Assembly: GCF_014773275.1 (NCBI RefSeq)
Contig: NZ_JACWMW010000003.1
Coordinates: forward strand, 310,001-374,000
Direction: 5' to 3'
Source: Mucilaginibacter rigui
GTDB lineage: Bacteria; Bacteroidota; Bacteroidia; Sphingobacteriales; Sphingobacteriaceae
Length of the DNA: 64,000 bases
Position 1 is the first letter of the stretch; each line of letters starts with the position of its first letter. Below are positions 1 to 64,000 of the stretch, piece by piece. The notes under the pieces are model-generated. The model saw only the letters and a program-made list of their open reading frames with translations, made no database searches and was not told where the DNA came from. A program made the translations under genes and the position numbers.

Positions 1-149
1 GGTACACTTAAATTAAACTCCTTACTTAACTCAGGAATAGTGCAAACCCCGTTATTGGCAAGATACGATATGATTGATTTTTTGAGATAAACATTTTTAT
101 AGGCAACGCCTGTAATAGTTTCGTCGTTGATTTCTTTAAAAAAGGTCAT
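1..149 (-). CDS. ROK-family transcriptional regulator, N-terminal fragment (cut by window edge)
   Basis: The minus strand reads an open frame from the ATG at 149 to the window edge, giving 49 residues starting MTFFKEINDETITGVAYKN. A winged-helix-like stretch follows (LKKSIISYLANNG, then TIPELSKEFNLSV). This matches the N-terminal helix-turn-helix of Bacteroidota ROK repressors; the sugar-kinase-like part would lie outside the window. It is divergent from the sugar operon that begins at 442, so it probably represses that operon and responds to a sugar derived from its substrate. The identification rests on the N-terminal pattern only. Confidence 0.75.
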   Translation of the reverse strand, partial: MTFFKEINDETITGVAYKNVYLKKSIISYLANNGVCTIPELSKEFNLSV

Positions 150-441
150 TTGTAAAAGTGGAAAAAATATATGAAAGTTAATACTTACGAAAAAAATTAA
201 CAAATGCAATTCATTAACTATACGCTCAAATACAATTAATTGGATATATAAATTTACTTAAACTGAATATATCTGGCCGGGTTAATTTTCCCATATTATA
301 AGTTTTGTAAAATTATATTAAATATAAGTAAACATTATAAAAAAAATTATTTTCTTTTTGATTTTTAAAATTAAAAATTAGTTTTGTGTTAGCCATAAGG
401 TAAGGCCTTTATTTGAACTTGTTAATAGTTAACATACATAC
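150..441. promoter_or_regulatory. AT-rich divergent promoter region between ROK regulator and sugar operon
   Basis: This 292-bp stretch is very AT-rich and lies between two divergent genes. It must hold the promoters for both and probably the ROK operator. I could not pick out a convincing TAnnTTTG element or an operator palindrome by eye. No open frame of note is present. Confidence 0.4.
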
Positions 442-1497
442 ATGGATAGAAGACAGTTTATAAAAAGCAGCGGCCTTACAGCTGCTTCTTTGGCGCTTTT
501 GAATCAAACGTTTGGAGCATCGCCTGGCGGGTTTAAACGCAACCCCAATATAAAGGCAATTTCCGGATCGTGGTTTGAGTTTGCTCATGGATCTGATGCA
601 GAAGGTAAATACTGGAATCCGGCATTACCTAATTTTACCGAAGCGCAATGGAGGGCAAAAGTGATGGAAATGAGCGAAGCCGGGATGGAGTACCTGGTGC
701 TAATGTCTGTTGCCAATAATGGGAAAACCTTTTATCCTTCGGCATTACAGCCTAGGTATGAGTATGCTTGTACTGATCCACTTGAAGCTGTTTTATCAGC
801 AGCAGACGAATGTGGGGTTAAGTTTTTTGTAAGTAACGACTTCTGGACCGACTGGACAGAAACAGGCAAAATGATGTCTGACCCTGCTTTGGCAGGTCTT
901 CGTGAAAAGGGTATGGAAGAAATAGCCGGTAAGTATGCTCATCATAAAAGTTTTTATGGCTGGTATTATCCCAACGAGTCGGGTTTTTGGCATACGGTTG
1001 ATGATACCACTATTAAATATGTAAACGAATGCAATCGGGTAGCTAAAAAGTTAACACCCCGTTCAGTTAATCTTATTGCTCCTTATGGTACAAAATCTAT
1101 CCGTTTTGACGATAAGTATGTAAGCCAGCTTGACAAGCTTGATATTGATATAGTAGCTTACCAGGATGAGATAGGTGTTAAAAAAGCAAGGGTAGGTACT
1201 GCAGGTAAATATTACGAAACCCTTTATAAATCGCACCAAAAGGCGGGCCGGTCAAGGCTTTGGGCTGATATGGAAATATTTGAGTTTGAAGGAGAGGTTT
1301 ATAATAGTGCGTTAGTGCCGGCCGGTTTTGACAGGGTTTTAAAGCAAATGGAAGATATCTCGCCATTTGTAGAGCATATTTTAATTTACCAGTACATGGG
1401 TTTGATGAATAAGCCTGGTTCGATAGCTACAGCAGGTCATCCGGATTCTGAAAAACTTTATAAAAATTATATGGCCTGGCTTAAAGTGCAGCAATAA
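442..1497 (+). CDS. Tat-exported DUF4434-type glycoside-hydrolase-like protein
   Basis: The 351-residue protein begins with a twin-arginine signal (DRRQFIKSSG, residues 2-11) followed by a hydrophobic Ala/Leu stretch. Such signals are typical of 'twin-arginine translocation signal' sugar enzymes of Bacteroidota. The body has features of a TIM-barrel hydrolase-like fold of the DUF4434 type: WRAKVMEMSEAGMEYLVL near residues 70-87 and HHKSFYGWYYPNESG near 165-180, with an acidic residue at a strand end. It would act in the periplasm or on the surface. It is the first gene of the sugar operon. The family call is from pattern memory; substrate and catalysis are unknown. Confidence 0.65.
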   Translation: MDRRQFIKSSGLTAASLALLNQTFGASPGGFKRNPNIKAISGSWFEFAHGSDAEGKYWNPALPNFTEAQWRAKVMEMSEAGMEYLVLMSVANNGKTFYPSALQPRYEYACTDPLEAVLSAADECGVKFFVSNDFWTDWTETGKMMSDPALAGLREKGMEEIAGKYAHHKSFYGWYYPNESGFWHTVDDTTIKYVNECNRVAKKLTPRSVNLIAPYGTKSIRFDDKYVSQLDKLDIDIVAYQDEIGVKKARVGTAGKYYETLYKSHQKAGRSRLWADMEIFEFEGEVYNSALVPAGFDRVLKQMEDISPFVEHILIYQYMGLMNKPGSIATAGHPDSEKLYKNYMAWLKVQQ

Positions 1498-1528
1498 ATT
1501 AATGAGATAACAACCACTAAACTCCATC

Positions 1529-2455
1529 ATGAAAAAAGTATCAACCTCCATTGTTTTGCTTCTTGCCCTATTATTAAATGTAAGTGCGCAAAAACACATT
1601 TTGAATTACAGGATTAAGGAGGAATTTTCGCCTGCTAATGATATTGTAGGTATTCAGTTTGATAGTAAGGGTGCTATGTGGGTAGCCACATCATATGGTT
1701 TGTATAAAAAGGAACAAAATGAATGGGTGCTTAGTGGCGCCGCTAATATTTATATGCAGTCTTTTTTTATTGATAAGCACGATAAGATATGGACGGCGTT
1801 ATGGGGTGAAGGAGTGCATGCAAGTGTGGACGGAAAAAAATGGGAATCAATTAAAGCAGCTGCGCCCTCGGGTTCGGCCAATGTAATAACTGCCGATAAT
1901 AAAGGCGAAATATGGGTAGGTGATTTTAGCGCGGGCGTTTTAAGATCGGGTAAAGATAAATGGATTAATTACAAGGCGGGCAATGTTGGGCTTGGCGATA
2001 ATTCTATCCTTGCTATTTTGCCCGATAATAAAAGCAGGATGTGGTTTGGGAGCTATCATGGGCTTAGTTTATTTGATGGTAAGTTATGGCGTTTATATAA
2101 TAAGGCAAATAGCAAACTGCCTGATAATAACGTGTATGCCTTATTGGATGATGCTAAAGGTGATGTATGGATAGGTACCTGTAATGGCCTTGCGCGGCTT
2201 AGCGGTAATACATGGGTAGTTTATAATGTAGAAAATTCAGGTTTGTCATCAGATCTGATCCTCTCGTTAGGTGTTGATGCAAAGGGTAATATCTGGGCGG
2301 GTACCAATAAGGGAGTGAATGTTTTTGACGGAAAAAATTGGCAAACTTTTAATGTTAAAAATAGTGCCCTGATTGATGATCGGGTACAAGTAATTACTGC
2401 TTACAAGAATGCTATTTACCTGGGTACGAGTAAGGGTATAGCAGTGTTTAATTAG
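1529..2455 (+). CDS. Secreted two-component-regulator-type beta-propeller protein
   Basis: The 308-residue protein has a Sec signal peptide (hydrophobic residues 7-20, cleavage near SAQ). Seven or so short repeats of the Reg_prop type follow: MWVATSYGLY, IWTALWGEGV, IWVGDFSAGV, MWFGSYHGLS, VWIGTCNGLA, IWAGTNKGVN and IYLGTSKGIA. These are the blades found in the sensor half of hybrid two-component systems. Here there is no membrane segment or kinase, so the protein is a free propeller, probably periplasmic and perhaps glycan-binding. It lies 31 bp after the DUF4434 gene. Confidence 0.75.
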   Translation: MKKVSTSIVLLLALLLNVSAQKHILNYRIKEEFSPANDIVGIQFDSKGAMWVATSYGLYKKEQNEWVLSGAANIYMQSFFIDKHDKIWTALWGEGVHASVDGKKWESIKAAAPSGSANVITADNKGEIWVGDFSAGVLRSGKDKWINYKAGNVGLGDNSILAILPDNKSRMWFGSYHGLSLFDGKLWRLYNKANSKLPDNNVYALLDDAKGDVWIGTCNGLARLSGNTWVVYNVENSGLSSDLILSLGVDAKGNIWAGTNKGVNVFDGKNWQTFNVKNSALIDDRVQVITAYKNAIYLGTSKGIAVFN

Positions 2456-2505
2456 TGTTTTTTTAATAATCCACATACTTAACGGAATGTTACAGGTATA
2501 TAAAT

Positions 2506-2525
2506 AGACGCTGAGGAAAGCGTCT
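2506..2525 (+). terminator. Weak hairpin after the propeller gene
   Basis: A 7-bp perfect stem (AGACGCT / AGCGTCT) with a 6-nt loop is followed by CATTTT. It lies 50 bp after the propeller stop and before the epimerase gene. It could be a weak terminator or an intra-operon attenuator. The U-run is short, so confidence is low. Confidence 0.4.
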
Positions 2526-2647
2526 CATTTTAAGGGGAAATAATGTTCATTCCACTTTATAATAAAAATTATAAATATATTTTATCTTAATAAATTATTT
2601 ATTACTTAGCTTTTAATTAGTGTCCTGAAAACAAACTTCAATCATAT

Positions 2648-3859
2648 ATGATAAATAATGCAATAATGTTTAGTGAATACGCGAAGGTCTATCGCGATAA
2701 TTTATTAAATGATGTTATACCTTTTTGGCTTAATAATTCGGCAGATGATGAACTCGGAGGATACTTTACCTGTTTGGATACTAAAGGGAAGGTTTTTGAT
2801 ACTGATAAATTTGTTTGGTTGCAGGGGCGCCAGGTTTGGACTTTTGCCATGCTTTATAACAATGTAGAGCAAAAGCAGGAGTGGTTGGATTTTGCTTTAC
2901 ACGGTGCAAGTTTTTTACTTAAACATGGGCGCGATACTAATGGCAACTGGTATTTTTCCCTTAACCGCAGCGGGGTTCCGCTAACTCAGCCTTACAATAT
3001 ATTTTCGGATTGTTTTGCTGCTATGGCATTTGCGCAGCTTTATAAGGCTACGCAAAATGAGTTGTATAAAACTATTGCTATTGATACATTTAATAATATT
3101 CTTAGAAAGAAAGATGACCCGAAAAGGGGGTATAACAAGGCTTTTCCCGGTACGCGGCCATTGCAAGGTTTCTCGTTGCCGATGATACTGTGTAACCTGG
3201 TATTGGAAATGGAGTTTTTGCTCGACGCTAAGATTGTTGAAAAGACTATAAATGAAGGTATTGAAAAAGTAATGGATGTTTTTTATCAGCCCGACCTTGG
3301 GTTGATATTGGAGAGCGTTACCCCTAATGGCGATTTCTCCGATTCATTTGACGGTCGTTTGGTTAATCCCGGGCATTCTTTAGAGGCCATGTGGTTTATT
3401 ATGGATCTGGCTGATCGTAAAAAAGATAATCAGTTGATGAAAAAAGCTGTAGATATAGCAATTGATACCTTGGTTTACGGCTGGGACGAAGAATTTGGCG
3501 GTATTTTTTATTTTAAAGACGTCAAGGGCCATCCGCCACTGCAACTGGAGTGGGATCAGAAATTGTGGTGGGTACATATAGAGACATTGATAACGCTTAT
3601 TAAAGGGTATTATCATACAAATGATGAGCGTTGTTTAGTATGGTTTAAAAAAGTGCACGATTATACCTTCGCTCATTTTCCTGATGCAGAAAATGGAGAA
3701 TGGTTTGGCTATCTTAACCGTCAGGGCGAAGTATTAATGCAATTAAAGGGCGGCAAGTGGAAGGGGTGTTTCCATATCCCGCGGGGATTATTGCAATGTA
3801 GCAATGTTTTACAGTCGCTGGCAGAAATGCAGAAAAACCCAATATTAATCAACGCATAA
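2648..3859 (+). CDS. AGE-family N-acylglucosamine/sugar 2-epimerase
   Basis: The 403-residue length is usual for the AGE (RnBP) family of (alpha/alpha)6-barrel epimerases, which interconvert GlcNAc/ManNAc or glucose/mannose. The visible family motifs are FVWLQGRQVWTF with Arg61, NPGHSLEAMW with His243 and Glu246, KLWWVHIETL with His310, and FHIPRG with His376. These correspond to the catalytic Arg/His set of the family. The enzyme is cytoplasmic, with no signal peptide. Its stop overlaps the start of the MFS gene by 1 nt, so import and epimerisation are coupled. ManNAc 2-epimerase in a sialic-acid-like route is one option; a mannose or cellobiose epimerase cannot be excluded. An in-frame ATG at 2666 is an alternative start. 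Confidence 0.88.
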   Translation: MINNAIMFSEYAKVYRDNLLNDVIPFWLNNSADDELGGYFTCLDTKGKVFDTDKFVWLQGRQVWTFAMLYNNVEQKQEWLDFALHGASFLLKHGRDTNGNWYFSLNRSGVPLTQPYNIFSDCFAAMAFAQLYKATQNELYKTIAIDTFNNILRKKDDPKRGYNKAFPGTRPLQGFSLPMILCNLVLEMEFLLDAKIVEKTINEGIEKVMDVFYQPDLGLILESVTPNGDFSDSFDGRLVNPGHSLEAMWFIMDLADRKKDNQLMKKAVDIAIDTLVYGWDEEFGGIFYFKDVKGHPPLQLEWDQKLWWVHIETLITLIKGYYHTNDERCLVWFKKVHDYTFAHFPDAENGEWFGYLNRQGEVLMQLKGGKWKGCFHIPRGLLQCSNVLQSLAEMQKNPILINA

Positions 3860-5100
3860 TGGCAAACATACCTTTTCAGGGCAAGATTATTGACTCTTAC
3901 CCCGGCAGCAAGCAAAATTATGTACCGGCGCTGGTATCGTTAGGGGTGCTGTACTTTATGATGGGGGCAATAACGTGTTTGAATGATACACTGGTTCCTT
4001 ATTTTAAGGCCGGGTTTTCATTAAGTTACTCACAATCATCACTTGTGCAGTTCTATTTCTTTTTAACCTATGGTTTGGTATCTATCCCTGCGGGTAAAAT
4101 AGTAGATCGTATCGGGTATAAAATGGGTATGGTTACCGGGTTTTCAATAGCGGCAATAGGTGCCATGTTGTTTTATCCGGCATCAGTATTTCATCAGTAT
4201 TCTTTGTTTCTGGGCGCATTGTTTATCATAGCTATTGGTATTGTATTGTTACAAGTAGCCGCCAACCCTTATGTTACCATACTTGGACCCGCTAAAACAG
4301 CATCGTCCAGATTAACACTTATCCAGGGGGTGGGTTCATTGGGTACTACTGTAGCGCCAATTTTTGGGGCTTATTTTATCCTTTCCCAATTGCAGCACAA
4401 AAATGTAGGCAGCGAAGCAGTGAAGTATCCGTATTTGGGTATTGCGGTGTTGCTTATTTTAATAGCAGTAATTGTATCACGTTTAAATCTGCCCGTTATT
4501 GGCTCATCTGCTAGTAGCCCCCGGCAAAAAGAAGTAGGAAGCGTTTTTTCGTTCCGGAACCTCAACTTTGGTATTTTAGGGATCTTTTTTTACGTAGGTG
4601 CCGAGGTTTCGGTGGGTACATTTCTTACCAACTATGTTGCCGAAACGCTATCTGTGGAGGTTCATGATGCCAATAGCTATGTAGCGTTTTACTGGGGTAG
4701 CATGCTTGTAGGTCGCCTTTTGGGCGCAATTGTCCTAAAGGTATTAAAGCCACAGTTGGTGCTTGTTATTTGTAGTATAGCTGCTGTTAGCTTAATTATA
4801 ATATCTGTTAATACTACCGGGCTGTTGGCTGTTTGGGCCATGATAGCTGTCGGCCTGTTTAATTCGGTGATGTTTGCCATTATTTTTTCACTATCGGTAG
4901 ATGGTTTGGGTTCCCATACAGCTAAAGGCTCAGGGTTGCTATCAACAGCAATAGCAGGAGGCGCAATAGTATCTTATGCTATGGGTATTATAAAAGATAA
5001 TTTCGACTGGAAAATAACATTTATTATTCCCATTATCTGCTATTTGTACATCGTATTTTACGGTGTAAATGGTTATAAATCAAAAGTCAAAGTCTCGTAA
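3859..5100 (+). CDS. MFS sugar transporter (FucP/NagP-like)
   Basis: The protein has 413 residues and about 12 hydrophobic segments. The N-terminal half carries MMGAITCLNDTLVPYFK and IPAGKIVDRIGYKMG, the loop 2-3 MFS signature of sugar/H+ symporters of the FHS group (fucose, GlcNAc, glucose/galactose). It probably imports the monosaccharide that the upstream epimerase acts on. TAATG overlap with that gene indicates one transcript and translational coupling. The substrate cannot be read from sequence alone. Confidence 0.88.
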   Translation: MANIPFQGKIIDSYPGSKQNYVPALVSLGVLYFMMGAITCLNDTLVPYFKAGFSLSYSQSSLVQFYFFLTYGLVSIPAGKIVDRIGYKMGMVTGFSIAAIGAMLFYPASVFHQYSLFLGALFIIAIGIVLLQVAANPYVTILGPAKTASSRLTLIQGVGSLGTTVAPIFGAYFILSQLQHKNVGSEAVKYPYLGIAVLLILIAVIVSRLNLPVIGSSASSPRQKEVGSVFSFRNLNFGILGIFFYVGAEVSVGTFLTNYVAETLSVEVHDANSYVAFYWGSMLVGRLLGAIVLKVLKPQLVLVICSIAAVSLIIISVNTTGLLAVWAMIAVGLFNSVMFAIIFSLSVDGLGSHTAKGSGLLSTAIAGGAIVSYAMGIIKDNFDWKITFIIPIICYLYIVFYGVNGYKSKVKVS

Positions 5101-5206
5101 TAGTTTGCCGGCGGGTATTCTTCATGATGTCCAATCGTTATCGTTTTAGATGCCCGAGTTTACTTCGGGTTGTAATTGTACTGTTTAAACTTTATCTGTT
5201 TTTAAT

Positions 5207-6406
5207 ATGAAAAATGTATTCCTCAGCAAAAAGGTATCCGCAAGGCTGGTGTTAAGTGCTCTTTTGTTTCATGGTGTATTGGCGTACGGTCAGCAGCTTA
5301 CCGCTGAACAGAATACTACCATATGGCATGCTAAACAGGGTGGGGTAGTTAAATTGGAAAAATTCCTCACGCAAAAAATACCGTTTATAGACTATCAAAA
5401 AGTGGTACTGCCCGGCCCGCAGTTTATTATTTCTGACGATCCTGAATATGTGCGTATACCTGACGCTATTGCATCGAAGGAGCGCGTGCAACCCGGTACG
5501 GTAAGATTGTATGTATATAATGTTAACGGTGTGGTAGAGCCGTTTAAGATGGACAGAAAGATTACCGCCATTTTAAAAAATACAGGTAAAAGCCCAATGC
5601 ATATGCGGATGTTAAAATATTCATCTCAGGTGCCAGGCAATAATTATTTTAAAATTGGTAAGCAGGGCCTTGCTGATTATTTCGCATCAAAAGATGAGAA
5701 CGTGGTAAGGGTTATAATGCCTGGCGCGGCTATTTCTATTGATGAGAAATTGGAAACCTATATTGCTAAATATGATGAATTGGTGCATGGTATATATGAA
5801 TTTGTTATCGATCAGCCGGGTGAGGTTTCAGTTGTGCAGGCAGATCCAAAGTTAAAAGGGGCTGCAGTTTTAAATAAAATAAAAAATGTTATACCCCGTA
5901 GCCATCAGAATGCCGGCCGTGGCTTGTTTGGAGTAAGTAATTACCAAATAACAACCGATGGTGTTTATAATACCGATAGTGGGCCCGTTCAAATTATGCT
6001 GGCCGATGGTGTAAAAGACAAATGGGTAGCGGGTTATGAAGGTGTTTCGGGCGATCCGGTTCAGTTGGCGGGTAATTACGGGGTTATGTATAATATTGAA
6101 GTGAAATGGAAAAGCACCAATGGTAAGGGCCTTGCCTTGATTATCTGGAATTCAAGTTCGGGCAATAGCCAGTGGTGTAGTGGTATGGGTACCAGTATGG
6201 TGGTCAGTAATGGAAAGTATAAGGAGGGTATTATTCAGTTGCCTGTTGATAGCCTGATCACCACAGCTGCGCCGGAAGCTATTGTAGTACAGGTTTTTAC
6301 CCCATCAACAAATGGAGAGGAGCAAACTATCCATATTACTTATTCGCCTCCCGGCGCGTCTTGTTTGCCGGTGCCTCTTGTTTTGGTTCCGGTTGATATT
6401 AAATAA
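5207..6406 (+). CDS. Secreted protein of unknown function in the sugar operon
   Basis: The 399-residue protein has a signal peptide (hydrophobic residues 12-27, cleavage near AYG-QQ). It appears beta-rich: an N-terminal domain to about residue 230 (for example GTVRLYVYNVNG and PGAAISIDEKLE) and a C-terminal domain from about 235 with many Gly/Asn/Ser turns and Trp residues (WCSGMGTSMVVSNG). I do not recognise the family. The position between the transporter and an esterase suggests an accessory role in glycan handling at the cell surface. It has no lipobox and no transmembrane segment after the signal. Confidence 0.6.
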   Translation: MKNVFLSKKVSARLVLSALLFHGVLAYGQQLTAEQNTTIWHAKQGGVVKLEKFLTQKIPFIDYQKVVLPGPQFIISDDPEYVRIPDAIASKERVQPGTVRLYVYNVNGVVEPFKMDRKITAILKNTGKSPMHMRMLKYSSQVPGNNYFKIGKQGLADYFASKDENVVRVIMPGAAISIDEKLETYIAKYDELVHGIYEFVIDQPGEVSVVQADPKLKGAAVLNKIKNVIPRSHQNAGRGLFGVSNYQITTDGVYNTDSGPVQIMLADGVKDKWVAGYEGVSGDPVQLAGNYGVMYNIEVKWKSTNGKGLALIIWNSSSGNSQWCSGMGTSMVVSNGKYKEGIIQLPVDSLITTAAPEAIVVQVFTPSTNGEEQTIHITYSPPGASCLPVPLVLVPVDIK

Positions 6407-6413
6407 TAAAAAG

Positions 6414-7109
6414 ATGTATAAAATAACACTGCTTTTTGTTTTAGGTGTATGTTTCAGCCAAAGTATATACGCTCAGGATGCTACTAAAAATAAAGCTATT
6501 GACTCTGTGTATCATAATTACTTATATGATCAGCGTGTTGCCTATTTTAAAGAATTACCTGTTACCAAAGGTGGTATTGTGTTTATAGGGAACAGTATTA
6601 CACATTGGGGAGATTGGGCTGAACTTTTGCAATGCCCTGCAGTAAAAAACAGGGGGATTGCCGGCGATATTAGTTATGGGATATTGGCAAGGCTGGATGA
6701 ACTTATAAATGAAAAGCCTCGAAAAATATTTATCATGATAGGGGTGAATGACATTGGCCGTAAAATCCCCCTTGCTAATACTATTAATAATTACACAAAA
6801 ATAATTACAAAGCTAAAAACTGCTTTGCCACATACTGTATTGTACATTCATAGTGTATTGCCAATTAATGATACATTAATTAACAGGCAGTATTATACAG
6901 GTACTAATGCCGAAATTAAAGTAATGAACGCCCGGCTTAAAAATATGGCAGCTGCGTTTAATATTACCTATGTAGATATTTACTCCCTCCTTGCAAACAA
7001 AGAGGGGCAGATGCCGGCTAGATTTACATATGATGGTATCCACCTAACAGCGGGGGCCTATATTATATGGACTGATTTTTTGAAGCGCAAAGGATATTGC
7101 TGTAACTGA
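6414..7109 (+). CDS. Secreted SGNH/GDSL-family hydrolase (probable carbohydrate esterase)
   Basis: The start at 6414 gives a proper signal peptide (MYKITLLFVLGVCFSQSIYA, cleaved before QD); an upstream in-frame ATG at 6312 would overlap the preceding gene and hide the signal. SGNH blocks are clear: block I FIGNSITHWG with Ser61, block II GIAGDIS, block III GVNDIG, and block V DGIH with Asp207 and His210. The family removes O-acetyl groups from sugars; sialate O-acetylesterases and platelet-activating-factor-hydrolase-like enzymes belong here. The 231-residue size fits a single domain. It begins 7 bp after the previous stop. Confidence 0.85.
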   Translation: MYKITLLFVLGVCFSQSIYAQDATKNKAIDSVYHNYLYDQRVAYFKELPVTKGGIVFIGNSITHWGDWAELLQCPAVKNRGIAGDISYGILARLDELINEKPRKIFIMIGVNDIGRKIPLANTINNYTKIITKLKTALPHTVLYIHSVLPINDTLINRQYYTGTNAEIKVMNARLKNMAAAFNITYVDIYSLLANKEGQMPARFTYDGIHLTAGAYIIWTDFLKRKGYCCN

Positions 7110-7725
7110 TATATAAACCCAATACCTGCAAATCAGTGTGCATCGGGTGCCGCGCAAGCCCAATAATCACGGTATTTCATGAGGTATCCTCATTTTTGCA
7201 ATGTCTTTTATTACTTAGTAAAAAAAATAAAAAAGATCCTGTGTGCGCCCTGCACTTAGGTAAAAAGCAGTTTGCTTCTTCTCACTTGTACTTTGGGCTT
7301 TTATTTTACATGATAGCTGTTCTGTAACTCATTTTCTGTGGATTATATTGTTATTTGACTTAATAATAAAATTTATTAATTATCTCTTTGTTTTTAATAA
7401 ATATATTATAAATTTGTGATAGAGAGATTGTTGATGAGATAGATTTGGTTTGTTTTAACAGCAATAGGCTGATTTAGGGGATGTTATAAAGAGCGATTTA
7501 TGTTAATTATTAAAAAAAATTATTAATTGGGTAGATCGTTCACTAACATCTTTAAGCACTGTTATTCTTGCCTCATAACTTTCTTCCGATGGCTTTTATT
7601 TCAATATAGTAATGGTTTTGTAGCTGCCAGTGCTTTGATATATAGGGTTCTGTTTCAGTAAAATGAATGCAATGCGGCCTTTTTATATAGTTGTCCTTTT
7701 AAGTAAACCTTTTAAATTAATGTGT
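7110..7725. other. Long AT-rich intergenic region upstream of susC
   Basis: About 600 bp separate the esterase from the SusC gene. The stretch is AT-rich with several A/T runs. A 63-codon frame at 7136-7327 has no family resemblance and I do not accept it. The length suggests a separate promoter for the SusCD genes, with a long leader. I could not identify a specific promoter or hairpin by eye. Confidence 0.35.
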
Positions 7726-10700
7726 ATGAAGTTTTTTTTACGACAAAAATTATTCTATTGGAGCTTTTGCTGCCTTATGCTAATGTGCCCCGTTGGCGTA
7801 GCCTGGGCACAAAGCGTTAGTATTAGTGGGACTGTAAAAGATGAGCAGAACCAAACTTTGCCTGGTGTAACCGTATCTGTTAAAGGCGAAAAGCAAATTA
7901 CAGTAACAAATGATAATGGCAAATTTAGCGTACAGGCAACAAAAGCCCCTGCTACTTTGGTTTTTACTTATATGGGGTTTGCCCCAAAAGAGGTAACCAC
8001 ATCGGCTGATAATAACCTTAATGTGATCATGAAGGTTTCATCAAGTAATTTAAACGAGGTGGTAATTGTTGGTTATGGTACCCAAAAACGAGCCTCGTTA
8101 CTGGGTTCTGTTGCATCGGTACAGGCAGAGGAGTTAACCAAGGTGCCGGTAACCAACTTGTCGCAGGCATTAGTTGGCAGGTTGCCGGGCTTAATAACAA
8201 ACCAATCATCCGGGTTGCCCGGCTCAGATCAGGTTAACCTTTATGTAAGAGGGTTCAGCTCGTTAAATAAAAACTCACCGCTTATTTTGGTTGATGGTGT
8301 TGAAAGACCATTTAATAATCTTGATCCCTCAGAAATTGAATCGGTAACTATATTAAAAGATGCGGCATCTGCAGCTGTTTACGGTGTAAGGGGTGCAACT
8401 GGTGTTATATTGGTAACTACTAAACGAGGGAAAGATGGTAAACCTACTTTTACATATGCAACATCCTATACGCTAAGCTCAAATACCCGTATGCCCGAGT
8501 ATTTAAACGGAAAGGAATTTGTAAACTGGTATAATTATGCTGACGAAATAAATGGCCGCAGCAATACATTTTCTCAATCAGTTGTCGATAAAGTAAATAA
8601 TGGCGATCCTGACGGGATTTACGGCAATACCAACTGGATGAAACAAGTGCTGAAATCAACAGCGCCAACCATGCAGCACAATCTTACATTAAGAGGCGGA
8701 AACCAGTCTGTTAAATATTTTACTTCATTAGGGTACCTTAATCAGCAAGGTATAATAAAGGGGGTTGACTATAAAAGGTATAACCTCAGAACCAATTTGG
8801 ATGCAACCGTAACCAAAGATTTCTCTATTTCGCTTGATGTGGCCGGCAATGTTGCCGGGGCAAACAGCCCGCAGGTATCTAATTTTACAGGTAACGGCAG
8901 TTCGGTATCAACCAACCTCATGAACCAGATTATTATTGCACATCCTTACCTAAATGCAAAAACACCCGATGGGAGATACTTAACATCGTCGCTGTTATCA
9001 GGCGATAACCCACTCGCGGCGCGCGACCTGTCTGGTTATAATAACAATGATAATACAGGCGTACAAAGTAGTTTGTCTTTAAAATACAAACCATCGTTTT
9101 TAGATGGTTTATCATTTAAAGTTGTAGGGAGTTATGATAAAAACTTTTATCATACAAAATCATTTTACACCCCCTATACATTATGGACAGCCGACCCGGC
9201 AAGCGGCAATTCATCTTTATATGAAACCGCCTCGCCTTATGGTACCATTGCAATGTTGAGCGAGAGCTATACGCAATCATCCCGCTGGACAATGCAGGAA
9301 TTTATAAACTATAGTAAAACATTTAACAAAAAGCACGCTGTCGACGCTTTGATTGTAGCCGAGCAGTCTAGCTATAATACAACCGGTTTAGGTGCATCTG
9401 CACAGAATTTTGATCTTACAGATCTTGATCAGTTTGGCTTTGCCAAAGATAACCCCAATAAACCGTACGGAAGTAATACTACCGTTAATCGCCTTGGCTA
9501 TGTAGGCAGGGTAAATTATACCTATGATAACCGTTATTTAGCTGAGTTCTCGGGTCGTGTTGATGCTTCAACTAATTTCCCTGCCAATAACAGGTATGGT
9601 TTTTTCCCGTCAGTGTCTGCCGGTTGGCGTATTTCTGAAGAAAATTTCTTCAAGCAATGGCATACAGCTGTGTCAAATTTAAAACTTACAGCATCTTTCG
9701 GGATACTGGGTAATGATGTTACAAACGGTTCATATGAATACCTGAGGTTTATGAATATATCCGGCAGCCCGGTTGCAAACCTTGGCGGGGGTAACGTAAA
9801 CGGTATGTTGCCAACATCTTATCCAAATACCAATTTAACCTGGGAAAAAGCAAAAACATCAAACATCGGCCTAAATATAGAGTTTTGGCACGGCCTGCTC
9901 AGCGCCGAGCTTAATGGTTTTTACAAGTTAACAACCAATATACTTACCAGCGTATCCAACACCTATCCACCATCTATTGGCGGATATTACCCAACAACGG
10001 TTAACTCAGGTAAAGTTGACAACCGCGGCCTTGAATTGGTAATCAATCATAAAAACAAGGTGAATGATTTTTCTTATGCCATTACAGGTAGTGTAAGTTG
10101 GGCCCACAACCGTATCCTAAGTATGGATCAGTCTGCTGATATTCCCGAATATCAAAGCCTCATTGGCAGATCAATCGGGGCTAAAACCGGTTTGGTTGCA
10201 TTAGGCTTGTTTCAAAGTGATGCCGAGGCTAAGTCGTCTCCGGTAGTAAGCACATCTGCAAAGGCCGGTGATATTAAATTTAAGGATATTAACGGCGATG
10301 GTAAAATATCGTATGAGCAGGATGTAACTGTTATTGGCCGAAGCAGCATCCCCGAGTTGAATTACAGCTTTAATTTTAGCTCGAGCTACAAAAACTTCGA
10401 CCTTTCATTCCTGGTACAGGGTGCAGCTATTTGCGATAACGCATTAATGGGTTATTATGACGGGATTGGTTGGGATGATACACAGTTTACCCGCACATTT
10501 TATAATGGCGGTAACACCCCTAAATATTTAGTGGAAAACTCATGGACCCCGGCCAACACTTCAGGTAAATATCCAAGGCTTGATAATCAATGGCGGTCAA
10601 ACAATAACTGGGCTTCATCTATGTGGATAGTTAACGGTGCTTATTTGCGGTTAAAAAATGTTCAGCTGGCATATAACCTGCCCAAATTGCTAAAAACAAA

Positions 10701-10854
10701 ACTTGGTATTGGCGAAGCGCGGATATATGTAGCAGCTATGAATGTGTTTACTTCATCTGCGTTTAAATACCTTGATCCTGAAGCACCAAGCGTAAGTAAC
10801 GGTTATTATCCGCAACAAAAAACATACAGCCTGGGTGTTTCCATAACCTTCTAA
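7726..10854 (+). CDS. susC-like: SusC/RagA-type TonB-dependent outer-membrane transporter
   Basis: From the ATG at 7726 the protein has 1042 residues with a signal peptide (LFYWSFCCLMLMCPVGVAWA). A carboxypeptidase-like beta domain follows (ISGTVKDEQNQTLPGVTVSV), then a plug with the SusC marker VVIVGYGTQKRASLLGSV, FNNLDPSEIESVTILKDAAS and GATGVILVTTKRG, then a large 22-strand-type barrel ending in YSLGVSITF with a terminal Phe. Longer starts at 7663 and 7720 are possible but spoil the signal peptide. It forms the glycan import pore with the SusD protein 11 bp downstream. No N-terminal anti-sigma-signalling (STN) domain is seen. Confidence 0.95.
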   Translation: MKFFLRQKLFYWSFCCLMLMCPVGVAWAQSVSISGTVKDEQNQTLPGVTVSVKGEKQITVTNDNGKFSVQATKAPATLVFTYMGFAPKEVTTSADNNLNVIMKVSSSNLNEVVIVGYGTQKRASLLGSVASVQAEELTKVPVTNLSQALVGRLPGLITNQSSGLPGSDQVNLYVRGFSSLNKNSPLILVDGVERPFNNLDPSEIESVTILKDAASAAVYGVRGATGVILVTTKRGKDGKPTFTYATSYTLSSNTRMPEYLNGKEFVNWYNYADEINGRSNTFSQSVVDKVNNGDPDGIYGNTNWMKQVLKSTAPTMQHNLTLRGGNQSVKYFTSLGYLNQQGIIKGVDYKRYNLRTNLDATVTKDFSISLDVAGNVAGANSPQVSNFTGNGSSVSTNLMNQIIIAHPYLNAKTPDGRYLTSSLLSGDNPLAARDLSGYNNNDNTGVQSSLSLKYKPSFLDGLSFKVVGSYDKNFYHTKSFYTPYTLWTADPASGNSSLYETASPYGTIAMLSESYTQSSRWTMQEFINYSKTFNKKHAVDALIVAEQSSYNTTGLGASAQNFDLTDLDQFGFAKDNPNKPYGSNTTVNRLGYVGRVNYTYDNRYLAEFSGRVDASTNFPANNRYGFFPSVSAGWRISEENFFKQWHTAVSNLKLTASFGILGNDVTNGSYEYLRFMNISGSPVANLGGGNVNGMLPTSYPNTNLTWEKAKTSNIGLNIEFWHGLLSAELNGFYKLTTNILTSVSNTYPPSIGGYYPTTVNSGKVDNRGLELVINHKNKVNDFSYAITGSVSWAHNRILSMDQSADIPEYQSLIGRSIGAKTGLVALGLFQSDAEAKSSPVVSTSAKAGDIKFKDINGDGKISYEQDVTVIGRSSIPELNYSFNFSSSYKNFDLSFLVQGAAICDNALMGYYDGIGWDDTQFTRTFYNGGNTPKYLVENSWTPANTSGKYPRLDNQWRSNNNWASSMWIVNGAYLRLKNVQLAYNLPKLLKTKLGIGEARIYVAAMNVFTSSAFKYLDPEAPSVSNGYYPQQKTYSLGVSITF

Positions 10855-10865
10855 ATTATACGACA

Positions 10866-12497
10866 ATGAAAAAAAATATTTTCTATATAACAAGTTTAAT
10901 GGTAATACTATTGGTTACCTCTTGTAAAAACTTTTTGGAACCTAAGCCCACCGATAAATACTCAGAAAGTGTGGCTTTTTCCAGTGAAGCCAATGCAAAA
11001 TTGTATGTAAACTCTTTTTATCCAATTCTTAATTATTATGGCTTGTTTGGTAGTGCTTACCTATCGGGCAATATGTATACTGATGGGTTAACAGACATTA
11101 TGAAAACAGCCGGCAGCACAATAGGCTCAAACGGCGCTATTGCTAATTTGTATGCAACCTCGCCGGGGTTAATCACATCTGATCAGAATTCATTAGATAT
11201 CTGGAGTAACGCTTACTATTATATCAGGCTTATTAATGAATTTATGACCGGTTTGGATAAAAGCAATCTGCCTGCCGGCGTAAAAGTAAACTTAGCGGCC
11301 GAAGCCAGGTTTTTTAGGGGGTATTTGTACTTCTTATTAATGAGGAACCATGGTAGCGTGGTTGTTATTACTGAATTAACAACAGAAGCCAGCCATCCCC
11401 TTAGTTCGGCAAACGATTGCTGGAACGTGGTTGAAGCAGACCTGGACTATGCTGCACTAAATTTGCCCGAAACAGCTGCTGATGCCGGGCGTATTACTAA
11501 GGGCGCGGCCTATGCCATGAAATCGAGGGCGATGCTTTATGCCCAGAGGTGGCAGTCTGCTTATGATGCTGCCGATAAGGTATTGAAAATGAGTAAATAT
11601 GGCCTTAATGACTCTTATTCGGGCGCTTTTGGTTCTTATTTTAGCGGGAATAAAGAAGCAATCCTTGAGTTTAAATACAGCTATCCTAAATTAACCCACT
11701 CATACGATGCTATTGTAAGCCCCGGTGGTGATGATGCCTTATATCAGTTTGGAGGTGATGTTGAACCTACACAGGAGTTGGTTGAAATGTATGAAAAAGC
11801 TGGTGGCGGTACTGTTAACTGGGCTGCGTGGCACGCCAGCGACGTAACTGCCACACCACCCTGGGAAACCCTTGAACCACGTTTTAAGGCTACAGTATTA
11901 TATAACGGCGCAGAATGGAAAGGGCGAACCATTGAAACATTTGTTGATGGTAAAGACGGTTGGACGGCTTACCCGCCAGCCGGTGGAAGTAACAGAGGTG
12001 CTTCTGTTACGGGGTATTATTTAAAAAAGTATGTGGATGAAAATCATACAGACCTGGTTAATATTTCCAGTTCGCAACCTTTGGTTGAGATAAGACTGGC
12101 AGAAGTGTACCTGAATTTTGCTGAGGCGGCATTTAATTTGAGCAATGCGCCGGATGCCAATAAGGGTATTAATGCTGTACGTAACAGGGCCGGATTACCA
12201 GCGCTTAACTTAAGCGGGGCTGCGCTGCTTGCTCAGATTAAAAAGGAAAGGACTATTGAACTGGCAGGCGAAGGGCAGCATTATTGGGATTTAAGGCGGT
12301 GGAAGGACGCCGAAAGCACCCTGACAGGCAAATATGTTCATGGTATTAAGATAATAAACACCGGTAATGGATATCAGTATAACTACATCACCTGTGATGA
12401 TGCTCCACGCCAATTTCCGGCAAAACTTTATGCATTCCCAATTTTGTCTTCCGAACTAGTAAATAACCCGGCCATTACACAAATTAAAGGATGGTAA
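10866..12497 (+). CDS. susD-like: SusD/RagB-family nutrient-binding outer-membrane lipoprotein
   Basis: The 543-residue protein has a lipoprotein signal with lipobox LVTSC (Cys20). SusD features are present: FLEPKPTDKYSES after the lipid anchor, a TPR-like helical region (AEARFFRGYLYFLLMRNHGSV), and a C-terminal half with LVEIRLAEVYLNFAEAAFN, INAVRNRAGLP and the hallmark ERTIELAGEGQHYWDLRRWK. It sits as a lid on the SusC pore and binds the glycan. It directly follows susC and overlaps a little with the possible long start of the next gene. Confidence 0.95.
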   Translation: MKKNIFYITSLMVILLVTSCKNFLEPKPTDKYSESVAFSSEANAKLYVNSFYPILNYYGLFGSAYLSGNMYTDGLTDIMKTAGSTIGSNGAIANLYATSPGLITSDQNSLDIWSNAYYYIRLINEFMTGLDKSNLPAGVKVNLAAEARFFRGYLYFLLMRNHGSVVVITELTTEASHPLSSANDCWNVVEADLDYAALNLPETAADAGRITKGAAYAMKSRAMLYAQRWQSAYDAADKVLKMSKYGLNDSYSGAFGSYFSGNKEAILEFKYSYPKLTHSYDAIVSPGGDDALYQFGGDVEPTQELVEMYEKAGGGTVNWAAWHASDVTATPPWETLEPRFKATVLYNGAEWKGRTIETFVDGKDGWTAYPPAGGSNRGASVTGYYLKKYVDENHTDLVNISSSQPLVEIRLAEVYLNFAEAAFNLSNAPDANKGINAVRNRAGLPALNLSGAALLAQIKKERTIELAGEGQHYWDLRRWKDAESTLTGKYVHGIKIINTGNGYQYNYITCDDAPRQFPAKLYAFPILSSELVNNPAITQIKGW

Positions 12498-12511
12498 ACA
12501 GACCTAAACGC

Positions 12512-14182
12512 ATGAAAAAATTATTTAACTCAATACTTACAATAGCATGTATGTTCCTGATAGGAGCTTGTGCCAAAATTGATCCTCAGTTTGCTTTAAA
12601 AAGCGATTCAAAAACGTTAACATCCCTGCAGGTTAATTTTGCAGATGGTACGGGAGGGTTTCATCCAACAACACCAGAGCCGTATGGCAGTAACATAACT
12701 GTTGAGATACCCTGGTATTACCCTGAAGGATCATACAAGGAAACATCTTTGGATAGCCTGTTCGTTACCGGGACAATTCCTAATAGTTCAATTATGATGC
12801 CTTCATTTGGCCTCACAAACCTGTCTTCGCCTAAATCATATACATTAAAGGCGCAAAACGGAGAAACGCAGGTTTATAAAATTACAGCGGTAAGAAAGAA
12901 AAGCAATAAGGCCGAGATTGTTTCATTTAAACTGAAGGAAGCAGATATAAACGGGGTAGTGGTAAATAATAAAGTGTTTATACCGTATACCGATGTCAAC
13001 TTAAGCAATCAAACAGCCATAGTTGAACTATCATATTACGCTAAAATATCTCCCGATCCATCTGCAGCGCATGATTATAGTAAACCTGTTAAATACACCG
13101 TGACGGCAGATGATGGAACCACCAAAGAATTTAGTGTAGAATTAGGCACGCCGGTAAAACTGGCCAAGGGCTTTAGTGCCGTGAAAAAACTTTGGTCTAA
13201 ATCATCGGGCGACCTTGGATTTGAAGATTACAGGCAATTATCTATTGCTATAAGCGGCGATTATTTTGTGCTTCCAAATTCTAATGAATGGGTTGGTGGT
13301 TCAAGTATTAAATACTACAATCGTAAAACAGGCGCGACGGCCGGGAATTTAAATGTAACCGGTGTTAACGGTATATATGCAGTGGCTAATGATAGTAAGG
13401 GAAAAATAGTAGGTATCAATAACCTATATGCAGGTAATAACGTGTGCCTGTATGTTTGGGATAACGTAAATGCAGCACCTAAGCTTTTAGCCCGAACCAC
13501 CGATTGGAGTACTGTAGCCGGTGCATTTTATGGCCGTAAAGTGGCTGTTTATGGCGATTTAAGCGCCAATGCCATAATTATGGCAACTACTGATGGTAAA
13601 AATGTTGGCGGCGCAAATAATGTACTGAAATGGACAGTACAAGGAGGTCAGATAATCTCTCAGGACCCTGAGGTGATTACTTATTCAAAAACGTATGATT
13701 ATGTTGCTAAAGCAGTGCCAACGGGCGCTTTACCAACAAGTGATTTTTACTTTGTTTCAAACTCACCGGCATTTATGAACTATGTAAATGGCGTGTCAGA
13801 GTCTATACAGTATTCTTTTAATTCCAGTTTTATAAACAACCCGCGTGGTAATATTGGAGGTGCAGCTTATTTTGAATTTAACAATGCTAAATACTTTGCT
13901 GTTGACGATGCAAGCGCTTACAGCAGCGCCATGCATATATTTGATGTTACCGACCCGGCAAAAATATCAACATCAACCTCAAGTGGTGATTATGCTGCCT
14001 TCCATGTATTTGACGGCTCTGCTGATTATATAGCATCGCCTTCGCCTAACTGGAATGTAACCGGTGATATAGCTATAGGAAACGTATCTGCCGATGGGTA
14101 TACCATGACCGTATATTTCCTGGTTACAAATGGCGGGGTTGTGGCGTATGAACTTAGTTGTATTGACCCGAATGGGTTTTAA
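12512..14182 (+). CDS. DUF5018-type surface glycan-binding lipoprotein (SusE/F position)
   Basis: I chose the ATG at 12512 (556 residues) because it puts a lipobox (LIGAC, with Cys about residue 20) in a normal place; an upstream ATG at 12491 overlaps the susD stop. The N-terminal third contains two Ig-like repeats with SYTLKAQNGETQVYKITA and KYTVTADDGTTKEFSVEL, the pattern of DUF5018 domains. The C-terminal part looks like a beta-propeller or jelly-roll. Proteins in this slot after SusCD usually bind glycan on the cell surface. The domain name is from pattern memory. Confidence 0.72.
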   Translation: MKKLFNSILTIACMFLIGACAKIDPQFALKSDSKTLTSLQVNFADGTGGFHPTTPEPYGSNITVEIPWYYPEGSYKETSLDSLFVTGTIPNSSIMMPSFGLTNLSSPKSYTLKAQNGETQVYKITAVRKKSNKAEIVSFKLKEADINGVVVNNKVFIPYTDVNLSNQTAIVELSYYAKISPDPSAAHDYSKPVKYTVTADDGTTKEFSVELGTPVKLAKGFSAVKKLWSKSSGDLGFEDYRQLSIAISGDYFVLPNSNEWVGGSSIKYYNRKTGATAGNLNVTGVNGIYAVANDSKGKIVGINNLYAGNNVCLYVWDNVNAAPKLLARTTDWSTVAGAFYGRKVAVYGDLSANAIIMATTDGKNVGGANNVLKWTVQGGQIISQDPEVITYSKTYDYVAKAVPTGALPTSDFYFVSNSPAFMNYVNGVSESIQYSFNSSFINNPRGNIGGAAYFEFNNAKYFAVDDASAYSSAMHIFDVTDPAKISTSTSSGDYAAFHVFDGSADYIASPSPNWNVTGDIAIGNVSADGYTMTVYFLVTNGGVVAYELSCIDPNGF

Positions 14183-14194
14183 GTATTGAATGTA

Positions 14195-14234
14195 ATGGGT
14201 AGGATGGGGTTATTACAAATGCCATCCTATCCAT
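14195..14234 (+). terminator. Rho-independent terminator after the DUF5018 gene
   Basis: A 13-bp stem (ATGGGTAGGATGG / CCATCCTATCCAT, one G-U pair) with a 14-nt loop is followed by TTTTAAA. It lies 12 bp after the DUF5018 stop and may separate, or only partly attenuate, the last gene of the locus. Confidence 0.7.
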
Positions 14235-14258
14235 TTTAAACCACCTATTAAATAAAAG

Positions 14259-15623
14259 ATGAGAGACCAAACCAAATTTAATTATATACTTATCCTGCTA
14301 ATTTGTTCTGTTTTAATATTTTCTTGCAAGCGCAGCAGTGATGATCTGTTACCGCCCACCAAACCGGCTGCCCCTCCGCCTGAAATAACCCGGGGAGATA
14401 CTGCAATTACTAATCTATTTGAAAAAACTCCTGTTATTGTATGGGTTGAAGCAGCAGCGAATTTTTCGCGTTTAGGCACTGCAGAAAAGATGGCTAACAT
14501 TTTTCAAAAGCTTGTAGATATTGGAGTAAAAGGTGTTGTTATTGATGTTAAGGGCATCCCTGGTTTGGTAAGTTATAACTCAAGCATAGCCAACCAGTTA
14601 AAATCATGGAATGGAGCCACACAGGCTGCCGATTTTGATTATTTAAAAAATGCTATAACAGAAGGTAAAAAGAAAGGGCTTAAGGTTTTTGTATCTATGA
14701 GCATTTTTGCCGAGGGGATGAATTATGGCGGGAACCGCATTGGCAAAGTGTTTACTGATAATTCGTTTTCTGATATACAAAGCCAGGTAATTACACAATC
14801 AGGCGATGTTAAAAAAATAACGGATGTGTACACATATGGGCTGTTAAACCCTTTGCAGCCTTTAGCGCAGGAATATGAGTCGTCTCTTATCAGGGAGGTT
14901 ATCTCTAACTACGATTTAGATGGGTTTGTATTAGATTACTGCCGTTATTATGACATAAGCGCCGATTTTTCAGATTTTACGTTAGAAAAATTCAGGCAAT
15001 GGGCTAAACTCCCTGCTGTTTCAAAAACCGATATTGTTGCTGAATGGACTACCGTTAACGGTGTGTTAACACCAAAAGTTACCGGGCCGCAATATAAAAG
15101 CTGGCTTGAGTTCCGTGCGCAAACCATCCGCGATTTTGTAAGCAAAACCCGCGATATGGTAAAATCGGTAAAACCACACCTCCCCCTGTGCTCATATTCG
15201 GGCGCGTGGTATGATTCTTACTATGGCGTAGGCGTAAACTGGGCCAGCAATACTTATGATCCATCGGCAGATGGGTATAGTTGGGCATCTCCCAATTATA
15301 AAAATACAGGTTATGCAGAATTATTGGATATGTTTATGACAGGTAATTATACCCCAACATTAACCGGGGCAGGATGGTGGACTGTGCAGGGGGCAATAAA
15401 TGGTACAAAGCAGGTGTTGAAAAATGCAAATATTTATTATGGCGGGGTAGACCTGGGAAACACCCAATGGAGCAATATTCAAAACATGAAAGATGCTATA
15501 AAGATGATAAAGCAGCAAACCAAAGGGGTAATGCTGTTTGATTTGGTGCATATTGACGATGCTTCAACAAATCAGTTTCATAAGCAGCTTTACGATGACG
15601 TGAAGGAAGCTTTAGCAAATTAA
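14259..15623 (+). CDS. Family-10-like (GHL10) glycoside hydrolase lipoprotein
   Basis: The 454-residue protein has a lipoprotein signal with lipobox LIFSC and a Pro-rich linker (residues 34-45). A TIM barrel of the bacterial GHL10 'family 10 glycosylhydrolase' type follows: VKGVVIDVKGIPGLVSYNS, KKKGLKVFVSMSIF and YDLDGFVLDYCRYY, in which Asp/Arg residues at the strand end are typical, and VKPHLPLCSYSGAWY. It is surface-anchored and probably cleaves the glycan captured by the SusCD complex. The exact bond is unknown. It is the last gene of the locus. Confidence 0.75.
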   Translation: MRDQTKFNYILILLICSVLIFSCKRSSDDLLPPTKPAAPPPEITRGDTAITNLFEKTPVIVWVEAAANFSRLGTAEKMANIFQKLVDIGVKGVVIDVKGIPGLVSYNSSIANQLKSWNGATQAADFDYLKNAITEGKKKGLKVFVSMSIFAEGMNYGGNRIGKVFTDNSFSDIQSQVITQSGDVKKITDVYTYGLLNPLQPLAQEYESSLIREVISNYDLDGFVLDYCRYYDISADFSDFTLEKFRQWAKLPAVSKTDIVAEWTTVNGVLTPKVTGPQYKSWLEFRAQTIRDFVSKTRDMVKSVKPHLPLCSYSGAWYDSYYGVGVNWASNTYDPSADGYSWASPNYKNTGYAELLDMFMTGNYTPTLTGAGWWTVQGAINGTKQVLKNANIYYGGVDLGNTQWSNIQNMKDAIKMIKQQTKGVMLFDLVHIDDASTNQFHKQLYDDVKEALAN

Positions 15624-15824
15624 TGCTACAGGCCAGATGCAATACGACGTCGCCCCCCTGAGGGAGACCACGCGTTTTCATTGAGTAAGTAATCCAGCTA
15701 TCAAGCCCATGATACGGCATTATCCTGATAAAATAATGGCGTGTCGGGGCTGCCCCCTTGCCTTTTAAGATCATTAGTTTAACTATTAATAAACCCGCGG
15801 TCCTGTTAATACAATGGCGGTAAC

Positions 15825-16583
15825 CTAATAAGCCGTCCAGCCGCCATCAGCTGTTAATACTGCGCCATTTATAAAACCCGATTTTTCGGAAACAAGGAAC
15901 AACGCAAGCTCGGCAATGGCTTCAGGGTTTGCAGATGGTGGCGCATTACCTGTCCCCGCGCTCATTCTTTCAAACCCAAAAGGATTGGGCTCCATGCCAT
16001 AAACAATATTGGTGTTAACGCCGCCAGACGCTATAGCATTGCAGCGGATATTTTTTTCGGCGTACTGGTAACCGATGTTTTTTGTTAAGCCAACGAGCGC
16101 ATGCTTGGAGGCGGTGTAAGCGGCACCCGCGCGACCACCGAAAAGCCCACCGATAGATGCGATATTGATGATCGTCCCGAAACCTTTTTCAAGGAAAAGC
16201 GGTATAGCTTCCCGGCAGGTAAAGAAAGGGCCGTTAAGATTAGTACCAATCACTTTTTCCCATAACTCATCACTCACTTCCGCAACGGGTGTAAAATTGT
16301 CCATTACCCCGGCATTATTGATCAGGATATCCAGGGTTTGGTAGGCGTTGAGTGCATATTGCATCACCAGGCGTACGTCTGCATTGCTGGCAATATCTGC
16401 TGCAATGCAGCATGCTGTTCCTCCTTTTGCGGTAATCTCAGACGTAACCGCTTCAATGTTGGATTGATGGATATCGGTTAGTACAACTTTTGCACCCTGT
16501 TCGGCAAAAAGCTCAGCTATTGCTTTCCCGATTCCAGACCCGGCTCCTGTTACCAGTGCTACCTTTTGTGTTAATAGGTTCAT
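15825..16583 (-). CDS. SDR-family oxidoreductase (classical, FabG-like)
   Basis: The protein has 252 residues, the usual length for classical short-chain dehydrogenases. It shows the NAD(P) motif VTGAGSGIGKA near residue 12, an acidic residue ending beta-2 (LTDIHQ, favouring NAD), the NNAG motif, the catalytic serine region (IASIGGLFG) and the YTASK catalytic pair. The substrate is unknown; glucose 1-dehydrogenase-like and cyclohexanol dehydrogenase-like enzymes look the same. It stands alone, convergent with the sugar locus and divergent from the efflux operon. Confidence 0.85.
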   Translation of the reverse strand: MNLLTQKVALVTGAGSGIGKAIAELFAEQGAKVVLTDIHQSNIEAVTSEITAKGGTACCIAADIASNADVRLVMQYALNAYQTLDILINNAGVMDNFTPVAEVSDELWEKVIGTNLNGPFFTCREAIPLFLEKGFGTIINIASIGGLFGGRAGAAYTASKHALVGLTKNIGYQYAEKNIRCNAIASGGVNTNIVYGMEPNPFGFERMSAGTGNAPPSANPEAIAELALFLVSEKSGFINGAVLTADGGWTAY

Positions 16584-16750
16584 AACGGTTTACATTAATT
16601 TATCTAACAAACATGCCTTATAATGCCGCTGTAAAGAATGATGCGGGATACTAAAATTTATGATGAACAACACATAATAAGCCTTGAATCATGCCTGAAG
16701 GATGACGGCCATCATTCCCTAAACATTTCTATACCCACACCTTTACGCAT

Positions 16751-18076
16751 ATGAAATTACAGCGGTTAAACAAGGGATTGGTCAGACGGGGGCTGGCTTT
16801 CGCCGGGGTGGTTATGCTGTTAGCCTTGCCTGGTGCTTACGGGCAGGCGGGCAGGCGGCTTACTATCACAGCGGCTTACCAACAGGCAAGACAAAATTAT
16901 CCGCTTATACGGCAGCGTGACTTGATTGCGCGGTCTGGTTCTTACTCTGTTATCAACGCATCCAGGGGGTATCTGCCGGTGCTATCTGTCAACGGGCAGG
17001 CTACTTATCAGTCAACCGTAACCAGTTTCCCTTTCAGTATCCCTGTACCGGGTTTTAGCATTCCCAAATACAGCCGTGACCAATATAAAATAAACGTACA
17101 GGTTGACCAGGTGATCTATGACGGGGGGCTGATCAGTAATCAGCGCCAAACAGCCCGGACGACCGAGACTGAACAGCAACAAAGCCTGGAAGTAAGCCTG
17201 TATACCCTATATGACCGGGTGAACCAGTTATACTTTGGTGTGCTGCTGATTACGGAACAACTACGCCAAAATGACCTGTTAAAAAGTGATATTCAAAATG
17301 GGATAGACAAGGCAAAGGCGCTTGTAGCTGGGGGGACCGCTTACAGGAGCAGCGTGGATGAATTAACTGCCCAGCTTTTGCAGGCAGAACAGGCGCGCAT
17401 TGATCTTAGCGCAGAGCGAAAAGCTTACCTCGGAATGTTGGGTTTGCTTATCGGTGCTCAGGTAGATGAAAACACTATTTTAGAAAAACCGGCTTTACCC
17501 ATGCTTTCCGTTGAAATTAGCCGGCCCGAGATTCAGCTTTACGAGGATCAGAAAAAAATGGATGATCTGCAGGTGGAGCTGCTAAAGGCACAATTGCGGC
17601 CAAGGCTGGGATTATTCGCGCAGGAAGGTTATGGCCGCCCCGGGTTAAACCCCTTAAGCAACGCGTTTGCGTGGTACTACATCGGTGGGGTGAAATTAAG
17701 CTGGAACCTTGGCGGCTGGTATACCTTTAAAAATCAAAAGGAGCTTTTAATGATCCATCAAAAGACGCTGGATATCCAGAAAGAAACTTTCCTTTTTAAT
17801 ACAGCAATTACCCGGAAGCAACAACTGGCAGACATTGAAAAATACAGGGAACTTTTTAAAAATGACCAGGCCATCATTGCACTTCGGGAGTCTGTCAAAA
17901 AAGCCGCTGCCGCGCAACTGGAAAACGGCATACTCAGCGCACATGATTATATCAGCCAGCTAAATGCCGAGGATCAGGCACGCCAAAATCTCATCCTGCA
18001 CCAAATACAACTTTTACAAGAAGCATATAATTATCAAAATACTACCGGAAATCTTCAAAAACAAGCCAACCCATAA
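16751..18076 (+). CDS. TolC-family outer-membrane efflux protein
   Basis: The 441-residue protein has a signal peptide (FAGVVMLLALPGAYG) and two OEP repeats with long amphipathic helices, for example TEQQQSLEVSLYTLYDRVNQ near residue 145 and a C-terminal half rich in Gln/Ala helix. It forms the outer-membrane channel of the type I-like efflux system encoded by the following five genes. Its stop overlaps the start of the HlyD gene by 1 nt (TAATG), so they are co-translated. Confidence 0.88.
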   Translation: MKLQRLNKGLVRRGLAFAGVVMLLALPGAYGQAGRRLTITAAYQQARQNYPLIRQRDLIARSGSYSVINASRGYLPVLSVNGQATYQSTVTSFPFSIPVPGFSIPKYSRDQYKINVQVDQVIYDGGLISNQRQTARTTETEQQQSLEVSLYTLYDRVNQLYFGVLLITEQLRQNDLLKSDIQNGIDKAKALVAGGTAYRSSVDELTAQLLQAEQARIDLSAERKAYLGMLGLLIGAQVDENTILEKPALPMLSVEISRPEIQLYEDQKKMDDLQVELLKAQLRPRLGLFAQEGYGRPGLNPLSNAFAWYYIGGVKLSWNLGGWYTFKNQKELLMIHQKTLDIQKETFLFNTAITRKQQLADIEKYRELFKNDQAIIALRESVKKAAAAQLENGILSAHDYISQLNAEDQARQNLILHQIQLLQEAYNYQNTTGNLQKQANP

Positions 18077-19026
18077 TGAAAACGCCGCTATATCTATATG
18101 TCATCATCCTTCTGAACATCGGTCTTACCGGATGCCATTTAAAGAACCAGTTATCGGATGCATCCGGGACCTTTGAAGTAGATGAGGTTATCGTTTCTGC
18201 AGAAGTACCCGGAAAGATACTTGCCTTAAACATTGATGAAGGAGACATGTTAAAAAAAGATAGTATTGTAGGTTTTATTGATGCTGTTCCACTCGAATTG
18301 CAAAAAGCGCAAGTGGAGGCCACGATGCGTTCATTACATCAAAAAACTATGGACGTAAGGCCCCAGGTACAATTGCTTAAAGATCAGTTGGCCATATTGA
18401 ACACACAACTGGCAAACGCATTAAAGGAAAAGAATCGTACGGAAAAACTGATCAAAGCCGATGCCGCTACCACCAAGCAATTGGATGATTGGAATACTCA
18501 GATCGAAGTATTACAAAGGCAGATAACCGTTAACCGGCAACAGATAAAAGTTCAACAATCTACAACAGGCACTCAAAATAGTAGCGTATTAAGTGAATAC
18601 CAACCGTTGCGCCGCTCAGTTGCCCAAATTGACGATCAGTTAAAGCGTACGCATATTACTAACCCTGTAAATGGAACGGTGCTAACTAAATATGCAATGT
18701 CGGGAGAGATAACCACCGCCGGGAAAGCTTTGTATAAAATAGCAGACCTTTCCATCGTTACCTTACGTGCCTACATCACCGGTGACCAGTTGGCGCAGAT
18801 TAAATTAAATCAGCGGGTGCAGGTAATGGTCGACAACGGTTCTGCCGCATACAGAAATTATACCGGGTTGATCAGCTGGATATCGGATAAAGCTGAGTTT
18901 ACGCCCAAAACCATCCAGACCAAAGACGAACGTGCCAACCTGGTTTATGCGGTCAAGGTCCGTGTTAAAAATGATGGATACCTCAAGATCGGCATGTATG
19001 GCGAGGTGAAATTTGACGGCAAATGA
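18076..19026 (+). CDS. HlyD-family periplasmic adaptor (membrane fusion protein)
   Basis: The 316-residue protein has an N-terminal membrane anchor with a lipobox-like LTGC. A lipoyl half-motif (VSAEVPGKILALNIDEGDM) precedes a coiled coil of about 100 residues, and the second lipoyl half (HITNPVNGTVLTKYAMSGE) follows. This is the YbhG/HlyD layout. It joins the ABC transporter to the TolC protein. It overlaps the next gene by 4 nt (ATGA). Confidence 0.88.
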   Translation: MKTPLYLYVIILLNIGLTGCHLKNQLSDASGTFEVDEVIVSAEVPGKILALNIDEGDMLKKDSIVGFIDAVPLELQKAQVEATMRSLHQKTMDVRPQVQLLKDQLAILNTQLANALKEKNRTEKLIKADAATTKQLDDWNTQIEVLQRQITVNRQQIKVQQSTTGTQNSSVLSEYQPLRRSVAQIDDQLKRTHITNPVNGTVLTKYAMSGEITTAGKALYKIADLSIVTLRAYITGDQLAQIKLNQRVQVMVDNGSAAYRNYTGLISWISDKAEFTPKTIQTKDERANLVYAVKVRVKNDGYLKIGMYGEVKFDGK

Positions 19027-19943
19027 AAACGGTAACGATAGAGCATATCGTTAAAACCTATCCGGCTGAGCATGGCACGGTTGAAGCTTTAAAAGGCATC
19101 TCTTTTGAGATAGACCAGGGCGAAGTGTTCGGGCTTATCGGCCCGGATGGCGCCGGCAAAACATCTCTTTTCCGTATCCTTACCACCTTACTGCTGGCCA
19201 ATAGCGGGAACGCCACGGTTAACGGGTTTGATGTGGTAAAGGATTATAAATCTATCCGTAATTGCATTGGCTATATGCCCGGAAAGTTTTCCTTGTACCA
19301 GGACCTGTCCGTACAGGAGAACCTGGAGTTCTTCGCAACCATATTTAATACCAGTATCAGGCAAAACTACGGGCTTATTAAAGAAATCTATGAGCAGATA
19401 GAGCCGTTTAAAACACGTAAGGCCGGGCAATTATCCGGCGGTATGAAGCAAAAACTGGCGCTTTGCTGCGCCTTGATCCATAAGCCAACGGTACTGTTCC
19501 TGGATGAGCCTACAACCGGCGTAGATGCGGTGTCCCGCAGAGAGTTTTGGGAAATGCTTCACCGGCTAAAAGTACAGGGGATCACCATATTGGTATCAAC
19601 ACCTTATATGGACGAAGCCAGCCTTTGCGACCGGGTGGCGCTGATCCAAAAGGGGGGATTACTATCGGTAAATACACCTAAAGGCATTATTAGTGAGTTT
19701 AAAAAAACGTTATGGTCTGTAAGTGCAGATGATATGTTTGGCTTCATGAAAGCAATCAAAAAAGATCCTGGCGTTGAAAGCTGTTACCCATTTGGCCAGG
19801 TACACCATGTAGTATTCAAAACAGAAGAGAACAGTGAGGCGTGGCTGCAACAAATTGCGGTGCAAAACAACTACAATAAAGCAGCCATAAAAGTTATTGA
19901 ACCTAATATAGAGGATTGTTTTATGGCATTAATGCAGGACTGA
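19023..19943 (+). CDS. ABC transporter ATP-binding protein (first NBD of a YbhF-like pair)
   Basis: The 306-residue protein has Walker A GPDGAGKTS, Q-loop region GYMPGKFSLYQDLS, signature LSGGMKQKLALC, Walker B VLFLDEPTTGVD and a C-terminal extension of about 80 residues typical of drug-export ATPases. It powers efflux through the two downstream permeases. In Escherichia coli YbhF the two NBDs are fused; here they are separate genes joined by a TGATG overlap. Confidence 0.9.
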   Translation: MKTVTIEHIVKTYPAEHGTVEALKGISFEIDQGEVFGLIGPDGAGKTSLFRILTTLLLANSGNATVNGFDVVKDYKSIRNCIGYMPGKFSLYQDLSVQENLEFFATIFNTSIRQNYGLIKEIYEQIEPFKTRKAGQLSGGMKQKLALCCALIHKPTVLFLDEPTTGVDAVSRREFWEMLHRLKVQGITILVSTPYMDEASLCDRVALIQKGGLLSVNTPKGIISEFKKTLWSVSADDMFGFMKAIKKDPGVESCYPFGQVHHVVFKTEENSEAWLQQIAVQNNYNKAAIKVIEPNIEDCFMALMQD

Positions 19944-20689
19944 TGGAAAAGGAAAACGTGATTGTAACCCACGAATTAACCAAGCGTTTCGGGGATTTTA
20001 CGGCGGTGGACAATGTGAGTTTCGCCGTGCAAAAGGGCGAGATATTTGGGTTTATCGGCGCTAACGGCGCAGGCAAAACCACAGCTATGCGGATGCTATG
20101 CGGCTTATCCCTGCCAAGTTCCGGCACCGCTACTGTCGCCGGCTTTGATGTGTATAAACAAAACGAACAAATCAAAAAGCATATTGGCTATATGAGCCAG
20201 AAATTTTCCCTTTATGAAGATCTCACCATTCGCGAGAATATCCGCTTTTATGCGGGTATTTATGGCCTGCGGGACGAACGTATCCGTGAAAAGACTGACC
20301 TGCTTTTACAGCAGTTGCACATGAAAGGGGCGGAGAGAACGCTTGTGCGTGCCCTTCCCCTGGGCTGGAAACAAAAGCTGGCGTTCTCTATCGCCATTGT
20401 ACATGACCCCGCCATTGTTTTTTTGGATGAACCGACCGGCGGTGTTGATCCGATTACCCGGAGGGAATTCTGGAGCCTGATATATGAAGCTGCTGGCAGA
20501 GGGATCACCATTTTTGTTACCACGCATTATATGGATGAGGCTGAATATTGCAACCGGGTATCCATCATGGTAGATGGCAGGATAGATGCGTTGGACTCGC
20601 CGGCCAACCTAATGCAGCAATATGCTTCGGCATCGATGGACGGTGTGTTTTTACAATTGGCCAGAAAAGCAAAACGATCTGGAGATTAA
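19943..20689 (+). CDS. ABC transporter ATP-binding protein (second NBD, degenerate signature)
   Basis: The start at 19943 overlaps the stop of the previous gene (TGATG) and gives 248 residues; an ATG at 19916 would lie inside it. Walker A is GANGAGKTT and Walker B is IVFLDEPTGGVDP. The signature is LPLGWKQKLAF instead of LSGGQ. The same substitution is known in the second half of YbhF/RbbA-type ATPases, so it is a family trait rather than decay. It probably pairs with the first NBD as an asymmetric heterodimer. Confidence 0.9.
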   Translation: MEKENVIVTHELTKRFGDFTAVDNVSFAVQKGEIFGFIGANGAGKTTAMRMLCGLSLPSSGTATVAGFDVYKQNEQIKKHIGYMSQKFSLYEDLTIRENIRFYAGIYGLRDERIREKTDLLLQQLHMKGAERTLVRALPLGWKQKLAFSIAIVHDPAIVFLDEPTGGVDPITRREFWSLIYEAAGRGITIFVTTHYMDEAEYCNRVSIMVDGRIDALDSPANLMQQYASASMDGVFLQLARKAKRSGD

Positions 20690-20699
20690 TATATTAGAC

Positions 20700-21806
20700 A
20701 TGAAACAGTTTTTGATTTTTGTGAAAAAGGAATGGCTCCATATCTGGCGCGACCGCAGGACACTGTTCATTCTGGTGTTTATGCCTATCATACAAATAAT
20801 ACTGTATGGTTTTGCGCTAACCAACGAAGTAAAGAATGCTAAAATTGCCGTATTTGATCAATCGCGGGATGAAGCGACCCGGGCGATATCAACCAAAATA
20901 GCGGCCAGCCAGTATTTTAACATAGTTAAAAATTTATATTCCTACCAGGATATCGAAGCTACTTTTCGTAAAGGCCAGATCAGGATGGCTGTAGTGTTTC
21001 CGCAAGGCTTTCGCTACGATCTGTTACATAGCAACCATGCCCAGATACAACTTATTGCCGATGCTACTGACCCCAATACGGCCAACACGCTTACTAACTA
21101 CGCTTCAGCAATTATTAATGATTACCAACAAACGCTCAGGCCAACCGGATCCTTGCCATATACTATTAATACCCAGGTACGTATGTTGTATAATCCGGAA
21201 CTTAAAGGTGCTTACAATTTTGTTCCGGGTGTTATGGCACTGGTGCTTATGCTGGTTTGCGCAATGATGACCTCGATCGCTATTGTAAAAGAAAAGGAGA
21301 TGGGTACAATGGAAGTGATCCTGGTATCTCCTTTAAAACCGTTCCGTATCATTATTGCCAAGACTATCCCATACCTGCTGGTTTCTATGGTAAATATAGC
21401 CAGTATTCTTTTGTTAAGTGTGTATGCGCTTAGGGTGCCTATAGCAGGCAACCTGGGCCTGCTTATCGCCGAGAGTGTTTTATTTACCATCACCTCTCTT
21501 TCGGTAGGTATTTTAATATCCAATACTGCAAAAACGCAACAAATGGCCATGTTTACCTCCATGATGAGTTTGTTTCTCCCCACTTTGTTATTCAGTGGTT
21601 TTATGTTCCCTATAGAAAATATGCCCGTTCCATTGCAGGTAATATCCAATGCGGTGCCGGCCAAATGGTATTTTATTATCGTGAAAGACGTCATGATCAA
21701 AGGTTTGGGATTTACCGCAGTGTGGCGCGAAACATTGATCCTGATAGCTATGACTGCTGCCTTGCTGGGCTTTAGTATTTACAAATTTAAGATCAGGTTG
21801 GCATGA
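20700..21806 (+). CDS. ABC-2 type transporter permease (YbhS/YbhR-like), first
   Basis: The start at 20700 gives MKQFLIFVKKEWLHIWRDRR, the typical beginning of drug-efflux permeases of the ABC-2 family; an upstream frame to 20622 lies inside the ATPase gene. The 368 residues contain one N-terminal membrane segment, a periplasmic domain of about 150 residues and five C-terminal segments including EKEMGTMEVILVSPL, the conserved coupling region. It overlaps the next permease by 4 nt. Confidence 0.9.
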   Translation: MKQFLIFVKKEWLHIWRDRRTLFILVFMPIIQIILYGFALTNEVKNAKIAVFDQSRDEATRAISTKIAASQYFNIVKNLYSYQDIEATFRKGQIRMAVVFPQGFRYDLLHSNHAQIQLIADATDPNTANTLTNYASAIINDYQQTLRPTGSLPYTINTQVRMLYNPELKGAYNFVPGVMALVLMLVCAMMTSIAIVKEKEMGTMEVILVSPLKPFRIIIAKTIPYLLVSMVNIASILLLSVYALRVPIAGNLGLLIAESVLFTITSLSVGILISNTAKTQQMAMFTSMMSLFLPTLLFSGFMFPIENMPVPLQVISNAVPAKWYFIIVKDVMIKGLGFTAVWRETLILIAMTAALLGFSIYKFKIRLA

Positions 21807-22924
21807 GGATGTTGAAGATTTTATTATGGAAGGAATTGCTCCAGATATACCGCGACCCGGCCATTATCAGGATATTATTTATCATGCCGATGATCCAGTT
21901 ATTGATTCTGCCACTGGCTGCGGATTATGAGATCAAGAACATTAATCTTGGTGTGGTAGACCATGACCACAGTGAATATTCACGTCAGTTGGTAAATAAG
22001 ATCGTTTCATCGGGCTATTTCCGGCTTAAGGATTACAGCGCCACCTTTCCGCAAGGGCTAAAGGCTATTGAATCGGGCCGTACAGACCTGATCCTGGAGA
22101 TACCAACCCATTTTGAAAGGGATATTGTTAAAGACAACCGGTCTTCGCTTTTTGTTGCCGTAGATGCTGTTAACGGGGTGAAGGCGGGGCTTGGTGGGGC
22201 TTACCTGCAGGGTATTATACAGAATTACAACCAGGAGGTTCGTACGCAATGGATACAGGCCCAGCGCTTTGACGAACAGCCGACCATAGAAATCGCTTCG
22301 GCCGACTGGTATAACCCTCATATGAACTATCGTGTTTTTATGGTTCCTGGTATTTTAGTGATGCTCGTAACTATGATCGGTTCCTCTTTTGCGGCCAATA
22401 ATATAGTTAGAGAAAAAGAAATGGGTACTATTGAGCAGATCAATGTGAGCCCCATCAAAAAGATGCAGTTTATTTTAGGTAAGCTCATCCCGTTTTGGCT
22501 ACTGGCGCTACTGGTGTTAACCATAGGACTACTGATAGCCCGGCTGGTTTATGGTATTGTGCCGCTGGGCCATTATAGTACTATTTATGTTTTTGCCACT
22601 ATTTACCTGCTGGCCATACTTGGGTTGGGTTTACTCTTATCCACATATGCGCAAACCCAGCAGCAATCTATGTTGGTTTCTTTTTTTGTTACAATGATAT
22701 TTAACCTGCTTAGCGGTTTGTACACACCAATTGAAAGTATGCCCGCCTGGGCGCAGCTGATCACAAGGTTTAACCCGGTTTCCTATTTTATTGAAGTAAT
22801 GAGGATGGTTATGCTGAAGGGAAGCGGGCTTGCCGATATCAGATACCAGATTTTGGCGTTGATTGGTTTTGCCGTATTTTTTAACGGGTGGGCAATCCTG
22901 AATTATCGGAAAAGATCAGGATGA
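21803..22924 (+). CDS. ABC-2 type transporter permease, second
   Basis: The 373-residue protein has the same architecture as its upstream neighbour: LLWKELLQIYRDPAIIRIL at the N-terminus, EKEMGTIEQINVSPIKK before the C-terminal membrane block, and WILNYRKRSG-like basic residues at the end. It forms a heterodimer with the other permease. It is the last gene of the six-gene efflux operon and ends 3 bp from the convergent MCE gene. Confidence 0.9.
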   Translation: MRMLKILLWKELLQIYRDPAIIRILFIMPMIQLLILPLAADYEIKNINLGVVDHDHSEYSRQLVNKIVSSGYFRLKDYSATFPQGLKAIESGRTDLILEIPTHFERDIVKDNRSSLFVAVDAVNGVKAGLGGAYLQGIIQNYNQEVRTQWIQAQRFDEQPTIEIASADWYNPHMNYRVFMVPGILVMLVTMIGSSFAANNIVREKEMGTIEQINVSPIKKMQFILGKLIPFWLLALLVLTIGLLIARLVYGIVPLGHYSTIYVFATIYLLAILGLGLLLSTYAQTQQQSMLVSFFVTMIFNLLSGLYTPIESMPAWAQLITRFNPVSYFIEVMRMVMLKGSGLADIRYQILALIGFAVFFNGWAILNYRKRSG

Positions 22925-22927
22925 GCC

Positions 22928-23920
22928 TTATGGTTTTGCATTTGTTTGTTTTTTCCTGGCTTTTTCCTGGCTTTTAAAATAGCCTCTGAAAAGGAAATTA
23001 TGTTTTAGCGCTTCCATATTCTGGTTAAATCCGTCTGTTCCTTTCTGAAGGTTATCCATGGTTGCTTTAAGGTTTTGGGCAAAAGTTGTATCGCGCAAAA
23101 GAACCTGGAGTGATCCGTTGCCCTGATTCAAATGCTCATCCAGGGTGCGCACCAGGTTATTCAGTTGCATCGTTAAATGATCTGCGTTATCGCTTGCATT
23201 CCTGATCTTCAAAACCGCGGTTTGGAGGTTGCCGGCCATAACGGTATCAGAAAGCAGTACACCTGCGCTGCCTTTGCCTTTTTTAAGCCCGGCCACAAGG
23301 CCATTAAGCCCCGTTGTTATTTCGGTGGCATTAGCGGTTGCTTTATTGATATGTTGTAATGAAGCCTTCAGGCTTGTGCCTATATCTTTATCGTTCAATA
23401 GCTCCATCAGGGCGCTGCCGTTAATTTTGAGTACGGTTCCTTTTATCGCATCAGATATGATGGCAATGTTGTTATTGGTTTTAGACAGGGTTTGCAGCAT
23501 CTCGTCTGTATTAACTATTTTTTGAGCGGCCAGCATATCGCCTTCAGCTACTGCCGGGCTTGCTGCTCTCGAAGGAAGAATATTAACAATTTTATTCCCC
23601 ATTAAGCCTTCGGTTCCAATGGCGGCTATAGCATTTTTATGGATGTAAGAGCGTACCTTGTTATCAATTAGTAAGGTCACCTCAATTGTGGTGTCATTGA
23701 TCATCTCGATTGTTTTTACGGTACCGGCCTGTATTCCTGAAAACAAAACATTATTGCCTTCTGAAAGTCCGTTTAGGTTTGCAAAGCGGGCCTTTATCTT
23801 AAAATCGCTTCCAAATAGATTGTGGTTTTTGCCTATCATATAGAAGGAAAGTATTAGTACAAACAATCCTGTAAGTACGAATACGCCAAGCCTTATATTA
23901 TTTTCTCCCTGTTTTGCCAT
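22928..23920 (-). CDS. mlaD-like: MCE-family substrate-binding protein (MlaD-like)
   Basis: The 330-residue protein has one N-terminal membrane helix (VFVLTGLFVLILSFYMIG), an MCE domain (KARFANLNGLSEGNNVLFSGI at about 43-63) and a long helical C-terminus. MCE proteins carry phospholipids between inner and outer membrane. It is the third gene of a permease-ATPase-MCE operon, the usual Bacteroidota Mla order. Confidence 0.88.
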   Translation of the reverse strand: MAKQGENNIRLGVFVLTGLFVLILSFYMIGKNHNLFGSDFKIKARFANLNGLSEGNNVLFSGIQAGTVKTIEMINDTTIEVTLLIDNKVRSYIHKNAIAAIGTEGLMGNKIVNILPSRAASPAVAEGDMLAAQKIVNTDEMLQTLSKTNNNIAIISDAIKGTVLKINGSALMELLNDKDIGTSLKASLQHINKATANATEITTGLNGLVAGLKKGKGSAGVLLSDTVMAGNLQTAVLKIRNASDNADHLTMQLNNLVRTLDEHLNQGNGSLQVLLRDTTFAQNLKATMDNLQKGTDGFNQNMEALKHNFLFRGYFKSQEKARKKQTNAKP

Positions 23921-23925
23921 ATTAT

Positions 23926-24696
23926 TTATTCAAAAAACTGTTTAATATTTTTATCTGCTGATTGTTCAAATTCTTCGTATTTACCCTGTGCATAGCATTT
24001 TCCATCTAATAATAAAGCAACCCGGTCTGCGGTGTTTTTAACACAATTCATATCGTGTGTAATAATTATAGAGGAGGTATGATACTTCTTTTGGAGTTTT
24101 AATATCAGGCTATCTATTTCTCTTGCAGTAACGGGGTCAAGCCCGGTTGTTGGTTCGTCATATAAAATCACATCCGGCTTTAATATCATAGTTCGGGCAA
24201 GGGCTACGCGTTTAAGCATCCCGCCTGATAGCTCTTCGGGCATCATATCCACCGTATGGGCCAGGTTTACATTTTCTAAAGCTTCTATTACCAGGGCATC
24301 CACTTCTTTTTGCGAAAAATCGATCCAATGCCTTCGTAGTGGAAACTCCAGGTTCTCGCGTACGGTCATCGAATCATACAAGGCGTTTCCCTGAAACAGG
24401 AAACCTATTTTTGCCCTGATCTTGTCCAGCTCATCATGGTCTAATTCAGGTGTGTTTTTGCCAAAAACCTCTATACGTCCGCTATCGGGCTTTAAAAGCC
24501 CAATGATACATTTTATCAATACCGACTTTCCTGATCCTGATTTACCCAAAACCACCACATTTTCTTCCTTTTTAACAGTCAGGCTAAAGTCCTTTAAAAC
24601 CACATTTTTACCGAATTTTTTATAAAGGTGGTCGATGATAATGACCGGAGTTTCGGTTTTTTCATCGGCTGTTATAAAATGCTTTTCTGTTTTCAT
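23926..24696 (-). CDS. mlaF-like: Mla-type ABC transporter ATP-binding protein
   Basis: The 256-residue protein has Walker A GKSGSGKS, signature LSGGMLKRVALAR (the MlaF form with ML instead of QQ), and Walker B VILYDEPTTGLDP followed by H-loop ITHDM. It drives lipid transport with the adjacent MlaE-like permease (7 bp upstream) and MCE protein (5 bp downstream). Confidence 0.92.
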   Translation of the reverse strand: MKTEKHFITADEKTETPVIIIDHLYKKFGKNVVLKDFSLTVKKEENVVVLGKSGSGKSVLIKCIIGLLKPDSGRIEVFGKNTPELDHDELDKIRAKIGFLFQGNALYDSMTVRENLEFPLRRHWIDFSQKEVDALVIEALENVNLAHTVDMMPEELSGGMLKRVALARTMILKPDVILYDEPTTGLDPVTAREIDSLILKLQKKYHTSSIIITHDMNCVKNTADRVALLLDGKCYAQGKYEEFEQSADKNIKQFFE

Positions 24697-24703
24697 CGGG
24701 AAA

Positions 24704-25474
24704 CTAATTTAAACCAAGCAGGTCTGTTAACTGAACAGCTAATAGGTCGATGATAAAGATCAGTACAGATGATAGCACCACGGCTGAATTGGCTGAACTG
24801 CCGACACCGCGAGTGCCCTTGCTGGAATTATAACCTTTATAACAGCCGATGACGCCTACGGCAAAACCAAAGAAAAATGTTTTTAAAAAGGCTGGTGATA
24901 CATCGCCGAAACTAAGGCTATGGAATACCTGGGTAAAAAACAACTTAAAGCTGGTTACTGATTTGATATTAACGCCGAGGTAAGCGCCGAACAATGAGAT
25001 CGCGTCGCCCATAACGGTTAAAACAGGCAACATTAGCGTAGTAGCCAACACTCTTGTTGCAACCAGGTATTTAAACGGGTTAGTGCCGCTTACTTCCATG
25101 GCGTCAATCTGCTCGGTTACCTTCATAGAACCAAGTTCGGCACCAATACTACTGGCAATTTTCCCTGCGAATATCAATGCAGTAATAACTGGTCCAATCT
25201 CCCGTACAATGGCAATACCTACCATCACCGGTAACTGCGACTCTACTCCGTAGTCAACCAGCGAGGGCCGCAGCTGCATGGTTAGTACCAAGCCCATAAT
25301 AAAGCCCGTGAGGGCGATTAAGGGTAGTGATTTGTAACCGATGATATAGCATTGGCTCAATAATTCACGGATCTCGAACCTGGGTTTAAGGCCGGTTGAA
25401 AAAAAGCGGCCCGTAAACCGGGCTATATTACCGGTTTCCCCAAAAAAAACCTTAATGCTTGTTATTATGGCCAT
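24704..25474 (-). CDS. mlaE-like: MlaE-family lipid ABC transporter permease
   Basis: The 256-residue membrane protein has MlaE family marks: LPLIALTGFIMGLVLTMQ, VVREIGP-type motif (IVREIGPVITALIFAGKIAS), and GAELGSMKVTEQIDAMEV. It is the first gene of the operon. Only a short promoter region (25475-25672) precedes it, and I see no clear terminator there. Confidence 0.93.
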   Translation of the reverse strand: MAIITSIKVFFGETGNIARFTGRFFSTGLKPRFEIRELLSQCYIIGYKSLPLIALTGFIMGLVLTMQLRPSLVDYGVESQLPVMVGIAIVREIGPVITALIFAGKIASSIGAELGSMKVTEQIDAMEVSGTNPFKYLVATRVLATTLMLPVLTVMGDAISLFGAYLGVNIKSVTSFKLFFTQVFHSLSFGDVSPAFLKTFFFGFAVGVIGCYKGYNSSKGTRGVGSSANSAVVLSSVLIFIIDLLAVQLTDLLGLN

Positions 25475-25672
25475 ACTAATATGGATAGGGTTCTAACCTG
25501 TGATTTTATTAATACTATTTGATCCTGTAAAGGTAATTGGGCGGGTGGGGGGATTTAATGACGCCGCTCATCTAAATTGTTGATGCAGGTCAGGTAAAGT
25601 AGTATGCAGTTATAATAAGGAATAGCAGTAAACTTAATTATTAGCAACTCATTGTTCGCCCTGCTAATTGAG

Positions 25673-26296
25673 TTATTGTTTGAATTTTTTTGTGGGGCGC
25701 TTTAAGCTACGTAGCTTAAATGACATATAAACACGGAAAACGCCCGCCACAACAAAAGCACACCCACTGATCAGGAATATATTTTGAATGCCGATGACGG
25801 GGCAGAGCAATAGGAACAGAGCCATGAGCACTACAGTCAGCGCTGTAAATAATAAGCGTAGCCAGCTTCCAAGCTTATAAGACCGAATATGGAAAGCGTC
25901 TCCAATTGCCATTAGCCCCTTATAAAGCGTCCATAACCCAACCACAACAGGTAAAAGAAGTATTGTGATAAGGGTATTGTTAAATAAAAAAGTACCTACT
26001 ACAACATCGGCAACACCAGCCAAAAGCCACCATATCCAGCGACCGGTATGGCGATTAAGCAAGCCGAAAAGAATATCAGCCAGGCCTGTTCCTATCATCC
26101 CCAAGGCAAATACCCAGCTCAATACCAGGTACGATTGGAAAGGATCGTTAATCACCCAGATACCAACTGTAATAAGCAGCATACCTGCTGCCAGTAACAA
26201 CCACCAGTAGCCAGTAGTGTGGCCTACTGTTTTAAAAACTATGGTTTCTATTGGCCCGGGTTTGTTTTGTGCTGAATATTCCATTTTTTTTAACAT
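25673..26296 (-). CDS. HdeD/DUF308 family membrane protein
   Basis: The 207-residue protein has six hydrophobic segments arranged as DUF308 repeats (GWVINDPF-type IWVINDPFQSYLVLSWVFAL, then GVADVVVGTFLF). In enterobacteria HdeD supports acid resistance at high density; here the role is inferred to be envelope stress. Its ATG overlaps the stop of the PEP synthase gene by 1 nt, so the two are translated together. Confidence 0.82.
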   Translation of the reverse strand: MLKKMEYSAQNKPGPIETIVFKTVGHTTGYWWLLLAAGMLLITVGIWVINDPFQSYLVLSWVFALGMIGTGLADILFGLLNRHTGRWIWWLLAGVADVVVGTFLFNNTLITILLLPVVVGLWTLYKGLMAIGDAFHIRSYKLGSWLRLLFTALTVVLMALFLLLCPVIGIQNIFLISGCAFVVAGVFRVYMSFKLRSLKRPTKKFKQ

Positions 26297-28710
26297 TAAT
26301 TTGCTATAGAGCAGGTATTTTCCCCGGCTATTTTTCCTGATGCTAAAGCAAGGTTGATCCGTTTGATCCCGGTAATTAGTGCGTCAGGATTGAAGGATAT
26401 GCTATCAATGCCGGTTTCTACCAATAATCGGGTAAAGCTCTCAGAGTCACTGGCCGCCTGGCCGCATAAACCAACCTTTTTATGGAGCCCGTTAGCTTTT
26501 TCTATCATCATTACAATTAGTTGCTTGCTGGCTGCATTTTGCTCGTCAAACAAGTCGGCAATCAGTGCAGAGTCACGATCGATACCCAGTGTTAACTGGG
26601 TAAGGTCATTTGAGCCAATCGAAAAGCCATCAAATATCCCGGCAAATTCTTCAGCCAGCAATACGTTAGCCGGTATTTCTGCCATAACAAAAACCTGAAG
26701 GCCATTTTCCCCTCGTTTAAGGCCGTAAGTTTCCATTAAATCAACTACTTTTTTACCTTCAGCTACCGTACGGCAAAATGGAATCATGAGTTTTACATTG
26801 GTTAAACCCATTTCATTTCTTACTACTTTCATTGCTTCGCATTCTAGCCTGAATCCATCACGGTAACGGTCATTATAATACCTGGAAGCGCCTCTGAAGC
26901 CGATCATCGGGTTCTCTTCCTCCGGTTCGAAATATTTTCCGCCTATCAGGTTGGCATATTCATTTGTTTTGAAATCGCTCATTCGAACAATCACTTCTTT
27001 AGGATAAAAGGCGGCGGCGATAGTAGCTACACCTTCAGCCAGTTTATCTATAAAATATTGTTCCTTTTTTGGGTAGGAGCGTGTGAGGTTTTCTATCCTG
27101 ATCCGATCCATTTCATCTGTAACATCCCGGAATTTGACCAGGGCCATGGGGTGGATCCGAACATAGTTATTAATGATAAACTCCAACCGCATTAAACCTA
27201 CACCGTTATTAGGAAAAAAAGAGAGTTGAAATGCCTTTTCAGGCTCGCCTATAATTAGCTGTGCTTTAACGGTTTCAGGTAGGTGGATTTGGCTTACATC
27301 TGTAACGGTTTCTTTCCAGTTTAACTTTCCGCGATACACATGTCCGTTTTTACCCTCAGCACAACTGATTGTAATTTGTTCTCCTTCTTTAATTGATGAG
27401 GTGGCTTTTTCGCTACCTACAATGGCCACTACACCCAGTTCGCGGGCAATGATCGCGGCATGGCTGGTTCTACCACCTTTATTGGTTACAATACCTGCAA
27501 CCTTTTTCAAAATAGGGTCCCAGTCCGGGCTGGTCATATCGGTAACCAATATATCGCCCTCATTCAACCTGTCTACCTGCTCAGGGGAACTTAACAGGCG
27601 GGCGACCCCGGTGGTGATCATGCTGCCAATCGCTTCACCGCTAGTTATTACTTCACCTTTTTCGATGATCGCACATGTTTTTACAAATATCTTTTTTTCC
27701 TGGCTGTGCACTGTTTCGGGCCGGGCCTGTGTGATATATAGCTGGTGGTCGTTCCCGTCCTTGGCCCATTCAAAATCCATTGGTTTGCCATAATGCTCTT
27801 CAATGATGAGTGCCCAATTGGCTAATTGTTCAATCTCTTTATCACTTAAAACAAATCTCTCCCTAAGTTCCCAGGGGGTATCTTTATTTACAGTGGGGTG
27901 CATTTTGTCGGCTGCATCGCCATAAATCATCGTTTTACTTTTGCTCCCCAGGTTTTTTTGGATAATGGATCTGAATTTGTTTTTTAAAGAGGGTTTAAAT
28001 ACCAGAAACTCATCCGGGGTTACAGTGCCCTGAACAATATTTTCTCCCAAACCCCAAACACCGGCAATATGCACTATATCCCGAAACCCGGATTCGGGTT
28101 CAAGGGTAAAGCCGACGCCCGAGCAGCCGATATCTGAACGCACCATTCGCTGAATGCCTACAGACAGGAAAACCTTGCTGTGGTCAAACCCCATATCTTC
28201 GCGGTACTTAATCGCCCTGTCTGTGTATAGCGAGGCAAAACATTGTTTAACTGCGGAAACAAGCGCCTGATGGCCTTTAATATTCAGATAAGACTCATGC
28301 TGCCCCGCAAAGCTTGCGCCGGGCAAGTCTTCGGCTGTAGCGCTGCTCCGCACAGCAACCTCTTGTTCCGATCGGTCAAAAAGATAATCGTAGGCATCAA
28401 TAATGGCCATTTGTAAGTCAACTGGCATTAAACCATCCATAATCAGTTTTCTTGCTTTAGCACCTGTTTTAGCCAGGTTTGAGAAATTTTCCCTGTCCAG
28501 CCCACCCATCAATTTTTTTAATGATGCATCCAGTCCGTTGAAGCGGGTAAAATACCGAAAGCCGCTTACGGTAATAGAATACCCGTCGGGTATGCCGATC
28601 CCTTTACCGGCAAGACAGGTAAACATTTCACCTAAAGAGGCGTTTTTACCGCCTACTTCAGCAATGTCGCTGATACCGGTTTCGCTGAATTTTTTTATGA
28701 AAGTTTCCAT
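26296..28710 (-). CDS. ppsA: Phosphoenolpyruvate synthase
   Basis: The 804-residue protein has the three PEP-utilising domains in order: N-terminal ATP-grasp (VAVRSSATAEDLPGASFAGQ at 119-138), phosphohistidine domain (GGRTSHAAI with His417) and the C-terminal PEP/pyruvate barrel (EIPANVLLAEEFAG, SIGSNDLTQLTLGIDRD and GLCGQAASD with the catalytic Cys). It makes PEP from pyruvate and ATP for gluconeogenesis. It is unusual to find it coupled to a DUF308 gene and next to Hsp20, which suggests stress-linked expression. Confidence 0.94.
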   Translation of the reverse strand: METFIKKFSETGISDIAEVGGKNASLGEMFTCLAGKGIGIPDGYSITVSGFRYFTRFNGLDASLKKLMGGLDRENFSNLAKTGAKARKLIMDGLMPVDLQMAIIDAYDYLFDRSEQEVAVRSSATAEDLPGASFAGQHESYLNIKGHQALVSAVKQCFASLYTDRAIKYREDMGFDHSKVFLSVGIQRMVRSDIGCSGVGFTLEPESGFRDIVHIAGVWGLGENIVQGTVTPDEFLVFKPSLKNKFRSIIQKNLGSKSKTMIYGDAADKMHPTVNKDTPWELRERFVLSDKEIEQLANWALIIEEHYGKPMDFEWAKDGNDHQLYITQARPETVHSQEKKIFVKTCAIIEKGEVITSGEAIGSMITTGVARLLSSPEQVDRLNEGDILVTDMTSPDWDPILKKVAGIVTNKGGRTSHAAIIARELGVVAIVGSEKATSSIKEGEQITISCAEGKNGHVYRGKLNWKETVTDVSQIHLPETVKAQLIIGEPEKAFQLSFFPNNGVGLMRLEFIINNYVRIHPMALVKFRDVTDEMDRIRIENLTRSYPKKEQYFIDKLAEGVATIAAAFYPKEVIVRMSDFKTNEYANLIGGKYFEPEEENPMIGFRGASRYYNDRYRDGFRLECEAMKVVRNEMGLTNVKLMIPFCRTVAEGKKVVDLMETYGLKRGENGLQVFVMAEIPANVLLAEEFAGIFDGFSIGSNDLTQLTLGIDRDSALIADLFDEQNAASKQLIVMMIEKANGLHKKVGLCGQAASDSESFTRLLVETGIDSISFNPDALITGIKRINLALASGKIAGENTCSIAN

Positions 28711-28763
28711 TATTGATTGTTTATAGGTTATCCGCCTTGCGGGCCGGCAGCTTGGCTCTCTGT

Positions 28764-29195
28764 TTAGTCTATCTTTATTTGTTTTTTAGAACTGGTGTTT
28801 TTACCTGACTTTTTAAGCTCAAGTTGAAGCAGGCCGTTTTGGTAATTGGCACTGATATGATCTTCTTCCACATTGTCAGGTAATTTAAAACTGCGGGTAA
28901 AAGAAGAGCATGAAAATTCCTGGCGGGTATAATTTTCTTTTTCTTCTTTCTCTTCCTTGCTTGTTTCGGCGCTTATAGTGAGCATACCATCTTCAGTAGT
29001 AATATTAAAATTATCCTTTTTAAAGCCGGGAACAGCAACATCAAGTTTGTAGTAGTTTTTTGTTTCACGGATATTTACCGCCGGCAGCAATTCGCCGTCT
29101 ACAAAAAGTTTATCAAAAAAGCGGTCTTTGTTCCGAAAGTCTTCCATCATTGATCTTAAAGAAGGAGTGTGGTGAGATTTAACTAAAGTTGCCAT
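28764..29195 (-). CDS. Hsp20/alpha-crystallin small heat-shock protein
   Basis: The 143-residue protein has an alpha-crystallin domain (YYKLDVAVPGFKKDNFNITT to about residue 130). It includes the VPG motif, the SFKLPDNVEEDHISANYQNG segment, and the GLLQLELKK core that matches the family's G-x-L motif. It is an ATP-independent holdase chaperone. It starts the minus-strand stress cluster and is divergent from the beta-CASP gene across 143 bp. Confidence 0.93.
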   Translation of the reverse strand: MATLVKSHHTPSLRSMMEDFRNKDRFFDKLFVDGELLPAVNIRETKNYYKLDVAVPGFKKDNFNITTEDGMLTISAETSKEEKEEKENYTRQEFSCSSFTRSFKLPDNVEEDHISANYQNGLLQLELKKSGKNTSSKKQIKID

Positions 29196-29338
29196 AGCTT
29201 AATTTTATTGGTTAATAATTCAAATCTCGGTACAATGACAGAAGAGGGTTATGATGCTCATCACTGGCGATAGTGATACTGGTCAGTTAGTTTGACACCA
29301 CAAGGGGTTATCTTTAAAGATTATCAAATAACAAACTC

Positions 29339-30775
29339 ATGGAAGACCTCACTGATAACCTGTTGCCAACCCCAAAGCCCGAAGATTTTAACAAAATGGC
29401 TGTTTACTTGCAATCTCTCGGCGCAGCTGGCACCGTAACAGGTTCAAAACATTTACTGATTACCCCCGGCCTAAATATTTTGGTTGATTGCGGTTTGTTC
29501 CAGGGTGTAAAGGCTTTACGTGAAAAGAACTGGGAAAGGCCACCGGTTAACCCGGGCGAAATTGATGCAGTGATATTGACGCATGCGCATCTGGATCATT
29601 GTGGTTATATTCCTTTACTGGTAAAAAATGGTTACCGTAAAAATATTTATATGAGCCAGCCAACCCGGGATTTGACTGAATTGATATTGCGTGACTGTGC
29701 CAAACTACAGGAAGAAGATGCCGAAAAAGCTAACAGGCATGGTTATACCAAACACCATCCTGCCGAGGCGCTTTATACAGTAAAGGATGTGGAAACAGCA
29801 CTGGCTTATTTTAAAGTTTCTGAAATACGTACCGTGATAAGCTTAAACGAGCAAATTAGCTTCAGTTTACATCCGAGCGGTCATATAGCCGGAGCATGCT
29901 CGGTTAAGATTAACTGTTATGGAAAAAAAATTGTTTTTTCAGGCGATATTGGCCGCCAGCATTCTGAATTATTACCGGCGCCCGAGGCTTTGCAGGATGC
30001 TGATTTTGTTGTGATGGAATCAACTTACGGCGACCGGTTACATGCGCAAACCAACACAGGCCAGGAACTGGCGCTGGTAATTAATGATACTATTTTTAAT
30101 AAGGGCAACATATTGATTCCCTGTTTTGCCGTTGGCCGGGCACAGGAGGTTATGCACCTGATCTATCATCTGAAACAACAGAAACAAATACCGGCGCTCA
30201 TCCCCGAATATTTGGATAGCCCGATGGCTGCATCAGCAGGTAAGGTATTACAGCATTATCCGGAATGGTTCACTATTGACGAGAAGGAATGTGCGCGGAT
30301 GTTCAGCGGAGTAACTATTAACCATGATTATAAAAACACAGAGAAGATTATCCGCCGGAGTGGCAGCAAGATCATCATGGCAGCCAGTGGTATGCTAACC
30401 GGCGGCCGTGTGCTGGAGTACCTCAAGCATTATTTAGGCGATGCCCGTAATACGATTCTGCTTATTGGGTTTCAGGCAGAGGGTACACGCGGCAGGGCTC
30501 TGCTTAATCAGGGGCACGAAATCAAGATACATGGCCAATACTATCCTGTGAAGGCCCAGATCAGAGAAATAGAGGGCTTGTCTGCTCATGCCGATCAGAC
30601 AGAACTGCTGGGTTGGGTGGGCCAGTTTGCAAAATCGCAGCCCCTGGTATTCCTGGTGCATGGCGAACCCTGCGCACAAGAATCATTACGAATAAAGATA
30701 CAGGACGAATTGAAGCTAAAGGTGATTTTAATGAAGGAGTTTCAGAGAGAGTTTTTGTTTACTATAGGCCAGTAA
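29339..30775 (+). CDS. Beta-CASP metallo-beta-lactamase (RNA-processing type hydrolase)
   Basis: The 478-residue protein has the MBL zinc motif THAHLDHCGY (HxHxDH), a second ligand region HPSGHIAGAC, SGDIG, a beta-CASP domain (VMESTYGDRLH and IPCFAVGRAQEVMHLIYHL) and a C-terminal RMMBL motif (GLSAHADQTELLGW). This is the CPSF-73/YSH1-like architecture of RNases, though bacterial members are mostly untested. An internal ATG near 29396 (MAVYLQSLGAAGTVTGSK) begins the conserved domain and is an alternative start. Confidence 0.88.
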   Translation: MEDLTDNLLPTPKPEDFNKMAVYLQSLGAAGTVTGSKHLLITPGLNILVDCGLFQGVKALREKNWERPPVNPGEIDAVILTHAHLDHCGYIPLLVKNGYRKNIYMSQPTRDLTELILRDCAKLQEEDAEKANRHGYTKHHPAEALYTVKDVETALAYFKVSEIRTVISLNEQISFSLHPSGHIAGACSVKINCYGKKIVFSGDIGRQHSELLPAPEALQDADFVVMESTYGDRLHAQTNTGQELALVINDTIFNKGNILIPCFAVGRAQEVMHLIYHLKQQKQIPALIPEYLDSPMAASAGKVLQHYPEWFTIDEKECARMFSGVTINHDYKNTEKIIRRSGSKIIMAASGMLTGGRVLEYLKHYLGDARNTILLIGFQAEGTRGRALLNQGHEIKIHGQYYPVKAQIREIEGLSAHADQTELLGWVGQFAKSQPLVFLVHGEPCAQESLRIKIQDELKLKVILMKEFQREFLFTIGQ

Positions 30776-30919
30776 TGACCAGAATCACTAAAATAACTGA
30801 TCCGAATTCCTGTGATGCAATCTATTGGAGTGTAATTTTGGGTAACCGATGGATGGAATTTATTCCTGTTTCGGTAAATGTTTCGCAGCATGGGCTTTAT
30901 GCCGTTGATGGCGACATTA

Positions 30920-30942
30920 CGGAACCGGAAACACCGGTTCCG
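30920..30942. terminator. Strong hairpin terminator between convergent genes
   Basis: A perfect 9-bp stem (CGGAACCGG / CCGGTTCCG) with a 5-nt loop is followed by a run of seven T on the plus strand. It lies 145 bp after the beta-CASP stop and ends that transcript. On the minus strand it is 67 bp downstream of the USP stop, so it could act both ways, but the A-run on that side is weaker. Confidence 0.85.
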
Positions 30943-31008
30943 TTTTTTTATGTTCAATTAATTACTAATTGCATAATTATACTGACCACAGTGTTATTCA
31001 TAAACAAC

Positions 31009-31863
31009 CTACTCTGAAATAAAATTGGGAGGGAAAATGAACAGGGCTTTTTGTTGATGGGCAAGCTCTTTTTTAGCATTGGATGCTCCAAAAAGCTGTG
31101 AAAAGAAATCCTGGTGATAATGTACCATAGCCAAAATATCTGCACCCGAAGTTTTGCAAAAGCTGTTTAGACGGGTCACTACATCCTTGCCTTTAATATC
31201 GTGATAACTGATTCCGTTAAAATTTAGGCCATTTACATATCGTTTAAATACAATTTCACTTAACAGGTCGGGTTCTTTTGATTTGTATACATCAATGTGT
31301 ATAATATCAATTGTAAATCCAATTGTTCGCGCCAGGTCTGCCAGGCAGGTAAGTGCATTAATGTCATTTTTTTCATAGTTTGTAGCGAAAACGACTTTTT
31401 TTACCTCTTTCAGATCGGTATGTGAAGGTATAATTAGTACCGGAAGGCTCGATTTGTTGATAACTTTAAGTGTTTCCTGGCCTTCTAACAAGTGGTCGAA
31501 CGCACTGCCTGAACTAGACCCCATTACAACAAATGCTATATTTTTTTCATTGATTATCTCTTTTACGTTTTTGCCTAAATCTCCTTCTCCTATCATACAC
31601 TGAATGTTTACCGGGCTGTCCGCTTCAGGTTCCGCATCATTTTTTTTTAATGTTTCAGTTAATAGTTTAAGTTGTTCTTCACCCTCTGAAGCATACAGGG
31701 GAGGGGAATAAGGTAAACTCGCATAATATGGATCAATAGCCATCATTTCATAAGCGTGGTAAAGCAGCAAACCGGTATGGAGTTTTTTACTAAGCTGTAC
31801 CGCATTTTTGGCGGCATGTTCGGCATTGTCCGAAAAATCTGTAAGAACCAAAATTTGTTTCAT
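31009..31863 (-). CDS. Universal stress protein, tandem USP domains
   Basis: The 284-residue protein has an N-terminal USP domain (ILVLTDFSDNAEHAAKNAV, then FVVMGSSSGSAFDHLLEGQ matching the ATP-binding G-2x-G-9x-G region) and a second, more diverged USP domain from about residue 150 (KKVVFATNYEKNDINALTCL). Tandem USPs are common in Bacteroidota. It lies beside the Hsp20/PEP synthase/HdeD and beta-CASP genes, which suggests a shared response to stress or growth arrest. Confidence 0.9.
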   Translation of the reverse strand: MKQILVLTDFSDNAEHAAKNAVQLSKKLHTGLLLYHAYEMMAIDPYYASLPYSPPLYASEGEEQLKLLTETLKKNDAEPEADSPVNIQCMIGEGDLGKNVKEIINEKNIAFVVMGSSSGSAFDHLLEGQETLKVINKSSLPVLIIPSHTDLKEVKKVVFATNYEKNDINALTCLADLARTIGFTIDIIHIDVYKSKEPDLLSEIVFKRYVNGLNFNGISYHDIKGKDVVTRLNSFCKTSGADILAMVHYHQDFFSQLFGASNAKKELAHQQKALFIFPPNFISE

Positions 31864-32071
31864 AATGATGTTTTTAACAGTGATGTGTTAAGCCTGCTTT
31901 TCATTTGATCAAATGTTGGAAGAATGTATTGATTAATAAATGATCTGTATCAGTATTTGAAATGTCCGGCCTGCGCACAGGTATATCGTGTTGACCAGGG
32001 CGTCGTTCTGAAATAATGAAAAAGGGCGATCTGTAACTGAACCGCCCCCTCCACAATGAAATGTTTAATAT

Positions 32072-33517
32072 CTATCGCCAGCCACCGCCTGCAGACTGAT
32101 ATAAATTAACCGCGCTTAACAGCATATTACGCTTGATATTTGCCAGTTCAAGTTCAGCATCGAGCACACTACGTTGCGCCGTTATTATTTCGAGATAATT
32201 TGCCCGACCTACAACGTACAGATCGTTTGCTACGGATAAAGCGCTTTGCAGCGAGTGCAGTTCCTGCTGCTTAAGCTGATAAGCATGCCGATAGTTTTCT
32301 ATCCCGTTTAAATTATTTGTGATTTCCTGGAAACCCGATAATATAGCCTTTTGATAGTTGTAAACCGCGATCTTACCTTCAGCAATGGTACGTGCATAAT
32401 CTGCTTTTAGTGCTTTCCGGTTAAACAGTGGGGCTGTTAACCCGCCCAGTATGCCGTAAGTAAATGAGCCCGGGTTAAACAATAAACCCGCCCTGAAAGC
32501 ATTGTAACCTACATAAGGCGTTAAGTTTAACGAAGGTAAAAAATTAGCTCTTGCAGCCTTAATGTCGGCGTTCAGGGCTGTTAGCTCCAGTTCGGCAGCG
32601 TGGATATCAGGGCGGTTAAGCAGCATTTGTGATGGTACCCCTGCAGATAAAGCCAAAGGCAAGGTAGCGGCAGTTATCGATGTATCACGTGGGATTGTAC
32701 CGCTGTATTTGCCGGTTAAAAAATTAAGCTGATTTTCCGTTTCTTTTATTTGCTGTACGGTAGTGTATTGCAACCCTTTGGTTCGCAAAAGCTGCGCCTG
32801 AAATTGCTGTACGGCAAGTTCGGTAGCGCGGCCGCCAAGTTTCTGTATTTTTACTATTTCCAGTGCATTTTCCTGTAAAGCAATATTCTTTTTGATGATA
32901 GCCAGTTCGGTATCAGATGCCATAAGCTGGTAATAGAGGTTGGCTATTTGTGCTGTAAGCGATGTTACCACCAATTTATAGCCACTTTGGGTAGCCAGGA
33001 AACGGGCAAAGGCAGCTTTTTTTTGATTATTGAGCTTGCCCCAAAGGTCAACCTCCCATGAGCTTTGAAACCCCAGGAAATAGTTGGGCACCGGGTTGGG
33101 GATACGCTTATTGCCGCTAACATTTGGCGATAGGTTTGTATCATAATTACCCACTCCGTTTTGGGTATAGTCTCCATATTTTTCTACACCCGCATTTGCG
33201 GCTATGCTTACCTGGGGCAAAAGTTTAGAGGCATTAAAACGCAGATTGGCCCGCGCAACCTCTATTCGCTGCATAGCCGATAGCATATCGTAGTTATTGG
33301 TTAACGCGCTATCTATCAAATTGATGAGCCGTTGGTCTGAGAAAAATTGTTTGATAGGGAGGGCCGCAACAGATAGGGTATCGCGGCTGTTTATAAAAGT
33401 GTCGGGCAGGTGTACATCAGCTTTGGTAACTACAGTCTGGTAGCTTTTGCAACCGGCTGTAAGTACCAGCGCTATGCCTGCTATTAGCGTATATGATTTT
33501 GCTTTTTTAAGCGTCAT
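32072..33517 (-). CDS. RND efflux outer-membrane factor (NodT/OprM family lipoprotein)
   Basis: The 481-residue protein has a lipoprotein signal with lipobox LTAGC and two outer-membrane efflux repeats. It shows YPLLVS-type segments such as RFNASKLLPQVSIAANAGV and RANFLPSLNLTPYVGYNAF, and NRPDIHAAELELTALNADI, which is the typical 'RPDI..AE..L' stretch. It completes the tripartite pump; it starts 7 bp after the RND gene. Confidence 0.93.
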   Translation of the reverse strand: MTLKKAKSYTLIAGIALVLTAGCKSYQTVVTKADVHLPDTFINSRDTLSVAALPIKQFFSDQRLINLIDSALTNNYDMLSAMQRIEVARANLRFNASKLLPQVSIAANAGVEKYGDYTQNGVGNYDTNLSPNVSGNKRIPNPVPNYFLGFQSSWEVDLWGKLNNQKKAAFARFLATQSGYKLVVTSLTAQIANLYYQLMASDTELAIIKKNIALQENALEIVKIQKLGGRATELAVQQFQAQLLRTKGLQYTTVQQIKETENQLNFLTGKYSGTIPRDTSITAATLPLALSAGVPSQMLLNRPDIHAAELELTALNADIKAARANFLPSLNLTPYVGYNAFRAGLLFNPGSFTYGILGGLTAPLFNRKALKADYARTIAEGKIAVYNYQKAILSGFQEITNNLNGIENYRHAYQLKQQELHSLQSALSVANDLYVVGRANYLEIITAQRSVLDAELELANIKRNMLLSAVNLYQSAGGGWR

Positions 33518-33524
33518 GTTTATT

Positions 33525-36500
33525 CTATTTATTAAAAAATTCTACTTCTGGTTCGGTTAAGGGTTCTTCTGTTTTTGCTTTTTTTCGGGCAGCTATTCCT
33601 GCAAAAACCACATAAAGGCCGGGAATGAGTATCAACCCAAATATGGTGCCCATCAACATCCCGCCTGCAGATGCTGTACCAATAGAGCGGTTACCCAGTG
33701 CGCCTGCGCCATCGGCTATACATAAGGGTATCAACCCGGCAATAAATGCCAGCGATGTCATGAGTATGGGGCGTAAACGGGATACCGCTCCTTCTATGGC
33801 AGCCTTAAGTATGGTTGCACCCTCTTTTTGCCTTTGGATAGCAAACTCTACGATGAGGATTGCATTTTTACCTAACAATCCTATCAGCATAACCAAGGCA
33901 ACCTGCGCGTAAATATTATTCTCTAAGCCTGTTATCTTCAGGAAAAAGAATGCACCGAATATCCCTGTAGGCAGGGAAAGTATCACCGGCAAAGGCAACA
34001 GAAAGCTCTCGTATTGTGCCGCCAATAGCAGGTAAACAAATACCAGGCAAATAGCGAAAATAAATATGGCCTGGTTGCCCGACAGGATCTGCTCACGGGT
34101 CATGCCCGACCATTCAAAGGCAAAGCCTTTTGGCAACGTTTCGCCCGCAACGCGTTCTATAGCTTTAATGGCATCACCGCTGCTATACCCGGCTGCTGCA
34201 TCGCCGGTTATCATGGCTGATGTGTACATATTATAACGCGTTAACTGCTCGGGGCCAAAAACGCGTGTCATTTTTATAAAAGTAGAGAATGGAACCATTT
34301 CTCCCTTATCATTCTTAACCTGCAGGTTCAGCACATCTTCCGGTTTGGACCTGTACTCGGGCGAGGCCTGTACCATTACTTTGTACATTTGCCCGAAACG
34401 GATAAAGTTTGAGGCATAAAAACTACCCATTAAGGTTTGCAGGGTCGACATTGCTTTATCAATAGTTATACCTTTAAGCGCTGCTGTTTGCTGGTCTACC
34501 GATATCATGTACTGCGGAAAATTTGGGTCGAAACTGGTAAAAGCGCCTGATATTTCGGGTGCATTATTCAAGGCTTTTACAAAGTTTTTGGTGACCTCGG
34601 AAGCCTTTTGCAGATCGCCACGGCCACTGCGGTCAAGCATTCTGATCTCAAAACCGCTGGAGTTACCAAAGCCAGGCACTGTTGGCGGCGGGAAATATTG
34701 GATAGAGGCATCGCCTATATTACGGGTTTTGCTTTCCAGGTCGGCAACAATATCAGTTAAGGATTGCTTGCGTTCGTCCCATGGCTTCAGGTTGATCATA
34801 GCCATGCCGTATGATGCCCCGGCAACTTCGTTAACCAGGCTATAGCCAGACAAGGTTGAAACCGATTCTATGGCTTTGTTCGATCTTGTTCTGCGTTCTA
34901 TCTCGGCTAATACTTTTTCGGTACGTTCAACGGTAGCGCCGGCTGGTGTGGTTACGTTTACGTACAGCATGCCCTGGTCTTCCGTTGGGATAAAGCCAGT
35001 TGGGAGTATAACACTAAAACCCCATGTTAAAGCAAAAAAAACAATCAGTATGGCAATGGTTAAACCCTTGCGCGGCGACAGCCACGTCATCAATCCCGAA
35101 TACCTGTTTTGTAACTTGTTATATTTGTTATTAAACCCTGCAAAAAAACGTTGCACCCTGCTCATTTTTTTAGGCATTGGGTTGTGTTTCAGCATAAGGG
35201 CACATAAAGCCGGTGTAAGCGTAAGCGCATTTACGCCCGATATAACGATAGAGATAGCCAGTGTTAACGAAAACTGCCTGTAAAAAACCCCCACCGGGCC
35301 TGACATGAAAGCTACCGGCACAAACACTGCCGACATGACCAGGGTAATTGCTACAATGGCACCGCTGATCTCTTTCATAGCGCTGATGGTGGCGTCCATG
35401 GCGTTCATGTGCTGTTCAGACATTTTAACGTGTACAGCCTCCACAACAACAATGGCATTATCAACAACAATACCTATGGCCAGTACTAAAGCAAACAGGG
35501 TAAGCAGATTTATTGAAAACCCCAGCATTTGCATAAAAAACAACGAACCTATGAGGGCCACAGGTACTGCCAAAGCTGGTATGAGGGTGGAGCGGAAATC
35601 CTGAAGAAAAATATATACCACTATAAAAACCAGGATAAAAGCCTCAACAAGTGTACGTAATACTTCATGGATAGAGGCGTCTAAAAAGCGGGAAACATCA
35701 TAGTTTACATTATAGTTCATGCCGGCAGGGAACGAGCTCTTTTTTAACTCGGCCATGCGTGTTTTGATGTTATTGATCACATCGCGGGCATTTGAGCCGG
35801 GACGTTGTTTGATCATGATGGAGGCGGAGGGCCTGCCATCTGTATTTGACACCATACTATAAGTTAGTGACCCAAATTCAACATCGGCGATCTGCTTTAG
35901 TTTTAAAACAGACCCTTCTTCTGCTCTTATCACGATATTCTCGTACTGTTTGGGCTCAAAGAATTTTCCGGGATAGCGCAGTACATATTGCAGTAGCTGC
36001 GGTGCTTTATCCGAGCTTTGCCCTGTTTTACCGGGGGCCGCTTCCACGTTTTGCGCCCGGATAGCTGCAATTACCTCATCAGCTGATACCTTGTAGGCTG
36101 TCATGCGGTCGGGCTTAAGCCATACCCGCATGGAGTATTCTTTTGCGCCCATGATCTCGGCGCGGCCAACACCATCAATACGCTTAAGTTCCTGCAATAC
36201 GTTGATATCGGTAAAATTGTAGATGAATTTTTCATCCATGCCTTTGTCTTCACTCATAATGTTGAGGTACATCAGCATACTATTCACTTCTTTTTCGGTA
36301 GTAACGCCCGCTTTTATCACTTCCTCGGGCATTTCATCTATAATGGTTGATACACGGTTTTGTACGTTTACGGCGGCCTGGTCCGGATCAACGCCAACAT
36401 TAAAATAGATCTGGATAACTGTAAGCCCGTCATTACTGCACACGGTAGACATATAGGTCATGCCGGGTACGCCGTTTATAGCCCGTTCCAAAGGTGTGGC

Positions 36501-36683
36501 AACGGCTTTTGCACACACTTCTGCATTAGCGCCTGTGTAATTGGCGGTAACTGTTACCGATGGTGGTACAATATCGGGGAATTGGGTAACGGGTAGGGTT
36601 AAAAGCGCCAGTACGCCCAACAGGGTAATAATTAAAGATATAACAAGCGACAGCACAGGCCGCTTTATAAAGGTCTCGAACAT
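33525..36683 (-). CDS. RND efflux pump permease, HAE1 (AcrB/MexB-like)
   Basis: The 1052-residue protein starts MFETFIKRPVLSLVISLII and has 12 membrane segments with two large periplasmic loops. The proton relay segment GIVVDNAIVVVEAVHVKM (TM4) carries the two essential Asp residues, and the AcrB-like GIFGAFFFLKI and LLGKNAILIVEFA segments are in the second half. It exports amphiphilic compounds. The Asp pair indicates HAE1 rather than heavy-metal (CusA) type. Confidence 0.95.
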   Translation of the reverse strand: MFETFIKRPVLSLVISLIITLLGVLALLTLPVTQFPDIVPPSVTVTANYTGANAEVCAKAVATPLERAINGVPGMTYMSTVCSNDGLTVIQIYFNVGVDPDQAAVNVQNRVSTIIDEMPEEVIKAGVTTEKEVNSMLMYLNIMSEDKGMDEKFIYNFTDINVLQELKRIDGVGRAEIMGAKEYSMRVWLKPDRMTAYKVSADEVIAAIRAQNVEAAPGKTGQSSDKAPQLLQYVLRYPGKFFEPKQYENIVIRAEEGSVLKLKQIADVEFGSLTYSMVSNTDGRPSASIMIKQRPGSNARDVINNIKTRMAELKKSSFPAGMNYNVNYDVSRFLDASIHEVLRTLVEAFILVFIVVYIFLQDFRSTLIPALAVPVALIGSLFFMQMLGFSINLLTLFALVLAIGIVVDNAIVVVEAVHVKMSEQHMNAMDATISAMKEISGAIVAITLVMSAVFVPVAFMSGPVGVFYRQFSLTLAISIVISGVNALTLTPALCALMLKHNPMPKKMSRVQRFFAGFNNKYNKLQNRYSGLMTWLSPRKGLTIAILIVFFALTWGFSVILPTGFIPTEDQGMLYVNVTTPAGATVERTEKVLAEIERRTRSNKAIESVSTLSGYSLVNEVAGASYGMAMINLKPWDERKQSLTDIVADLESKTRNIGDASIQYFPPPTVPGFGNSSGFEIRMLDRSGRGDLQKASEVTKNFVKALNNAPEISGAFTSFDPNFPQYMISVDQQTAALKGITIDKAMSTLQTLMGSFYASNFIRFGQMYKVMVQASPEYRSKPEDVLNLQVKNDKGEMVPFSTFIKMTRVFGPEQLTRYNMYTSAMITGDAAAGYSSGDAIKAIERVAGETLPKGFAFEWSGMTREQILSGNQAIFIFAICLVFVYLLLAAQYESFLLPLPVILSLPTGIFGAFFFLKITGLENNIYAQVALVMLIGLLGKNAILIVEFAIQRQKEGATILKAAIEGAVSRLRPILMTSLAFIAGLIPLCIADGAGALGNRSIGTASAGGMLMGTIFGLILIPGLYVVFAGIAARKKAKTEEPLTEPEVEFFNK

Positions 36684-36758
36684 AAATGATTGGAAATTTG
36701 GTATACACTAAACCGTGGCGCTTTTCAAAGCGCCAACATTTAATTAAACAGGCTGCAA

Positions 36759-37892
36759 TTATTGCATGGCTAAGCGGGTAGCCGGTTTGAGCGGTTTGGG
36801 TTTGATCACCATTCCATCGTTAACATTCTGCGTACCTTCAAACAAAACCTGATCACCGGCATTAAGCCCTTCTTTAACAATGTAATAGTGTGATACGCGG
36901 ATTAGCGGTATGAAAGATTGCATGTGCAATTTGTTATTTTTATCAAGTACATAAACATAACTCTTGTCTTGTATATCAAAAACGGATTGCTGCGGAACCA
37001 TAACAACACTATCGGCCCGGGTAGAGATATAGATCTTACCGGTAGCGCCGTGCCTTAATAAGCCTTGCGGGTTGGGAAAGCGAGCCCTGAAGTTTATCGA
37101 GCCTGTACTTTGTTCTATCTCGCTCTCTACTGTTTCAATATCACCTTGCTGGGCAAAGTCCAAACCATCGGCCAGTACCAGTTTTACCTTGTTGCTGGTT
37201 TTGCCGGGTGCAGTTTTAAGGTTGCGCACATATTGCAGGTACTCGTTTTCGGGAAAACTGAAGTAGGCATACATGGAACTGATATCTGAAAGGCTGGTAA
37301 GCAGTGTGCCTTCGTCTATTAAGCTACCAGCTTTAAGCGGTATCCTGTCAATAATACCATCAAAAGGGGCGCGTACAAGGGTGTACTCCAGGTGGTCCTG
37401 TGCGCTTTGCACCATGCTGCGGCTTTCTGCCACTGTTGCTTCAACAGCGTTTAATTTTGATTGGGCAACATCAAGCTCAGATTTTGATATTACTTTTTTT
37501 TCAACCAGCATTTTAACACGGCCAAGTTCTAACTCTGTGGCCTTCGCATCTGCTAATGCATTACTTAAAGCAGCCTTGGCCTGGTTGAGCTTAACTTTAA
37601 ATTCCCTGTCGTTAATTTTAAATAAAGGTTGTCCCCGTTTTACGAATTTGCCTTCGTCAACATAAATATGTTCTAAAAAACCTCTTACCCGGTTGCGGAT
37701 CTCTACATTTTTGATGGCCTGGATATCGGCTACATAAGGCTTTTCAATAACCGTGTCGCGTGTTGTTAATGTAATGACCGGCAGCTCTTGTAATTTTTCG
37801 GTTTTTGAATCTTTGGCTGTCGACGAGCAACCCGTGACAAATAGCGCAACTATAGCAGGCAGCAACAAGCCTGCGTATTTATATTTTTTCAT
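36759..37892 (-). CDS. RND efflux periplasmic adaptor
   Basis: The 377-residue protein has a lipoprotein signal with lipobox VTGCS. Lipoyl halves (VRGFLEHIYVDEGKFVKRGQP and VRAPFDGIIDRIPLKAGSL) flank a helical hairpin, and beta-barrel and membrane-proximal domains follow. It precedes the pump permease in transcription order and links it to the outer-membrane factor. Confidence 0.93.
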   Translation of the reverse strand: MKKYKYAGLLLPAIVALFVTGCSSTAKDSKTEKLQELPVITLTTRDTVIEKPYVADIQAIKNVEIRNRVRGFLEHIYVDEGKFVKRGQPLFKINDREFKVKLNQAKAALSNALADAKATELELGRVKMLVEKKVISKSELDVAQSKLNAVEATVAESRSMVQSAQDHLEYTLVRAPFDGIIDRIPLKAGSLIDEGTLLTSLSDISSMYAYFSFPENEYLQYVRNLKTAPGKTSNKVKLVLADGLDFAQQGDIETVESEIEQSTGSINFRARFPNPQGLLRHGATGKIYISTRADSVVMVPQQSVFDIQDKSYVYVLDKNNKLHMQSFIPLIRVSHYYIVKEGLNAGDQVLFEGTQNVNDGMVIKPKPLKPATRLAMQ

Positions 37893-37997
37893 TTTTTTTT
37901 GATGGTATAATATTCAACATCATGCACCATTTTGATGGTGCACATCATAAAGAATTTCGCTTTACTCAGCGTAAATGCGTGCTTATCAAAAAAAAAA

Positions 37998-38390
37998 TTA
38001 AAACGGGCTTAACCTAAACAGGAAACTGTAGTATTTGGGGAGAGATGCTTTTGCAAAAGCAGTATTTTTTATGGTATTGAGTATTTTATAAGATACCCCT
38101 GTAAAGTCAAAAATAGTATTGAAGGGAGCCGGAACAGAAGTGCTGATATTACGGGAAACCAGGTATCTGCACTTTGTTGCTATTTTATGGTCGTGGTCAT
38201 GGTCTTGATCGTTAAAAAGGCTTTCACCTATATCAATTATCGAATCAATTAACGTGCTTGATACGATACATTTACCACCGGGCACATCACAATTTATACC
38301 GTTTGCTGCAAACGGATTTAGGGCGTGGAAATATACAATTGAATTTATTATCCAAATGCAAATAACTGTATTTAAGCCCCTTTTTAACAT
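37998..38390 (-). CDS. Small secreted His-rich protein heading the RND operon
   Basis: The 130-residue protein has a hydrophobic N-terminus (VICIWIINSIVYFHALNPFA) that looks like a signal peptide or anchor. It contains four Cys (two in CDVPGGKC) and a metal-binding-like patch DQDHDHDHK at about residues 63-71. No family is recognised. It lies 105 bp upstream of the adaptor gene on the same strand, so it may be the first gene of the efflux operon and could sense or bind a metal. The coding call rests on the plausible signal and composition; it is moderately sure. Confidence 0.55.
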   Translation of the reverse strand: MLKRGLNTVICIWIINSIVYFHALNPFAANGINCDVPGGKCIVSSTLIDSIIDIGESLFNDQDHDHDHKIATKCRYLVSRNISTSVPAPFNTIFDFTGVSYKILNTIKNTAFAKASLPKYYSFLFRLSPF

Positions 38391-38737
38391 GCTATTATTA
38401 ACAATACAACAAACTTAAAACAAAAGTTTTAATAAAATATGGTTTTTTATATCATATTTTAAATTACAACTATTGCTATGTTGTCAAATATCTACACCTA
38501 AAGGATGGTGAGATATAAAGCACTACCTTTTATAAAGGCACTGATATTTTGGTGAAAATATTAATATAAAATTAAACAAAAGTACGTTTGTGTCTGCTGT
38601 ACAACAAGATGCCAACGGCGTAAAAGTGATGTTTTACAAACCTTCATTGCGTCTTTTTATTTTTTTAGTGGTTGATTTTTGAAGGACGCAACAGGGGTTT
38701 GCGATTAGATAGAGTTTTGGAAGGTAATATAATTAAA
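38391..38737. other. Intergenic region upstream of the RND operon
   Basis: About 350 bp of AT-rich sequence separate the tRNA terminator from the first gene of the RND operon. It should hold the operon promoter on the minus strand. I see no open frame and no clear operator palindrome. Confidence 0.35.
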
Positions 38738-38770
38738 AAAGCCCTGTAAATATTTAATTTACAGGGCTTT
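38738..38770 (-). terminator. Rho-independent terminator of tRNA-Ser
   Basis: A perfect 13-bp stem (AAAGCCCTGTAAA / TTTACAGGGCTTT) with a 7-nt loop lies 10 bp downstream of the tRNA on the minus strand and continues into a T-run on that strand. The A/T-rich flanks on both sides allow bidirectional use. Confidence 0.88.
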
Positions 38771-38780
38771 GTATTTTCTG

Positions 38781-38865
38781 CGGAGAGCTAGGGATTCGAA
38801 CCCCAGGACCTGTTACAGTCAACAGTTTTCAAGACTGCCGCAATCGACCACTCTGCCAGCTCTCC
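38781..38865 (-). tRNA. tRNA-Ser (anticodon UGA)
   Basis: On the minus strand the sequence folds as an 85-nt class II tRNA. The acceptor stem is GGAGAGC/GCTCTCC with discriminator G, the anticodon arm is CAGTC-TTGAAAA-CTG giving anticodon TGA, the long variable arm is of the serine type, and the T-arm contains GGTTCGAATCC. The CCA end is not encoded. A terminator follows. Confidence 0.96.
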
Positions 38866-38952
38866 GGGGACAAAAGTACAAATCCGGGGCGAATTGCCAA
38901 ACTTCATGTTAACTTTTTTTTAATTAATTGTAAGCGGTTGGTAGTCATTGGG

Positions 38953-39933
38953 TTATTTACCCAAATCGTCTGTTTTTTTGCTTCGGAAGGTGTTGAAACG
39001 CGGTTTTGAGATGCGAATGGTGCGCTTTGAAAGGTCAACACTGGCGTTTAATTCAAAGCCAATGAGCAATATCATGGAGTTTAGGTACATGTATATCATC
39101 ACCACAATGAGCGTACCTATTGCGCCATAAACAGTGTTGTATGATGAGAAGTTGTTGGTGTAATATGTAAACCCTACTGAAGTTAATATCGCCAGCGAGG
39201 TGGCCAGGATAGAACCGGGGTTAATAAATTTCCATTTTTGCTTGTTTGACGGGCCGTAACGGTACAGTATGCAAATGCTTGTAAAAAATATTACCAGTAT
39301 AATAAGCCACCGCGAAAAAGCGATGAGCCAGAACCAAAATCTGGCTTCGCTATTGAGTTCGTCCTTTATAAACCCTATAACCCATTGCCCCGCTATCATA
39401 ATAACAATGGCTATAAGCAGCGCCACGCTTATAACAATTGTTAACACAAGGGCTATAAAGCGCCTTTTAAGCCAGCTGCGTGTTTCAAGTATCAGCGATG
39501 ATTTATTAAAGGCCTGCATTAAATTACTTACGCCGTTGGTGGCAAAGTACAAAGCTGTTATAAAACCAATAGAAAGCAGTTTGCCGTTTTGGCGTGCAAT
39601 TATATCAAAAATGGTATCATGGAAAGCATTATAGGCGTTTGAGGGCATTATTAAAGCAAAAAGGTCCAGCAGGCTTTTCTGAAAACCTTTTATAGGTATG
39701 TAAGCTATCAGGGTAAATAAAAATATAATGGCCGGGAAAAGCGCAAGCATAAAGTTATAAGCCAGGGCCGCCGCACGGTTAGCCAGCGATGTTTTCTGGA
39801 TCTCCAGTATAAAAAAAACGATAACCGTGTAAAGTGGCAAGGGCCTAAAGCCGGGGATGTAAACCGTTTTGGCCCAGTCGGTAATAAACTGGTAAAACTT
39901 AAAATGCAGTAAAAATCGATGGGCCCATTTCAT
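38953..39933 (-). CDS. YihY/BrkB-family inner-membrane protein
   Basis: The 326-residue protein has about six hydrophobic segments and the family marks SLANRAAALAYNFMLALFPAI and NGVSNLMQAFN, with YGAIGTLIVVMIYMYLNSMI near the C-terminus. Once annotated as 'ribonuclease BN', the family is now regarded as membrane proteins of uncertain function. It is the last gene of a cell-envelope cluster on the minus strand. Confidence 0.9.
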   Translation of the reverse strand: MKWAHRFLLHFKFYQFITDWAKTVYIPGFRPLPLYTVIVFFILEIQKTSLANRAAALAYNFMLALFPAIIFLFTLIAYIPIKGFQKSLLDLFALIMPSNAYNAFHDTIFDIIARQNGKLLSIGFITALYFATNGVSNLMQAFNKSSLILETRSWLKRRFIALVLTIVISVALLIAIVIMIAGQWVIGFIKDELNSEARFWFWLIAFSRWLIILVIFFTSICILYRYGPSNKQKWKFINPGSILATSLAILTSVGFTYYTNNFSSYNTVYGAIGTLIVVMIYMYLNSMILLIGFELNASVDLSKRTIRISKPRFNTFRSKKTDDLGK

Positions 39934-39944
39934 TATGGCTAAAA

Positions 39945-40352
39945 TTACTCAAAAAAAGGCTTTAGTTTTTCCATAAAATCGGCAGGGGGCAGGCAGGGGC
40001 GGTTGCTCTTCATGTTGATGAAGGCCAGTAGTGTTTCGCCAATATGTATCAGTTCCTGCTTTTCGTTAAACAATTCGTACCTGAAATGGATCTTAACCCC
40101 CGGCATCTTATCCATAATTACGTTGATGGTAATTTCCTCATCGTACCGGGCGGGTTTAAGGTATTTACATTTCAGCTCAAGCACCGGCATCATAATGCCC
40201 GATGCTTCCATGCCGCTGTATGTTAAGCCCAGGCTGCGCAGCATCTCTACACGGCCTACTTCAAAAAACTCGGCATAGTTGCCATAGTACATGTAGCCCA
40301 TTTGGTCGGTTTCGCCGTAGCGCACCCTTAGTTTGGTAGCATTCTCAAACAT
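39945..40352 (-). CDS. YbgC/4HBT-family acyl-CoA thioesterase
   Basis: The 135-residue hot-dog protein has the 4HBT motif RYGETDQMGYMYYGNYAEFFEVGR at the N-terminus; the Asp in TDQMG is the catalytic residue of the family. It hydrolyses short acyl-CoA thioesters. Its start overlaps the stop of the MltG gene by 1 nt, and the BrkB gene starts 11 bp later. Confidence 0.9.
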   Translation of the reverse strand: MFENATKLRVRYGETDQMGYMYYGNYAEFFEVGRVEMLRSLGLTYSGMEASGIMMPVLELKCKYLKPARYDEEITINVIMDKMPGVKIHFRYELFNEKQELIHIGETLLAFINMKSNRPCLPPADFMEKLKPFFE

Positions 40353-41371
40353 TAGCGTTTAATATTCCTGTCGTTAAGGGCTTGCTGAAATGCCTTGGCA
40401 TTAACTCTGTGCTCGGCCTCGTTAGTAGCAAAGGCATGGTAGCCGCTAAAATCTGCTTTTGCACACATGTAAAGGTAATCAGTCTTCTTGTAATCAAGTA
40501 CAGCGTTAATGGCATTTACCGACGGCATCATGATGGGGCCGGGGGGCAAGCCTTTATACATATATGTATTGTACGGCGAATTTGTCATTAAGTCGCGGTT
40601 AAGCACGCGTTTAATTGTAAAATCATTTACCGCAAATATCACGGTAGGGTCTGACTGCAGCTTCATGCCTTTGTTAAGGCGGTTTAGGTAAAGGCCTGCA
40701 ATTAAAGGCATTTCATCATCATGTAAGGCCTCAGCATCAACAATAGATGCTAAAACAGATACCTCTTGTGGGGTCAATTTCAGTTCCGCAGCTTTTTGTT
40801 TACGCCCGGGCGTCCAAAACTTTTCATAGTTGGCATACATGCGCTTAAAGAATTTCTCGGGCGATGTGTTCCAGTAAAGCTGATACGAGTTAGGGATAAA
40901 TACCGTGTAAATATTATCGGTAGTAAAACCGTACTGTTCTGCAAATTTTGCCGAATCAAGCAAGCGGATTATCGAAACAGAATCAGCCTCTATCTTTTTA
41001 GACACAAACCCGGCAAACTGGTCCTTCAGCCTGATGTTATGAAACGCCAGGGTTACCGGTTCCTGGTTGCCCGATTTTAGCATATTGATGAAATTGCGGT
41101 TGCTCATGCCGCTTTTAAGGCGATACTTGCCCGGTTTAACCTTCACATATTTCATGCTTTGTGCCGATTGCAGAAATGATGTAGTATCCTTCACTATACC
41201 TTGCTCATTTATAGTTTTAAATACATCTTTAAGGGTCGATCCTGTTTTGATGTACAGGTATTCCTGCTTATCGGTAACATTTGGGCCAAAAAAGCGCAGG
41301 TAATAAAATATGCCGGTGCCGGCTAATGATAATACGATGATGACCACCAGCGCTATCCAAAATTTTTTCAT
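40352..41371 (-). CDS. mltG: Endolytic murein transglycosylase MltG
   Basis: The 339-residue protein has one N-terminal membrane helix (FWIALVVIIVLSLAGTGIFYY), a LysM-like region (SGMSNRNFINMLKSGNQEPV) and the YceG domain. That domain contains VSVLASIVDAEALHDDEMP and AGLYLNRLNKGMKLQSDPTV. MltG cuts nascent glycan strands and sets their length. In the usual ASIVEKE motif the first Glu is Asp here, while the second acidic position is kept. Confidence 0.93.
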   Translation of the reverse strand: MKKFWIALVVIIVLSLAGTGIFYYLRFFGPNVTDKQEYLYIKTGSTLKDVFKTINEQGIVKDTTSFLQSAQSMKYVKVKPGKYRLKSGMSNRNFINMLKSGNQEPVTLAFHNIRLKDQFAGFVSKKIEADSVSIIRLLDSAKFAEQYGFTTDNIYTVFIPNSYQLYWNTSPEKFFKRMYANYEKFWTPGRKQKAAELKLTPQEVSVLASIVDAEALHDDEMPLIAGLYLNRLNKGMKLQSDPTVIFAVNDFTIKRVLNRDLMTNSPYNTYMYKGLPPGPIMMPSVNAINAVLDYKKTDYLYMCAKADFSGYHAFATNEAEHRVNAKAFQQALNDRNIKR

Positions 41372-41395
41372 ATAAGGTTATGAGGGGTGTTGTTT

Positions 41396-41698
41396 TTATC
41401 TGTTTAGTTTTTGCAGGGCTTTCAGTCCGCCTTTAAAATTTACCACGTGGGTAAATCCGGCCTCTGCTAAAATGGCCAGCGCGGTTTCGCTGCGGATACC
41501 TGCACTGCAAATAACGATTATCTCGTCGGTTTTGTTGTAAAAAATGCTGTTAATATTCTGTTTAAGCTTACCAACCGGCATGTTTTGCCCGCCAATATTA
41601 AAGGTATGGTATTCAATAGCCTCCCTAACATCAAGCAGGTTTAAAGTTTCGCCGTTGTGTATGCGTTGCTGCAATGTTGCCGCATCAATTTGGAACAT
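41396..41698 (-). CDS. Rhodanese-like domain protein
   Basis: The 100-residue single-domain protein has the rhodanese pattern NLLDVREAIEYHTFNIGG and an active-site loop VICSAGIRSE with catalytic Cys64. It is a cytoplasmic persulfide/sulfur carrier. Its start lies 14 nt inside the end of the PASTA gene, so the two are translationally coupled. Confidence 0.9.
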   Translation of the reverse strand: MFQIDAATLQQRIHNGETLNLLDVREAIEYHTFNIGGQNMPVGKLKQNINSIFYNKTDEIIVICSAGIRSETALAILAEAGFTHVVNFKGGLKALQKLNR

Positions 41699-42476
41699 TA
41701 CTTGGTTTGCCTTGTGATACCGTAAGGTTAATACGCGTGCCGATGCTGGTTTTACTTAACGAATCGCTCCGCATAGGCGATTGTGAAACCACCACTACGT
41801 TGGTAGAATCGGTTATCGAGCCCTCGTAAGTTATGGTACCAACGGTTAAGCCTGCACCTTTTATAGAGAACCTTGCGGCATCCAGGTCAAGGTTTAGCAA
41901 CTCGGGGATATCCACCTCGCTTGCACCTTCGCCATTACCCAGCACTAGGTCAAGCTTGGAGCCTTTTGGTATTTTGGTTCCCGGTTTTATGATCTGGCCG
42001 CCAAAGCGCACCTCCAGCACACGGTCGCGGGCAATGTCCGACCGGTAGGAGGTATCGCCAACCTTAAGGCCGTAGTTTGATAGGGTGGCCACCGCTTCGC
42101 GGTAAATACTTTGCTCGGTTATCAGGTCGGGCAGGGCAACAGGTGGTGCCAGTTGCGTAACCATGGTTAAGTATATGGTACGGTTCTCTTTAACGTTTGT
42201 ACCGGCATCCGGGTCTTGTTCTAAAATAGTGCCGGGAGCCTGGTCGGGCACGTAAACCGAATCAATTTTATAGCTAAAACCCTGCTCTTTCAGCAGTTCC
42301 ATTGCTTTGTCTACATTAAGGCCTTTAAGCACGGGCACCTGTATGCCCTGGCCATGGCGGGTGTAAGAGCTAAGGCTGAAAAAGGCTATTAAAACAATGC
42401 CGATGATGGTAGCTATCACCAAAAGGATGGTGTTTCTGAATTGCCTGGTTTTTAAATATGCCCAAAAATTACTCAT
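41685..42476 (-). CDS. PASTA-domain membrane protein
   Basis: I chose the ATG at 42476 (263 residues, MSNFWAYLKTRQFRNTIL) because this is the common start of the family; an ATG at 42503 adds nine residues. One membrane helix near residue 20 precedes three PASTA repeats: VPVLKGLNVDKAMELLKEQG, LPDLITEQSIYREAVATLSN and IPELLNLDLDAARFSIKGAG. PASTA domains bind peptidoglycan or muropeptides. In many Bacteroidota this gene neighbours ddl (stated from memory); here ddl is 8 kb away beyond a possible insertion. Confidence 0.9.
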   Translation of the reverse strand: MSNFWAYLKTRQFRNTILLVIATIIGIVLIAFFSLSSYTRHGQGIQVPVLKGLNVDKAMELLKEQGFSYKIDSVYVPDQAPGTILEQDPDAGTNVKENRTIYLTMVTQLAPPVALPDLITEQSIYREAVATLSNYGLKVGDTSYRSDIARDRVLEVRFGGQIIKPGTKIPKGSKLDLVLGNGEGASEVDIPELLNLDLDAARFSIKGAGLTVGTITYEGSITDSTNVVVVSQSPMRSDSLSKTSIGTRINLTVSQGKPSNVPN

Positions 42477-42755
42477 TCGTTTTATAAGGAAATTTAGTTT
42501 CAAACATAGGGATTTAATTTCAGATTTTAGATTTGCGATTTGGGACTTGAATGATGTGGAATAGAAATTATTGATGGTTGGAGGGCGGTTTTAAGGGTAT
42601 ATATTCAGTTGTTATGGCGTTGCCTGCGGCCCGGTCTATTCGTTGATACTGAACGGACCTTAGGCGAGGGGCCAGTATCCGCTGCAACCTAATATGGAAA
42701 CTTTACAGCCGGTGTTCGGTTTTATTAAGCGAAAAATAACAACCCTCCCGCGGCA
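42477..42755. repeat. Intergenic region with a nested inverted-repeat element (42619-42688)
   Basis: A GC-richer patch is bounded by GTTGC (42619-42623) and GCAAC (42684-42688) and contains the inverted pair GATACTG (42645-42651) / CAGTATC (42673-42679). It resembles intergenic structured repeats of Bacteroidota chromosomes. No convincing coding frame is present in this stretch. Function is unknown; dispersed copies elsewhere in the genome would support a REP-like element. Confidence 0.4.
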
Positions 42756-42809
42756 ATTGAGCGGCCGATTATTAGCGTACACAAAGCATAAGAGGTGCCG
42801 AAATAAATT
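42756..42809 (+). repeat. Left direct repeat of a putative 8-kb insertion
   Basis: This 54-bp stretch matches 50684-50738 in the same orientation. Shared parts are ATTGA, GGCCGAT, TTAGC and a perfect 18-bp core GAGGTGCCGAAATAAATT at 42792-42809. The pair brackets the SDR/AraC/TlpA region. See the finding on the island for interpretation. Confidence 0.7.
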
Positions 42810-42916
42810 AGTCATAAAAGACGCTCCCTCATTTCGACTACAAAATCCCTCAATTAGGCTACAAACAGGTAACCACGCTTGCCCACCTTTGTTGTGTTAT
42901 TTAAACATAAGAGATC

Positions 42917-43765
42917 ATGACACAACAAAAAGAAAATTCAAATAAGGTTTGGTTCATTACAGGCGCTTCACGTGGGTTTGGCCGAGTTTGGGCCGATGCC
43001 GCGCTTAAACGTGGGGATAAAGTTGCTGCAACCGCACGCAATTTGGCAAGCATTGCCGACCTGCAAGACAAATACGGCGAAAACGTGCTGACGCTGGAAC
43101 TCGATGTAACCAAACCCGGGCAGGCAAAAGCAGCGGTAGAACAGGCTCACGCACACTTCGGCAGGCTGGATATTGTACTGAATAATGCAGGCTATTCCCT
43201 GGTAGGTACTATTGAGGAAGCGAGTGCCGACGATGTTAAAGCGATGTATGAAACCAATATTTTTGGCACACTTGCCGTTATACAGGCGGCTTTACCTTTA
43301 TTGCGTAAGCAGGGTAGTGGCCACATTTTGGGTACATCCAGTAACCTTGGCCATGTAGTATTGCCGGTAATTGGCTACTACTGCTCATCAAAATGGGCGT
43401 TCGAGGCTATACACGAAAGCCTGGCGGCAGAGGTTAAAGATTTTGGCATCAAAGTAACCATTATTGAGCCCGGCGCGTATGCTACCGAATTTGGCAGCCA
43501 GGAATCATTGAAATTTGCGCCCGGCATGGATATTTATGCCGATTATAAAGAGCAGTTTTTCGGAAATTTAAGGAATTTGGAAAGGGGCGACCCCGAGGCC
43601 ACGCCGCAAGCACTATTCCAGGTTGTTGATGCCGAAAACCCGCCGCTTCGGTTCAATCTGGGCAGTCATAACCTGGCATGGACACGTGGCGCTTATGAAG
43701 AACGTTTGGCCCTGTGGGAGCAATGGGATGCCGTTTCCAGCTCGGCCCAGGGCGTAGCTAAATAA
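42917..43765 (+). CDS. SDR-family oxidoreductase (AraC-linked paralogue 1)
   Basis: The 282-residue protein has the cofactor motif ITGASRGFGR, LNNAGYSLVG and the catalytic YCSSK segment (YYCSSKWAF). A basic residue after beta-2 (ATARN) favours NADPH. Its length and C-terminal region match the other two SDRs at 52886 and 53959, so these are paralogues. It is followed after 60 bp by an AraC regulator, a pairing repeated at 51919-53743. The substrate is unknown. Confidence 0.88.
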   Translation: MTQQKENSNKVWFITGASRGFGRVWADAALKRGDKVAATARNLASIADLQDKYGENVLTLELDVTKPGQAKAAVEQAHAHFGRLDIVLNNAGYSLVGTIEEASADDVKAMYETNIFGTLAVIQAALPLLRKQGSGHILGTSSNLGHVVLPVIGYYCSSKWAFEAIHESLAAEVKDFGIKVTIIEPGAYATEFGSQESLKFAPGMDIYADYKEQFFGNLRNLERGDPEATPQALFQVVDAENPPLRFNLGSHNLAWTRGAYEERLALWEQWDAVSSSAQGVAK

Positions 43766-43809
43766 AGAACCCATTATAACCGGCAACTAAATTGGTTGCC
43801 GGTTATGGT

Positions 43810-43817
43810 TATATTTG
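43810..43817 (+). promoter_or_regulatory. TAnnTTTG -7 element just before the AraC gene
   Basis: TATATTTG matches the Bacteroidota -7 consensus TAnnTTTG. It ends 8 nt before the chosen ATG at 43826, so a transcript would have almost no leader. A clear -33 TTTG is not evident, so the call is tentative. Confidence 0.4.
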
Positions 43818-43825
43818 TTATTGAA

Positions 43826-44746
43826 ATGAAGAAAGACGAGAAAAGCCCGCTTAAATTTGAAACACTCTCTGATGCCCACAGGGTTTTTGGTTTGCCTCAG
43901 CCAAAGCATCCATTAATCAGCATGATCAACGGGGCGCCTGCCTGGCCCGGGCTGCACCAATCATCGCAACAGCATGTACTTGGGTTTTATAAAATATCAT
44001 ACAAGCCAAAACTTGGCGGCAAATTAAAGTATGGCCAGGGTTATTATGATTTTGATGCAGGCGGCCTGCTGTTTGCTTCGCCCGGCCAGGTAATGGGTAG
44101 TGTAGAAAACGGGGAGGTAGTATGTTCCCAATATACCTTGCTCATCCATCCTGATTACTTTTTAGGTTATTCGCTGGCTAAGAAGGTAAAACAGTATGGC
44201 TTTTTCTCGTACACAGCCAATGAAGGCCTGCACCTGTCTGACCAGGAAAAGGAAACTATTATTTCCGTTTTTAAGATGATAGACGAAGAATTGAACAGCA
44301 GGATAGACGACCTTAGCCACGATGTGATCATTTCTCAGATTGGACTTTTGCTAACCTACGCCGATCGTTTTTATAAACGGCAGTTTATTACCCGTAAGGC
44401 TGTAAGCAGTAACCTGCTGCAACAACTGGAAGGTGTTTTGGAAACCTATTTCGCAGATGAAAGATCCCTCAGCGCAGGCATCCCAACGGTTCATTATCTT
44501 GCCGAAAAACTGAACCTGTCGCCAAGTTATTTGAGCGATATGCTGCGCTCGCTCACCGGGCAAAACGCGCAGCAGCATATCCACCAAAAGCTTATCGAAA
44601 AGGCGAAAGAAAGCTTGTCTACTACCAGCCTATCGGTAAGTGAGGTTGCCTATCAGCTGGGGTTCGAGCATCCGCAATCGTTCAGTAAGCTGTTCAAAAC
44701 AAAAACCAACCTGTCGCCGCTGGAGTTTCGGAGGTCTTTTAATTAA
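43826..44746 (+). CDS. AraC-family transcriptional regulator (SDR-linked, copy 1)
   Basis: The start at 43826 (306 residues, MKKDEKSPLKFETL) is preferred over 43796 because it lies directly after a TAnnTTTG motif. A cupin-like sensor half (for example YDFDAGGLLFASPGQ) is followed by two helix-turn-helix motifs at the C-terminus (VHYLAEKLNLSPSYLSDMLR and SVSEVAYQLGFEHPQSFSKL). It probably controls the adjacent SDR gene; the inducer is unknown. Confidence 0.9.
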   Translation: MKKDEKSPLKFETLSDAHRVFGLPQPKHPLISMINGAPAWPGLHQSSQQHVLGFYKISYKPKLGGKLKYGQGYYDFDAGGLLFASPGQVMGSVENGEVVCSQYTLLIHPDYFLGYSLAKKVKQYGFFSYTANEGLHLSDQEKETIISVFKMIDEELNSRIDDLSHDVIISQIGLLLTYADRFYKRQFITRKAVSSNLLQQLEGVLETYFADERSLSAGIPTVHYLAEKLNLSPSYLSDMLRSLTGQNAQQHIHQKLIEKAKESLSTTSLSVSEVAYQLGFEHPQSFSKLFKTKTNLSPLEFRRSFN

Positions 44747-44784
44747 CAGTCCATTCCCCGGCAGGCGTGATAGGCGTATTTAAG

Positions 44785-45027
44785 TTATGCGGAAGCAATC
44801 TTTTTTACTGCTTTCGACAAGCGGAATGCGGCAAGCAGGTAATAAAAGGCGCCAAAAGCAGCGTATCCGCCCAGGCTTGTAATTCCTTTTGTGGGGTCGT
44901 GTGCCAGCAGGATAAAAGAAGTACCAAACGCGCACCGAAGAATTCCTGTTTTTCTCGCACGAGCAACGCTATACCAGGTTGCTGGATTGTTGGGTTTTGC
45001 TTGAAAAATAGTATCAAAAAACCACGT
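44785..45027 (-). pseudogene. Small membrane-protein ORF without a canonical start codon
   Basis: The minus-strand frame from 45027 to the TAA at 44787-44785 gives 80 residues. These include FFDTIFQAKPNNPATWYSVA, a hydrophobic helix FGTSFILLAH, and SLGGYAAFGAFYYLLAAFRL followed by a basic tail SKAVKKIASA. This reads like a small integral membrane protein, not a shadow. The codon where Met is expected (before WFFDTIF) is ACG, and no ATG, GTG or TTG lies upstream before a stop at about 45085. It is either a decayed gene, a gene with a rare start, or a sequencing error. I do not recognise the family. Confidence 0.45.
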
Positions 45028-45390
45028 AAAACTACGTGATTTTAAAATAGTTATAGGTTTCTTGCTTTTTAATAAATAGGTTTATAACACTAAGTAATAA
45101 AACCTATGTCAACCTTTCGTATCTCCACTGATGCCTGTTTGGCATCTTTAACAACGGGCAACCCAGTGCGGCAAACGCACTTCAACAATATATTAATGAA
45201 ATTTTTTTAGCATTTGATGTAGCTTATAAAAAGCCACGCCCATCCTGTAATGATATATTAAATACCTGAGGGTATAGCAATAAAGAAACTTCTCGCGAAA
45301 GTAAAGGAGCATGCACTTTAAAAATACATGCAGCCAAAATTGCCGGGGCGTGGTTACGGCAAAGATAAACTAATTATAAAATTTTTATTT
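45028..45390. other. Region without a confident gene before the peptide/TlpA cluster
   Basis: About 360 bp hold no frame with both a start and a recognisable protein. One plus-strand frame (about 45119-45256) is open for some 45 codons without an ATG and reads protein-like (for example ANALQQYINEIFLAFDVAY), then continues past one TGA. It could be a gene remnant or chance. The last part is AT-rich and may contain the promoter for the downstream operon. Confidence 0.35.
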
Positions 45391-45628
45391 ATGTCGAAAT
45401 TTATGAAACTCAGCGAGCTGAGATAAAGATTGTATTAAGTAGATTACGTAACCGGGTGGGCCTTTCGACGGAGTAAATCCGAACTGTGAGGGGACTTCCG
45501 GTACCGATGATTACTATTGCTGCAGCGCACATTCTACAATCTTTTTAGGAAATACTGATTGTTTAAGTGCATTGGCTTCTTGTAACGGGTCTATGATAAC
45601 TAACGATCCTGAAAGGTGTAATAATTAA
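45391..45628 (+). pseudogene. Cys-rich double-glycine-leader peptide gene, broken in the leader (copy 1)
   Basis: An ATG at 45391 begins a leader-like MSKFMKLSELR that stops at 45424-45426. In another frame, a region open from 45452 to the TAA at 45626-45628 encodes 58 residues with a Gly-Gly (PGGPFDG), then a polar core with six Cys (NPNCEGTSGTDDYYCCSA, LGNTDCLSALASC and ERCNN). This layout is that of Bacteroidota bacteriocin/natural-product precursors with GG leaders. Leader and core are out of frame and separated by stops, so the gene appears broken. A perfect hairpin and a TlpA gene follow. Confidence 0.6.
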
Positions 45629-45635
45629 TCAATAA

Positions 45636-45662
45636 TTAGCAGGCAGAAACCCTGCCTGCTAA
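45636..45662 (+). terminator. Hairpin between peptide gene 1 and TlpA gene 1
   Basis: A perfect 11-bp stem (TTAGCAGGCAG / CTGCCTGCTAA) with a 5-nt loop is followed by TTTATTTA. It lies 8 bp after the peptide stop and 20 bp before the TlpA ATG. It could be a terminator or an attenuator that lets the peptide be expressed more than the enzyme. Confidence 0.7.
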
Positions 45663-45681
45663 TTTATTTAAGTGTTTTATA

Positions 45682-46833
45682 ATGAAATATTACCTGCACA
45701 TATTTTTGTTTTTAGCTGTTTGTTTCATTTTCTCTTGTAAAAGAAAATCATCCATTCTAATTTCAGGGGCTGTTGATAGCCTTGATGCAACGATGGTTAG
45801 GGTTACCAATACCGATTTTACTATTACCTATGATTCGACCTTTGTGATAAATAATTCATTTAAGATCAATATTGAACTGCCGGAGAATGGATTTTATAAA
45901 TTAGATTTTTCGAGTAAAACCCCGTACAAAAAATATCCATGGAGCCACTCCTGTTTGTTTTATGCAGATAGCAAAGCTTCATACTCTTTTAAAGCTTCCG
46001 GGCCTTCAGAAATTTTACAAAATAGATATAACTTTAGTTCAAATTCAGATACTCAGAATAAACTTAATGAATTTTATAAACTGGTTTCTCTTAAAAGCGA
46101 TACTATATGGCATCAAAAAATGTATTACCTAAATTTATCGGATCGTGCGCTTGCGAAGGGAAGTGATAGTTTATACCGTAAATACCTTGATACAGTAAGC
46201 CGGATACAGGATTATTTAAAAAAAGCTTATTTAACAAGCATTCATCAATATATCCCCGAAAACAAAAACACTTTAATAACCCCCTATTTGATAAGCAGCG
46301 TACCTGATTTATTTGAGCGATATAATTTTTACAAGAAAGTTTTAGATGATTTAAGCCCGGCCGTAAAGCAAACAAAATATTATGATGAAGCTAACGGTCT
46401 TTTACTGGCGATAAAAAACTTATACATAGGCGCCCATTCACCACCTTTGTATGGCCAAAACGGCAACGAATTTGAGGTAAACTATGCCGGCAAAAAAGTG
46501 ATATTAATAGATTTTTGGGCATCTTATTGCGCACCATGCCGGCAGCAGATACCAGATATGAAGAAGCTGTATGATCAATACGAAAATAAAGGCTTTGATA
46601 TTATTTCAGTTTCTATTGATGAAGACCCATTGAAATGGGGCAGGGCATCAAAGCAGGACTCAATCCCCTGGCATAATATTGCCGAGTTAACAGATCAAAG
46701 CAATTCAAAAAACATTAAAAACTTTGTTGTTAAAAGCATCCCGGCCAACTATGTACTAAATAACAAAGGTGAACTTATTGGGCGCAATGTTGAGTTGGAT
46801 AGCCTGGAAAAAATACTTAAGAAGATAGAATAG
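45682..46833 (+). CDS. TlpA-family thiol-disulfide oxidoreductase lipoprotein, copy 1
   Basis: The 383-residue protein has a lipobox FIFSC near residue 19, an N-terminal DUF4369-like beta domain (SILISGAVDSLDATMVRVTN), a helical middle, and a C-terminal thioredoxin/AhpC-TSA domain with active site WASYCAPCRQQ. The cis-Pro region is SIPANYVL. It acts in the periplasm. The last 110 residues are almost identical to TlpA copy 2, while the first 270 are clearly diverged. It follows a Cys-rich peptide relic, so it may have handled disulfides in that peptide. Confidence 0.92.
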   Translation: MKYYLHIFLFLAVCFIFSCKRKSSILISGAVDSLDATMVRVTNTDFTITYDSTFVINNSFKINIELPENGFYKLDFSSKTPYKKYPWSHSCLFYADSKASYSFKASGPSEILQNRYNFSSNSDTQNKLNEFYKLVSLKSDTIWHQKMYYLNLSDRALAKGSDSLYRKYLDTVSRIQDYLKKAYLTSIHQYIPENKNTLITPYLISSVPDLFERYNFYKKVLDDLSPAVKQTKYYDEANGLLLAIKNLYIGAHSPPLYGQNGNEFEVNYAGKKVILIDFWASYCAPCRQQIPDMKKLYDQYENKGFDIISVSIDEDPLKWGRASKQDSIPWHNIAELTDQSNSKNIKNFVVKSIPANYVLNNKGELIGRNVELDSLEKILKKIE

Positions 46834-46882
46834 GTTTCAGGTAAAACTTGCGGGACAGCCCCGGTAGCATAGTTTTTTTAAT

Positions 46883-46908
46883 TCCTTTGGCAGCTGGCTG
46901 CCAAAGGA
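46883..46908 (+). terminator. Hairpin between TlpA copies 1 and 2
   Basis: A perfect 11-bp stem (TCCTTTGGCAG / CTGCCAAAGGA) with a CTGG loop is preceded by TTTTTTTAA and followed by TTAATTTA. It stands 50 bp after the copy 1 stop, like the hairpins that follow the two peptide relics, and could be an attenuator or terminator. Confidence 0.6.
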
Positions 46909-46956
46909 TTAATTTACTCACTTTCGGTACATACTCAAATTTGTAGAAAACTGTTT

Positions 46957-48114
46957 ATGAGAATATTGATAAGGTTACCTTTTTTAATAATTGCAATGTT
47001 TACTTTGTCATGTAAACACAGTGCCAACGTGACCATAACCGGTAGTTTGGATAGTGCTGAGGGTACAATAGTTAAAATAGAGGATGCCAACCATCCTATT
47101 GCATACGACTCAACTACTGTAAAAAATGGGAAATTCAACCTTACTATTTCGTTGCCCGATGAGGGGTTTTACGAATTGGTTTTTTATACTCAAACACCAG
47201 CATCAGACAAAGGGAGGTGGGTGCATCAAATAGTATTTTATGCTGAAAATTTAAAAAAACATGTGTTCTCGGCAAATGGGCCAACAGCTTTGAGCTATAA
47301 TTATAATTGGCAATCATCCTCATATAATCAAAATAAATTAAAAGAGTTTAATGCTCTTGTTAAGTTAAAAAGAGATACTTTACAACACAAAAGAAAATAT
47401 TATCTTAATGAGGCGGATAAGGCACTAAATGCCGACAAAAATATTGTATATAATGCATATTTGGATTCTGCCACCAAAGCCGAGGATGAAATAAGGAATG
47501 CTTATTTGTATGCTACACATCAGTTTATACGCAGTAACCCAAATACTGTTGTAACGCCTTACTTAATTACTGAAGTGTATGATATGTTTGAGAATTATGC
47601 TTTATACAAAAAGGCAATGGCTACACTAAGCCCAATAGCTAAAAACAACAAATATTATAAAGAGGCCGATGCGCTTTTACAATCAGCTCAAAAAATAAAT
47701 ATCGGTACTGTGATCCCGCAGTTAGCAGGCAAAACCCTTAACGGATCTGATTTTAAAATGAATTATACAGGTAAAAAGATTATCCTGTTAGATTTTTGGG
47801 CATCTTATTGCGCACCATGCCGGCAGCAGATACCGGATATGAAGAAGCTGTATGATCAATACAAAAATAAAGGCTTTGATATTATTTCAGTTTCTATTGA
47901 TGAAGACCCATTGAAATGGGGCAGGGCATCAAAGCAGGACTCAATCCCCTGGCATAATATTGCCGAGTTAACAGATCAAAGCAATTCAAAAAACATTAAA
48001 AACTTTGTTGTTAAAAGTATCCCGGCCAACTATGTACTAAATAACAAAGGCGAACTTATTGGACGCAATGTTGAGTTGGATAGCCTGGAAAAAATACTTA
48101 AGAAGATAAAATAG
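46957..48114 (+). CDS. TlpA-family thiol-disulfide oxidoreductase lipoprotein, copy 2
   Basis: The 385-residue protein has lipobox FTLSC near residue 19, a DUF4369-like domain (VTITGSLDSAEGTIVKIEDA) and a thioredoxin domain with WASYCAPCRQQ. It is a paralogue of the upstream gene. From DFWASYC to the C-terminus only two residues differ (Glu/Lys twice), and DNA identity continues past the stop codon. The N-terminal two thirds are far more diverged. Copy 3 follows after only 25 bp. Confidence 0.92.
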   Translation: MRILIRLPFLIIAMFTLSCKHSANVTITGSLDSAEGTIVKIEDANHPIAYDSTTVKNGKFNLTISLPDEGFYELVFYTQTPASDKGRWVHQIVFYAENLKKHVFSANGPTALSYNYNWQSSSYNQNKLKEFNALVKLKRDTLQHKRKYYLNEADKALNADKNIVYNAYLDSATKAEDEIRNAYLYATHQFIRSNPNTVVTPYLITEVYDMFENYALYKKAMATLSPIAKNNKYYKEADALLQSAQKINIGTVIPQLAGKTLNGSDFKMNYTGKKIILLDFWASYCAPCRQQIPDMKKLYDQYKNKGFDIISVSIDEDPLKWGRASKQDSIPWHNIAELTDQSNSKNIKNFVVKSIPANYVLNNKGELIGRNVELDSLEKILKKIK

Positions 48115-48139
48115 GTTTGAGGTAAAACTTGTAAAGTTA

Positions 48140-49264
48140 ATGGTATTGAAAACAAAGTTCTTTTTACTTCTGCTGGTTGTTCCTTTAGCCGGTTACTCTC
48201 AAAGTAACTTACTTATAAAAGGTACCGCCACACTGTTAAAAGATGGGACTGAAATTAAGCTGTCAAAAAAGCTTCCGAAACGATTAGCAGATGAAAAGCC
48301 TCTTATAACAAAAATAAAGGATCATAAATTTGAGTTTTCCGTACAAACAAATGGCAGCATTCTTTATACTCTATCTAATGGAAAAGGTGGTAGCCAGTTG
48401 TTTTTATGCCCCGGGCAGGCAACAATCCTTGTGAGGGATTCGATCGTAAGAAACGTATCCGTTACTGGTAACTCAACCGCACTTGATTATCAAAAATATC
48501 ACGCTTTATTAGATACAGTTAGCTTATACGAGAAATATGGTAGGGCAAGAGCAGATTATTATAACTATACACGTAACAACCACAATATTGATAGTGCTAT
48601 ACTAAATGCTAAAATACAAAAGAGAGATGCTTTGTTAATCCTATTAAACGATCAGCTATTAGATTTAAGTTTAGGTTGGATAAAACAACACCCCAATTCC
48701 CCTATAAATCCGTTCGTTTTGTATGGCCAGATTACATACATGCCTGAGGATGATTTCAGGAAATCCTATTATTCATTAGCTGCATCTCAAAAAAAGGATA
48801 TTTGGGCAAAAGAATCAAAATACATGATTGATAGCCTGTTTATTGGCGGGATAGCGCCGTCAGTATCAGAAACTGACGCGAAGGGAAATATAGTAACCCT
48901 TTCAAGTTTCCGTGGGAAATATGTGCTGCTTGATTTTTGGGCAGCCTGGTGTATTCCATGTAGGGAAGAAAACCCCAACGTGGTGAAAGCAGCAGAAAAA
49001 TATAAAGGTCAAAATTTTACTGTGTTGAGTATCTCATTAGATGATGACAAAACTGCATGGCTAAAAGCGATTGAAAAGGATGGTTTAGGCTGGACACATC
49101 TATCTGCATTAAAAGGCTGGAATGACGGTATTTCTAAAAAGTATTATGTTTCATCCATACCTGCTAATTTTTTGATAGACCCTAATGGAAAAATTGTTGC
49201 CAAAAACATCCGGGGTGAGGAATTGAATAAAACGCTAAGCATGTTATTAAGTAAAGAAAAATAG
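48140..49264 (+). CDS. TlpA-family thiol-disulfide oxidoreductase, copy 3
   Basis: The 374-residue protein has a Sec signal peptide (FFLLLLVVPLAGYS, cleaved before QSN) and no lipobox, so it is probably soluble in the periplasm. The N-terminal domain is DUF4369-like (LLIKGTATLLKDGTEIKLSK). The C-terminal thioredoxin domain has WAAWCIPCREE and SSIPANFLIDPNGKIV. It lacks the near-identity seen between copies 1 and 2. It ends directly before the second peptide relic, whose frame it shares. Confidence 0.9.
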   Translation: MVLKTKFFLLLLVVPLAGYSQSNLLIKGTATLLKDGTEIKLSKKLPKRLADEKPLITKIKDHKFEFSVQTNGSILYTLSNGKGGSQLFLCPGQATILVRDSIVRNVSVTGNSTALDYQKYHALLDTVSLYEKYGRARADYYNYTRNNHNIDSAILNAKIQKRDALLILLNDQLLDLSLGWIKQHPNSPINPFVLYGQITYMPEDDFRKSYYSLAASQKKDIWAKESKYMIDSLFIGGIAPSVSETDAKGNIVTLSSFRGKYVLLDFWAAWCIPCREENPNVVKAAEKYKGQNFTVLSISLDDDKTAWLKAIEKDGLGWTHLSALKGWNDGISKKYYVSSIPANFLIDPNGKIVAKNIRGEELNKTLSMLLSKEK

Positions 49265-49274
49265 GTTAACAAAC

Positions 49275-49468
49275 CAGCGAGCTGAGATAAATATGTAATT
49301 GGTGGGCTATATGGAGGTGGGCATACTTAACCGGGAGAGCCGGGTGACTCTGGAAACGTAAAACATGGCACATGCTCTGGTAAAAAAACCGACAATTACA
49401 CATGGACATGCGTTTGTAATTGGGGCGGTTACCAAACAACCAATGGAGGCACTAACTGCAATGTGTAA
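49275..49468 (+). pseudogene. Cys-rich double-glycine-leader peptide gene, truncated (copy 2)
   Basis: Directly after TlpA copy 3 a leader remnant reads DKYVIGG at 49286-49306, continues LYGGGHT, then meets an in-frame TAA (49328-49330) and goes on as PGEPGDSGNVKHGTCSGKK and TDNYTWTCVCNWGGYQTT to NCNV and TAA at 49466-49468. The core has four Cys. The start codon and first half of the leader are missing. It shares the 17-nt string CAGCGAGCTGAGATAAA (49275-49291) with copy 1 at 45411-45427. Both leaders are interrupted at this place. Confidence 0.55.
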
Positions 49469-49474
49469 ATTTTT

Positions 49475-49498
49475 AGCCAGTGGTGCAAACCACTGGCT
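49475..49498 (+). terminator. Hairpin between peptide gene 2 and TlpA gene 4
   Basis: A perfect 10-bp stem (AGCCAGTGGT / ACCACTGGCT) with a GCAA tetraloop lies 7 bp after the peptide stop and 17 bp before the TlpA copy 4 start. It is the same arrangement as after peptide 1. The following sequence is A-rich (GATTTAAAAAAT), so an attenuator or mRNA-stabilising role is as likely as termination. Confidence 0.6.
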
Positions 49499-49514
49499 GA
49501 TTTAAAAAATAAAA

Positions 49515-50669
49515 ATGAAAACCATTAAATTATTGCTTTTTGTAACTGTTGTATTTTTTAGTTGTAAAAGAATTGAACCGCAGGGACTAACTATAAATTT
49601 ATCTACCTTGAAAAAAACATCAAGGCTTAAGATTGTGATGTCTGAATTTAAATTTAACAATACTTCTACAACATGGAACTGGACTAAATTAGAAAGTATT
49701 TTTATTGACAAAAATGCCATTCAAGGAGAGTTCAAATGGCCTGTTGAATATAAAAATAAATTTGTTGCTGAATTTGAAATCTATAATGCCGGAGGGAAAA
49801 TCATCGCTTCTTCCAATGATTTTATCTATTCACAAGCAAGTTTAATTGCAGAAAATGATCCTAAGTCCAAAATTATTAACGCAAACGGATATGAAGATGC
49901 GGTAATAATGGCTGTAAAAGGAGGCGAAAATAACTTGTATGCAAATAAAAGCTTTTTATCTCCACCAAAAATCCGTTCATCTGGAAATTTCCTTTCAAAA
50001 ATCAAGAACACTAAAACCTTAAAAAACGACAATTCTACAGTGTACCAGCAATGGAAGGCTTATGAGGAGAATGTTATCAATCAAGTTGAAAAATATCCGG
50101 ATTATTATTACACCATGCACAATTTGATCGATGTTGTGAGCATGATAAGTAATGCAACCTTAGAAAAATGTATTTCGAAAATAGATGCAAATCTATTGAA
50201 AACAGACGAGGGCAAATTTTTAACTACCTATTTAAATAATTCTAACAAATTAGTGATCGGATCAAAATTTCCCGATTTCAAGGTTAACAACGGCGAAAAA
50301 GACGTGGATGCAAAATCACTGCTTATAAAAGGCAAATATTATTTCATAGATTTTTGGGCGAGCTGGTGTGGGCCTTGCCGGGAACAGATGCAACATTTGA
50401 AAACCGTATATAGTAAAATTGACACCAATAAGGTCCAGTTTGTGTCACTAAGTGTGGATATAAAGCAAGAAAATTGGGTTAAAGCCTCCAAAGCTGAAAA
50501 TTTAAAATGGCCGAGCTATCTTCAAAGTACTCAGCCCGATCAGAATTTGTTTGTGCTTTTTTGTCTGCGTTCTATACCACAGAATATTTTAATTGATAAA
50601 ACCGGGACCATCATCAATAAAAACCTAACTGAAAACGAATTAGACAACTTTCTTAAAGCAGATAAGTAA
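49515..50669 (+). CDS. TlpA-family thiol-disulfide oxidoreductase lipoprotein, copy 4
   Basis: The 384-residue protein has lipobox VFFSC (Cys near residue 17), a diverged N-terminal domain that I cannot assign firmly to DUF4369, and a C-terminal thioredoxin domain with WASWCGPCREQ and RSIPQNILIDKTGTI. It is the most diverged of the four TlpA genes, with an AT-rich 5' half. It follows peptide relic 2 and is the last gene before the right direct repeat, which begins 15 bp after its stop. Confidence 0.9.
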   Translation: MKTIKLLLFVTVVFFSCKRIEPQGLTINLSTLKKTSRLKIVMSEFKFNNTSTTWNWTKLESIFIDKNAIQGEFKWPVEYKNKFVAEFEIYNAGGKIIASSNDFIYSQASLIAENDPKSKIINANGYEDAVIMAVKGGENNLYANKSFLSPPKIRSSGNFLSKIKNTKTLKNDNSTVYQQWKAYEENVINQVEKYPDYYYTMHNLIDVVSMISNATLEKCISKIDANLLKTDEGKFLTTYLNNSNKLVIGSKFPDFKVNNGEKDVDAKSLLIKGKYYFIDFWASWCGPCREQMQHLKTVYSKIDTNKVQFVSLSVDIKQENWVKASKAENLKWPSYLQSTQPDQNLFVLFCLRSIPQNILIDKTGTIINKNLTENELDNFLKADK

Positions 50670-50683
50670 CAGCATTCCTCGCT

Positions 50684-50738
50684 ATTGAACGGGCCGATCT
50701 TTAGCTTTCACCAATTACAGGAGGTGCCGAAATAAATT
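50684..50738 (+). repeat. Right direct repeat of a putative 8-kb insertion
   Basis: This 55-bp stretch matches 42756-42809 in the same orientation and includes the identical 18-bp core at 50721-50738. It lies between the last TlpA gene and the ddl promoter. Confidence 0.7.
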
Positions 50739-50780
50739 GAGCATGGCGGGAAATGCCACACCAACAAAACCAAAAAAAAC

Positions 50781-50788
50781 TATCTTTG
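50781..50788 (+). promoter_or_regulatory. TAnnTTTG -7 element before ddl
   Basis: TATCTTTG fits the Bacteroidota -7 consensus and ends 6 nt before the ATG at 50795. This supports that start and suggests a leaderless or near-leaderless ddl transcript. Confidence 0.55.
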
Positions 50789-50794
50789 GCTATC

Positions 50795-51778
50795 ATGAAA
50801 ACCATAAACGTAGCCCTTTTGGCCGGTGGCTTTACCGGCGAGTATGAAGTATCTATTAACAGTGCCAAAAATATTGCAGCCAATTTAGATGTAAGCAAAT
50901 ACAACGTGTACACCATACTGATAAACCGCCACGAATGGGTTTATGAAACCGGCGACCAGCGCATTAATATGGACAAGAACGACTTTAGTGTAACTGTTAA
51001 TGGTGAAAAGGTAAAGTTTGATTTTGCGTTTATCACCGTGCATGGTACACCCGGCGAGGATGGTAAGCTGCAGGGCTACCTGGATATGATAGGCATACCG
51101 TATAATACCTGCGATGCTACCACATCGGCCATTACCATGAACAAGGCTTATACCAAAGCCATTGTGAATGGCATACATGGTTTGCATGCTGCCAAATCTA
51201 TCCAGTTGCACCAACGCGACGAGCATGATACCGCTACTATTGCCTCAACGCTGAAATTCCCGCTGTTTATTAAGCCAAATAATGGCGGCAGCAGCGTAGG
51301 CATGAGCAAGGTTTATAATGTAGGCGGCCTGCACGAGGCTATTACAAAGGCGTTTAAGGAAGATTCGCAGATATTGATAGAAGAGTTTATAAAAGGCCGC
51401 GAGTTTAGCATAGGGATAGCCCGCTTAAACGGTAAAATTACCGTACTGCCCGCTACCGAGATCATTAGCTCGAAGGATTTTTTCGACTACGAAGCTAAGT
51501 ATACCCCGGGTGTATCAGAAGAAATTACCCCCGCCGACCTGCCGGGAGATAAGGTGCAGGAGATAGCCGATATAGTTACCCAGGCATACCTTCGGTTAAA
51601 CTGTCGCGGTATGGTGAGGATAGATTTTATATTGTTAGAGGGCACCCAGGAGTTCTATTTTATTGAAGTGAACACCACCCCGGGCCAATCTGCAAACAGT
51701 TTGATACCACAGCAGGTGAGGGCAGCAGGTATGAGCGTTACAGACTTTTACGGGCAGCTTATTGAAGGCGCTATGTAG
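50795..51778 (+). CDS. ddl: D-alanine--D-alanine ligase
   Basis: The start at 50795 gives 327 residues beginning MKTINVALLAGGFTGEYEVS, the usual Ddl N-terminus; an ATG at 50753 lies upstream of the promoter motif. ATP-grasp features are present: FPLFIKPNNGGSSVGMSKV, EEFIKGREFSIGI, and the Mg-binding FYFIEVNTTPGQSANS. It makes the D-Ala-D-Ala dipeptide for peptidoglycan. MltG and the PASTA protein at 40-42 kb belong to the same pathway. Confidence 0.96.
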   Translation: MKTINVALLAGGFTGEYEVSINSAKNIAANLDVSKYNVYTILINRHEWVYETGDQRINMDKNDFSVTVNGEKVKFDFAFITVHGTPGEDGKLQGYLDMIGIPYNTCDATTSAITMNKAYTKAIVNGIHGLHAAKSIQLHQRDEHDTATIASTLKFPLFIKPNNGGSSVGMSKVYNVGGLHEAITKAFKEDSQILIEEFIKGREFSIGIARLNGKITVLPATEIISSKDFFDYEAKYTPGVSEEITPADLPGDKVQEIADIVTQAYLRLNCRGMVRIDFILLEGTQEFYFIEVNTTPGQSANSLIPQQVRAAGMSVTDFYGQLIEGAM

Positions 51779-51808
51779 GCGTTTAAGAGATATTTTATAG
51801 TTTTTTTG

Positions 51809-51869
51809 GACGTTCAAGGCCGTTTTAAGGGCGTTTTGGGGCGTTTTAAGGCCGTTTTTTGGTCGTGTT
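51809..51869 (+). repeat. Helically phased CGTTTT array, left arm
   Basis: CGTT(TT) units begin at 51811, 51821, 51832, 51842, 51853 and 51864, with spacings 10, 11, 10, 11 and 11, so all lie on one face of the helix. Each is separated by a G-rich AAGGC/TGGGG spacer. An inverted copy stands at 53795-53853. The pair brackets the AraC gene and its SDR partner. It is not a CRISPR array, as units are too short. Confidence 0.75.
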
Positions 51870-51893
51870 TTTACATACTCTTGTTGTTGGTTA

Positions 51894-51908
51894 TGTTTGA
51901 ATTTTGTA
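51894..51908 (+). promoter_or_regulatory. Candidate AraC-type operator repeat TGTTTGAATTTTGTA
   Basis: The same 15-nt string occurs at 52815-52829. The shorter TGTTTGAA also occurs at 52836 and 53762. All lie in front of the AraC gene or the SDR genes. They could be half-sites for the AraC protein encoded here. Confidence 0.45.
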
Positions 51909-51914
51909 ACTTTG
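51907..51914 (+). promoter_or_regulatory. TAnnTTTG -7 element 4 nt before the AraC start
   Basis: TAACTTTG is followed by CCTT and the ATG at 51919. A TTG-rich stretch at 51881-51890 lies about 19 bp upstream and can serve as the -33 element. The mRNA would be leaderless. Confidence 0.55.
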
Positions 51915-51918
51915 CCTT

Positions 51919-52821
51919 ATGGCAGTTACAGAAACGATAGAAGATTTTTACAAGCAAAAGTTTAACTGGCTACCCGATAACCTGGGCCAGGATATTGGCC
52001 ACTTTAATGTATTTAGGTTGGAAGATTGTTACCGGCCGGATGCCAAGCCTATAGTTTACGCACGCCGCGATTTTTATAAGATCAGTATGGTGCGTGGTAA
52101 AAACGTTGTGCACTATGCCGATAAAAGCATCGAAATTGACGGTTGTACGCTGGTTTTCTTTAATCCTACTGTTCCATATACATTTGAGCATCATAGCGAT
52201 ATCCGCTCGGGGGCGTTCTGTATCTTCAGGGAATCGTTTTTTACAGAGATGCTGCGCCGTAATATACAGGAGCTGCCCATGTTTGGGCCAAACGGTACCC
52301 CCACATATTCATTAAACGCCGAACAGGAGGTATACGTAAGCCAGGTGTTTGACAAGATGCTGGGCGAAATAAATTCTGATTACCGTTTTAAATACGATCT
52401 GCTGCGCAACTACCTCACCGAGTTAGTGCACTATGCTTTAAAGATACAGCCGCAAGAGGTTCTGTATCAGCACCCTGATGCTAATTCGCGCATTACATCT
52501 ATATTCACCGAGCTGCTGGAGAGGCAGTTTCCGATAGAAACGCCTTCGCAGCGGTTTAACCTGCGGTCGGCAAAAGATTTTGCTGATAAGCTGGCCGTTC
52601 ATGTAAATCACCTCAATAGGGCTATTCGCCAAACCACGGGTAAAACCACTACCCACCATATCTCAGAGCGTTTGACGAGCGAAGCCAAAGCTTTGCTAAG
52701 GCACACCAACTGGAATGTATCTGAAATAAGTTATTGCCTTGGCTTTGAAGAACCTGCGCATTTTAACAATTTCTTTAAAAAACAAACCAGTTCAACGCCT
52801 TCTTCTTATAGGTCTGTTTGA
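51919..52821 (+). CDS. AraC-family transcriptional regulator (SDR-linked, copy 2)
   Basis: The 300-residue protein has a cupin-like N-terminal half (DGCTLVFFNPTVPYTFEHH) and a C-terminal AraC DNA-binding domain with two helix-turn-helix motifs (SAKDFADKLAVHVNHLNRA and NVSEISYCLGFEEPAHFNNF). It is placed between the left phased array and an SDR gene. Repeats of TGTTTGAA before it and before the SDR suggest autoregulation and control of the SDR. Confidence 0.92.
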   Translation: MAVTETIEDFYKQKFNWLPDNLGQDIGHFNVFRLEDCYRPDAKPIVYARRDFYKISMVRGKNVVHYADKSIEIDGCTLVFFNPTVPYTFEHHSDIRSGAFCIFRESFFTEMLRRNIQELPMFGPNGTPTYSLNAEQEVYVSQVFDKMLGEINSDYRFKYDLLRNYLTELVHYALKIQPQEVLYQHPDANSRITSIFTELLERQFPIETPSQRFNLRSAKDFADKLAVHVNHLNRAIRQTTGKTTTHHISERLTSEAKALLRHTNWNVSEISYCLGFEEPAHFNNFFKKQTSSTPSSYRSV

Positions 52822-52844
52822 ATTTTGTAGTTATTTGTTTGAAT
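52815..52844 (+). promoter_or_regulatory. Two TGTTTGAAT direct repeats 21 bp apart before the SDR gene
   Basis: TGTTTGAAT occurs at 52815-52823 and at 52836-52844, a spacing of 21 bp or two helical turns. This is the layout of AraC-family binding sites. The first copy overlaps the stop of the AraC gene. Confidence 0.45.
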
Positions 52845-52873
52845 CGTGCAAACGCTTGGGTGTACCATTGTTT

Positions 52874-52881
52874 TAATTTTG
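52874..52881 (+). promoter_or_regulatory. TAnnTTTG -7 element 4 nt before the SDR start
   Basis: TAATTTTG is followed by TAAC and the ATG at 52886. The layout is the same as for the upstream AraC gene, so both seem to make leaderless mRNAs. Confidence 0.5.
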
Positions 52882-52885
52882 TAAC

Positions 52886-53743
52886 ATGCAAAACACCAAT
52901 ATTACAAACAAAACAAAAACATGGTTTATTACAGGCGCATCTAAAGGGTTCGGGCTCAGCCTGGTAAAGCAATTATTGGCTAAAGGCCAAAACGTAGCAG
53001 CAACATCACGTAATCTGGCCGAATTGGTCATAGCTGTAGGCTCAACCGCCGAGAATTTTTTACCACTTGAGGTTGACCTCACCAATGAGGATAGTGTAGG
53101 CTGCGCTATGCACAAAACAAAAAAGGCGTTTGGGCGCATAGATGTTGTTATCAACAATGCCGGTTACGGTATTGGCGGCAGCATCGAGGAGTTAACCGAT
53201 GATGAAACCCATGCCAACTTTAACGTAAATGTATTTGGTACACTGAATGTTATCCGTATGGTAATGCCTTATATGCGCTATCAGCAATCGGGCCACATCA
53301 TTAACATCTCGTCAATAGCAGGCATTGCACCGGGCACGGGCTGGTCTGTTTACGCGGCTACAAAATTCTCTATAGAGGGGCTATCAACCGTTTTGGCCGA
53401 GGATGTGCGCGAGTTTGGTATCAAGGTAACCGTTGTGGCACCCGGTGCTTTCCGCACCAGCTTTTTAACGCCCGAATCGTTAATAATAGCTAAAAACCCG
53501 ATGGAAGAGTACACTGCAGTAAGGGCAAGCCACAGCAAATACCTGCAAATGGACGGCCAGCAAGCCGGAGACCCTGAAAAAGCAGCCACAGCCATTATCA
53601 ATGTAGCCTACCAGGAAAACCCGCCGCTACACCTGCTGTTAGGTGCTGATGCCTATGACCGTGCCATGGCGCAACTCGAAAAGCTGGAAAAGGAGTTTCG
53701 CTTTAACGAAGAGTTGAGCAGATCGATGGCATATAGCGCGTAA
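52886..53743 (+). CDS. SDR-family oxidoreductase (AraC-linked paralogue 2)
   Basis: The 285-residue protein has ITGASKGFGLS, INNAGYGIGG, NISSIAG with catalytic Ser and YAATK as the catalytic pair, and an SRN after beta-2 that favours NADPH. It is closely related to its downstream neighbour and to the SDR at 42917. It sits between the two inverted phased arrays, together with the AraC gene. Confidence 0.9.
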   Translation: MQNTNITNKTKTWFITGASKGFGLSLVKQLLAKGQNVAATSRNLAELVIAVGSTAENFLPLEVDLTNEDSVGCAMHKTKKAFGRIDVVINNAGYGIGGSIEELTDDETHANFNVNVFGTLNVIRMVMPYMRYQQSGHIINISSIAGIAPGTGWSVYAATKFSIEGLSTVLAEDVREFGIKVTVVAPGAFRTSFLTPESLIIAKNPMEEYTAVRASHSKYLQMDGQQAGDPEKAATAIINVAYQENPPLHLLLGADAYDRAMAQLEKLEKEFRFNEELSRSMAYSA

Positions 53744-53794
53744 AAGTCACCCCTTGGTTACTGTTTGAAATTTGCAATTTCATTAAAAAAATGA

Positions 53795-53853
53795 GCGGCT
53801 TAAAACGGCCTTAGAACGCCCCTAAAACGCCCCAAAACGGCCTTAAAACGTCT
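53795..53853 (-). repeat. Helically phased CGTTTT array, right arm (inverted)
   Basis: On the plus strand AAAACG-type units start at 53802, 53813 (AGAACG), 53824, 53834 and 53845, with spacings 11, 11, 10 and 11. Their reverse complement has the same order of spacers (AAGGC, TGGGG) as the left arm at 51809-51869. Left and right arms would pair as a long imperfect inverted repeat about 2 kb apart. Confidence 0.75.
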
Positions 53854-53958
53854 TTAAGTAGCGTTGAGTTGCCCGTGTACACCCTTGAAACGGATGCAAT
53901 GACCTTCGCCGAAAGCCTTAGCTAATAGAGTGAAAAACTATCTAAAAAAACATATAAC

Positions 53959-54807
53959 ATGAACAATCAAAAAGTATGGTTTGTAACCGGTGCCTCAAAA
54001 GGCCTGGGACTAAGCCTTGTAAAACAATTACTAAATAAAGGATATAACGTAGCTGCAACATCGCGCAGCATTACCGACCTGGAAAAAGCGGTAGGCAAAA
54101 CAGAAAGCTTTTTACCACTGGCTGTAAATATTGCCGATGAGCAAAGCGTAAATGAAGCCATCAGCCAAACCATTAGCCTTTTCGGTAAGATAGATGTGGT
54201 AGTTAACAATGCAGGCTACGGCCTTGTAGGCGGGCTTGAAGAGTTAAGCGATGCGGAAGCACGCGCTAATTTCGATGTAAACGTATTTGGCTCGCTAAAC
54301 GTTATCCGTGCTGCTATGCCGCATCTGCGTGCACAGCAATCGGGGCATATATTCAATATCTCATCAATAGGCGGCTTTACCGGCAACTTTCCGGGTTTTG
54401 GCATTTACTGCGCTACCAAGTTTGCGGTACAGGGTTTTACAGAATCGTTAGCTGCCGAAATAAAGGCATTTGGTGTAAAAGCAACCATCGTTTCGCCGGG
54501 TTACTTCAGGACAAATTTCCTGAACCCAGATTCGTTAAGTGTACCTAAAAAAGAGATTGCCGAGTATAAAGCAGTACGGGATGTACAGGCGGCCCATCAG
54601 CATGATATTAATGGTAACCAGGCAGGCGACCCTGAAAAAGGCGCAGCAGCCATTATTACCGTTGCCGAGGCCGCAGAAGCACCTATGCATTTGTTTTTGG
54701 GCCAGGATGCATATGATATTGCCTACCAAAAAATGAATGATGTAAAAGCCGACCTGGAAAACTGGAAGGAACTAAGTACTTCTACAGGGTTTACTGTGGC
54801 AAGCTAA
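53959..54807 (+). CDS. SDR-family oxidoreductase (paralogue 3)
   Basis: The 282-residue protein has VTGASKGLGLS, VNNAGYGLVG, NISSIGG and YCATK, with the same NADPH-type SRS after beta-2. It is very similar to the SDR at 52886, so a local duplication is likely, but it lies outside the phased arrays. A TGTTTGAA motif stands at 53762, about 200 bp upstream. A terminator follows. Confidence 0.9.
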   Translation: MNNQKVWFVTGASKGLGLSLVKQLLNKGYNVAATSRSITDLEKAVGKTESFLPLAVNIADEQSVNEAISQTISLFGKIDVVVNNAGYGLVGGLEELSDAEARANFDVNVFGSLNVIRAAMPHLRAQQSGHIFNISSIGGFTGNFPGFGIYCATKFAVQGFTESLAAEIKAFGVKATIVSPGYFRTNFLNPDSLSVPKKEIAEYKAVRDVQAAHQHDINGNQAGDPEKGAAAIITVAEAAEAPMHLFLGQDAYDIAYQKMNDVKADLENWKELSTSTGFTVAS

Positions 54808-54839
54808 GGTATAATTGTTCAAGGTGATTTTTATAAAGT

Positions 54840-54868
54840 AAAGCCCATCTATATTACAGATGGGCTTT
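54840..54868 (+). terminator. Rho-independent terminator after SDR paralogue 3
   Basis: A perfect 11-bp stem (AAAGCCCATCT / AGATGGGCTTT) with a 7-nt loop is followed by GCTATTT. It lies 33 bp after the SDR stop. Confidence 0.8.
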
Positions 54869-54954
54869 GCTATTTACCCCCTTTTCATTGAATATAGTGG
54901 CCCATAAGAATAAAATGAGGCTGAACAACTGTATAGGTTTTATGTTGTTGCTGT

Positions 54955-55590
54955 ATGGATTTTACAATTGAACTGGAGGATATCATCAGTATGGTGATGT
55001 CTGTTGTGTGCGGTGGCATAATAGGCTTTGAGCGGGAATACAAAAATAAATCGACCGGGTTCAGAACCATAGTGTTAATAACACTTGGCTCAACCATATT
55101 CACCATCGTATCAAGGCACGGTGCCGGCGCGGATGACAGGATCTCGGCCAACATAATTACCGGGATAGGCTTTATAGGTGCGGGGGTAATATTTAAAGAT
55201 AGGATGTCGGTAATGGGGTTAACCACTGCCGCTGTAATATGGACGGCTGCTGCCATAGGCATGACAACCGGTATCGGCTATCATTCGCTGGCATTTGTGT
55301 TTACTATTATTACCATGATCATACTGGTTTTGGTAGATAAAGTGGAATTCCTGATAAGCCGGATGAATAAGAATAAAATGCTTAACATTAGTTTTAACAG
55401 CGCAGATATAACCCAGCTACAAGCCCTTGAAGAAGTGATAAAAAGGCATCATCTTAAAAGCAAACGCATTGAATTATTTAAGAACGAAGAAGTGCTTTGT
55501 GTGGTGATGAACATAACCGGTATAAAAAAGAATGTAGACCTTTTAAGCGAAGAAATGGTTAATATGAGCGAAATTAAAAGTTTTCATTAA
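54955..55590 (+). CDS. MgtC/SapB-family membrane protein
   Basis: The 211-residue protein has the family N-terminus (MVMSVVCGGIIGFEREYKNK and GFRTIVLITLGSTIF), four to five membrane segments with GIGFIGAGVIFKD, and a soluble ACT-like tail. MgtC proteins act in magnesium starvation and acid survival in other bacteria. It is a single gene. Confidence 0.9.
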   Translation: MDFTIELEDIISMVMSVVCGGIIGFEREYKNKSTGFRTIVLITLGSTIFTIVSRHGAGADDRISANIITGIGFIGAGVIFKDRMSVMGLTTAAVIWTAAAIGMTTGIGYHSLAFVFTIITMIILVLVDKVEFLISRMNKNKMLNISFNSADITQLQALEEVIKRHHLKSKRIELFKNEEVLCVVMNITGIKKNVDLLSEEMVNMSEIKSFH

Positions 55591-55640
55591 GGATAAAGGT
55601 AGGTCCACGATAGGTGACTCTCACGTGTGTCTGCTATGTA

Positions 55641-55704
55641 TGTCATGGTGAGCCCGTCGAACCATTAGTCGCTTTGATAGGTCTTCGGCAGGCTCATATT
55701 GACA
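55641..55704. repeat. REP-like imperfect palindrome
   Basis: TGTCATGGTGAGCCCGTCGAA (55641-55661) pairs imperfectly with TTCGGCAGGCTCATATTGACA (55684-55704), 16 of 21 positions matching. It lies between convergent genes. Very similar 'TGAGCC..GTCGAA' elements are scattered in Sphingobacteriaceae genomes, as I remember. It may work as a bidirectional terminator. Confidence 0.55.
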
Positions 55705-55714
55705 AGAATTTAAC

Positions 55715-56347
55715 CTACAACTGATATTGATTAGCAAACTGAATTAACGCTCCAACAGATGATACCTGTAGCTTCCTGAAAATATTTTTGCGGTGCGTTT
55801 CTACCGTAAAGCCGCTTAAAAAAAGCTTGCCGGCAATCTCCTTACTGCTATACCCTTTTTTAATGAGCGATATGATCTCTATCTCTCTTTTTGATAGTTT
55901 TAATTTACGTGCAAAACTTTCCTCAAAAACGTTTTCATGAATATCTGCAAGTTCTGCTGGGGTATGGGTTGTATAAACATATTCGCCCCGTATAATTTGT
56001 TGTAACGCTATTTTTAACTCGGAAGCCTTGGTGTGTTTTAACAAGTAACCATTTATGCCATTTGCCTTGCAAAAACTTAATATTTTATGATCATCATACA
56101 TGGTAATGAATGCTATCTTCATATCGGCATGCCTTTTCCTGATCATTACCGCGGCATCCGTACCCGATAGGTACGGCATATTAATATCTAACAGTATTAG
56201 CTGCGGGGTAAACTTATTTAAAGCTTGTATCAATTTTTTACCATCGGTTACTTTTTCCACCACATTGTATTCACCGGTAGAGGCTAACAAAGTTTCGAGC
56301 CCTTCGGCAAAAAGTTCATGGTCGTCGGCAATTATGATATCTATCAT
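55715..56347 (-). CDS. NarL/LuxR-family response regulator
   Basis: The 210-residue protein has a receiver domain (IADDHELFAEG, phospho-acceptor Asp54 in LLDINMP, Lys104-like in YLLKHTK) and a C-terminal LuxR helix-turn-helix (LSKREIEIISLIKKGYSSKE to FRKLQVSS). It forms a pair with the histidine kinase encoded 5 bp upstream on the same strand. Confidence 0.94.
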   Translation of the reverse strand: MIDIIIADDHELFAEGLETLLASTGEYNVVEKVTDGKKLIQALNKFTPQLILLDINMPYLSGTDAAVMIRKRHADMKIAFITMYDDHKILSFCKANGINGYLLKHTKASELKIALQQIIRGEYVYTTHTPAELADIHENVFEESFARKLKLSKREIEIISLIKKGYSSKEIAGKLFLSGFTVETHRKNIFRKLQVSSVGALIQFANQYQL

Positions 56348-56352
56348 GGTTG

Positions 56353-58242
56353 TTAAATTGGGATATTTATGATGTGCGTTGTGCCATTTTTTCCGCTATC
56401 GGTAATCAGGTCGCCCTTTAAAAAATTCACACGCGATTGTATGTTTTGCAGCCCTATGCCTTTTTTATTAGTAGTGTGGTCCATGCCTATGCCATTATCG
56501 TAAGTAATTATTTGTAAGCTGTCGTCAAGTACAGATAATTGTACCGTGGCTTCAGATGCTTCCGCGTGCTTAACAATATTATTAAGCAGCTCATTAATAA
56601 TACGATATAGGGTAATTGCATAAATAGGGCTTATCTTTTTTTCGTCGCCCTCCTTTACAAATTCAAACTGGGTATTGCCTCCGGTATTCAAATCGTTTAT
56701 CCGGGTTTGGATGGTTTCAAAAAGGCCCGAGTCTACAAAATCCTGGGGAAGGAGGTCGTGTGATATGCTGCGTACATCGCTGGTAACTTTTAAAACCAGG
56801 CTAAGTGCCTTAGCAAAATAATTTTTAAGGTAAATGTTATTGGCCATTTGCTCATCAGGCAAATTGCTGATGTGTAACTGCAATGCGCCCAGGGTAGCGC
56901 CAACGTCATCATGCAGGTCTTCTGCCAGCCTGCGGCGTTCCTGTTCCTGTGTGCTTACAATTTTTTCGGTAAGTTGCTGTTGCTGGCTATTAAGCTCTAT
57001 CAGTAATTGTTCTTTTTCTTTACGGAAAAGGCTGTACCGGGCGGTAAGCGCAAATGAAAGGATGATGATCTCGATTGTTAAGCCAACCACCATGCCATTG
57101 GGCTCAACTAAATTTATATTGGTTAAACCTATATAATTAAAATATATATTTAGCGTGCCAATTACACCAAAACTGATGGCGATAAGATATACTACAGCTT
57201 GTTTTGAACCCTGTATTACTTTTTCAATAACGCCTGCCAGCAATAGTATACATCCGGCACAAAACACAATATCGCCCTCGTTAAAAACTATGGCGCTTAA
57301 TGTGCTGTTTAACTTTATGCCGAATATGGCCATTAATATTTCTATAAAAATACGGCAGCCCAGTAATATCATTACCAGTTTGGTAAGCAGGTAAAATTTA
57401 CTGTTATCTCTTTTTTGATTGGTAAACAGCTGCATTACATACAGCCACAAAAGCATACAACCGTACCACCAGTATTCCTCATTAAGCGCCCATCTAAAAC
57501 CGGGGAAGTTTTTAAGCACAAACTCATAGGTAATACCATCTTCCATCATCAGGTAAACCAGCGTGGCAAAAACATAAAAGGCATACCAAAGGTGCAGCTT
57601 ATCTTTTAACGAGAAATAAAGGAACAGGCTAAAAACAATCACAAATAAAAATATCCCGGTATAAACAGCCAGTAACTGGTACCGGCCGGTTTCATCTGCC
57701 ATATAGTTGTCGGCATTTTTAAAGCCAAAGGGCATATACATGTAGTTGGCATTGTTACGCGCCCTTAAATAATAAGTGAACGTACTATCGGCAGGTATGG
57801 CAATTTTAAACAGGAAGTTGCGATTAGGGATAGGCCTGCTGGTGTAAGGGTAGTTAAAACCTGTAAAAACCTCTGGCAGTACTTTATTGCCGGTTTGCTT
57901 ATATAACCACAACGTGTCAACATGCTCGTGTATCCCTAAAAATAGCAGTCTGGCACGTTTGTCGGTGTTTTTGATGATAACCTTAAACCAAAAGGCCGAA
58001 AAGGTGATGCCGGCGTTGAAGGTAGTTATGGCATCGGGCTTTTTAAATTTGCCACTATTAAATAACGCTACTGCCTTACCAATAGGCATTACCCTGCTGG
58101 TATCTTCAATATAGGCCATGTGCGGTAATATTTTGTAGCTGTTTTTACCGGTAATAAACATGGTATCGGCTTTTTGCGCCAGTAATTGCTGTTGTGCAAA
58201 TAGCGATACCGAGAGGAATAAAAACAGTTTAAGTGTTTTCAA
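56353..58242 (-). CDS. 7TMR-DISM sensor histidine kinase
   Basis: The 629-residue protein has a signal peptide, an extracellular 7TMR-DISMED2-type domain (FSAFWFKVIIKNTDKRARLL), seven membrane helices (about 190-400), a HisKA_3 dimerisation domain with His444 in EDLHDDVGATLG, and a HATPase domain (NELLNNIVKHA, DNGIGMD and GIGLQNIQSR). The extracellular domain often binds carbohydrates or other small ligands. It works with the NarL-type regulator next door. Confidence 0.93.
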   Translation of the reverse strand: MKTLKLFLFLSVSLFAQQQLLAQKADTMFITGKNSYKILPHMAYIEDTSRVMPIGKAVALFNSGKFKKPDAITTFNAGITFSAFWFKVIIKNTDKRARLLFLGIHEHVDTLWLYKQTGNKVLPEVFTGFNYPYTSRPIPNRNFLFKIAIPADSTFTYYLRARNNANYMYMPFGFKNADNYMADETGRYQLLAVYTGIFLFVIVFSLFLYFSLKDKLHLWYAFYVFATLVYLMMEDGITYEFVLKNFPGFRWALNEEYWWYGCMLLWLYVMQLFTNQKRDNSKFYLLTKLVMILLGCRIFIEILMAIFGIKLNSTLSAIVFNEGDIVFCAGCILLLAGVIEKVIQGSKQAVVYLIAISFGVIGTLNIYFNYIGLTNINLVEPNGMVVGLTIEIIILSFALTARYSLFRKEKEQLLIELNSQQQQLTEKIVSTQEQERRRLAEDLHDDVGATLGALQLHISNLPDEQMANNIYLKNYFAKALSLVLKVTSDVRSISHDLLPQDFVDSGLFETIQTRINDLNTGGNTQFEFVKEGDEKKISPIYAITLYRIINELLNNIVKHAEASEATVQLSVLDDSLQIITYDNGIGMDHTTNKKGIGLQNIQSRVNFLKGDLITDSGKNGTTHIINIPI

Positions 58243-58501
58243 ATTGGGTTATGAATGATAAGGATATGCTTAGCCCCCGTGCTAAGGTTCTGATAACAAA
58301 CCTAATGCACCAGCCAAGTTAATAAAATACCCGGAAACAGGTATAGAGTTAGCGCAGCGACAGCTAAATAATTAAGAAGAAACGGCATCGTAAGTTTGAG
58401 CATTGAATTTTCAATTATGACAAACCCCGGATACAGTATTAAGCTAATATGAGCGTATATTAGCGATGAAAAACTATAACACAAAAACTTAAAAAACACC
58501 T

Positions 58502-59548
58502 ATGATACCAGCAAAAGCGTATGCGGCACAAGATGCCCAAACAGACCTTGCACCATGGAGTTTTGAGCGCCGCGAAGTTGGCCCCCATGATGTGCAATTT
58601 GATATTTTATTTTGTGGCGTTTGCCACTCCGATCTGCACCAGATCAAAAACGATTGGTTCCCGGGGATCTTCCCGATGGTGCCCGGCCATGAGATTGTTG
58701 GCCGTGTTGTAAAAGTGGGCGACCACGTTAAGAATTTTAAAGTGGGCGACCTTGCAGGTACAGGCTGTATGGTTGATTCGTGCCAGGTATGCGAAAACTG
58801 TAAGCAGGACCTTGAGCAGTATTGCCTTAACGGTGGCAGTACACAAACTTACAATAGCTATGAGCGCGATGGTAAAACGCCTACTTATGGCGGTTACAGT
58901 AACACTATTGTAGTGCGCGAGGAGTTTGTACTGCATATTTCAGAAAAACTTGACCTTGCAGCCACCGCACCATTATTGTGCGCGGGTATTACCACCTACT
59001 CGCCGTTAAGGCACTGGAAAGTTGGTAAAGGCCATAAACTTGCCGTATTAGGCCTTGGGGGCCTTGGCCACATGGCGGTTAAATTTGGTGTTGCCTTTGG
59101 TGCCGATGTTACTGTATTAAGTACTTCGCCTAAAAAAGAGGCTGATGCTAAAAAATTAGGCGCACACCACTTTGTGGTAACGTCTGATCCTGAGCAGATC
59201 AAAGCCGCTACAGGTACGTTCGATTTTATATTGGATACCGTATCTGCGGAGCATGATTTTAACATGTACCTGAGCTTGTTGCGTACCAACGGTACCATGA
59301 TATGCGTAGGCGTACCCTCAGAGCCTGCTAAAGTTGCCGCATTCAGTTTACTGGGCGGCCGTAAAAGCCTTGCCGGTTCGGGCATTGGCGGTATAGCCGA
59401 AACTCAGGAAATGCTTGATTTTTGCGCCGAGCACAACATTGTTTCAGATATCGAGATCATTGACATGAAAGACATCACCAAATCATACGAGAGGATGCTT
59501 AAAGGCGATGTGCGTTACAGGTTTGTGATTGATATGGCAACCTTGTAA
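58502..59548 (+). CDS. NAD(P)-dependent zinc alcohol dehydrogenase (YahK/CAD-like)
   Basis: The 348-residue medium-chain dehydrogenase has catalytic zinc ligands in CGVCHSDLH (Cys41) and PGHEIVG (His63), four structural-zinc Cys (94, 97, 100 and 108), and the cofactor motif GLGGLGHMAVKFG. The pattern matches the YahK/cinnamyl-alcohol branch that reduces aldehydes with NADPH. It is monocistronic, with its own terminator. Confidence 0.92.
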   Translation: MIPAKAYAAQDAQTDLAPWSFERREVGPHDVQFDILFCGVCHSDLHQIKNDWFPGIFPMVPGHEIVGRVVKVGDHVKNFKVGDLAGTGCMVDSCQVCENCKQDLEQYCLNGGSTQTYNSYERDGKTPTYGGYSNTIVVREEFVLHISEKLDLAATAPLLCAGITTYSPLRHWKVGKGHKLAVLGLGGLGHMAVKFGVAFGADVTVLSTSPKKEADAKKLGAHHFVVTSDPEQIKAATGTFDFILDTVSAEHDFNMYLSLLRTNGTMICVGVPSEPAKVAAFSLLGGRKSLAGSGIGGIAETQEMLDFCAEHNIVSDIEIIDMKDITKSYERMLKGDVRYRFVIDMATL

Positions 59549-59569
59549 AGTATTATTAATTCAATTTGT

Positions 59570-59603
59570 AAAAAGCAGGCGCCCGAAACGGTACCTGCTT
59601 TTT
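59570..59603 (+). terminator. Rho-independent terminator after the alcohol dehydrogenase
   Basis: A 10-bp stem (AAAAAGCAGG / CCTGCTTTTT) with a 14-nt loop is followed by TTATTAA. It lies 22 bp after the gene. Confidence 0.75.
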
Positions 59604-59714
59604 TATTAACTGCCTCTGCAACAATTTTACAACTTATATGTATATTGTGTACGCTTAAATATCTTACCATAATAATTTATTATTTAGAAGTTAACCATTA
59701 CCATAGCGCTATCA

Positions 59715-61205
59715 ATGGACAATGAAACAGGTTTGCCGCCCGAACTAACACATGCCGATATAAAAGAAATGCTCATCAGGCTTAAGCAATCTGAAGCGCG
59801 CCTGGATATGGTTGTTTCATCTACCAAACTGGGTACCTGGGATTATAAACCACTAACCGGCGAATTAACATGGTCGAAAGAATGCAGGGAAATATACGGC
59901 CTTGCAACAGATGTGAAGGTAGATTTTGAATTATTTGCAAAGCAGCTGCATCCTGCCGATAAACAATATGTGTTAGAACTGATCCCGCAGGCGATGGATC
60001 CCGCAGGCGATGGCACATATGATATGAATTGCCGCATACTTCGTTTTGATGATGGCAGTGTGCGTTGGGTACGGTCGCAGGGGAAAGTTACTTTTAACTT
60101 ACTTGGCCAGGTAGAATTTTTTATTGGTACCGTATTAGATATTACAGAAAGCCGTTTAGCTGCCGAAAAAAGCGCCCGGCTTGCGGCTATAATCGATTCA
60201 TCCGGAGATGCGATCATCAGCAAAACAACAGAGGGGATAGTTACCAGCTGGAATAATTCGGCAGAGCGAACATTTGGTTATACTGCCGAAGAAATGATTG
60301 GCCAGTCGATATTAAAACTACTGCCGCCTGAGCGGCTGGAAGAAGAACCCATGATATTGGCCCGGTTAAGAAATGGCGAACGTGTAGAGCATTTTGAAAC
60401 CGTGCGTGTTACCAAATACAATAAAAAAATAAATGTATCACTAACAATCTCACCTATAAAAGATGCACAGGGGAATATCATCGGCCTGTCTAAAATAGCG
60501 CGCGACATTACAGAGAAAAAGCAGGAAGAATTAAGGAAGAATGATTTTATAGCTATGGTGAGCCACGAGCTTAAAACGCCCTTAACATCTATACGCACTT
60601 ACATACAGGTATTGCTTTCGAGATCAAAGAATGAAGAAGATGCATTTAAAGTAAATGCTTTAACAAGGGCAGATGTACAGGCAAAAAAAATGACATCCAT
60701 GATCCAGGATTTTCTGAGCCTTGCCAGGTTGGAGGAAGGAAAGATCCACATTACTAAGGAGGAGTTTCAATTATACAGCCTCATAGAGGAAATTGCAAGC
60801 GACGCGCAATTTTTAACATCAACCCACAATGTTAAGGTGGTTGATTGTACGGATATAACGATAATTGCCGACAGGGATAAAATTGGGCAGGTATTAATTA
60901 ACCTGCTAAGCAACGCCATAAAATATTCGCCAAAAGGGGGCAAAATTACTATTGGCTGCATCAAAAATGATGATGATGTTAAAATTTATGTAAGGGATGA
61001 GGGGATTGGTATAAGCCCTACCGACCAAAAGCGCTTATTTGACAAGTTTTACCGCGTTAAGGACGAAAAGATAAAAACTATATCAGGCTTTGGTATAGGC
61101 CTTTACCTGGTTGCCGAAATTTTGCGCTGCCACGATACCCAAATTAAGGTAGAAAGCACAGAAGGGGCGGGGGCTACCTTTTATTTTATGATGAAATGTT
61201 CTTAA
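59715..61205 (+). CDS. PAS-domain sensor histidine kinase
   Basis: The 496-residue protein has a PAS domain at about 28-145 with a PAC end (GTVLDITESR), a second PAS domain at about 153-268 (SGDAIISKTTEGIVTSWN to ARDITEKKQ), a HisKA domain with His284 (MVSHELKTPLTSI) and a HATPase domain (QVLINLLSNAIKYS, DEGIGIS and GFGIGLYLVAEIL). It has no membrane segment, so it senses a cytoplasmic signal. No regulator is adjacent, so it is an orphan in this window. Confidence 0.93.
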   Translation: MDNETGLPPELTHADIKEMLIRLKQSEARLDMVVSSTKLGTWDYKPLTGELTWSKECREIYGLATDVKVDFELFAKQLHPADKQYVLELIPQAMDPAGDGTYDMNCRILRFDDGSVRWVRSQGKVTFNLLGQVEFFIGTVLDITESRLAAEKSARLAAIIDSSGDAIISKTTEGIVTSWNNSAERTFGYTAEEMIGQSILKLLPPERLEEEPMILARLRNGERVEHFETVRVTKYNKKINVSLTISPIKDAQGNIIGLSKIARDITEKKQEELRKNDFIAMVSHELKTPLTSIRTYIQVLLSRSKNEEDAFKVNALTRADVQAKKMTSMIQDFLSLARLEEGKIHITKEEFQLYSLIEEIASDAQFLTSTHNVKVVDCTDITIIADRDKIGQVLINLLSNAIKYSPKGGKITIGCIKNDDDVKIYVRDEGIGISPTDQKRLFDKFYRVKDEKIKTISGFGIGLYLVAEILRCHDTQIKVESTEGAGATFYFMMKCS

Positions 61206-61231
61206 CATTATTGGTGTTGCCACCCACACCA

Positions 61232-61648
61232 TTAGGGCAATGTGGTAAAATCATAAAATGGCAGTTCTTCATAGTTATCTATGAAGGCCATGTGGTCTTT
61301 TAGTGCTTCAAAAGCATTCGGGAATTTTTTATCGTCGATAGTTACTATAACCAGGCCTTTTGGCGCTTCTTTGCCGTATTTGGCCTTCACTACGTCATCA
61401 TCAGGGAAATCTACAGCACTCATCCATTGCGGATCGAGGTATTTGATAGCGCTAAGTGTATCTATCTGAAACTCCTTTTGGTTAGACACTATAACCCAAA
61501 AAGGCGATTTGCCGTCATCAGCCTTAACATGTTCATTAGGTGTTGGTTTATCCATGCTTACCATGGCCCATTCACGCTTTTGCGCAAAGGTTATGGTGGG
61601 GATGCTTAAAAGGGCGAGTATAGTGAGTGTTAATATATTCTTTTTCAT
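61232..61648 (-). CDS. Small secreted protein with a TonB-plug-like motif
   Basis: The 138-residue protein has a Sec signal (ILTLTILALLSIPTITFA, cleaved before QKR). Its centre reads LDPQWMSAVDFPDDDVVKAK followed by YGKEAPKGLVIVTI. This follows the plug pattern of TonB-dependent receptors (LDPxxIexvxVLkdxxAxxxYGxxaxxGVIlItt). It would be a free plug-like mini-protein in the periplasm. I know no function for such proteins; the gene is monocistronic. Confidence 0.7.
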   Translation of the reverse strand: MKKNILTLTILALLSIPTITFAQKREWAMVSMDKPTPNEHVKADDGKSPFWVIVSNQKEFQIDTLSAIKYLDPQWMSAVDFPDDDVVKAKYGKEAPKGLVIVTIDDKKFPNAFEALKDHMAFIDNYEELPFYDFTTLP

Positions 61649-61790
61649 ACTGTTATGTTATAGCCGTATTGTTTAATACAAATAACAAGCCAAATGTTAA
61701 CCTACAACGTATATGGCAGTGCCAATAGTGCCTGTTAACAGTACAAATAACTATATATTACATTTAAATGTTGTTATTTTAATAGTTTAC

Positions 61791-61806
61791 GGCATATATA
61801 TATGCC
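61791..61806. promoter_or_regulatory. 16-bp perfect palindrome GGCATATATATATGCC
   Basis: The palindrome lies 65 bp before the acetyltransferase start, in the AT-rich space between two divergent genes. It may be an operator for a dimeric regulator, or chance in AT-rich DNA. Confidence 0.35.
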
Positions 61807-61870
61807 ATTAGTTACACGGCTTTGAAAAGCATTACTTTTTAATGATATTGCCTCATACACAATACAACCT

Positions 61871-62434
61871 ATGAAAACCGAAAAAGAAAAAATGCTCTCG
61901 GGCGAATATTATATTGCAAACGATGAAACCCTGGCAACCGAGCGTAAAAACTGTAAACAATTATTAAAACAGCTTAATGTTGATGAATACGTTGTTGGCG
62001 AAGGCACAGCAGCCATACTGAAACAATTAATCCCCAATGCGCCAAAAAGCCTGTACATCGAACCTCCTTTTCATTGCGATTACGGCTATAATATCACCTG
62101 CGGCGAAAACGTGTATTTTAACGTTAACTGCGTGGTGCTTGATGTGATGGAGGTGAAGATAGGTAACAACGTTTTCTGCGCGCCTGCTGTACAGATATAT
62201 ACCGCCACCCACCCCTTAGATGCCGTGGCCCGGCGCAGTAAAGAGAACGCCAAACCTGTTACCATTGGCAATGATTGCTGGATAGGGGGCGGGGCTGTGA
62301 TATGCCCGGGTGTTACCATAGGCAACCGTTGTGTAATTGGCGCCGGATCTGTAGTTACTAAGGATATCCCTGATGATTCGTTAGCGGTTGGCAACCCCGC
62401 AAAAGTGATCCGTAAGCTGGATAAAAGCGAATAA
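61871..62434 (+). CDS. maa-like: Maa/NodL-type sugar O-acetyltransferase
   Basis: The 187-residue left-handed beta-helix protein has the N-terminal Maa domain (KEKMLSGEYYIANDETLATE). Hexapeptide repeats follow (FNVNCVVLDVMEVKIGNN, VTIGNDCWIGGGAVICPGVT, IGNRCVIGAGSVV) with the catalytic His in TATHPLD. It acetylates a sugar (maltose, galactoside or nodulation-factor type) with acetyl-CoA. Confidence 0.92.
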   Translation: MKTEKEKMLSGEYYIANDETLATERKNCKQLLKQLNVDEYVVGEGTAAILKQLIPNAPKSLYIEPPFHCDYGYNITCGENVYFNVNCVVLDVMEVKIGNNVFCAPAVQIYTATHPLDAVARRSKENAKPVTIGNDCWIGGGAVICPGVTIGNRCVIGAGSVVTKDIPDDSLAVGNPAKVIRKLDKSE

Positions 62435-62589
62435 CAGGTGCAACTAAAAATATAGTCACAAATCTGTTACATTGGGTTGAAATTTGAGGCTTTGTGTGTT
62501 AAATCATGCTATATTTTCTTAATATTATGTTTTTCCTGAAGTCCTGCAAAATGGCTTCGGGATAAAAAAACTGACCTAACATTAAACAT

Positions 62590-64000
62590 ATGAACAAAAC
62601 TTTAAAATGTGTATTACTCGCACAGGCTATTGCGGTAATGGCCATAACGGCCAACGCCCAAACAGCTGCGCAGCCCAAGCTGGTAGAGAAAGTAACCCGC
62701 AAAGGCACCGAACTGGTTATCCCTTATGAGAAGTATGTGCTCCCGAACGGGTTGACCGTAATTTTGGCCGAAGACCACTCAGACCCATTGGTACACGTTG
62801 ATGTAACTTATCACGTTGGTTCGGCGCGCGAAGAAATTGGTAAATCGGGTTTCGCCCATTTCTTTGAGCACATGATGTTCCAGGGGAGCGACCACGTTGC
62901 TAACGGCGACCACTTCAAGATCATCACAGAAGCAGGTGGTACTTTAAATGGCTCAACCAACCGCGACCGTACCAACTACTACGAAACCGTACCTGCAAAC
63001 CAGCTTGAAAAAATGCTTTGGCTGGAAAGCGACCGCATGGGCTTTTTGCTTGATGCCGTTACGCAGCAAAAATTTGAGGTGCAGCGTGCAACCGTTAAGA
63101 ACGAGCGCGGCCAGAACTATGATAACCGCCCTTACGGTTTGGCCAGCGAATACACTTCTAAAAACCTTTACCCATACGGCCACCCATACTCATGGTTAAC
63201 CATTGGTTACATAGAGGAGCTGAACAAAGTAGGCGTAAACGATTTAAAGAACTTCTTTTTAAGATGGTATGGCCCAAACAACGCAACCATAACCATTGGC
63301 GGCGATTTAAACCCCAAACAAACTTTGGCATGGGTAAGCAAATATTTTGGCAGCATCCCGCGCGGGCCTGTTGTTAAAAATGCAACGTTCCCGGCGCCGG
63401 TTTTAACTGCCGACAGGTATGTGTCATACACTGATAACTACGCTAAACTGCCTTTAATGTCTATCACCTATCCGGGTGTAAAGATCTATGATAAAGATAT
63501 GTCGGCATTGGATGCTTTGTCAGAAATTATAGGCCAGGGGCGTAACTCTATCTTCTACAAAAACTTTGTTAAAACCCGTAAGGCCGCGCAAGCGTCTATG
63601 AACTCGTCAAATACCGAACTTGCCGGCGAGATCAGCATGCGTGTGGTGCCGTTCCCGGGCCAAACACTGGCTGATGCTAAAAAACTGGTAGACGAATCAC
63701 TGGCCGAGTTTGAAAAAACAGGTGTTAGCGATGATGCTTTAGTACGTTTTAAAGCAAGTGCCGAGGCAAACGCTATCAATGGCTTATCAAGCGTTAGCGG
63801 TAAAGTATCTGAGCTTGCACAGGCGCAATACCTAACCGGCAACCCTAACCAGATTGGCCGCGAACTGGCCGATATACGGGCAGTAACCAAAGAGGATGTA
63901 ATGCGTGTATACAACAAATACATCAAAGGTAAACCTGCGGTTATATTAAGCGTGCTGCCAAAAGGTGGCACAATTGCAGCCGTAGCTCCCGATAATTATA
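62590..64000 (+). CDS. M16-family zinc metallopeptidase, N-terminal part (cut by window end)
   Basis: The frame is open from the ATG at 62590 to the window edge (470 codons). A signal peptide (VLLAQAIAVMAITANA) is followed by KYVLPNGLTVILAEDHSDP, the inverted zinc motif HFFEH, and NERGQNYDNRPYG as the usual downstream Glu region. A second M16 domain begins near residue 220. Such proteins degrade peptides in the periplasm. In this family a two-domain protein of about 900 residues, or a pair of shorter genes, is expected; the rest lies outside. Confidence 0.92.
   Translation, partial: MNKTLKCVLLAQAIAVMAITANAQTAAQPKLVEKVTRKGTELVIPYEKYVLPNGLTVILAEDHSDPLVHVDVTYHVGSAREEIGKSGFAHFFEHMMFQGSDHVANGDHFKIITEAGGTLNGSTNRDRTNYYETVPANQLEKMLWLESDRMGFLLDAVTQQKFEVQRATVKNERGQNYDNRPYGLASEYTSKNLYPYGHPYSWLTIGYIEELNKVGVNDLKNFFLRWYGPNNATITIGGDLNPKQTLAWVSKYFGSIPRGPVVKNATFPAPVLTADRYVSYTDNYAKLPLMSITYPGVKIYDKDMSALDALSEIIGQGRNSIFYKNFVKTRKAAQASMNSSNTELAGEISMRVVPFPGQTLADAKKLVDESLAEFEKTGVSDDALVRFKASAEANAINGLSSVSGKVSELAQAQYLTGNPNQIGRELADIRAVTKEDVMRVYNKYIKGKPAVILSVLPKGGTIAAVAPDNY

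What the first reader, a model, noticed from the sequence alone, without database searches (positions are those of the whole stretch)
45391..50669. Cys-rich double-glycine-leader peptide relics embedded in a four-copy TlpA oxidoreductase array
Two frames show Gly-Gly leaders followed by Cys-rich cores (six Cys in 45452-45628, four Cys in 49307-49468). Each is followed by a perfect hairpin and then a gene for a periplasmic thiol-disulfide oxidoreductase. Bacteroidota encode many GG-leader natural-product or bacteriocin-like precursors, and a disulfide-active partner is logical for Cys-rich cores. No C39 peptidase/ABC exporter or modifying enzyme is visible here, so export would have to come from elsewhere. 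A peptide system based on TlpA partners does not match any named RiPP or bacteriocin class I know.
Basis: partly seen in the sequence, partly recalled or inferred. Interest (0 to 1): 0.8.

Follow-up and report, generated by a model that had tools for sequence, protein, structure and literature searches.

The report
Decayed disulfide-peptide genes beside TlpA genes
Two broken small genes in this bacterium look like remnants of a large, still intact family of secreted peptides with paired cysteines that seem to travel with their own disulfide-making machinery, including an enzyme that joins a dead leader-recognition domain to a disulfide generator.

Summary
The observation largely holds. Two broken frames (six and four Cys) lie upstream of the first and fourth of four intact TlpA genes, each followed by a hairpin. 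They are relics of a real family: the region around the first relic's start is 86% identical to the upstream and leader of intact peptide genes in the same genome. All 52 non-redundant intact cores found by a strict leader pattern have an even Cys number, 41 of them six. The genus is Mucilaginibacter. The peptides cluster with a fusion enzyme: a C39 domain lacking catalytic Cys and His (22 of 22), then VKOR, then a DsbA-like thioredoxin, often near a C39-ABC exporter and TlpA. Most likely these are exported, disulfide-stapled peptides with a dedicated oxidase and TlpA partners. The closest known system is the bacteroidetocins (class IIf), but the fused machinery differs and I found no description of it in the searches made. 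The window copies are dead. Peptide function is untested.

The parts
45190..45390 (+). conserved upstream (promoter/5') region of GG-peptide genes, before relic 1
   Evidence: with the leader, 86% identical to the upstream of intact peptide genes C9:295.6k and C9:298.0k; shorter parts 83% at C9:292k, 79% at C7:598k, 78% at C12:95.6k
45391..45443 (+). relic 1 leader (MSKFMKLS...), frameshifted, Gly-Gly lost (45438-45443)
   Evidence: alignment to intact leaders; translation
45452..45628 (+). relic 1 core, open in another frame, six Cys
45634..45664 (.). hairpin after relic 1 (13-bp perfect stem); similar hairpins follow many intact peptide genes
45682..46833 (+). TlpA 1, 383 aa, FWASYCAPC
   Evidence: PF13905 67.7 bits
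46957..48114 (+). TlpA 2, 385 aa, DUF4369 + thioredoxin domain, FWASYCAPC
   Evidence: PF13905 70 bits, PF14289 31.7 bits
48140..49264 (+). TlpA 3, 374 aa, FWAAWCIPC
   Evidence: PF13905 74.1 bits
49265..49306 (+). relic 2 leader, no start codon in register, frameshifted, Gly-Gly kept at 49301-49306
49307..49468 (+). relic 2 core with in-frame stop at 49328-49330, then four Cys
49475..49498 (.). hairpin after relic 2 (10-bp perfect stem)
49515..50669 (+). TlpA 4, 384 aa, FWASWCGPC
   Evidence: PF13905 59.2 bits

Best explanation
The window holds two dead members of a family of double-glycine-leader, disulfide-stapled peptides of Mucilaginibacter. Living members work, most likely, as follows. 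A small precursor carries the leader LSRxEMKxVxGG and a variable core with an even number of Cys, usually six. A C39-ABC exporter with a HlyD-family partner recognises the leader, cuts after Gly-Gly and exports the core. A fusion enzyme keeps a catalytically dead C39 domain as a leader- or exporter-docking module, and its VKOR and DsbA-like parts pass disulfides to the core. A TlpA protein encoded next to part of the peptides reshuffles or checks the bridges. In the window the peptides have decayed while the four TlpA genes stayed intact. SHOWN here: the gene family, the even Cys number, the gene neighbourhoods, the predicted three-domain fold and the missing catalytic residues. INFERRED: cleavage, oxidation, docking, the role of TlpA, and any antibacterial or signalling activity.
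For: Relic 1 shares upstream and leader with intact genes. Even Cys number: 52 of 52 non-redundant cores chosen by leader alone, 41 with exactly six; p = 2e-16 against one half and 3e-10 against the even share of control small ORFs with at least two Cys, 1754 of 2679. TlpA directly downstream on the same strand: 13 of 32 peptides; in this genome 4 of 13 leader matches at E up to 0.02, with 23 Thioredoxin_8 matches genome-wide, p about 7e-7 if 4000 genes are assumed. The 19 TlpA genes found within 600 bases downstream of a peptide all keep CxxC. Fusion loci: of 38 distinct fusions with enough flank, 21 have a GG peptide within 5 kb (17 by the strict leader pattern), 27 a C39-ABC within 8 kb, 16 a TlpA within 6 kb; the 34 cores counted over all 44 fusions all have an even Cys number (29 of 29 by the strict pattern). 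The fusion lacks the C39 Cys and His in 22 of 22; the 17 of 20 exporter domains aligned beside them were picked by the DCG motif; of the other three, two keep the Cys and one was cut short by my gene caller. Six Cys are invariant in 23 fusions. The model matches a leader-bound C39 domain (6mpz, Z 16.2, rmsd 2.5, 122 aligned), HlyB's C39-like domain (3zua, Z 13.7, rmsd 3.5, 128), VKOR (6wv8, Z 14.0, rmsd 2.9, 140) and DsbA-type proteins (6nen, Z 18.1, rmsd 3.1, 159). The leader fits the exporter consensus. Deleting the oxidoreductase gene lowers bacteroidetocin activity.
Against: TlpA is not next to most peptides: 19 of 32 lack it directly downstream. In three genomes of two other families (L087, L179, L180) fusion, peptide and exporter occur without adjacent TlpA, so TlpA may be accessory. 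17 of 38 fusions showed no peptide by my wider pattern, 21 of 38 by the strict one. The C39 part should be cytosolic and the VKOR/thioredoxin active sites periplasmic (recalled VKOR topology), so direct leader-guided oxidation is not simple. The similar TlpA pair of the relative with the closest array (L088) has no peptide. Relic cores are not significantly similar to any intact core compared. One five-Cys and two Cys-free GG frames turn up with a looser leader pattern. No expression, export or disulfide data exist.
Confidence: 0.7

Rival explanations
1. The TlpA partner is a protection (immunity) factor: it reduces or unfolds its neighbour's peptide in the periplasm so the producer is not harmed, while the fusion alone makes the disulfides.
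For: TlpA-type proteins are usually reductants (recalled). Some loci keep fusion, peptide and exporter without TlpA. TlpA genes stand directly behind individual peptides. I saw no other recurrent immunity-like gene beside the peptides, but did not test this systematically.
Against: In bacteroidetocins the oxidoreductase gave no protection and its loss lowered toxin activity. 19 of 32 peptides have no TlpA directly downstream. The TlpA genes persist in the window after peptide loss.
Confidence: 0.15
2. The peptides are ordinary Cys-rich secreted peptides that bind metal or act as signals, and the neighbouring redox proteins serve general periplasmic redox needs.
For: Even Cys numbers could also serve metal sites. 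Five of the ten strongest peptide genes of this genome have neither a TlpA directly downstream nor the fusion as neighbour; one of these five has a peroxiredoxin-like gene on the opposite strand.
Against: 41 of 52 cores have exactly six Cys in widely differing spacings, judged by eye, and the fusion enzyme repeatedly sits beside peptides.
Confidence: 0.1
3. The two window frames are not gene relics but chance Cys-containing frames next to TlpA genes.
For: The cores show no significant similarity to intact cores and neither frame can be translated as one piece.
Against: Relic 1's upstream and leader match intact peptide genes at E down to 8e-80; relic 2 keeps part of the leader and Gly-Gly; both are followed by a hairpin, as many intact peptide genes are, and by a TlpA gene.
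Confidence: 0.03
4. The lesions are sequencing or assembly errors and one or both peptide genes are alive.
For: Both relics share one single-base gap in the leader; the genome is a draft of 14 contigs.
Against: Relic 1 also lost its Gly-Gly by substitutions, and relic 2 has no start codon in register plus an in-frame stop; reads could not be checked.
Confidence: 0.06

Closest known systems
Bacteroidetocins (class IIf bacteriocins, Bacteroidales; PMC6671954, section 8 and passages of other sections seen)
   Same: GG leader, small Cys-rich core, C39-type ABC exporter, dedicated thiol oxidoreductase whose deletion lowers activity
   Different: There: four Cys in A and B, a separate 5-TM protein, killing activity tested. 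Here: usually six Cys, many dispersed peptides, TlpA partners, and a fused dead-C39/VKOR/DsbA protein; no activity known
NF047798 leader_Chryseo, 'bacteriocin-like protein' (NCBIfam)
   Same: same type of leader motif ending in Gly-Gly
   Different: only 1 of 10 peptides scanned passes its cut-off; the model covers 18 leader positions and says nothing of Cys cores or partners
HlyB C39-like domain (CLD)
   Same: C39 fold without catalytic Cys; in HlyB it is needed to recruit the export substrate (PMC6363468 passages)
   Different: here the dead domain is attached to a disulfide-forming enzyme, not to an ABC transporter
Synechococcus-type VKOR-thioredoxin fusion (4nv2)
   Same: VKOR bundle followed by a thioredoxin-fold domain; structural match Z 13.8 (rmsd 2.9, 137 aligned) for the VKOR part
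   Different: extra N-terminal dead C39 domain and location beside GG-leader peptides
Pediocin PA-1 PedC and sublancin BdbB (recalled, no call)
   Same: a bacteriocin with its own disulfide helper
   Different: Gram-positive, single peptide, no C39-VKOR fusion

Membership tests
TIGR04149 (GG_sam_targ_CFB) | score over curated cut-off of 25 bits | tested here: not met
   15 matches in the genome, none over cut-off; best 18 bits among the ten peptides scanned
TIGR01847 (class II bacteriocin leader) | match in NCBIfam scan | tested here: not met
   not listed for any of ten peptides at E up to 0.1
NF047798 leader_Chryseo | score over cut-off of 23.5 bits | tested here: inconclusive
   1 of 10 peptides passes (24.5 bits); the others score 14 to 21 bits
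PCAT (C39-ABC) substrate | leader with Leu(-12), Glu(-8), hydrophobic -7 and -4, Gly-Gly | tested here: met
   these positions are invariant in the ten leaders aligned; consensus and pocket residues put together from PMC6363468 passages
Bacteroidetocins (class IIf) | GG leader, at least two Cys, C39-ABC exporter, thiol oxidoreductase in one region | tested here: met
   complete in L089 and others
Bacteroidetocins (class IIf) | separate 5-TM protein gene | tested here: inconclusive
   I did not search for it as such; in the loci read the VKOR fusion is the membrane partner that recurs
Bacteroidetocins (class IIf) | killing of Bacteroidales | not testable with these tools
   needs peptide and strains
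Active peptidase C39 | catalytic Cys and His | tested here: not met
   absent in 22 of 22 fusions; the 17 exporter domains aligned with them were chosen by the DCG motif, two of the three left out also keep the Cys
C39-like domain fold | C39 fold in predicted structure | tested here: met
   Z 16.2 to 6mpz (rmsd 2.5, 122 aligned), Z 13.7 to 3zua; PF03412 50.8 bits over cut-off 22
VKOR | PF07884 over cut-off and the two Cys pairs | tested here: met
   47.9 bits over 27.5; C205, C213, C284, C287 invariant in 23 sequences, taken by me as the two pairs
TlpA / Thioredoxin_8 | PF13905 over cut-off and CxxC | tested here: met
   four of four window proteins
Inhibitor cystine knot (M. pineti peptides only) | family score or fold match | tested here: inconclusive
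   knottin families match under their cut-offs; the best Foldseek matches are mostly knottins but every E is above 1
Secreted, disulfide-bonded mature peptide | mass of cleaved, oxidised core | not testable with these tools
   needs mass spectrometry

The most novel reading that the evidence does not exclude
The fusion is a leader-guided disulfide synthase: its dead C39 domain holds the Gly-Gly leader, or docks on the exporter, so that VKOR and the DsbA-like domain install all bridges in one hypervariable core while it is exported. One enzyme set would then staple many unrelated cores dispersed over the genome, a disulfide counterpart of the leader-guided enzymes of RiPP pathways.
Probability: 0.4. 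Interest if true: 0.85.

Novelty: new variant of a known kind. Interest (0 to 1): 0.62.

Why it matters
Bacteroidota encode many GG-leader peptides of unknown role. A strict even-Cys rule over 52 unrelated cores, plus a recurrent enzyme that joins a leader-type recognition fold to a disulfide generator, makes a testable system for stapling diverse peptides. It would open a source of multi-disulfide bacterial peptides and a way to ask how one folding machine serves hypervariable cores.

Tried and rejected
Relic cores were compared with 32 intact cores by alignment against 500 shuffles each: not significant for either (310 and 38 of 500 reach the best score), so membership rests on leader, upstream region and context. 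Rfam on 44.7-51.0 kb gave three matches at E up to 1, none near a gathering score. RNAalifold on five upstream regions gave a covariation term of only -0.04, so no RNA element is claimed. The TlpA array was sought in the genomes behind L139 and L140 with 45190-50669: only partial TlpA matches and the upstream element (40 of the first-look candidates scored in each). A knottin fold for the M. pineti peptides was considered and left open.

Parity caveats. The strict leader pattern gave 56 cores, 56 even (52 of 52 after dropping four that are over 60% alike to another). A looser pattern gave 63 cores: 60 even and non-zero, one with five Cys, two with none. Cys-free GG peptides also exist (L123, L180). 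Loci were chosen by leader or by fusion, mostly from one genus, so the sample is not independent. The control ORFs had to hold at least two Cys, which favours even numbers; against their share p is 3e-10 instead of 2e-16. One search used a wider leader pattern that I extended after seeing L087, L179 and L180, and required two Cys; the strict pattern without that requirement gives 17 of 38 fusions with a peptide and 29 of 29 even cores. Six fusion frames under 450 residues were left out. Genes were called by my own simple ORF scripts. The 4000 genes used for the adjacency probability are an assumption.

Paper searches for the C39-VKOR fusion with GG peptides: held no paper; one search held one, an unrelated review by its title; one search listed one, on pediocin and bactofencin; some searches showed listings (often only the first 12 to 15 of many), none of which I recognised as describing it. 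The library holds only part of the literature. PMC10352776 was searched for six redox terms: none present.
Full report
WHAT IS IN THE WINDOW. The window is G000:C8:310001-374000 of a 4.71 Mb draft genome in 14 contigs. The genus is Mucilaginibacter: 22 of 24 loci found by name with the fusion protein carry that name, two being unnamed Bacteroidetes, and contigs of genomes marked 'same genus' (G017, G033, G036) have the same lengths as named Mucilaginibacter contigs. Four intact TlpA-type genes lie in a row at 45682-50669. Upstream of the first and of the fourth lie the two frames of the finding. The frame at 45452-45628 has six Cys. The frame at 49307-49468 has an in-frame stop and then four Cys. 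Each is followed by a perfect hairpin.

WHY THEY ARE RELICS. A search of the genome with 45190-45450 finds all or part of this region upstream of five intact small genes: 86% identity at C9:295.6k and C9:298.0k (259 and 252 query bases), 83% at C9:292k (200), 79% at C7:598k (163) and 78% at C12:95.6k (106). The alignment shows the shared upstream region, the start, and the leader LSRAEMKNVLGG. Relic 1 has a frameshift inside the leader, Gly-Gly changed to Ser-Arg, and its core in another frame. Relic 2 has no start codon in register, a frameshifted leader, Gly-Gly kept, and a stop before the Cys part. Both share one gap in the leader, so one may derive from the other. The cores are not significantly similar to the 32 intact cores compared.

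THE LIVING FAMILY. With a leader profile the genome holds 13 matches at E up to 0.02, ten of them at 1e-11 or better. The profile was built from those ten. Four of the 13 are directly upstream of TlpA genes on the same strand: C9:295.5k, C9:298.0k, C6:481.7k and C9:213.5k. The genome has 23 Thioredoxin_8 matches, so four such neighbours of 13 are not expected by chance (p about 7e-7 if 4000 genes are assumed). At C9:291.8-298.1k three peptides, two TlpA-type genes and a 529-residue fusion gene lie on one strand. An exporter, a 725-residue C39-ABC protein with an adjacent HlyD-family gene, lies near C9:124.9k.

THE EVEN-CYSTEINE RULE. Peptides were collected by leader pattern alone. In one search, 32 of 32 cores have an even, non-zero number of Cys. 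In one search, with more loci, 56 of 56 do, and 52 of 52 after dropping cores over 60% alike; 41 of the 52 have exactly six (p = 2e-16 against one half). Small ORFs with at least two Cys from the same DNA split 1754 even to 925 odd; against that share p is 3e-10. A looser leader pattern gives 60 even of 63, one with five Cys and two with none. The parts of the relic cores still readable hold six and four. Spacings differ widely by eye, so the rule points to disulfide pairs rather than to one fold.

THE FUSION ENZYME. Pfam finds Peptidase_C39, VKOR and a DsbA-like thioredoxin in one protein. It is matched in 19 of 60 genomes searched, the window's own included: 17 of 36 others of the genus and 1 of 23 from elsewhere in the class. 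Of 149 genomes drawn over the class, own included, only 5 have it, in 4 of 99 genera. In 22 of 22 aligned fusions the C39 domain lacks the catalytic Cys and His; the 17 exporter domains aligned with them (of 20) were picked by the DCG motif, and of the other three two keep the Cys and one was cut short by my gene caller. Six Cys are invariant in 23 fusions, which I read as two VKOR pairs and the thioredoxin CxxC. The AlphaFold2 model (mean pLDDT 75.8, pTM 0.46) matches a leader-bound C39 domain (6mpz, Z 16.2, rmsd 2.5, 122 aligned), the HlyB C39-like domain (3zua, Z 13.7, rmsd 3.5, 128), VKOR (6wv8, Z 14.0, rmsd 2.9, 140) and DsbA/ScsC/BdbD proteins (6nen, Z 18.1, rmsd 3.1, 159). With this pTM the arrangement of the domains is not to be trusted.

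GENE NEIGHBOURHOODS. Of 44 distinct fusions, 38 have 4.5 kb on both sides. Of these, 21 have a GG peptide within 5 kb, 27 a C39-ABC gene within 8 kb, 16 a TlpA within 6 kb, 12 both a peptide and a TlpA, and 33 a peptide or an exporter; the 34 cores counted over all 44 all have an even Cys number. That pattern had been widened after seeing some loci; the strict one gives 17 of 38 and 29 of 29 even cores. L089 is the full set: fusion, peptide, TlpA, peptide, TlpA, C39-ABC, HlyD family. In three genomes of two other families (L087, L179, L180) fusion, peptide and exporter occur without adjacent TlpA. So fusion, peptide and exporter look like the core, and TlpA an accessory. The patterns miss some leaders: L086, L099 and L106 show GG peptides but none.

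HOW IT LIKELY WORKS. The leader fits C39-ABC exporters: consensus Leu(-12)-x3-Glu(-8)-Leu, with pockets for -4, -7 and -12 (PMC6363468 passages); these positions are invariant in the ten leaders aligned. The same paper says that dead C39-like domains recruit substrate in HlyB-type exporters. I infer that the dead domain of the fusion docks leader or exporter near the oxidase, and that TlpA partners reshuffle bridges. The expected topology (C39 cytosolic, VKOR and thioredoxin sites periplasmic; recalled) makes simple leader-guided oxidation uncertain. Whether the peptides kill, signal or do something else is unknown.

WHAT IS KNOWN. Bacteroidetocins (PMC6671954; section 8 read, passages of others seen) are GG-leader peptides of Bacteroidales, four Cys in A and B, with a C39-type ABC exporter, a 5-TM protein and a thiol oxidoreductase; deleting the TM gene, the oxidoreductase gene or the peptide gene lowers toxin activity. 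The present system is the same in outline and differs in the fused enzyme, the usual six Cys, the TlpA partners and the many dispersed peptides. My paper searches (listings only, several capped) showed no description of the fusion with such peptides.

VERDICT. The finding is sound as an observation of relics, with one misread Gly-Gly, and its refutation tests fail. The relics themselves are dead. The interest lies in the living system they point to.

Noticed in passing
window 45225-45390; same element at C9:295.6k, C9:298.0k, C9:292k, C7:598k: A conserved upstream region with several inverted repeats (by eye also CCACGCCC far upstream able to pair with GGGCGTGG) precedes several dispersed peptide genes; part of it is 84% identical in another species (L163). 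It could be shared regulation or a structured 5' region; Rfam has no match over threshold.
   Followed up: partly
window 46484-46833 and 47765-48114: The last 350 bases of TlpA 1 and TlpA 2 are 95% identical while the rest is 57% identical: recent gene conversion or partial duplication.
   Followed up: partly
L153 9660-10518 (Mucilaginibacter pineti): Three tandem GG peptides with spacing C-x6-C-x5-CC-x3-C-xn-C, like inhibitor cystine knots (spacing recalled); knottin families match under their cut-offs.
   Followed up: partly
L180 6959-7473: Three tandem, near-identical 47-residue GG peptides without any Cys, a few hundred bases from a C39-VKOR fusion.
   Followed up: no
L140 about 9700-9900: An eight-Cys GG peptide frame with the conserved upstream element but no ATG seen before the leader in its frame: another decaying gene or an unusual start codon.
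   Followed up: no
L164 1509-2252 (genome behind L139): A homologue of window TlpA 2 cut to 247 residues; Pfam finds only a weak DUF4369 match and no thioredoxin domain.
   Followed up: partly
L105 16621-17058: A 145-residue frame matching only the C-terminal thioredoxin part of the fusion, beside an intact peptide-TlpA pair: fusion genes seem to decay too.
   Followed up: no
G018 (12 stretches fetched, L108-L119): A 61% complete genome with 15 leader matches; the peptides recognised in the stretches have six-Cys cores and mostly stand among unrelated genes, one with a TlpA downstream (L108).
   Followed up: partly
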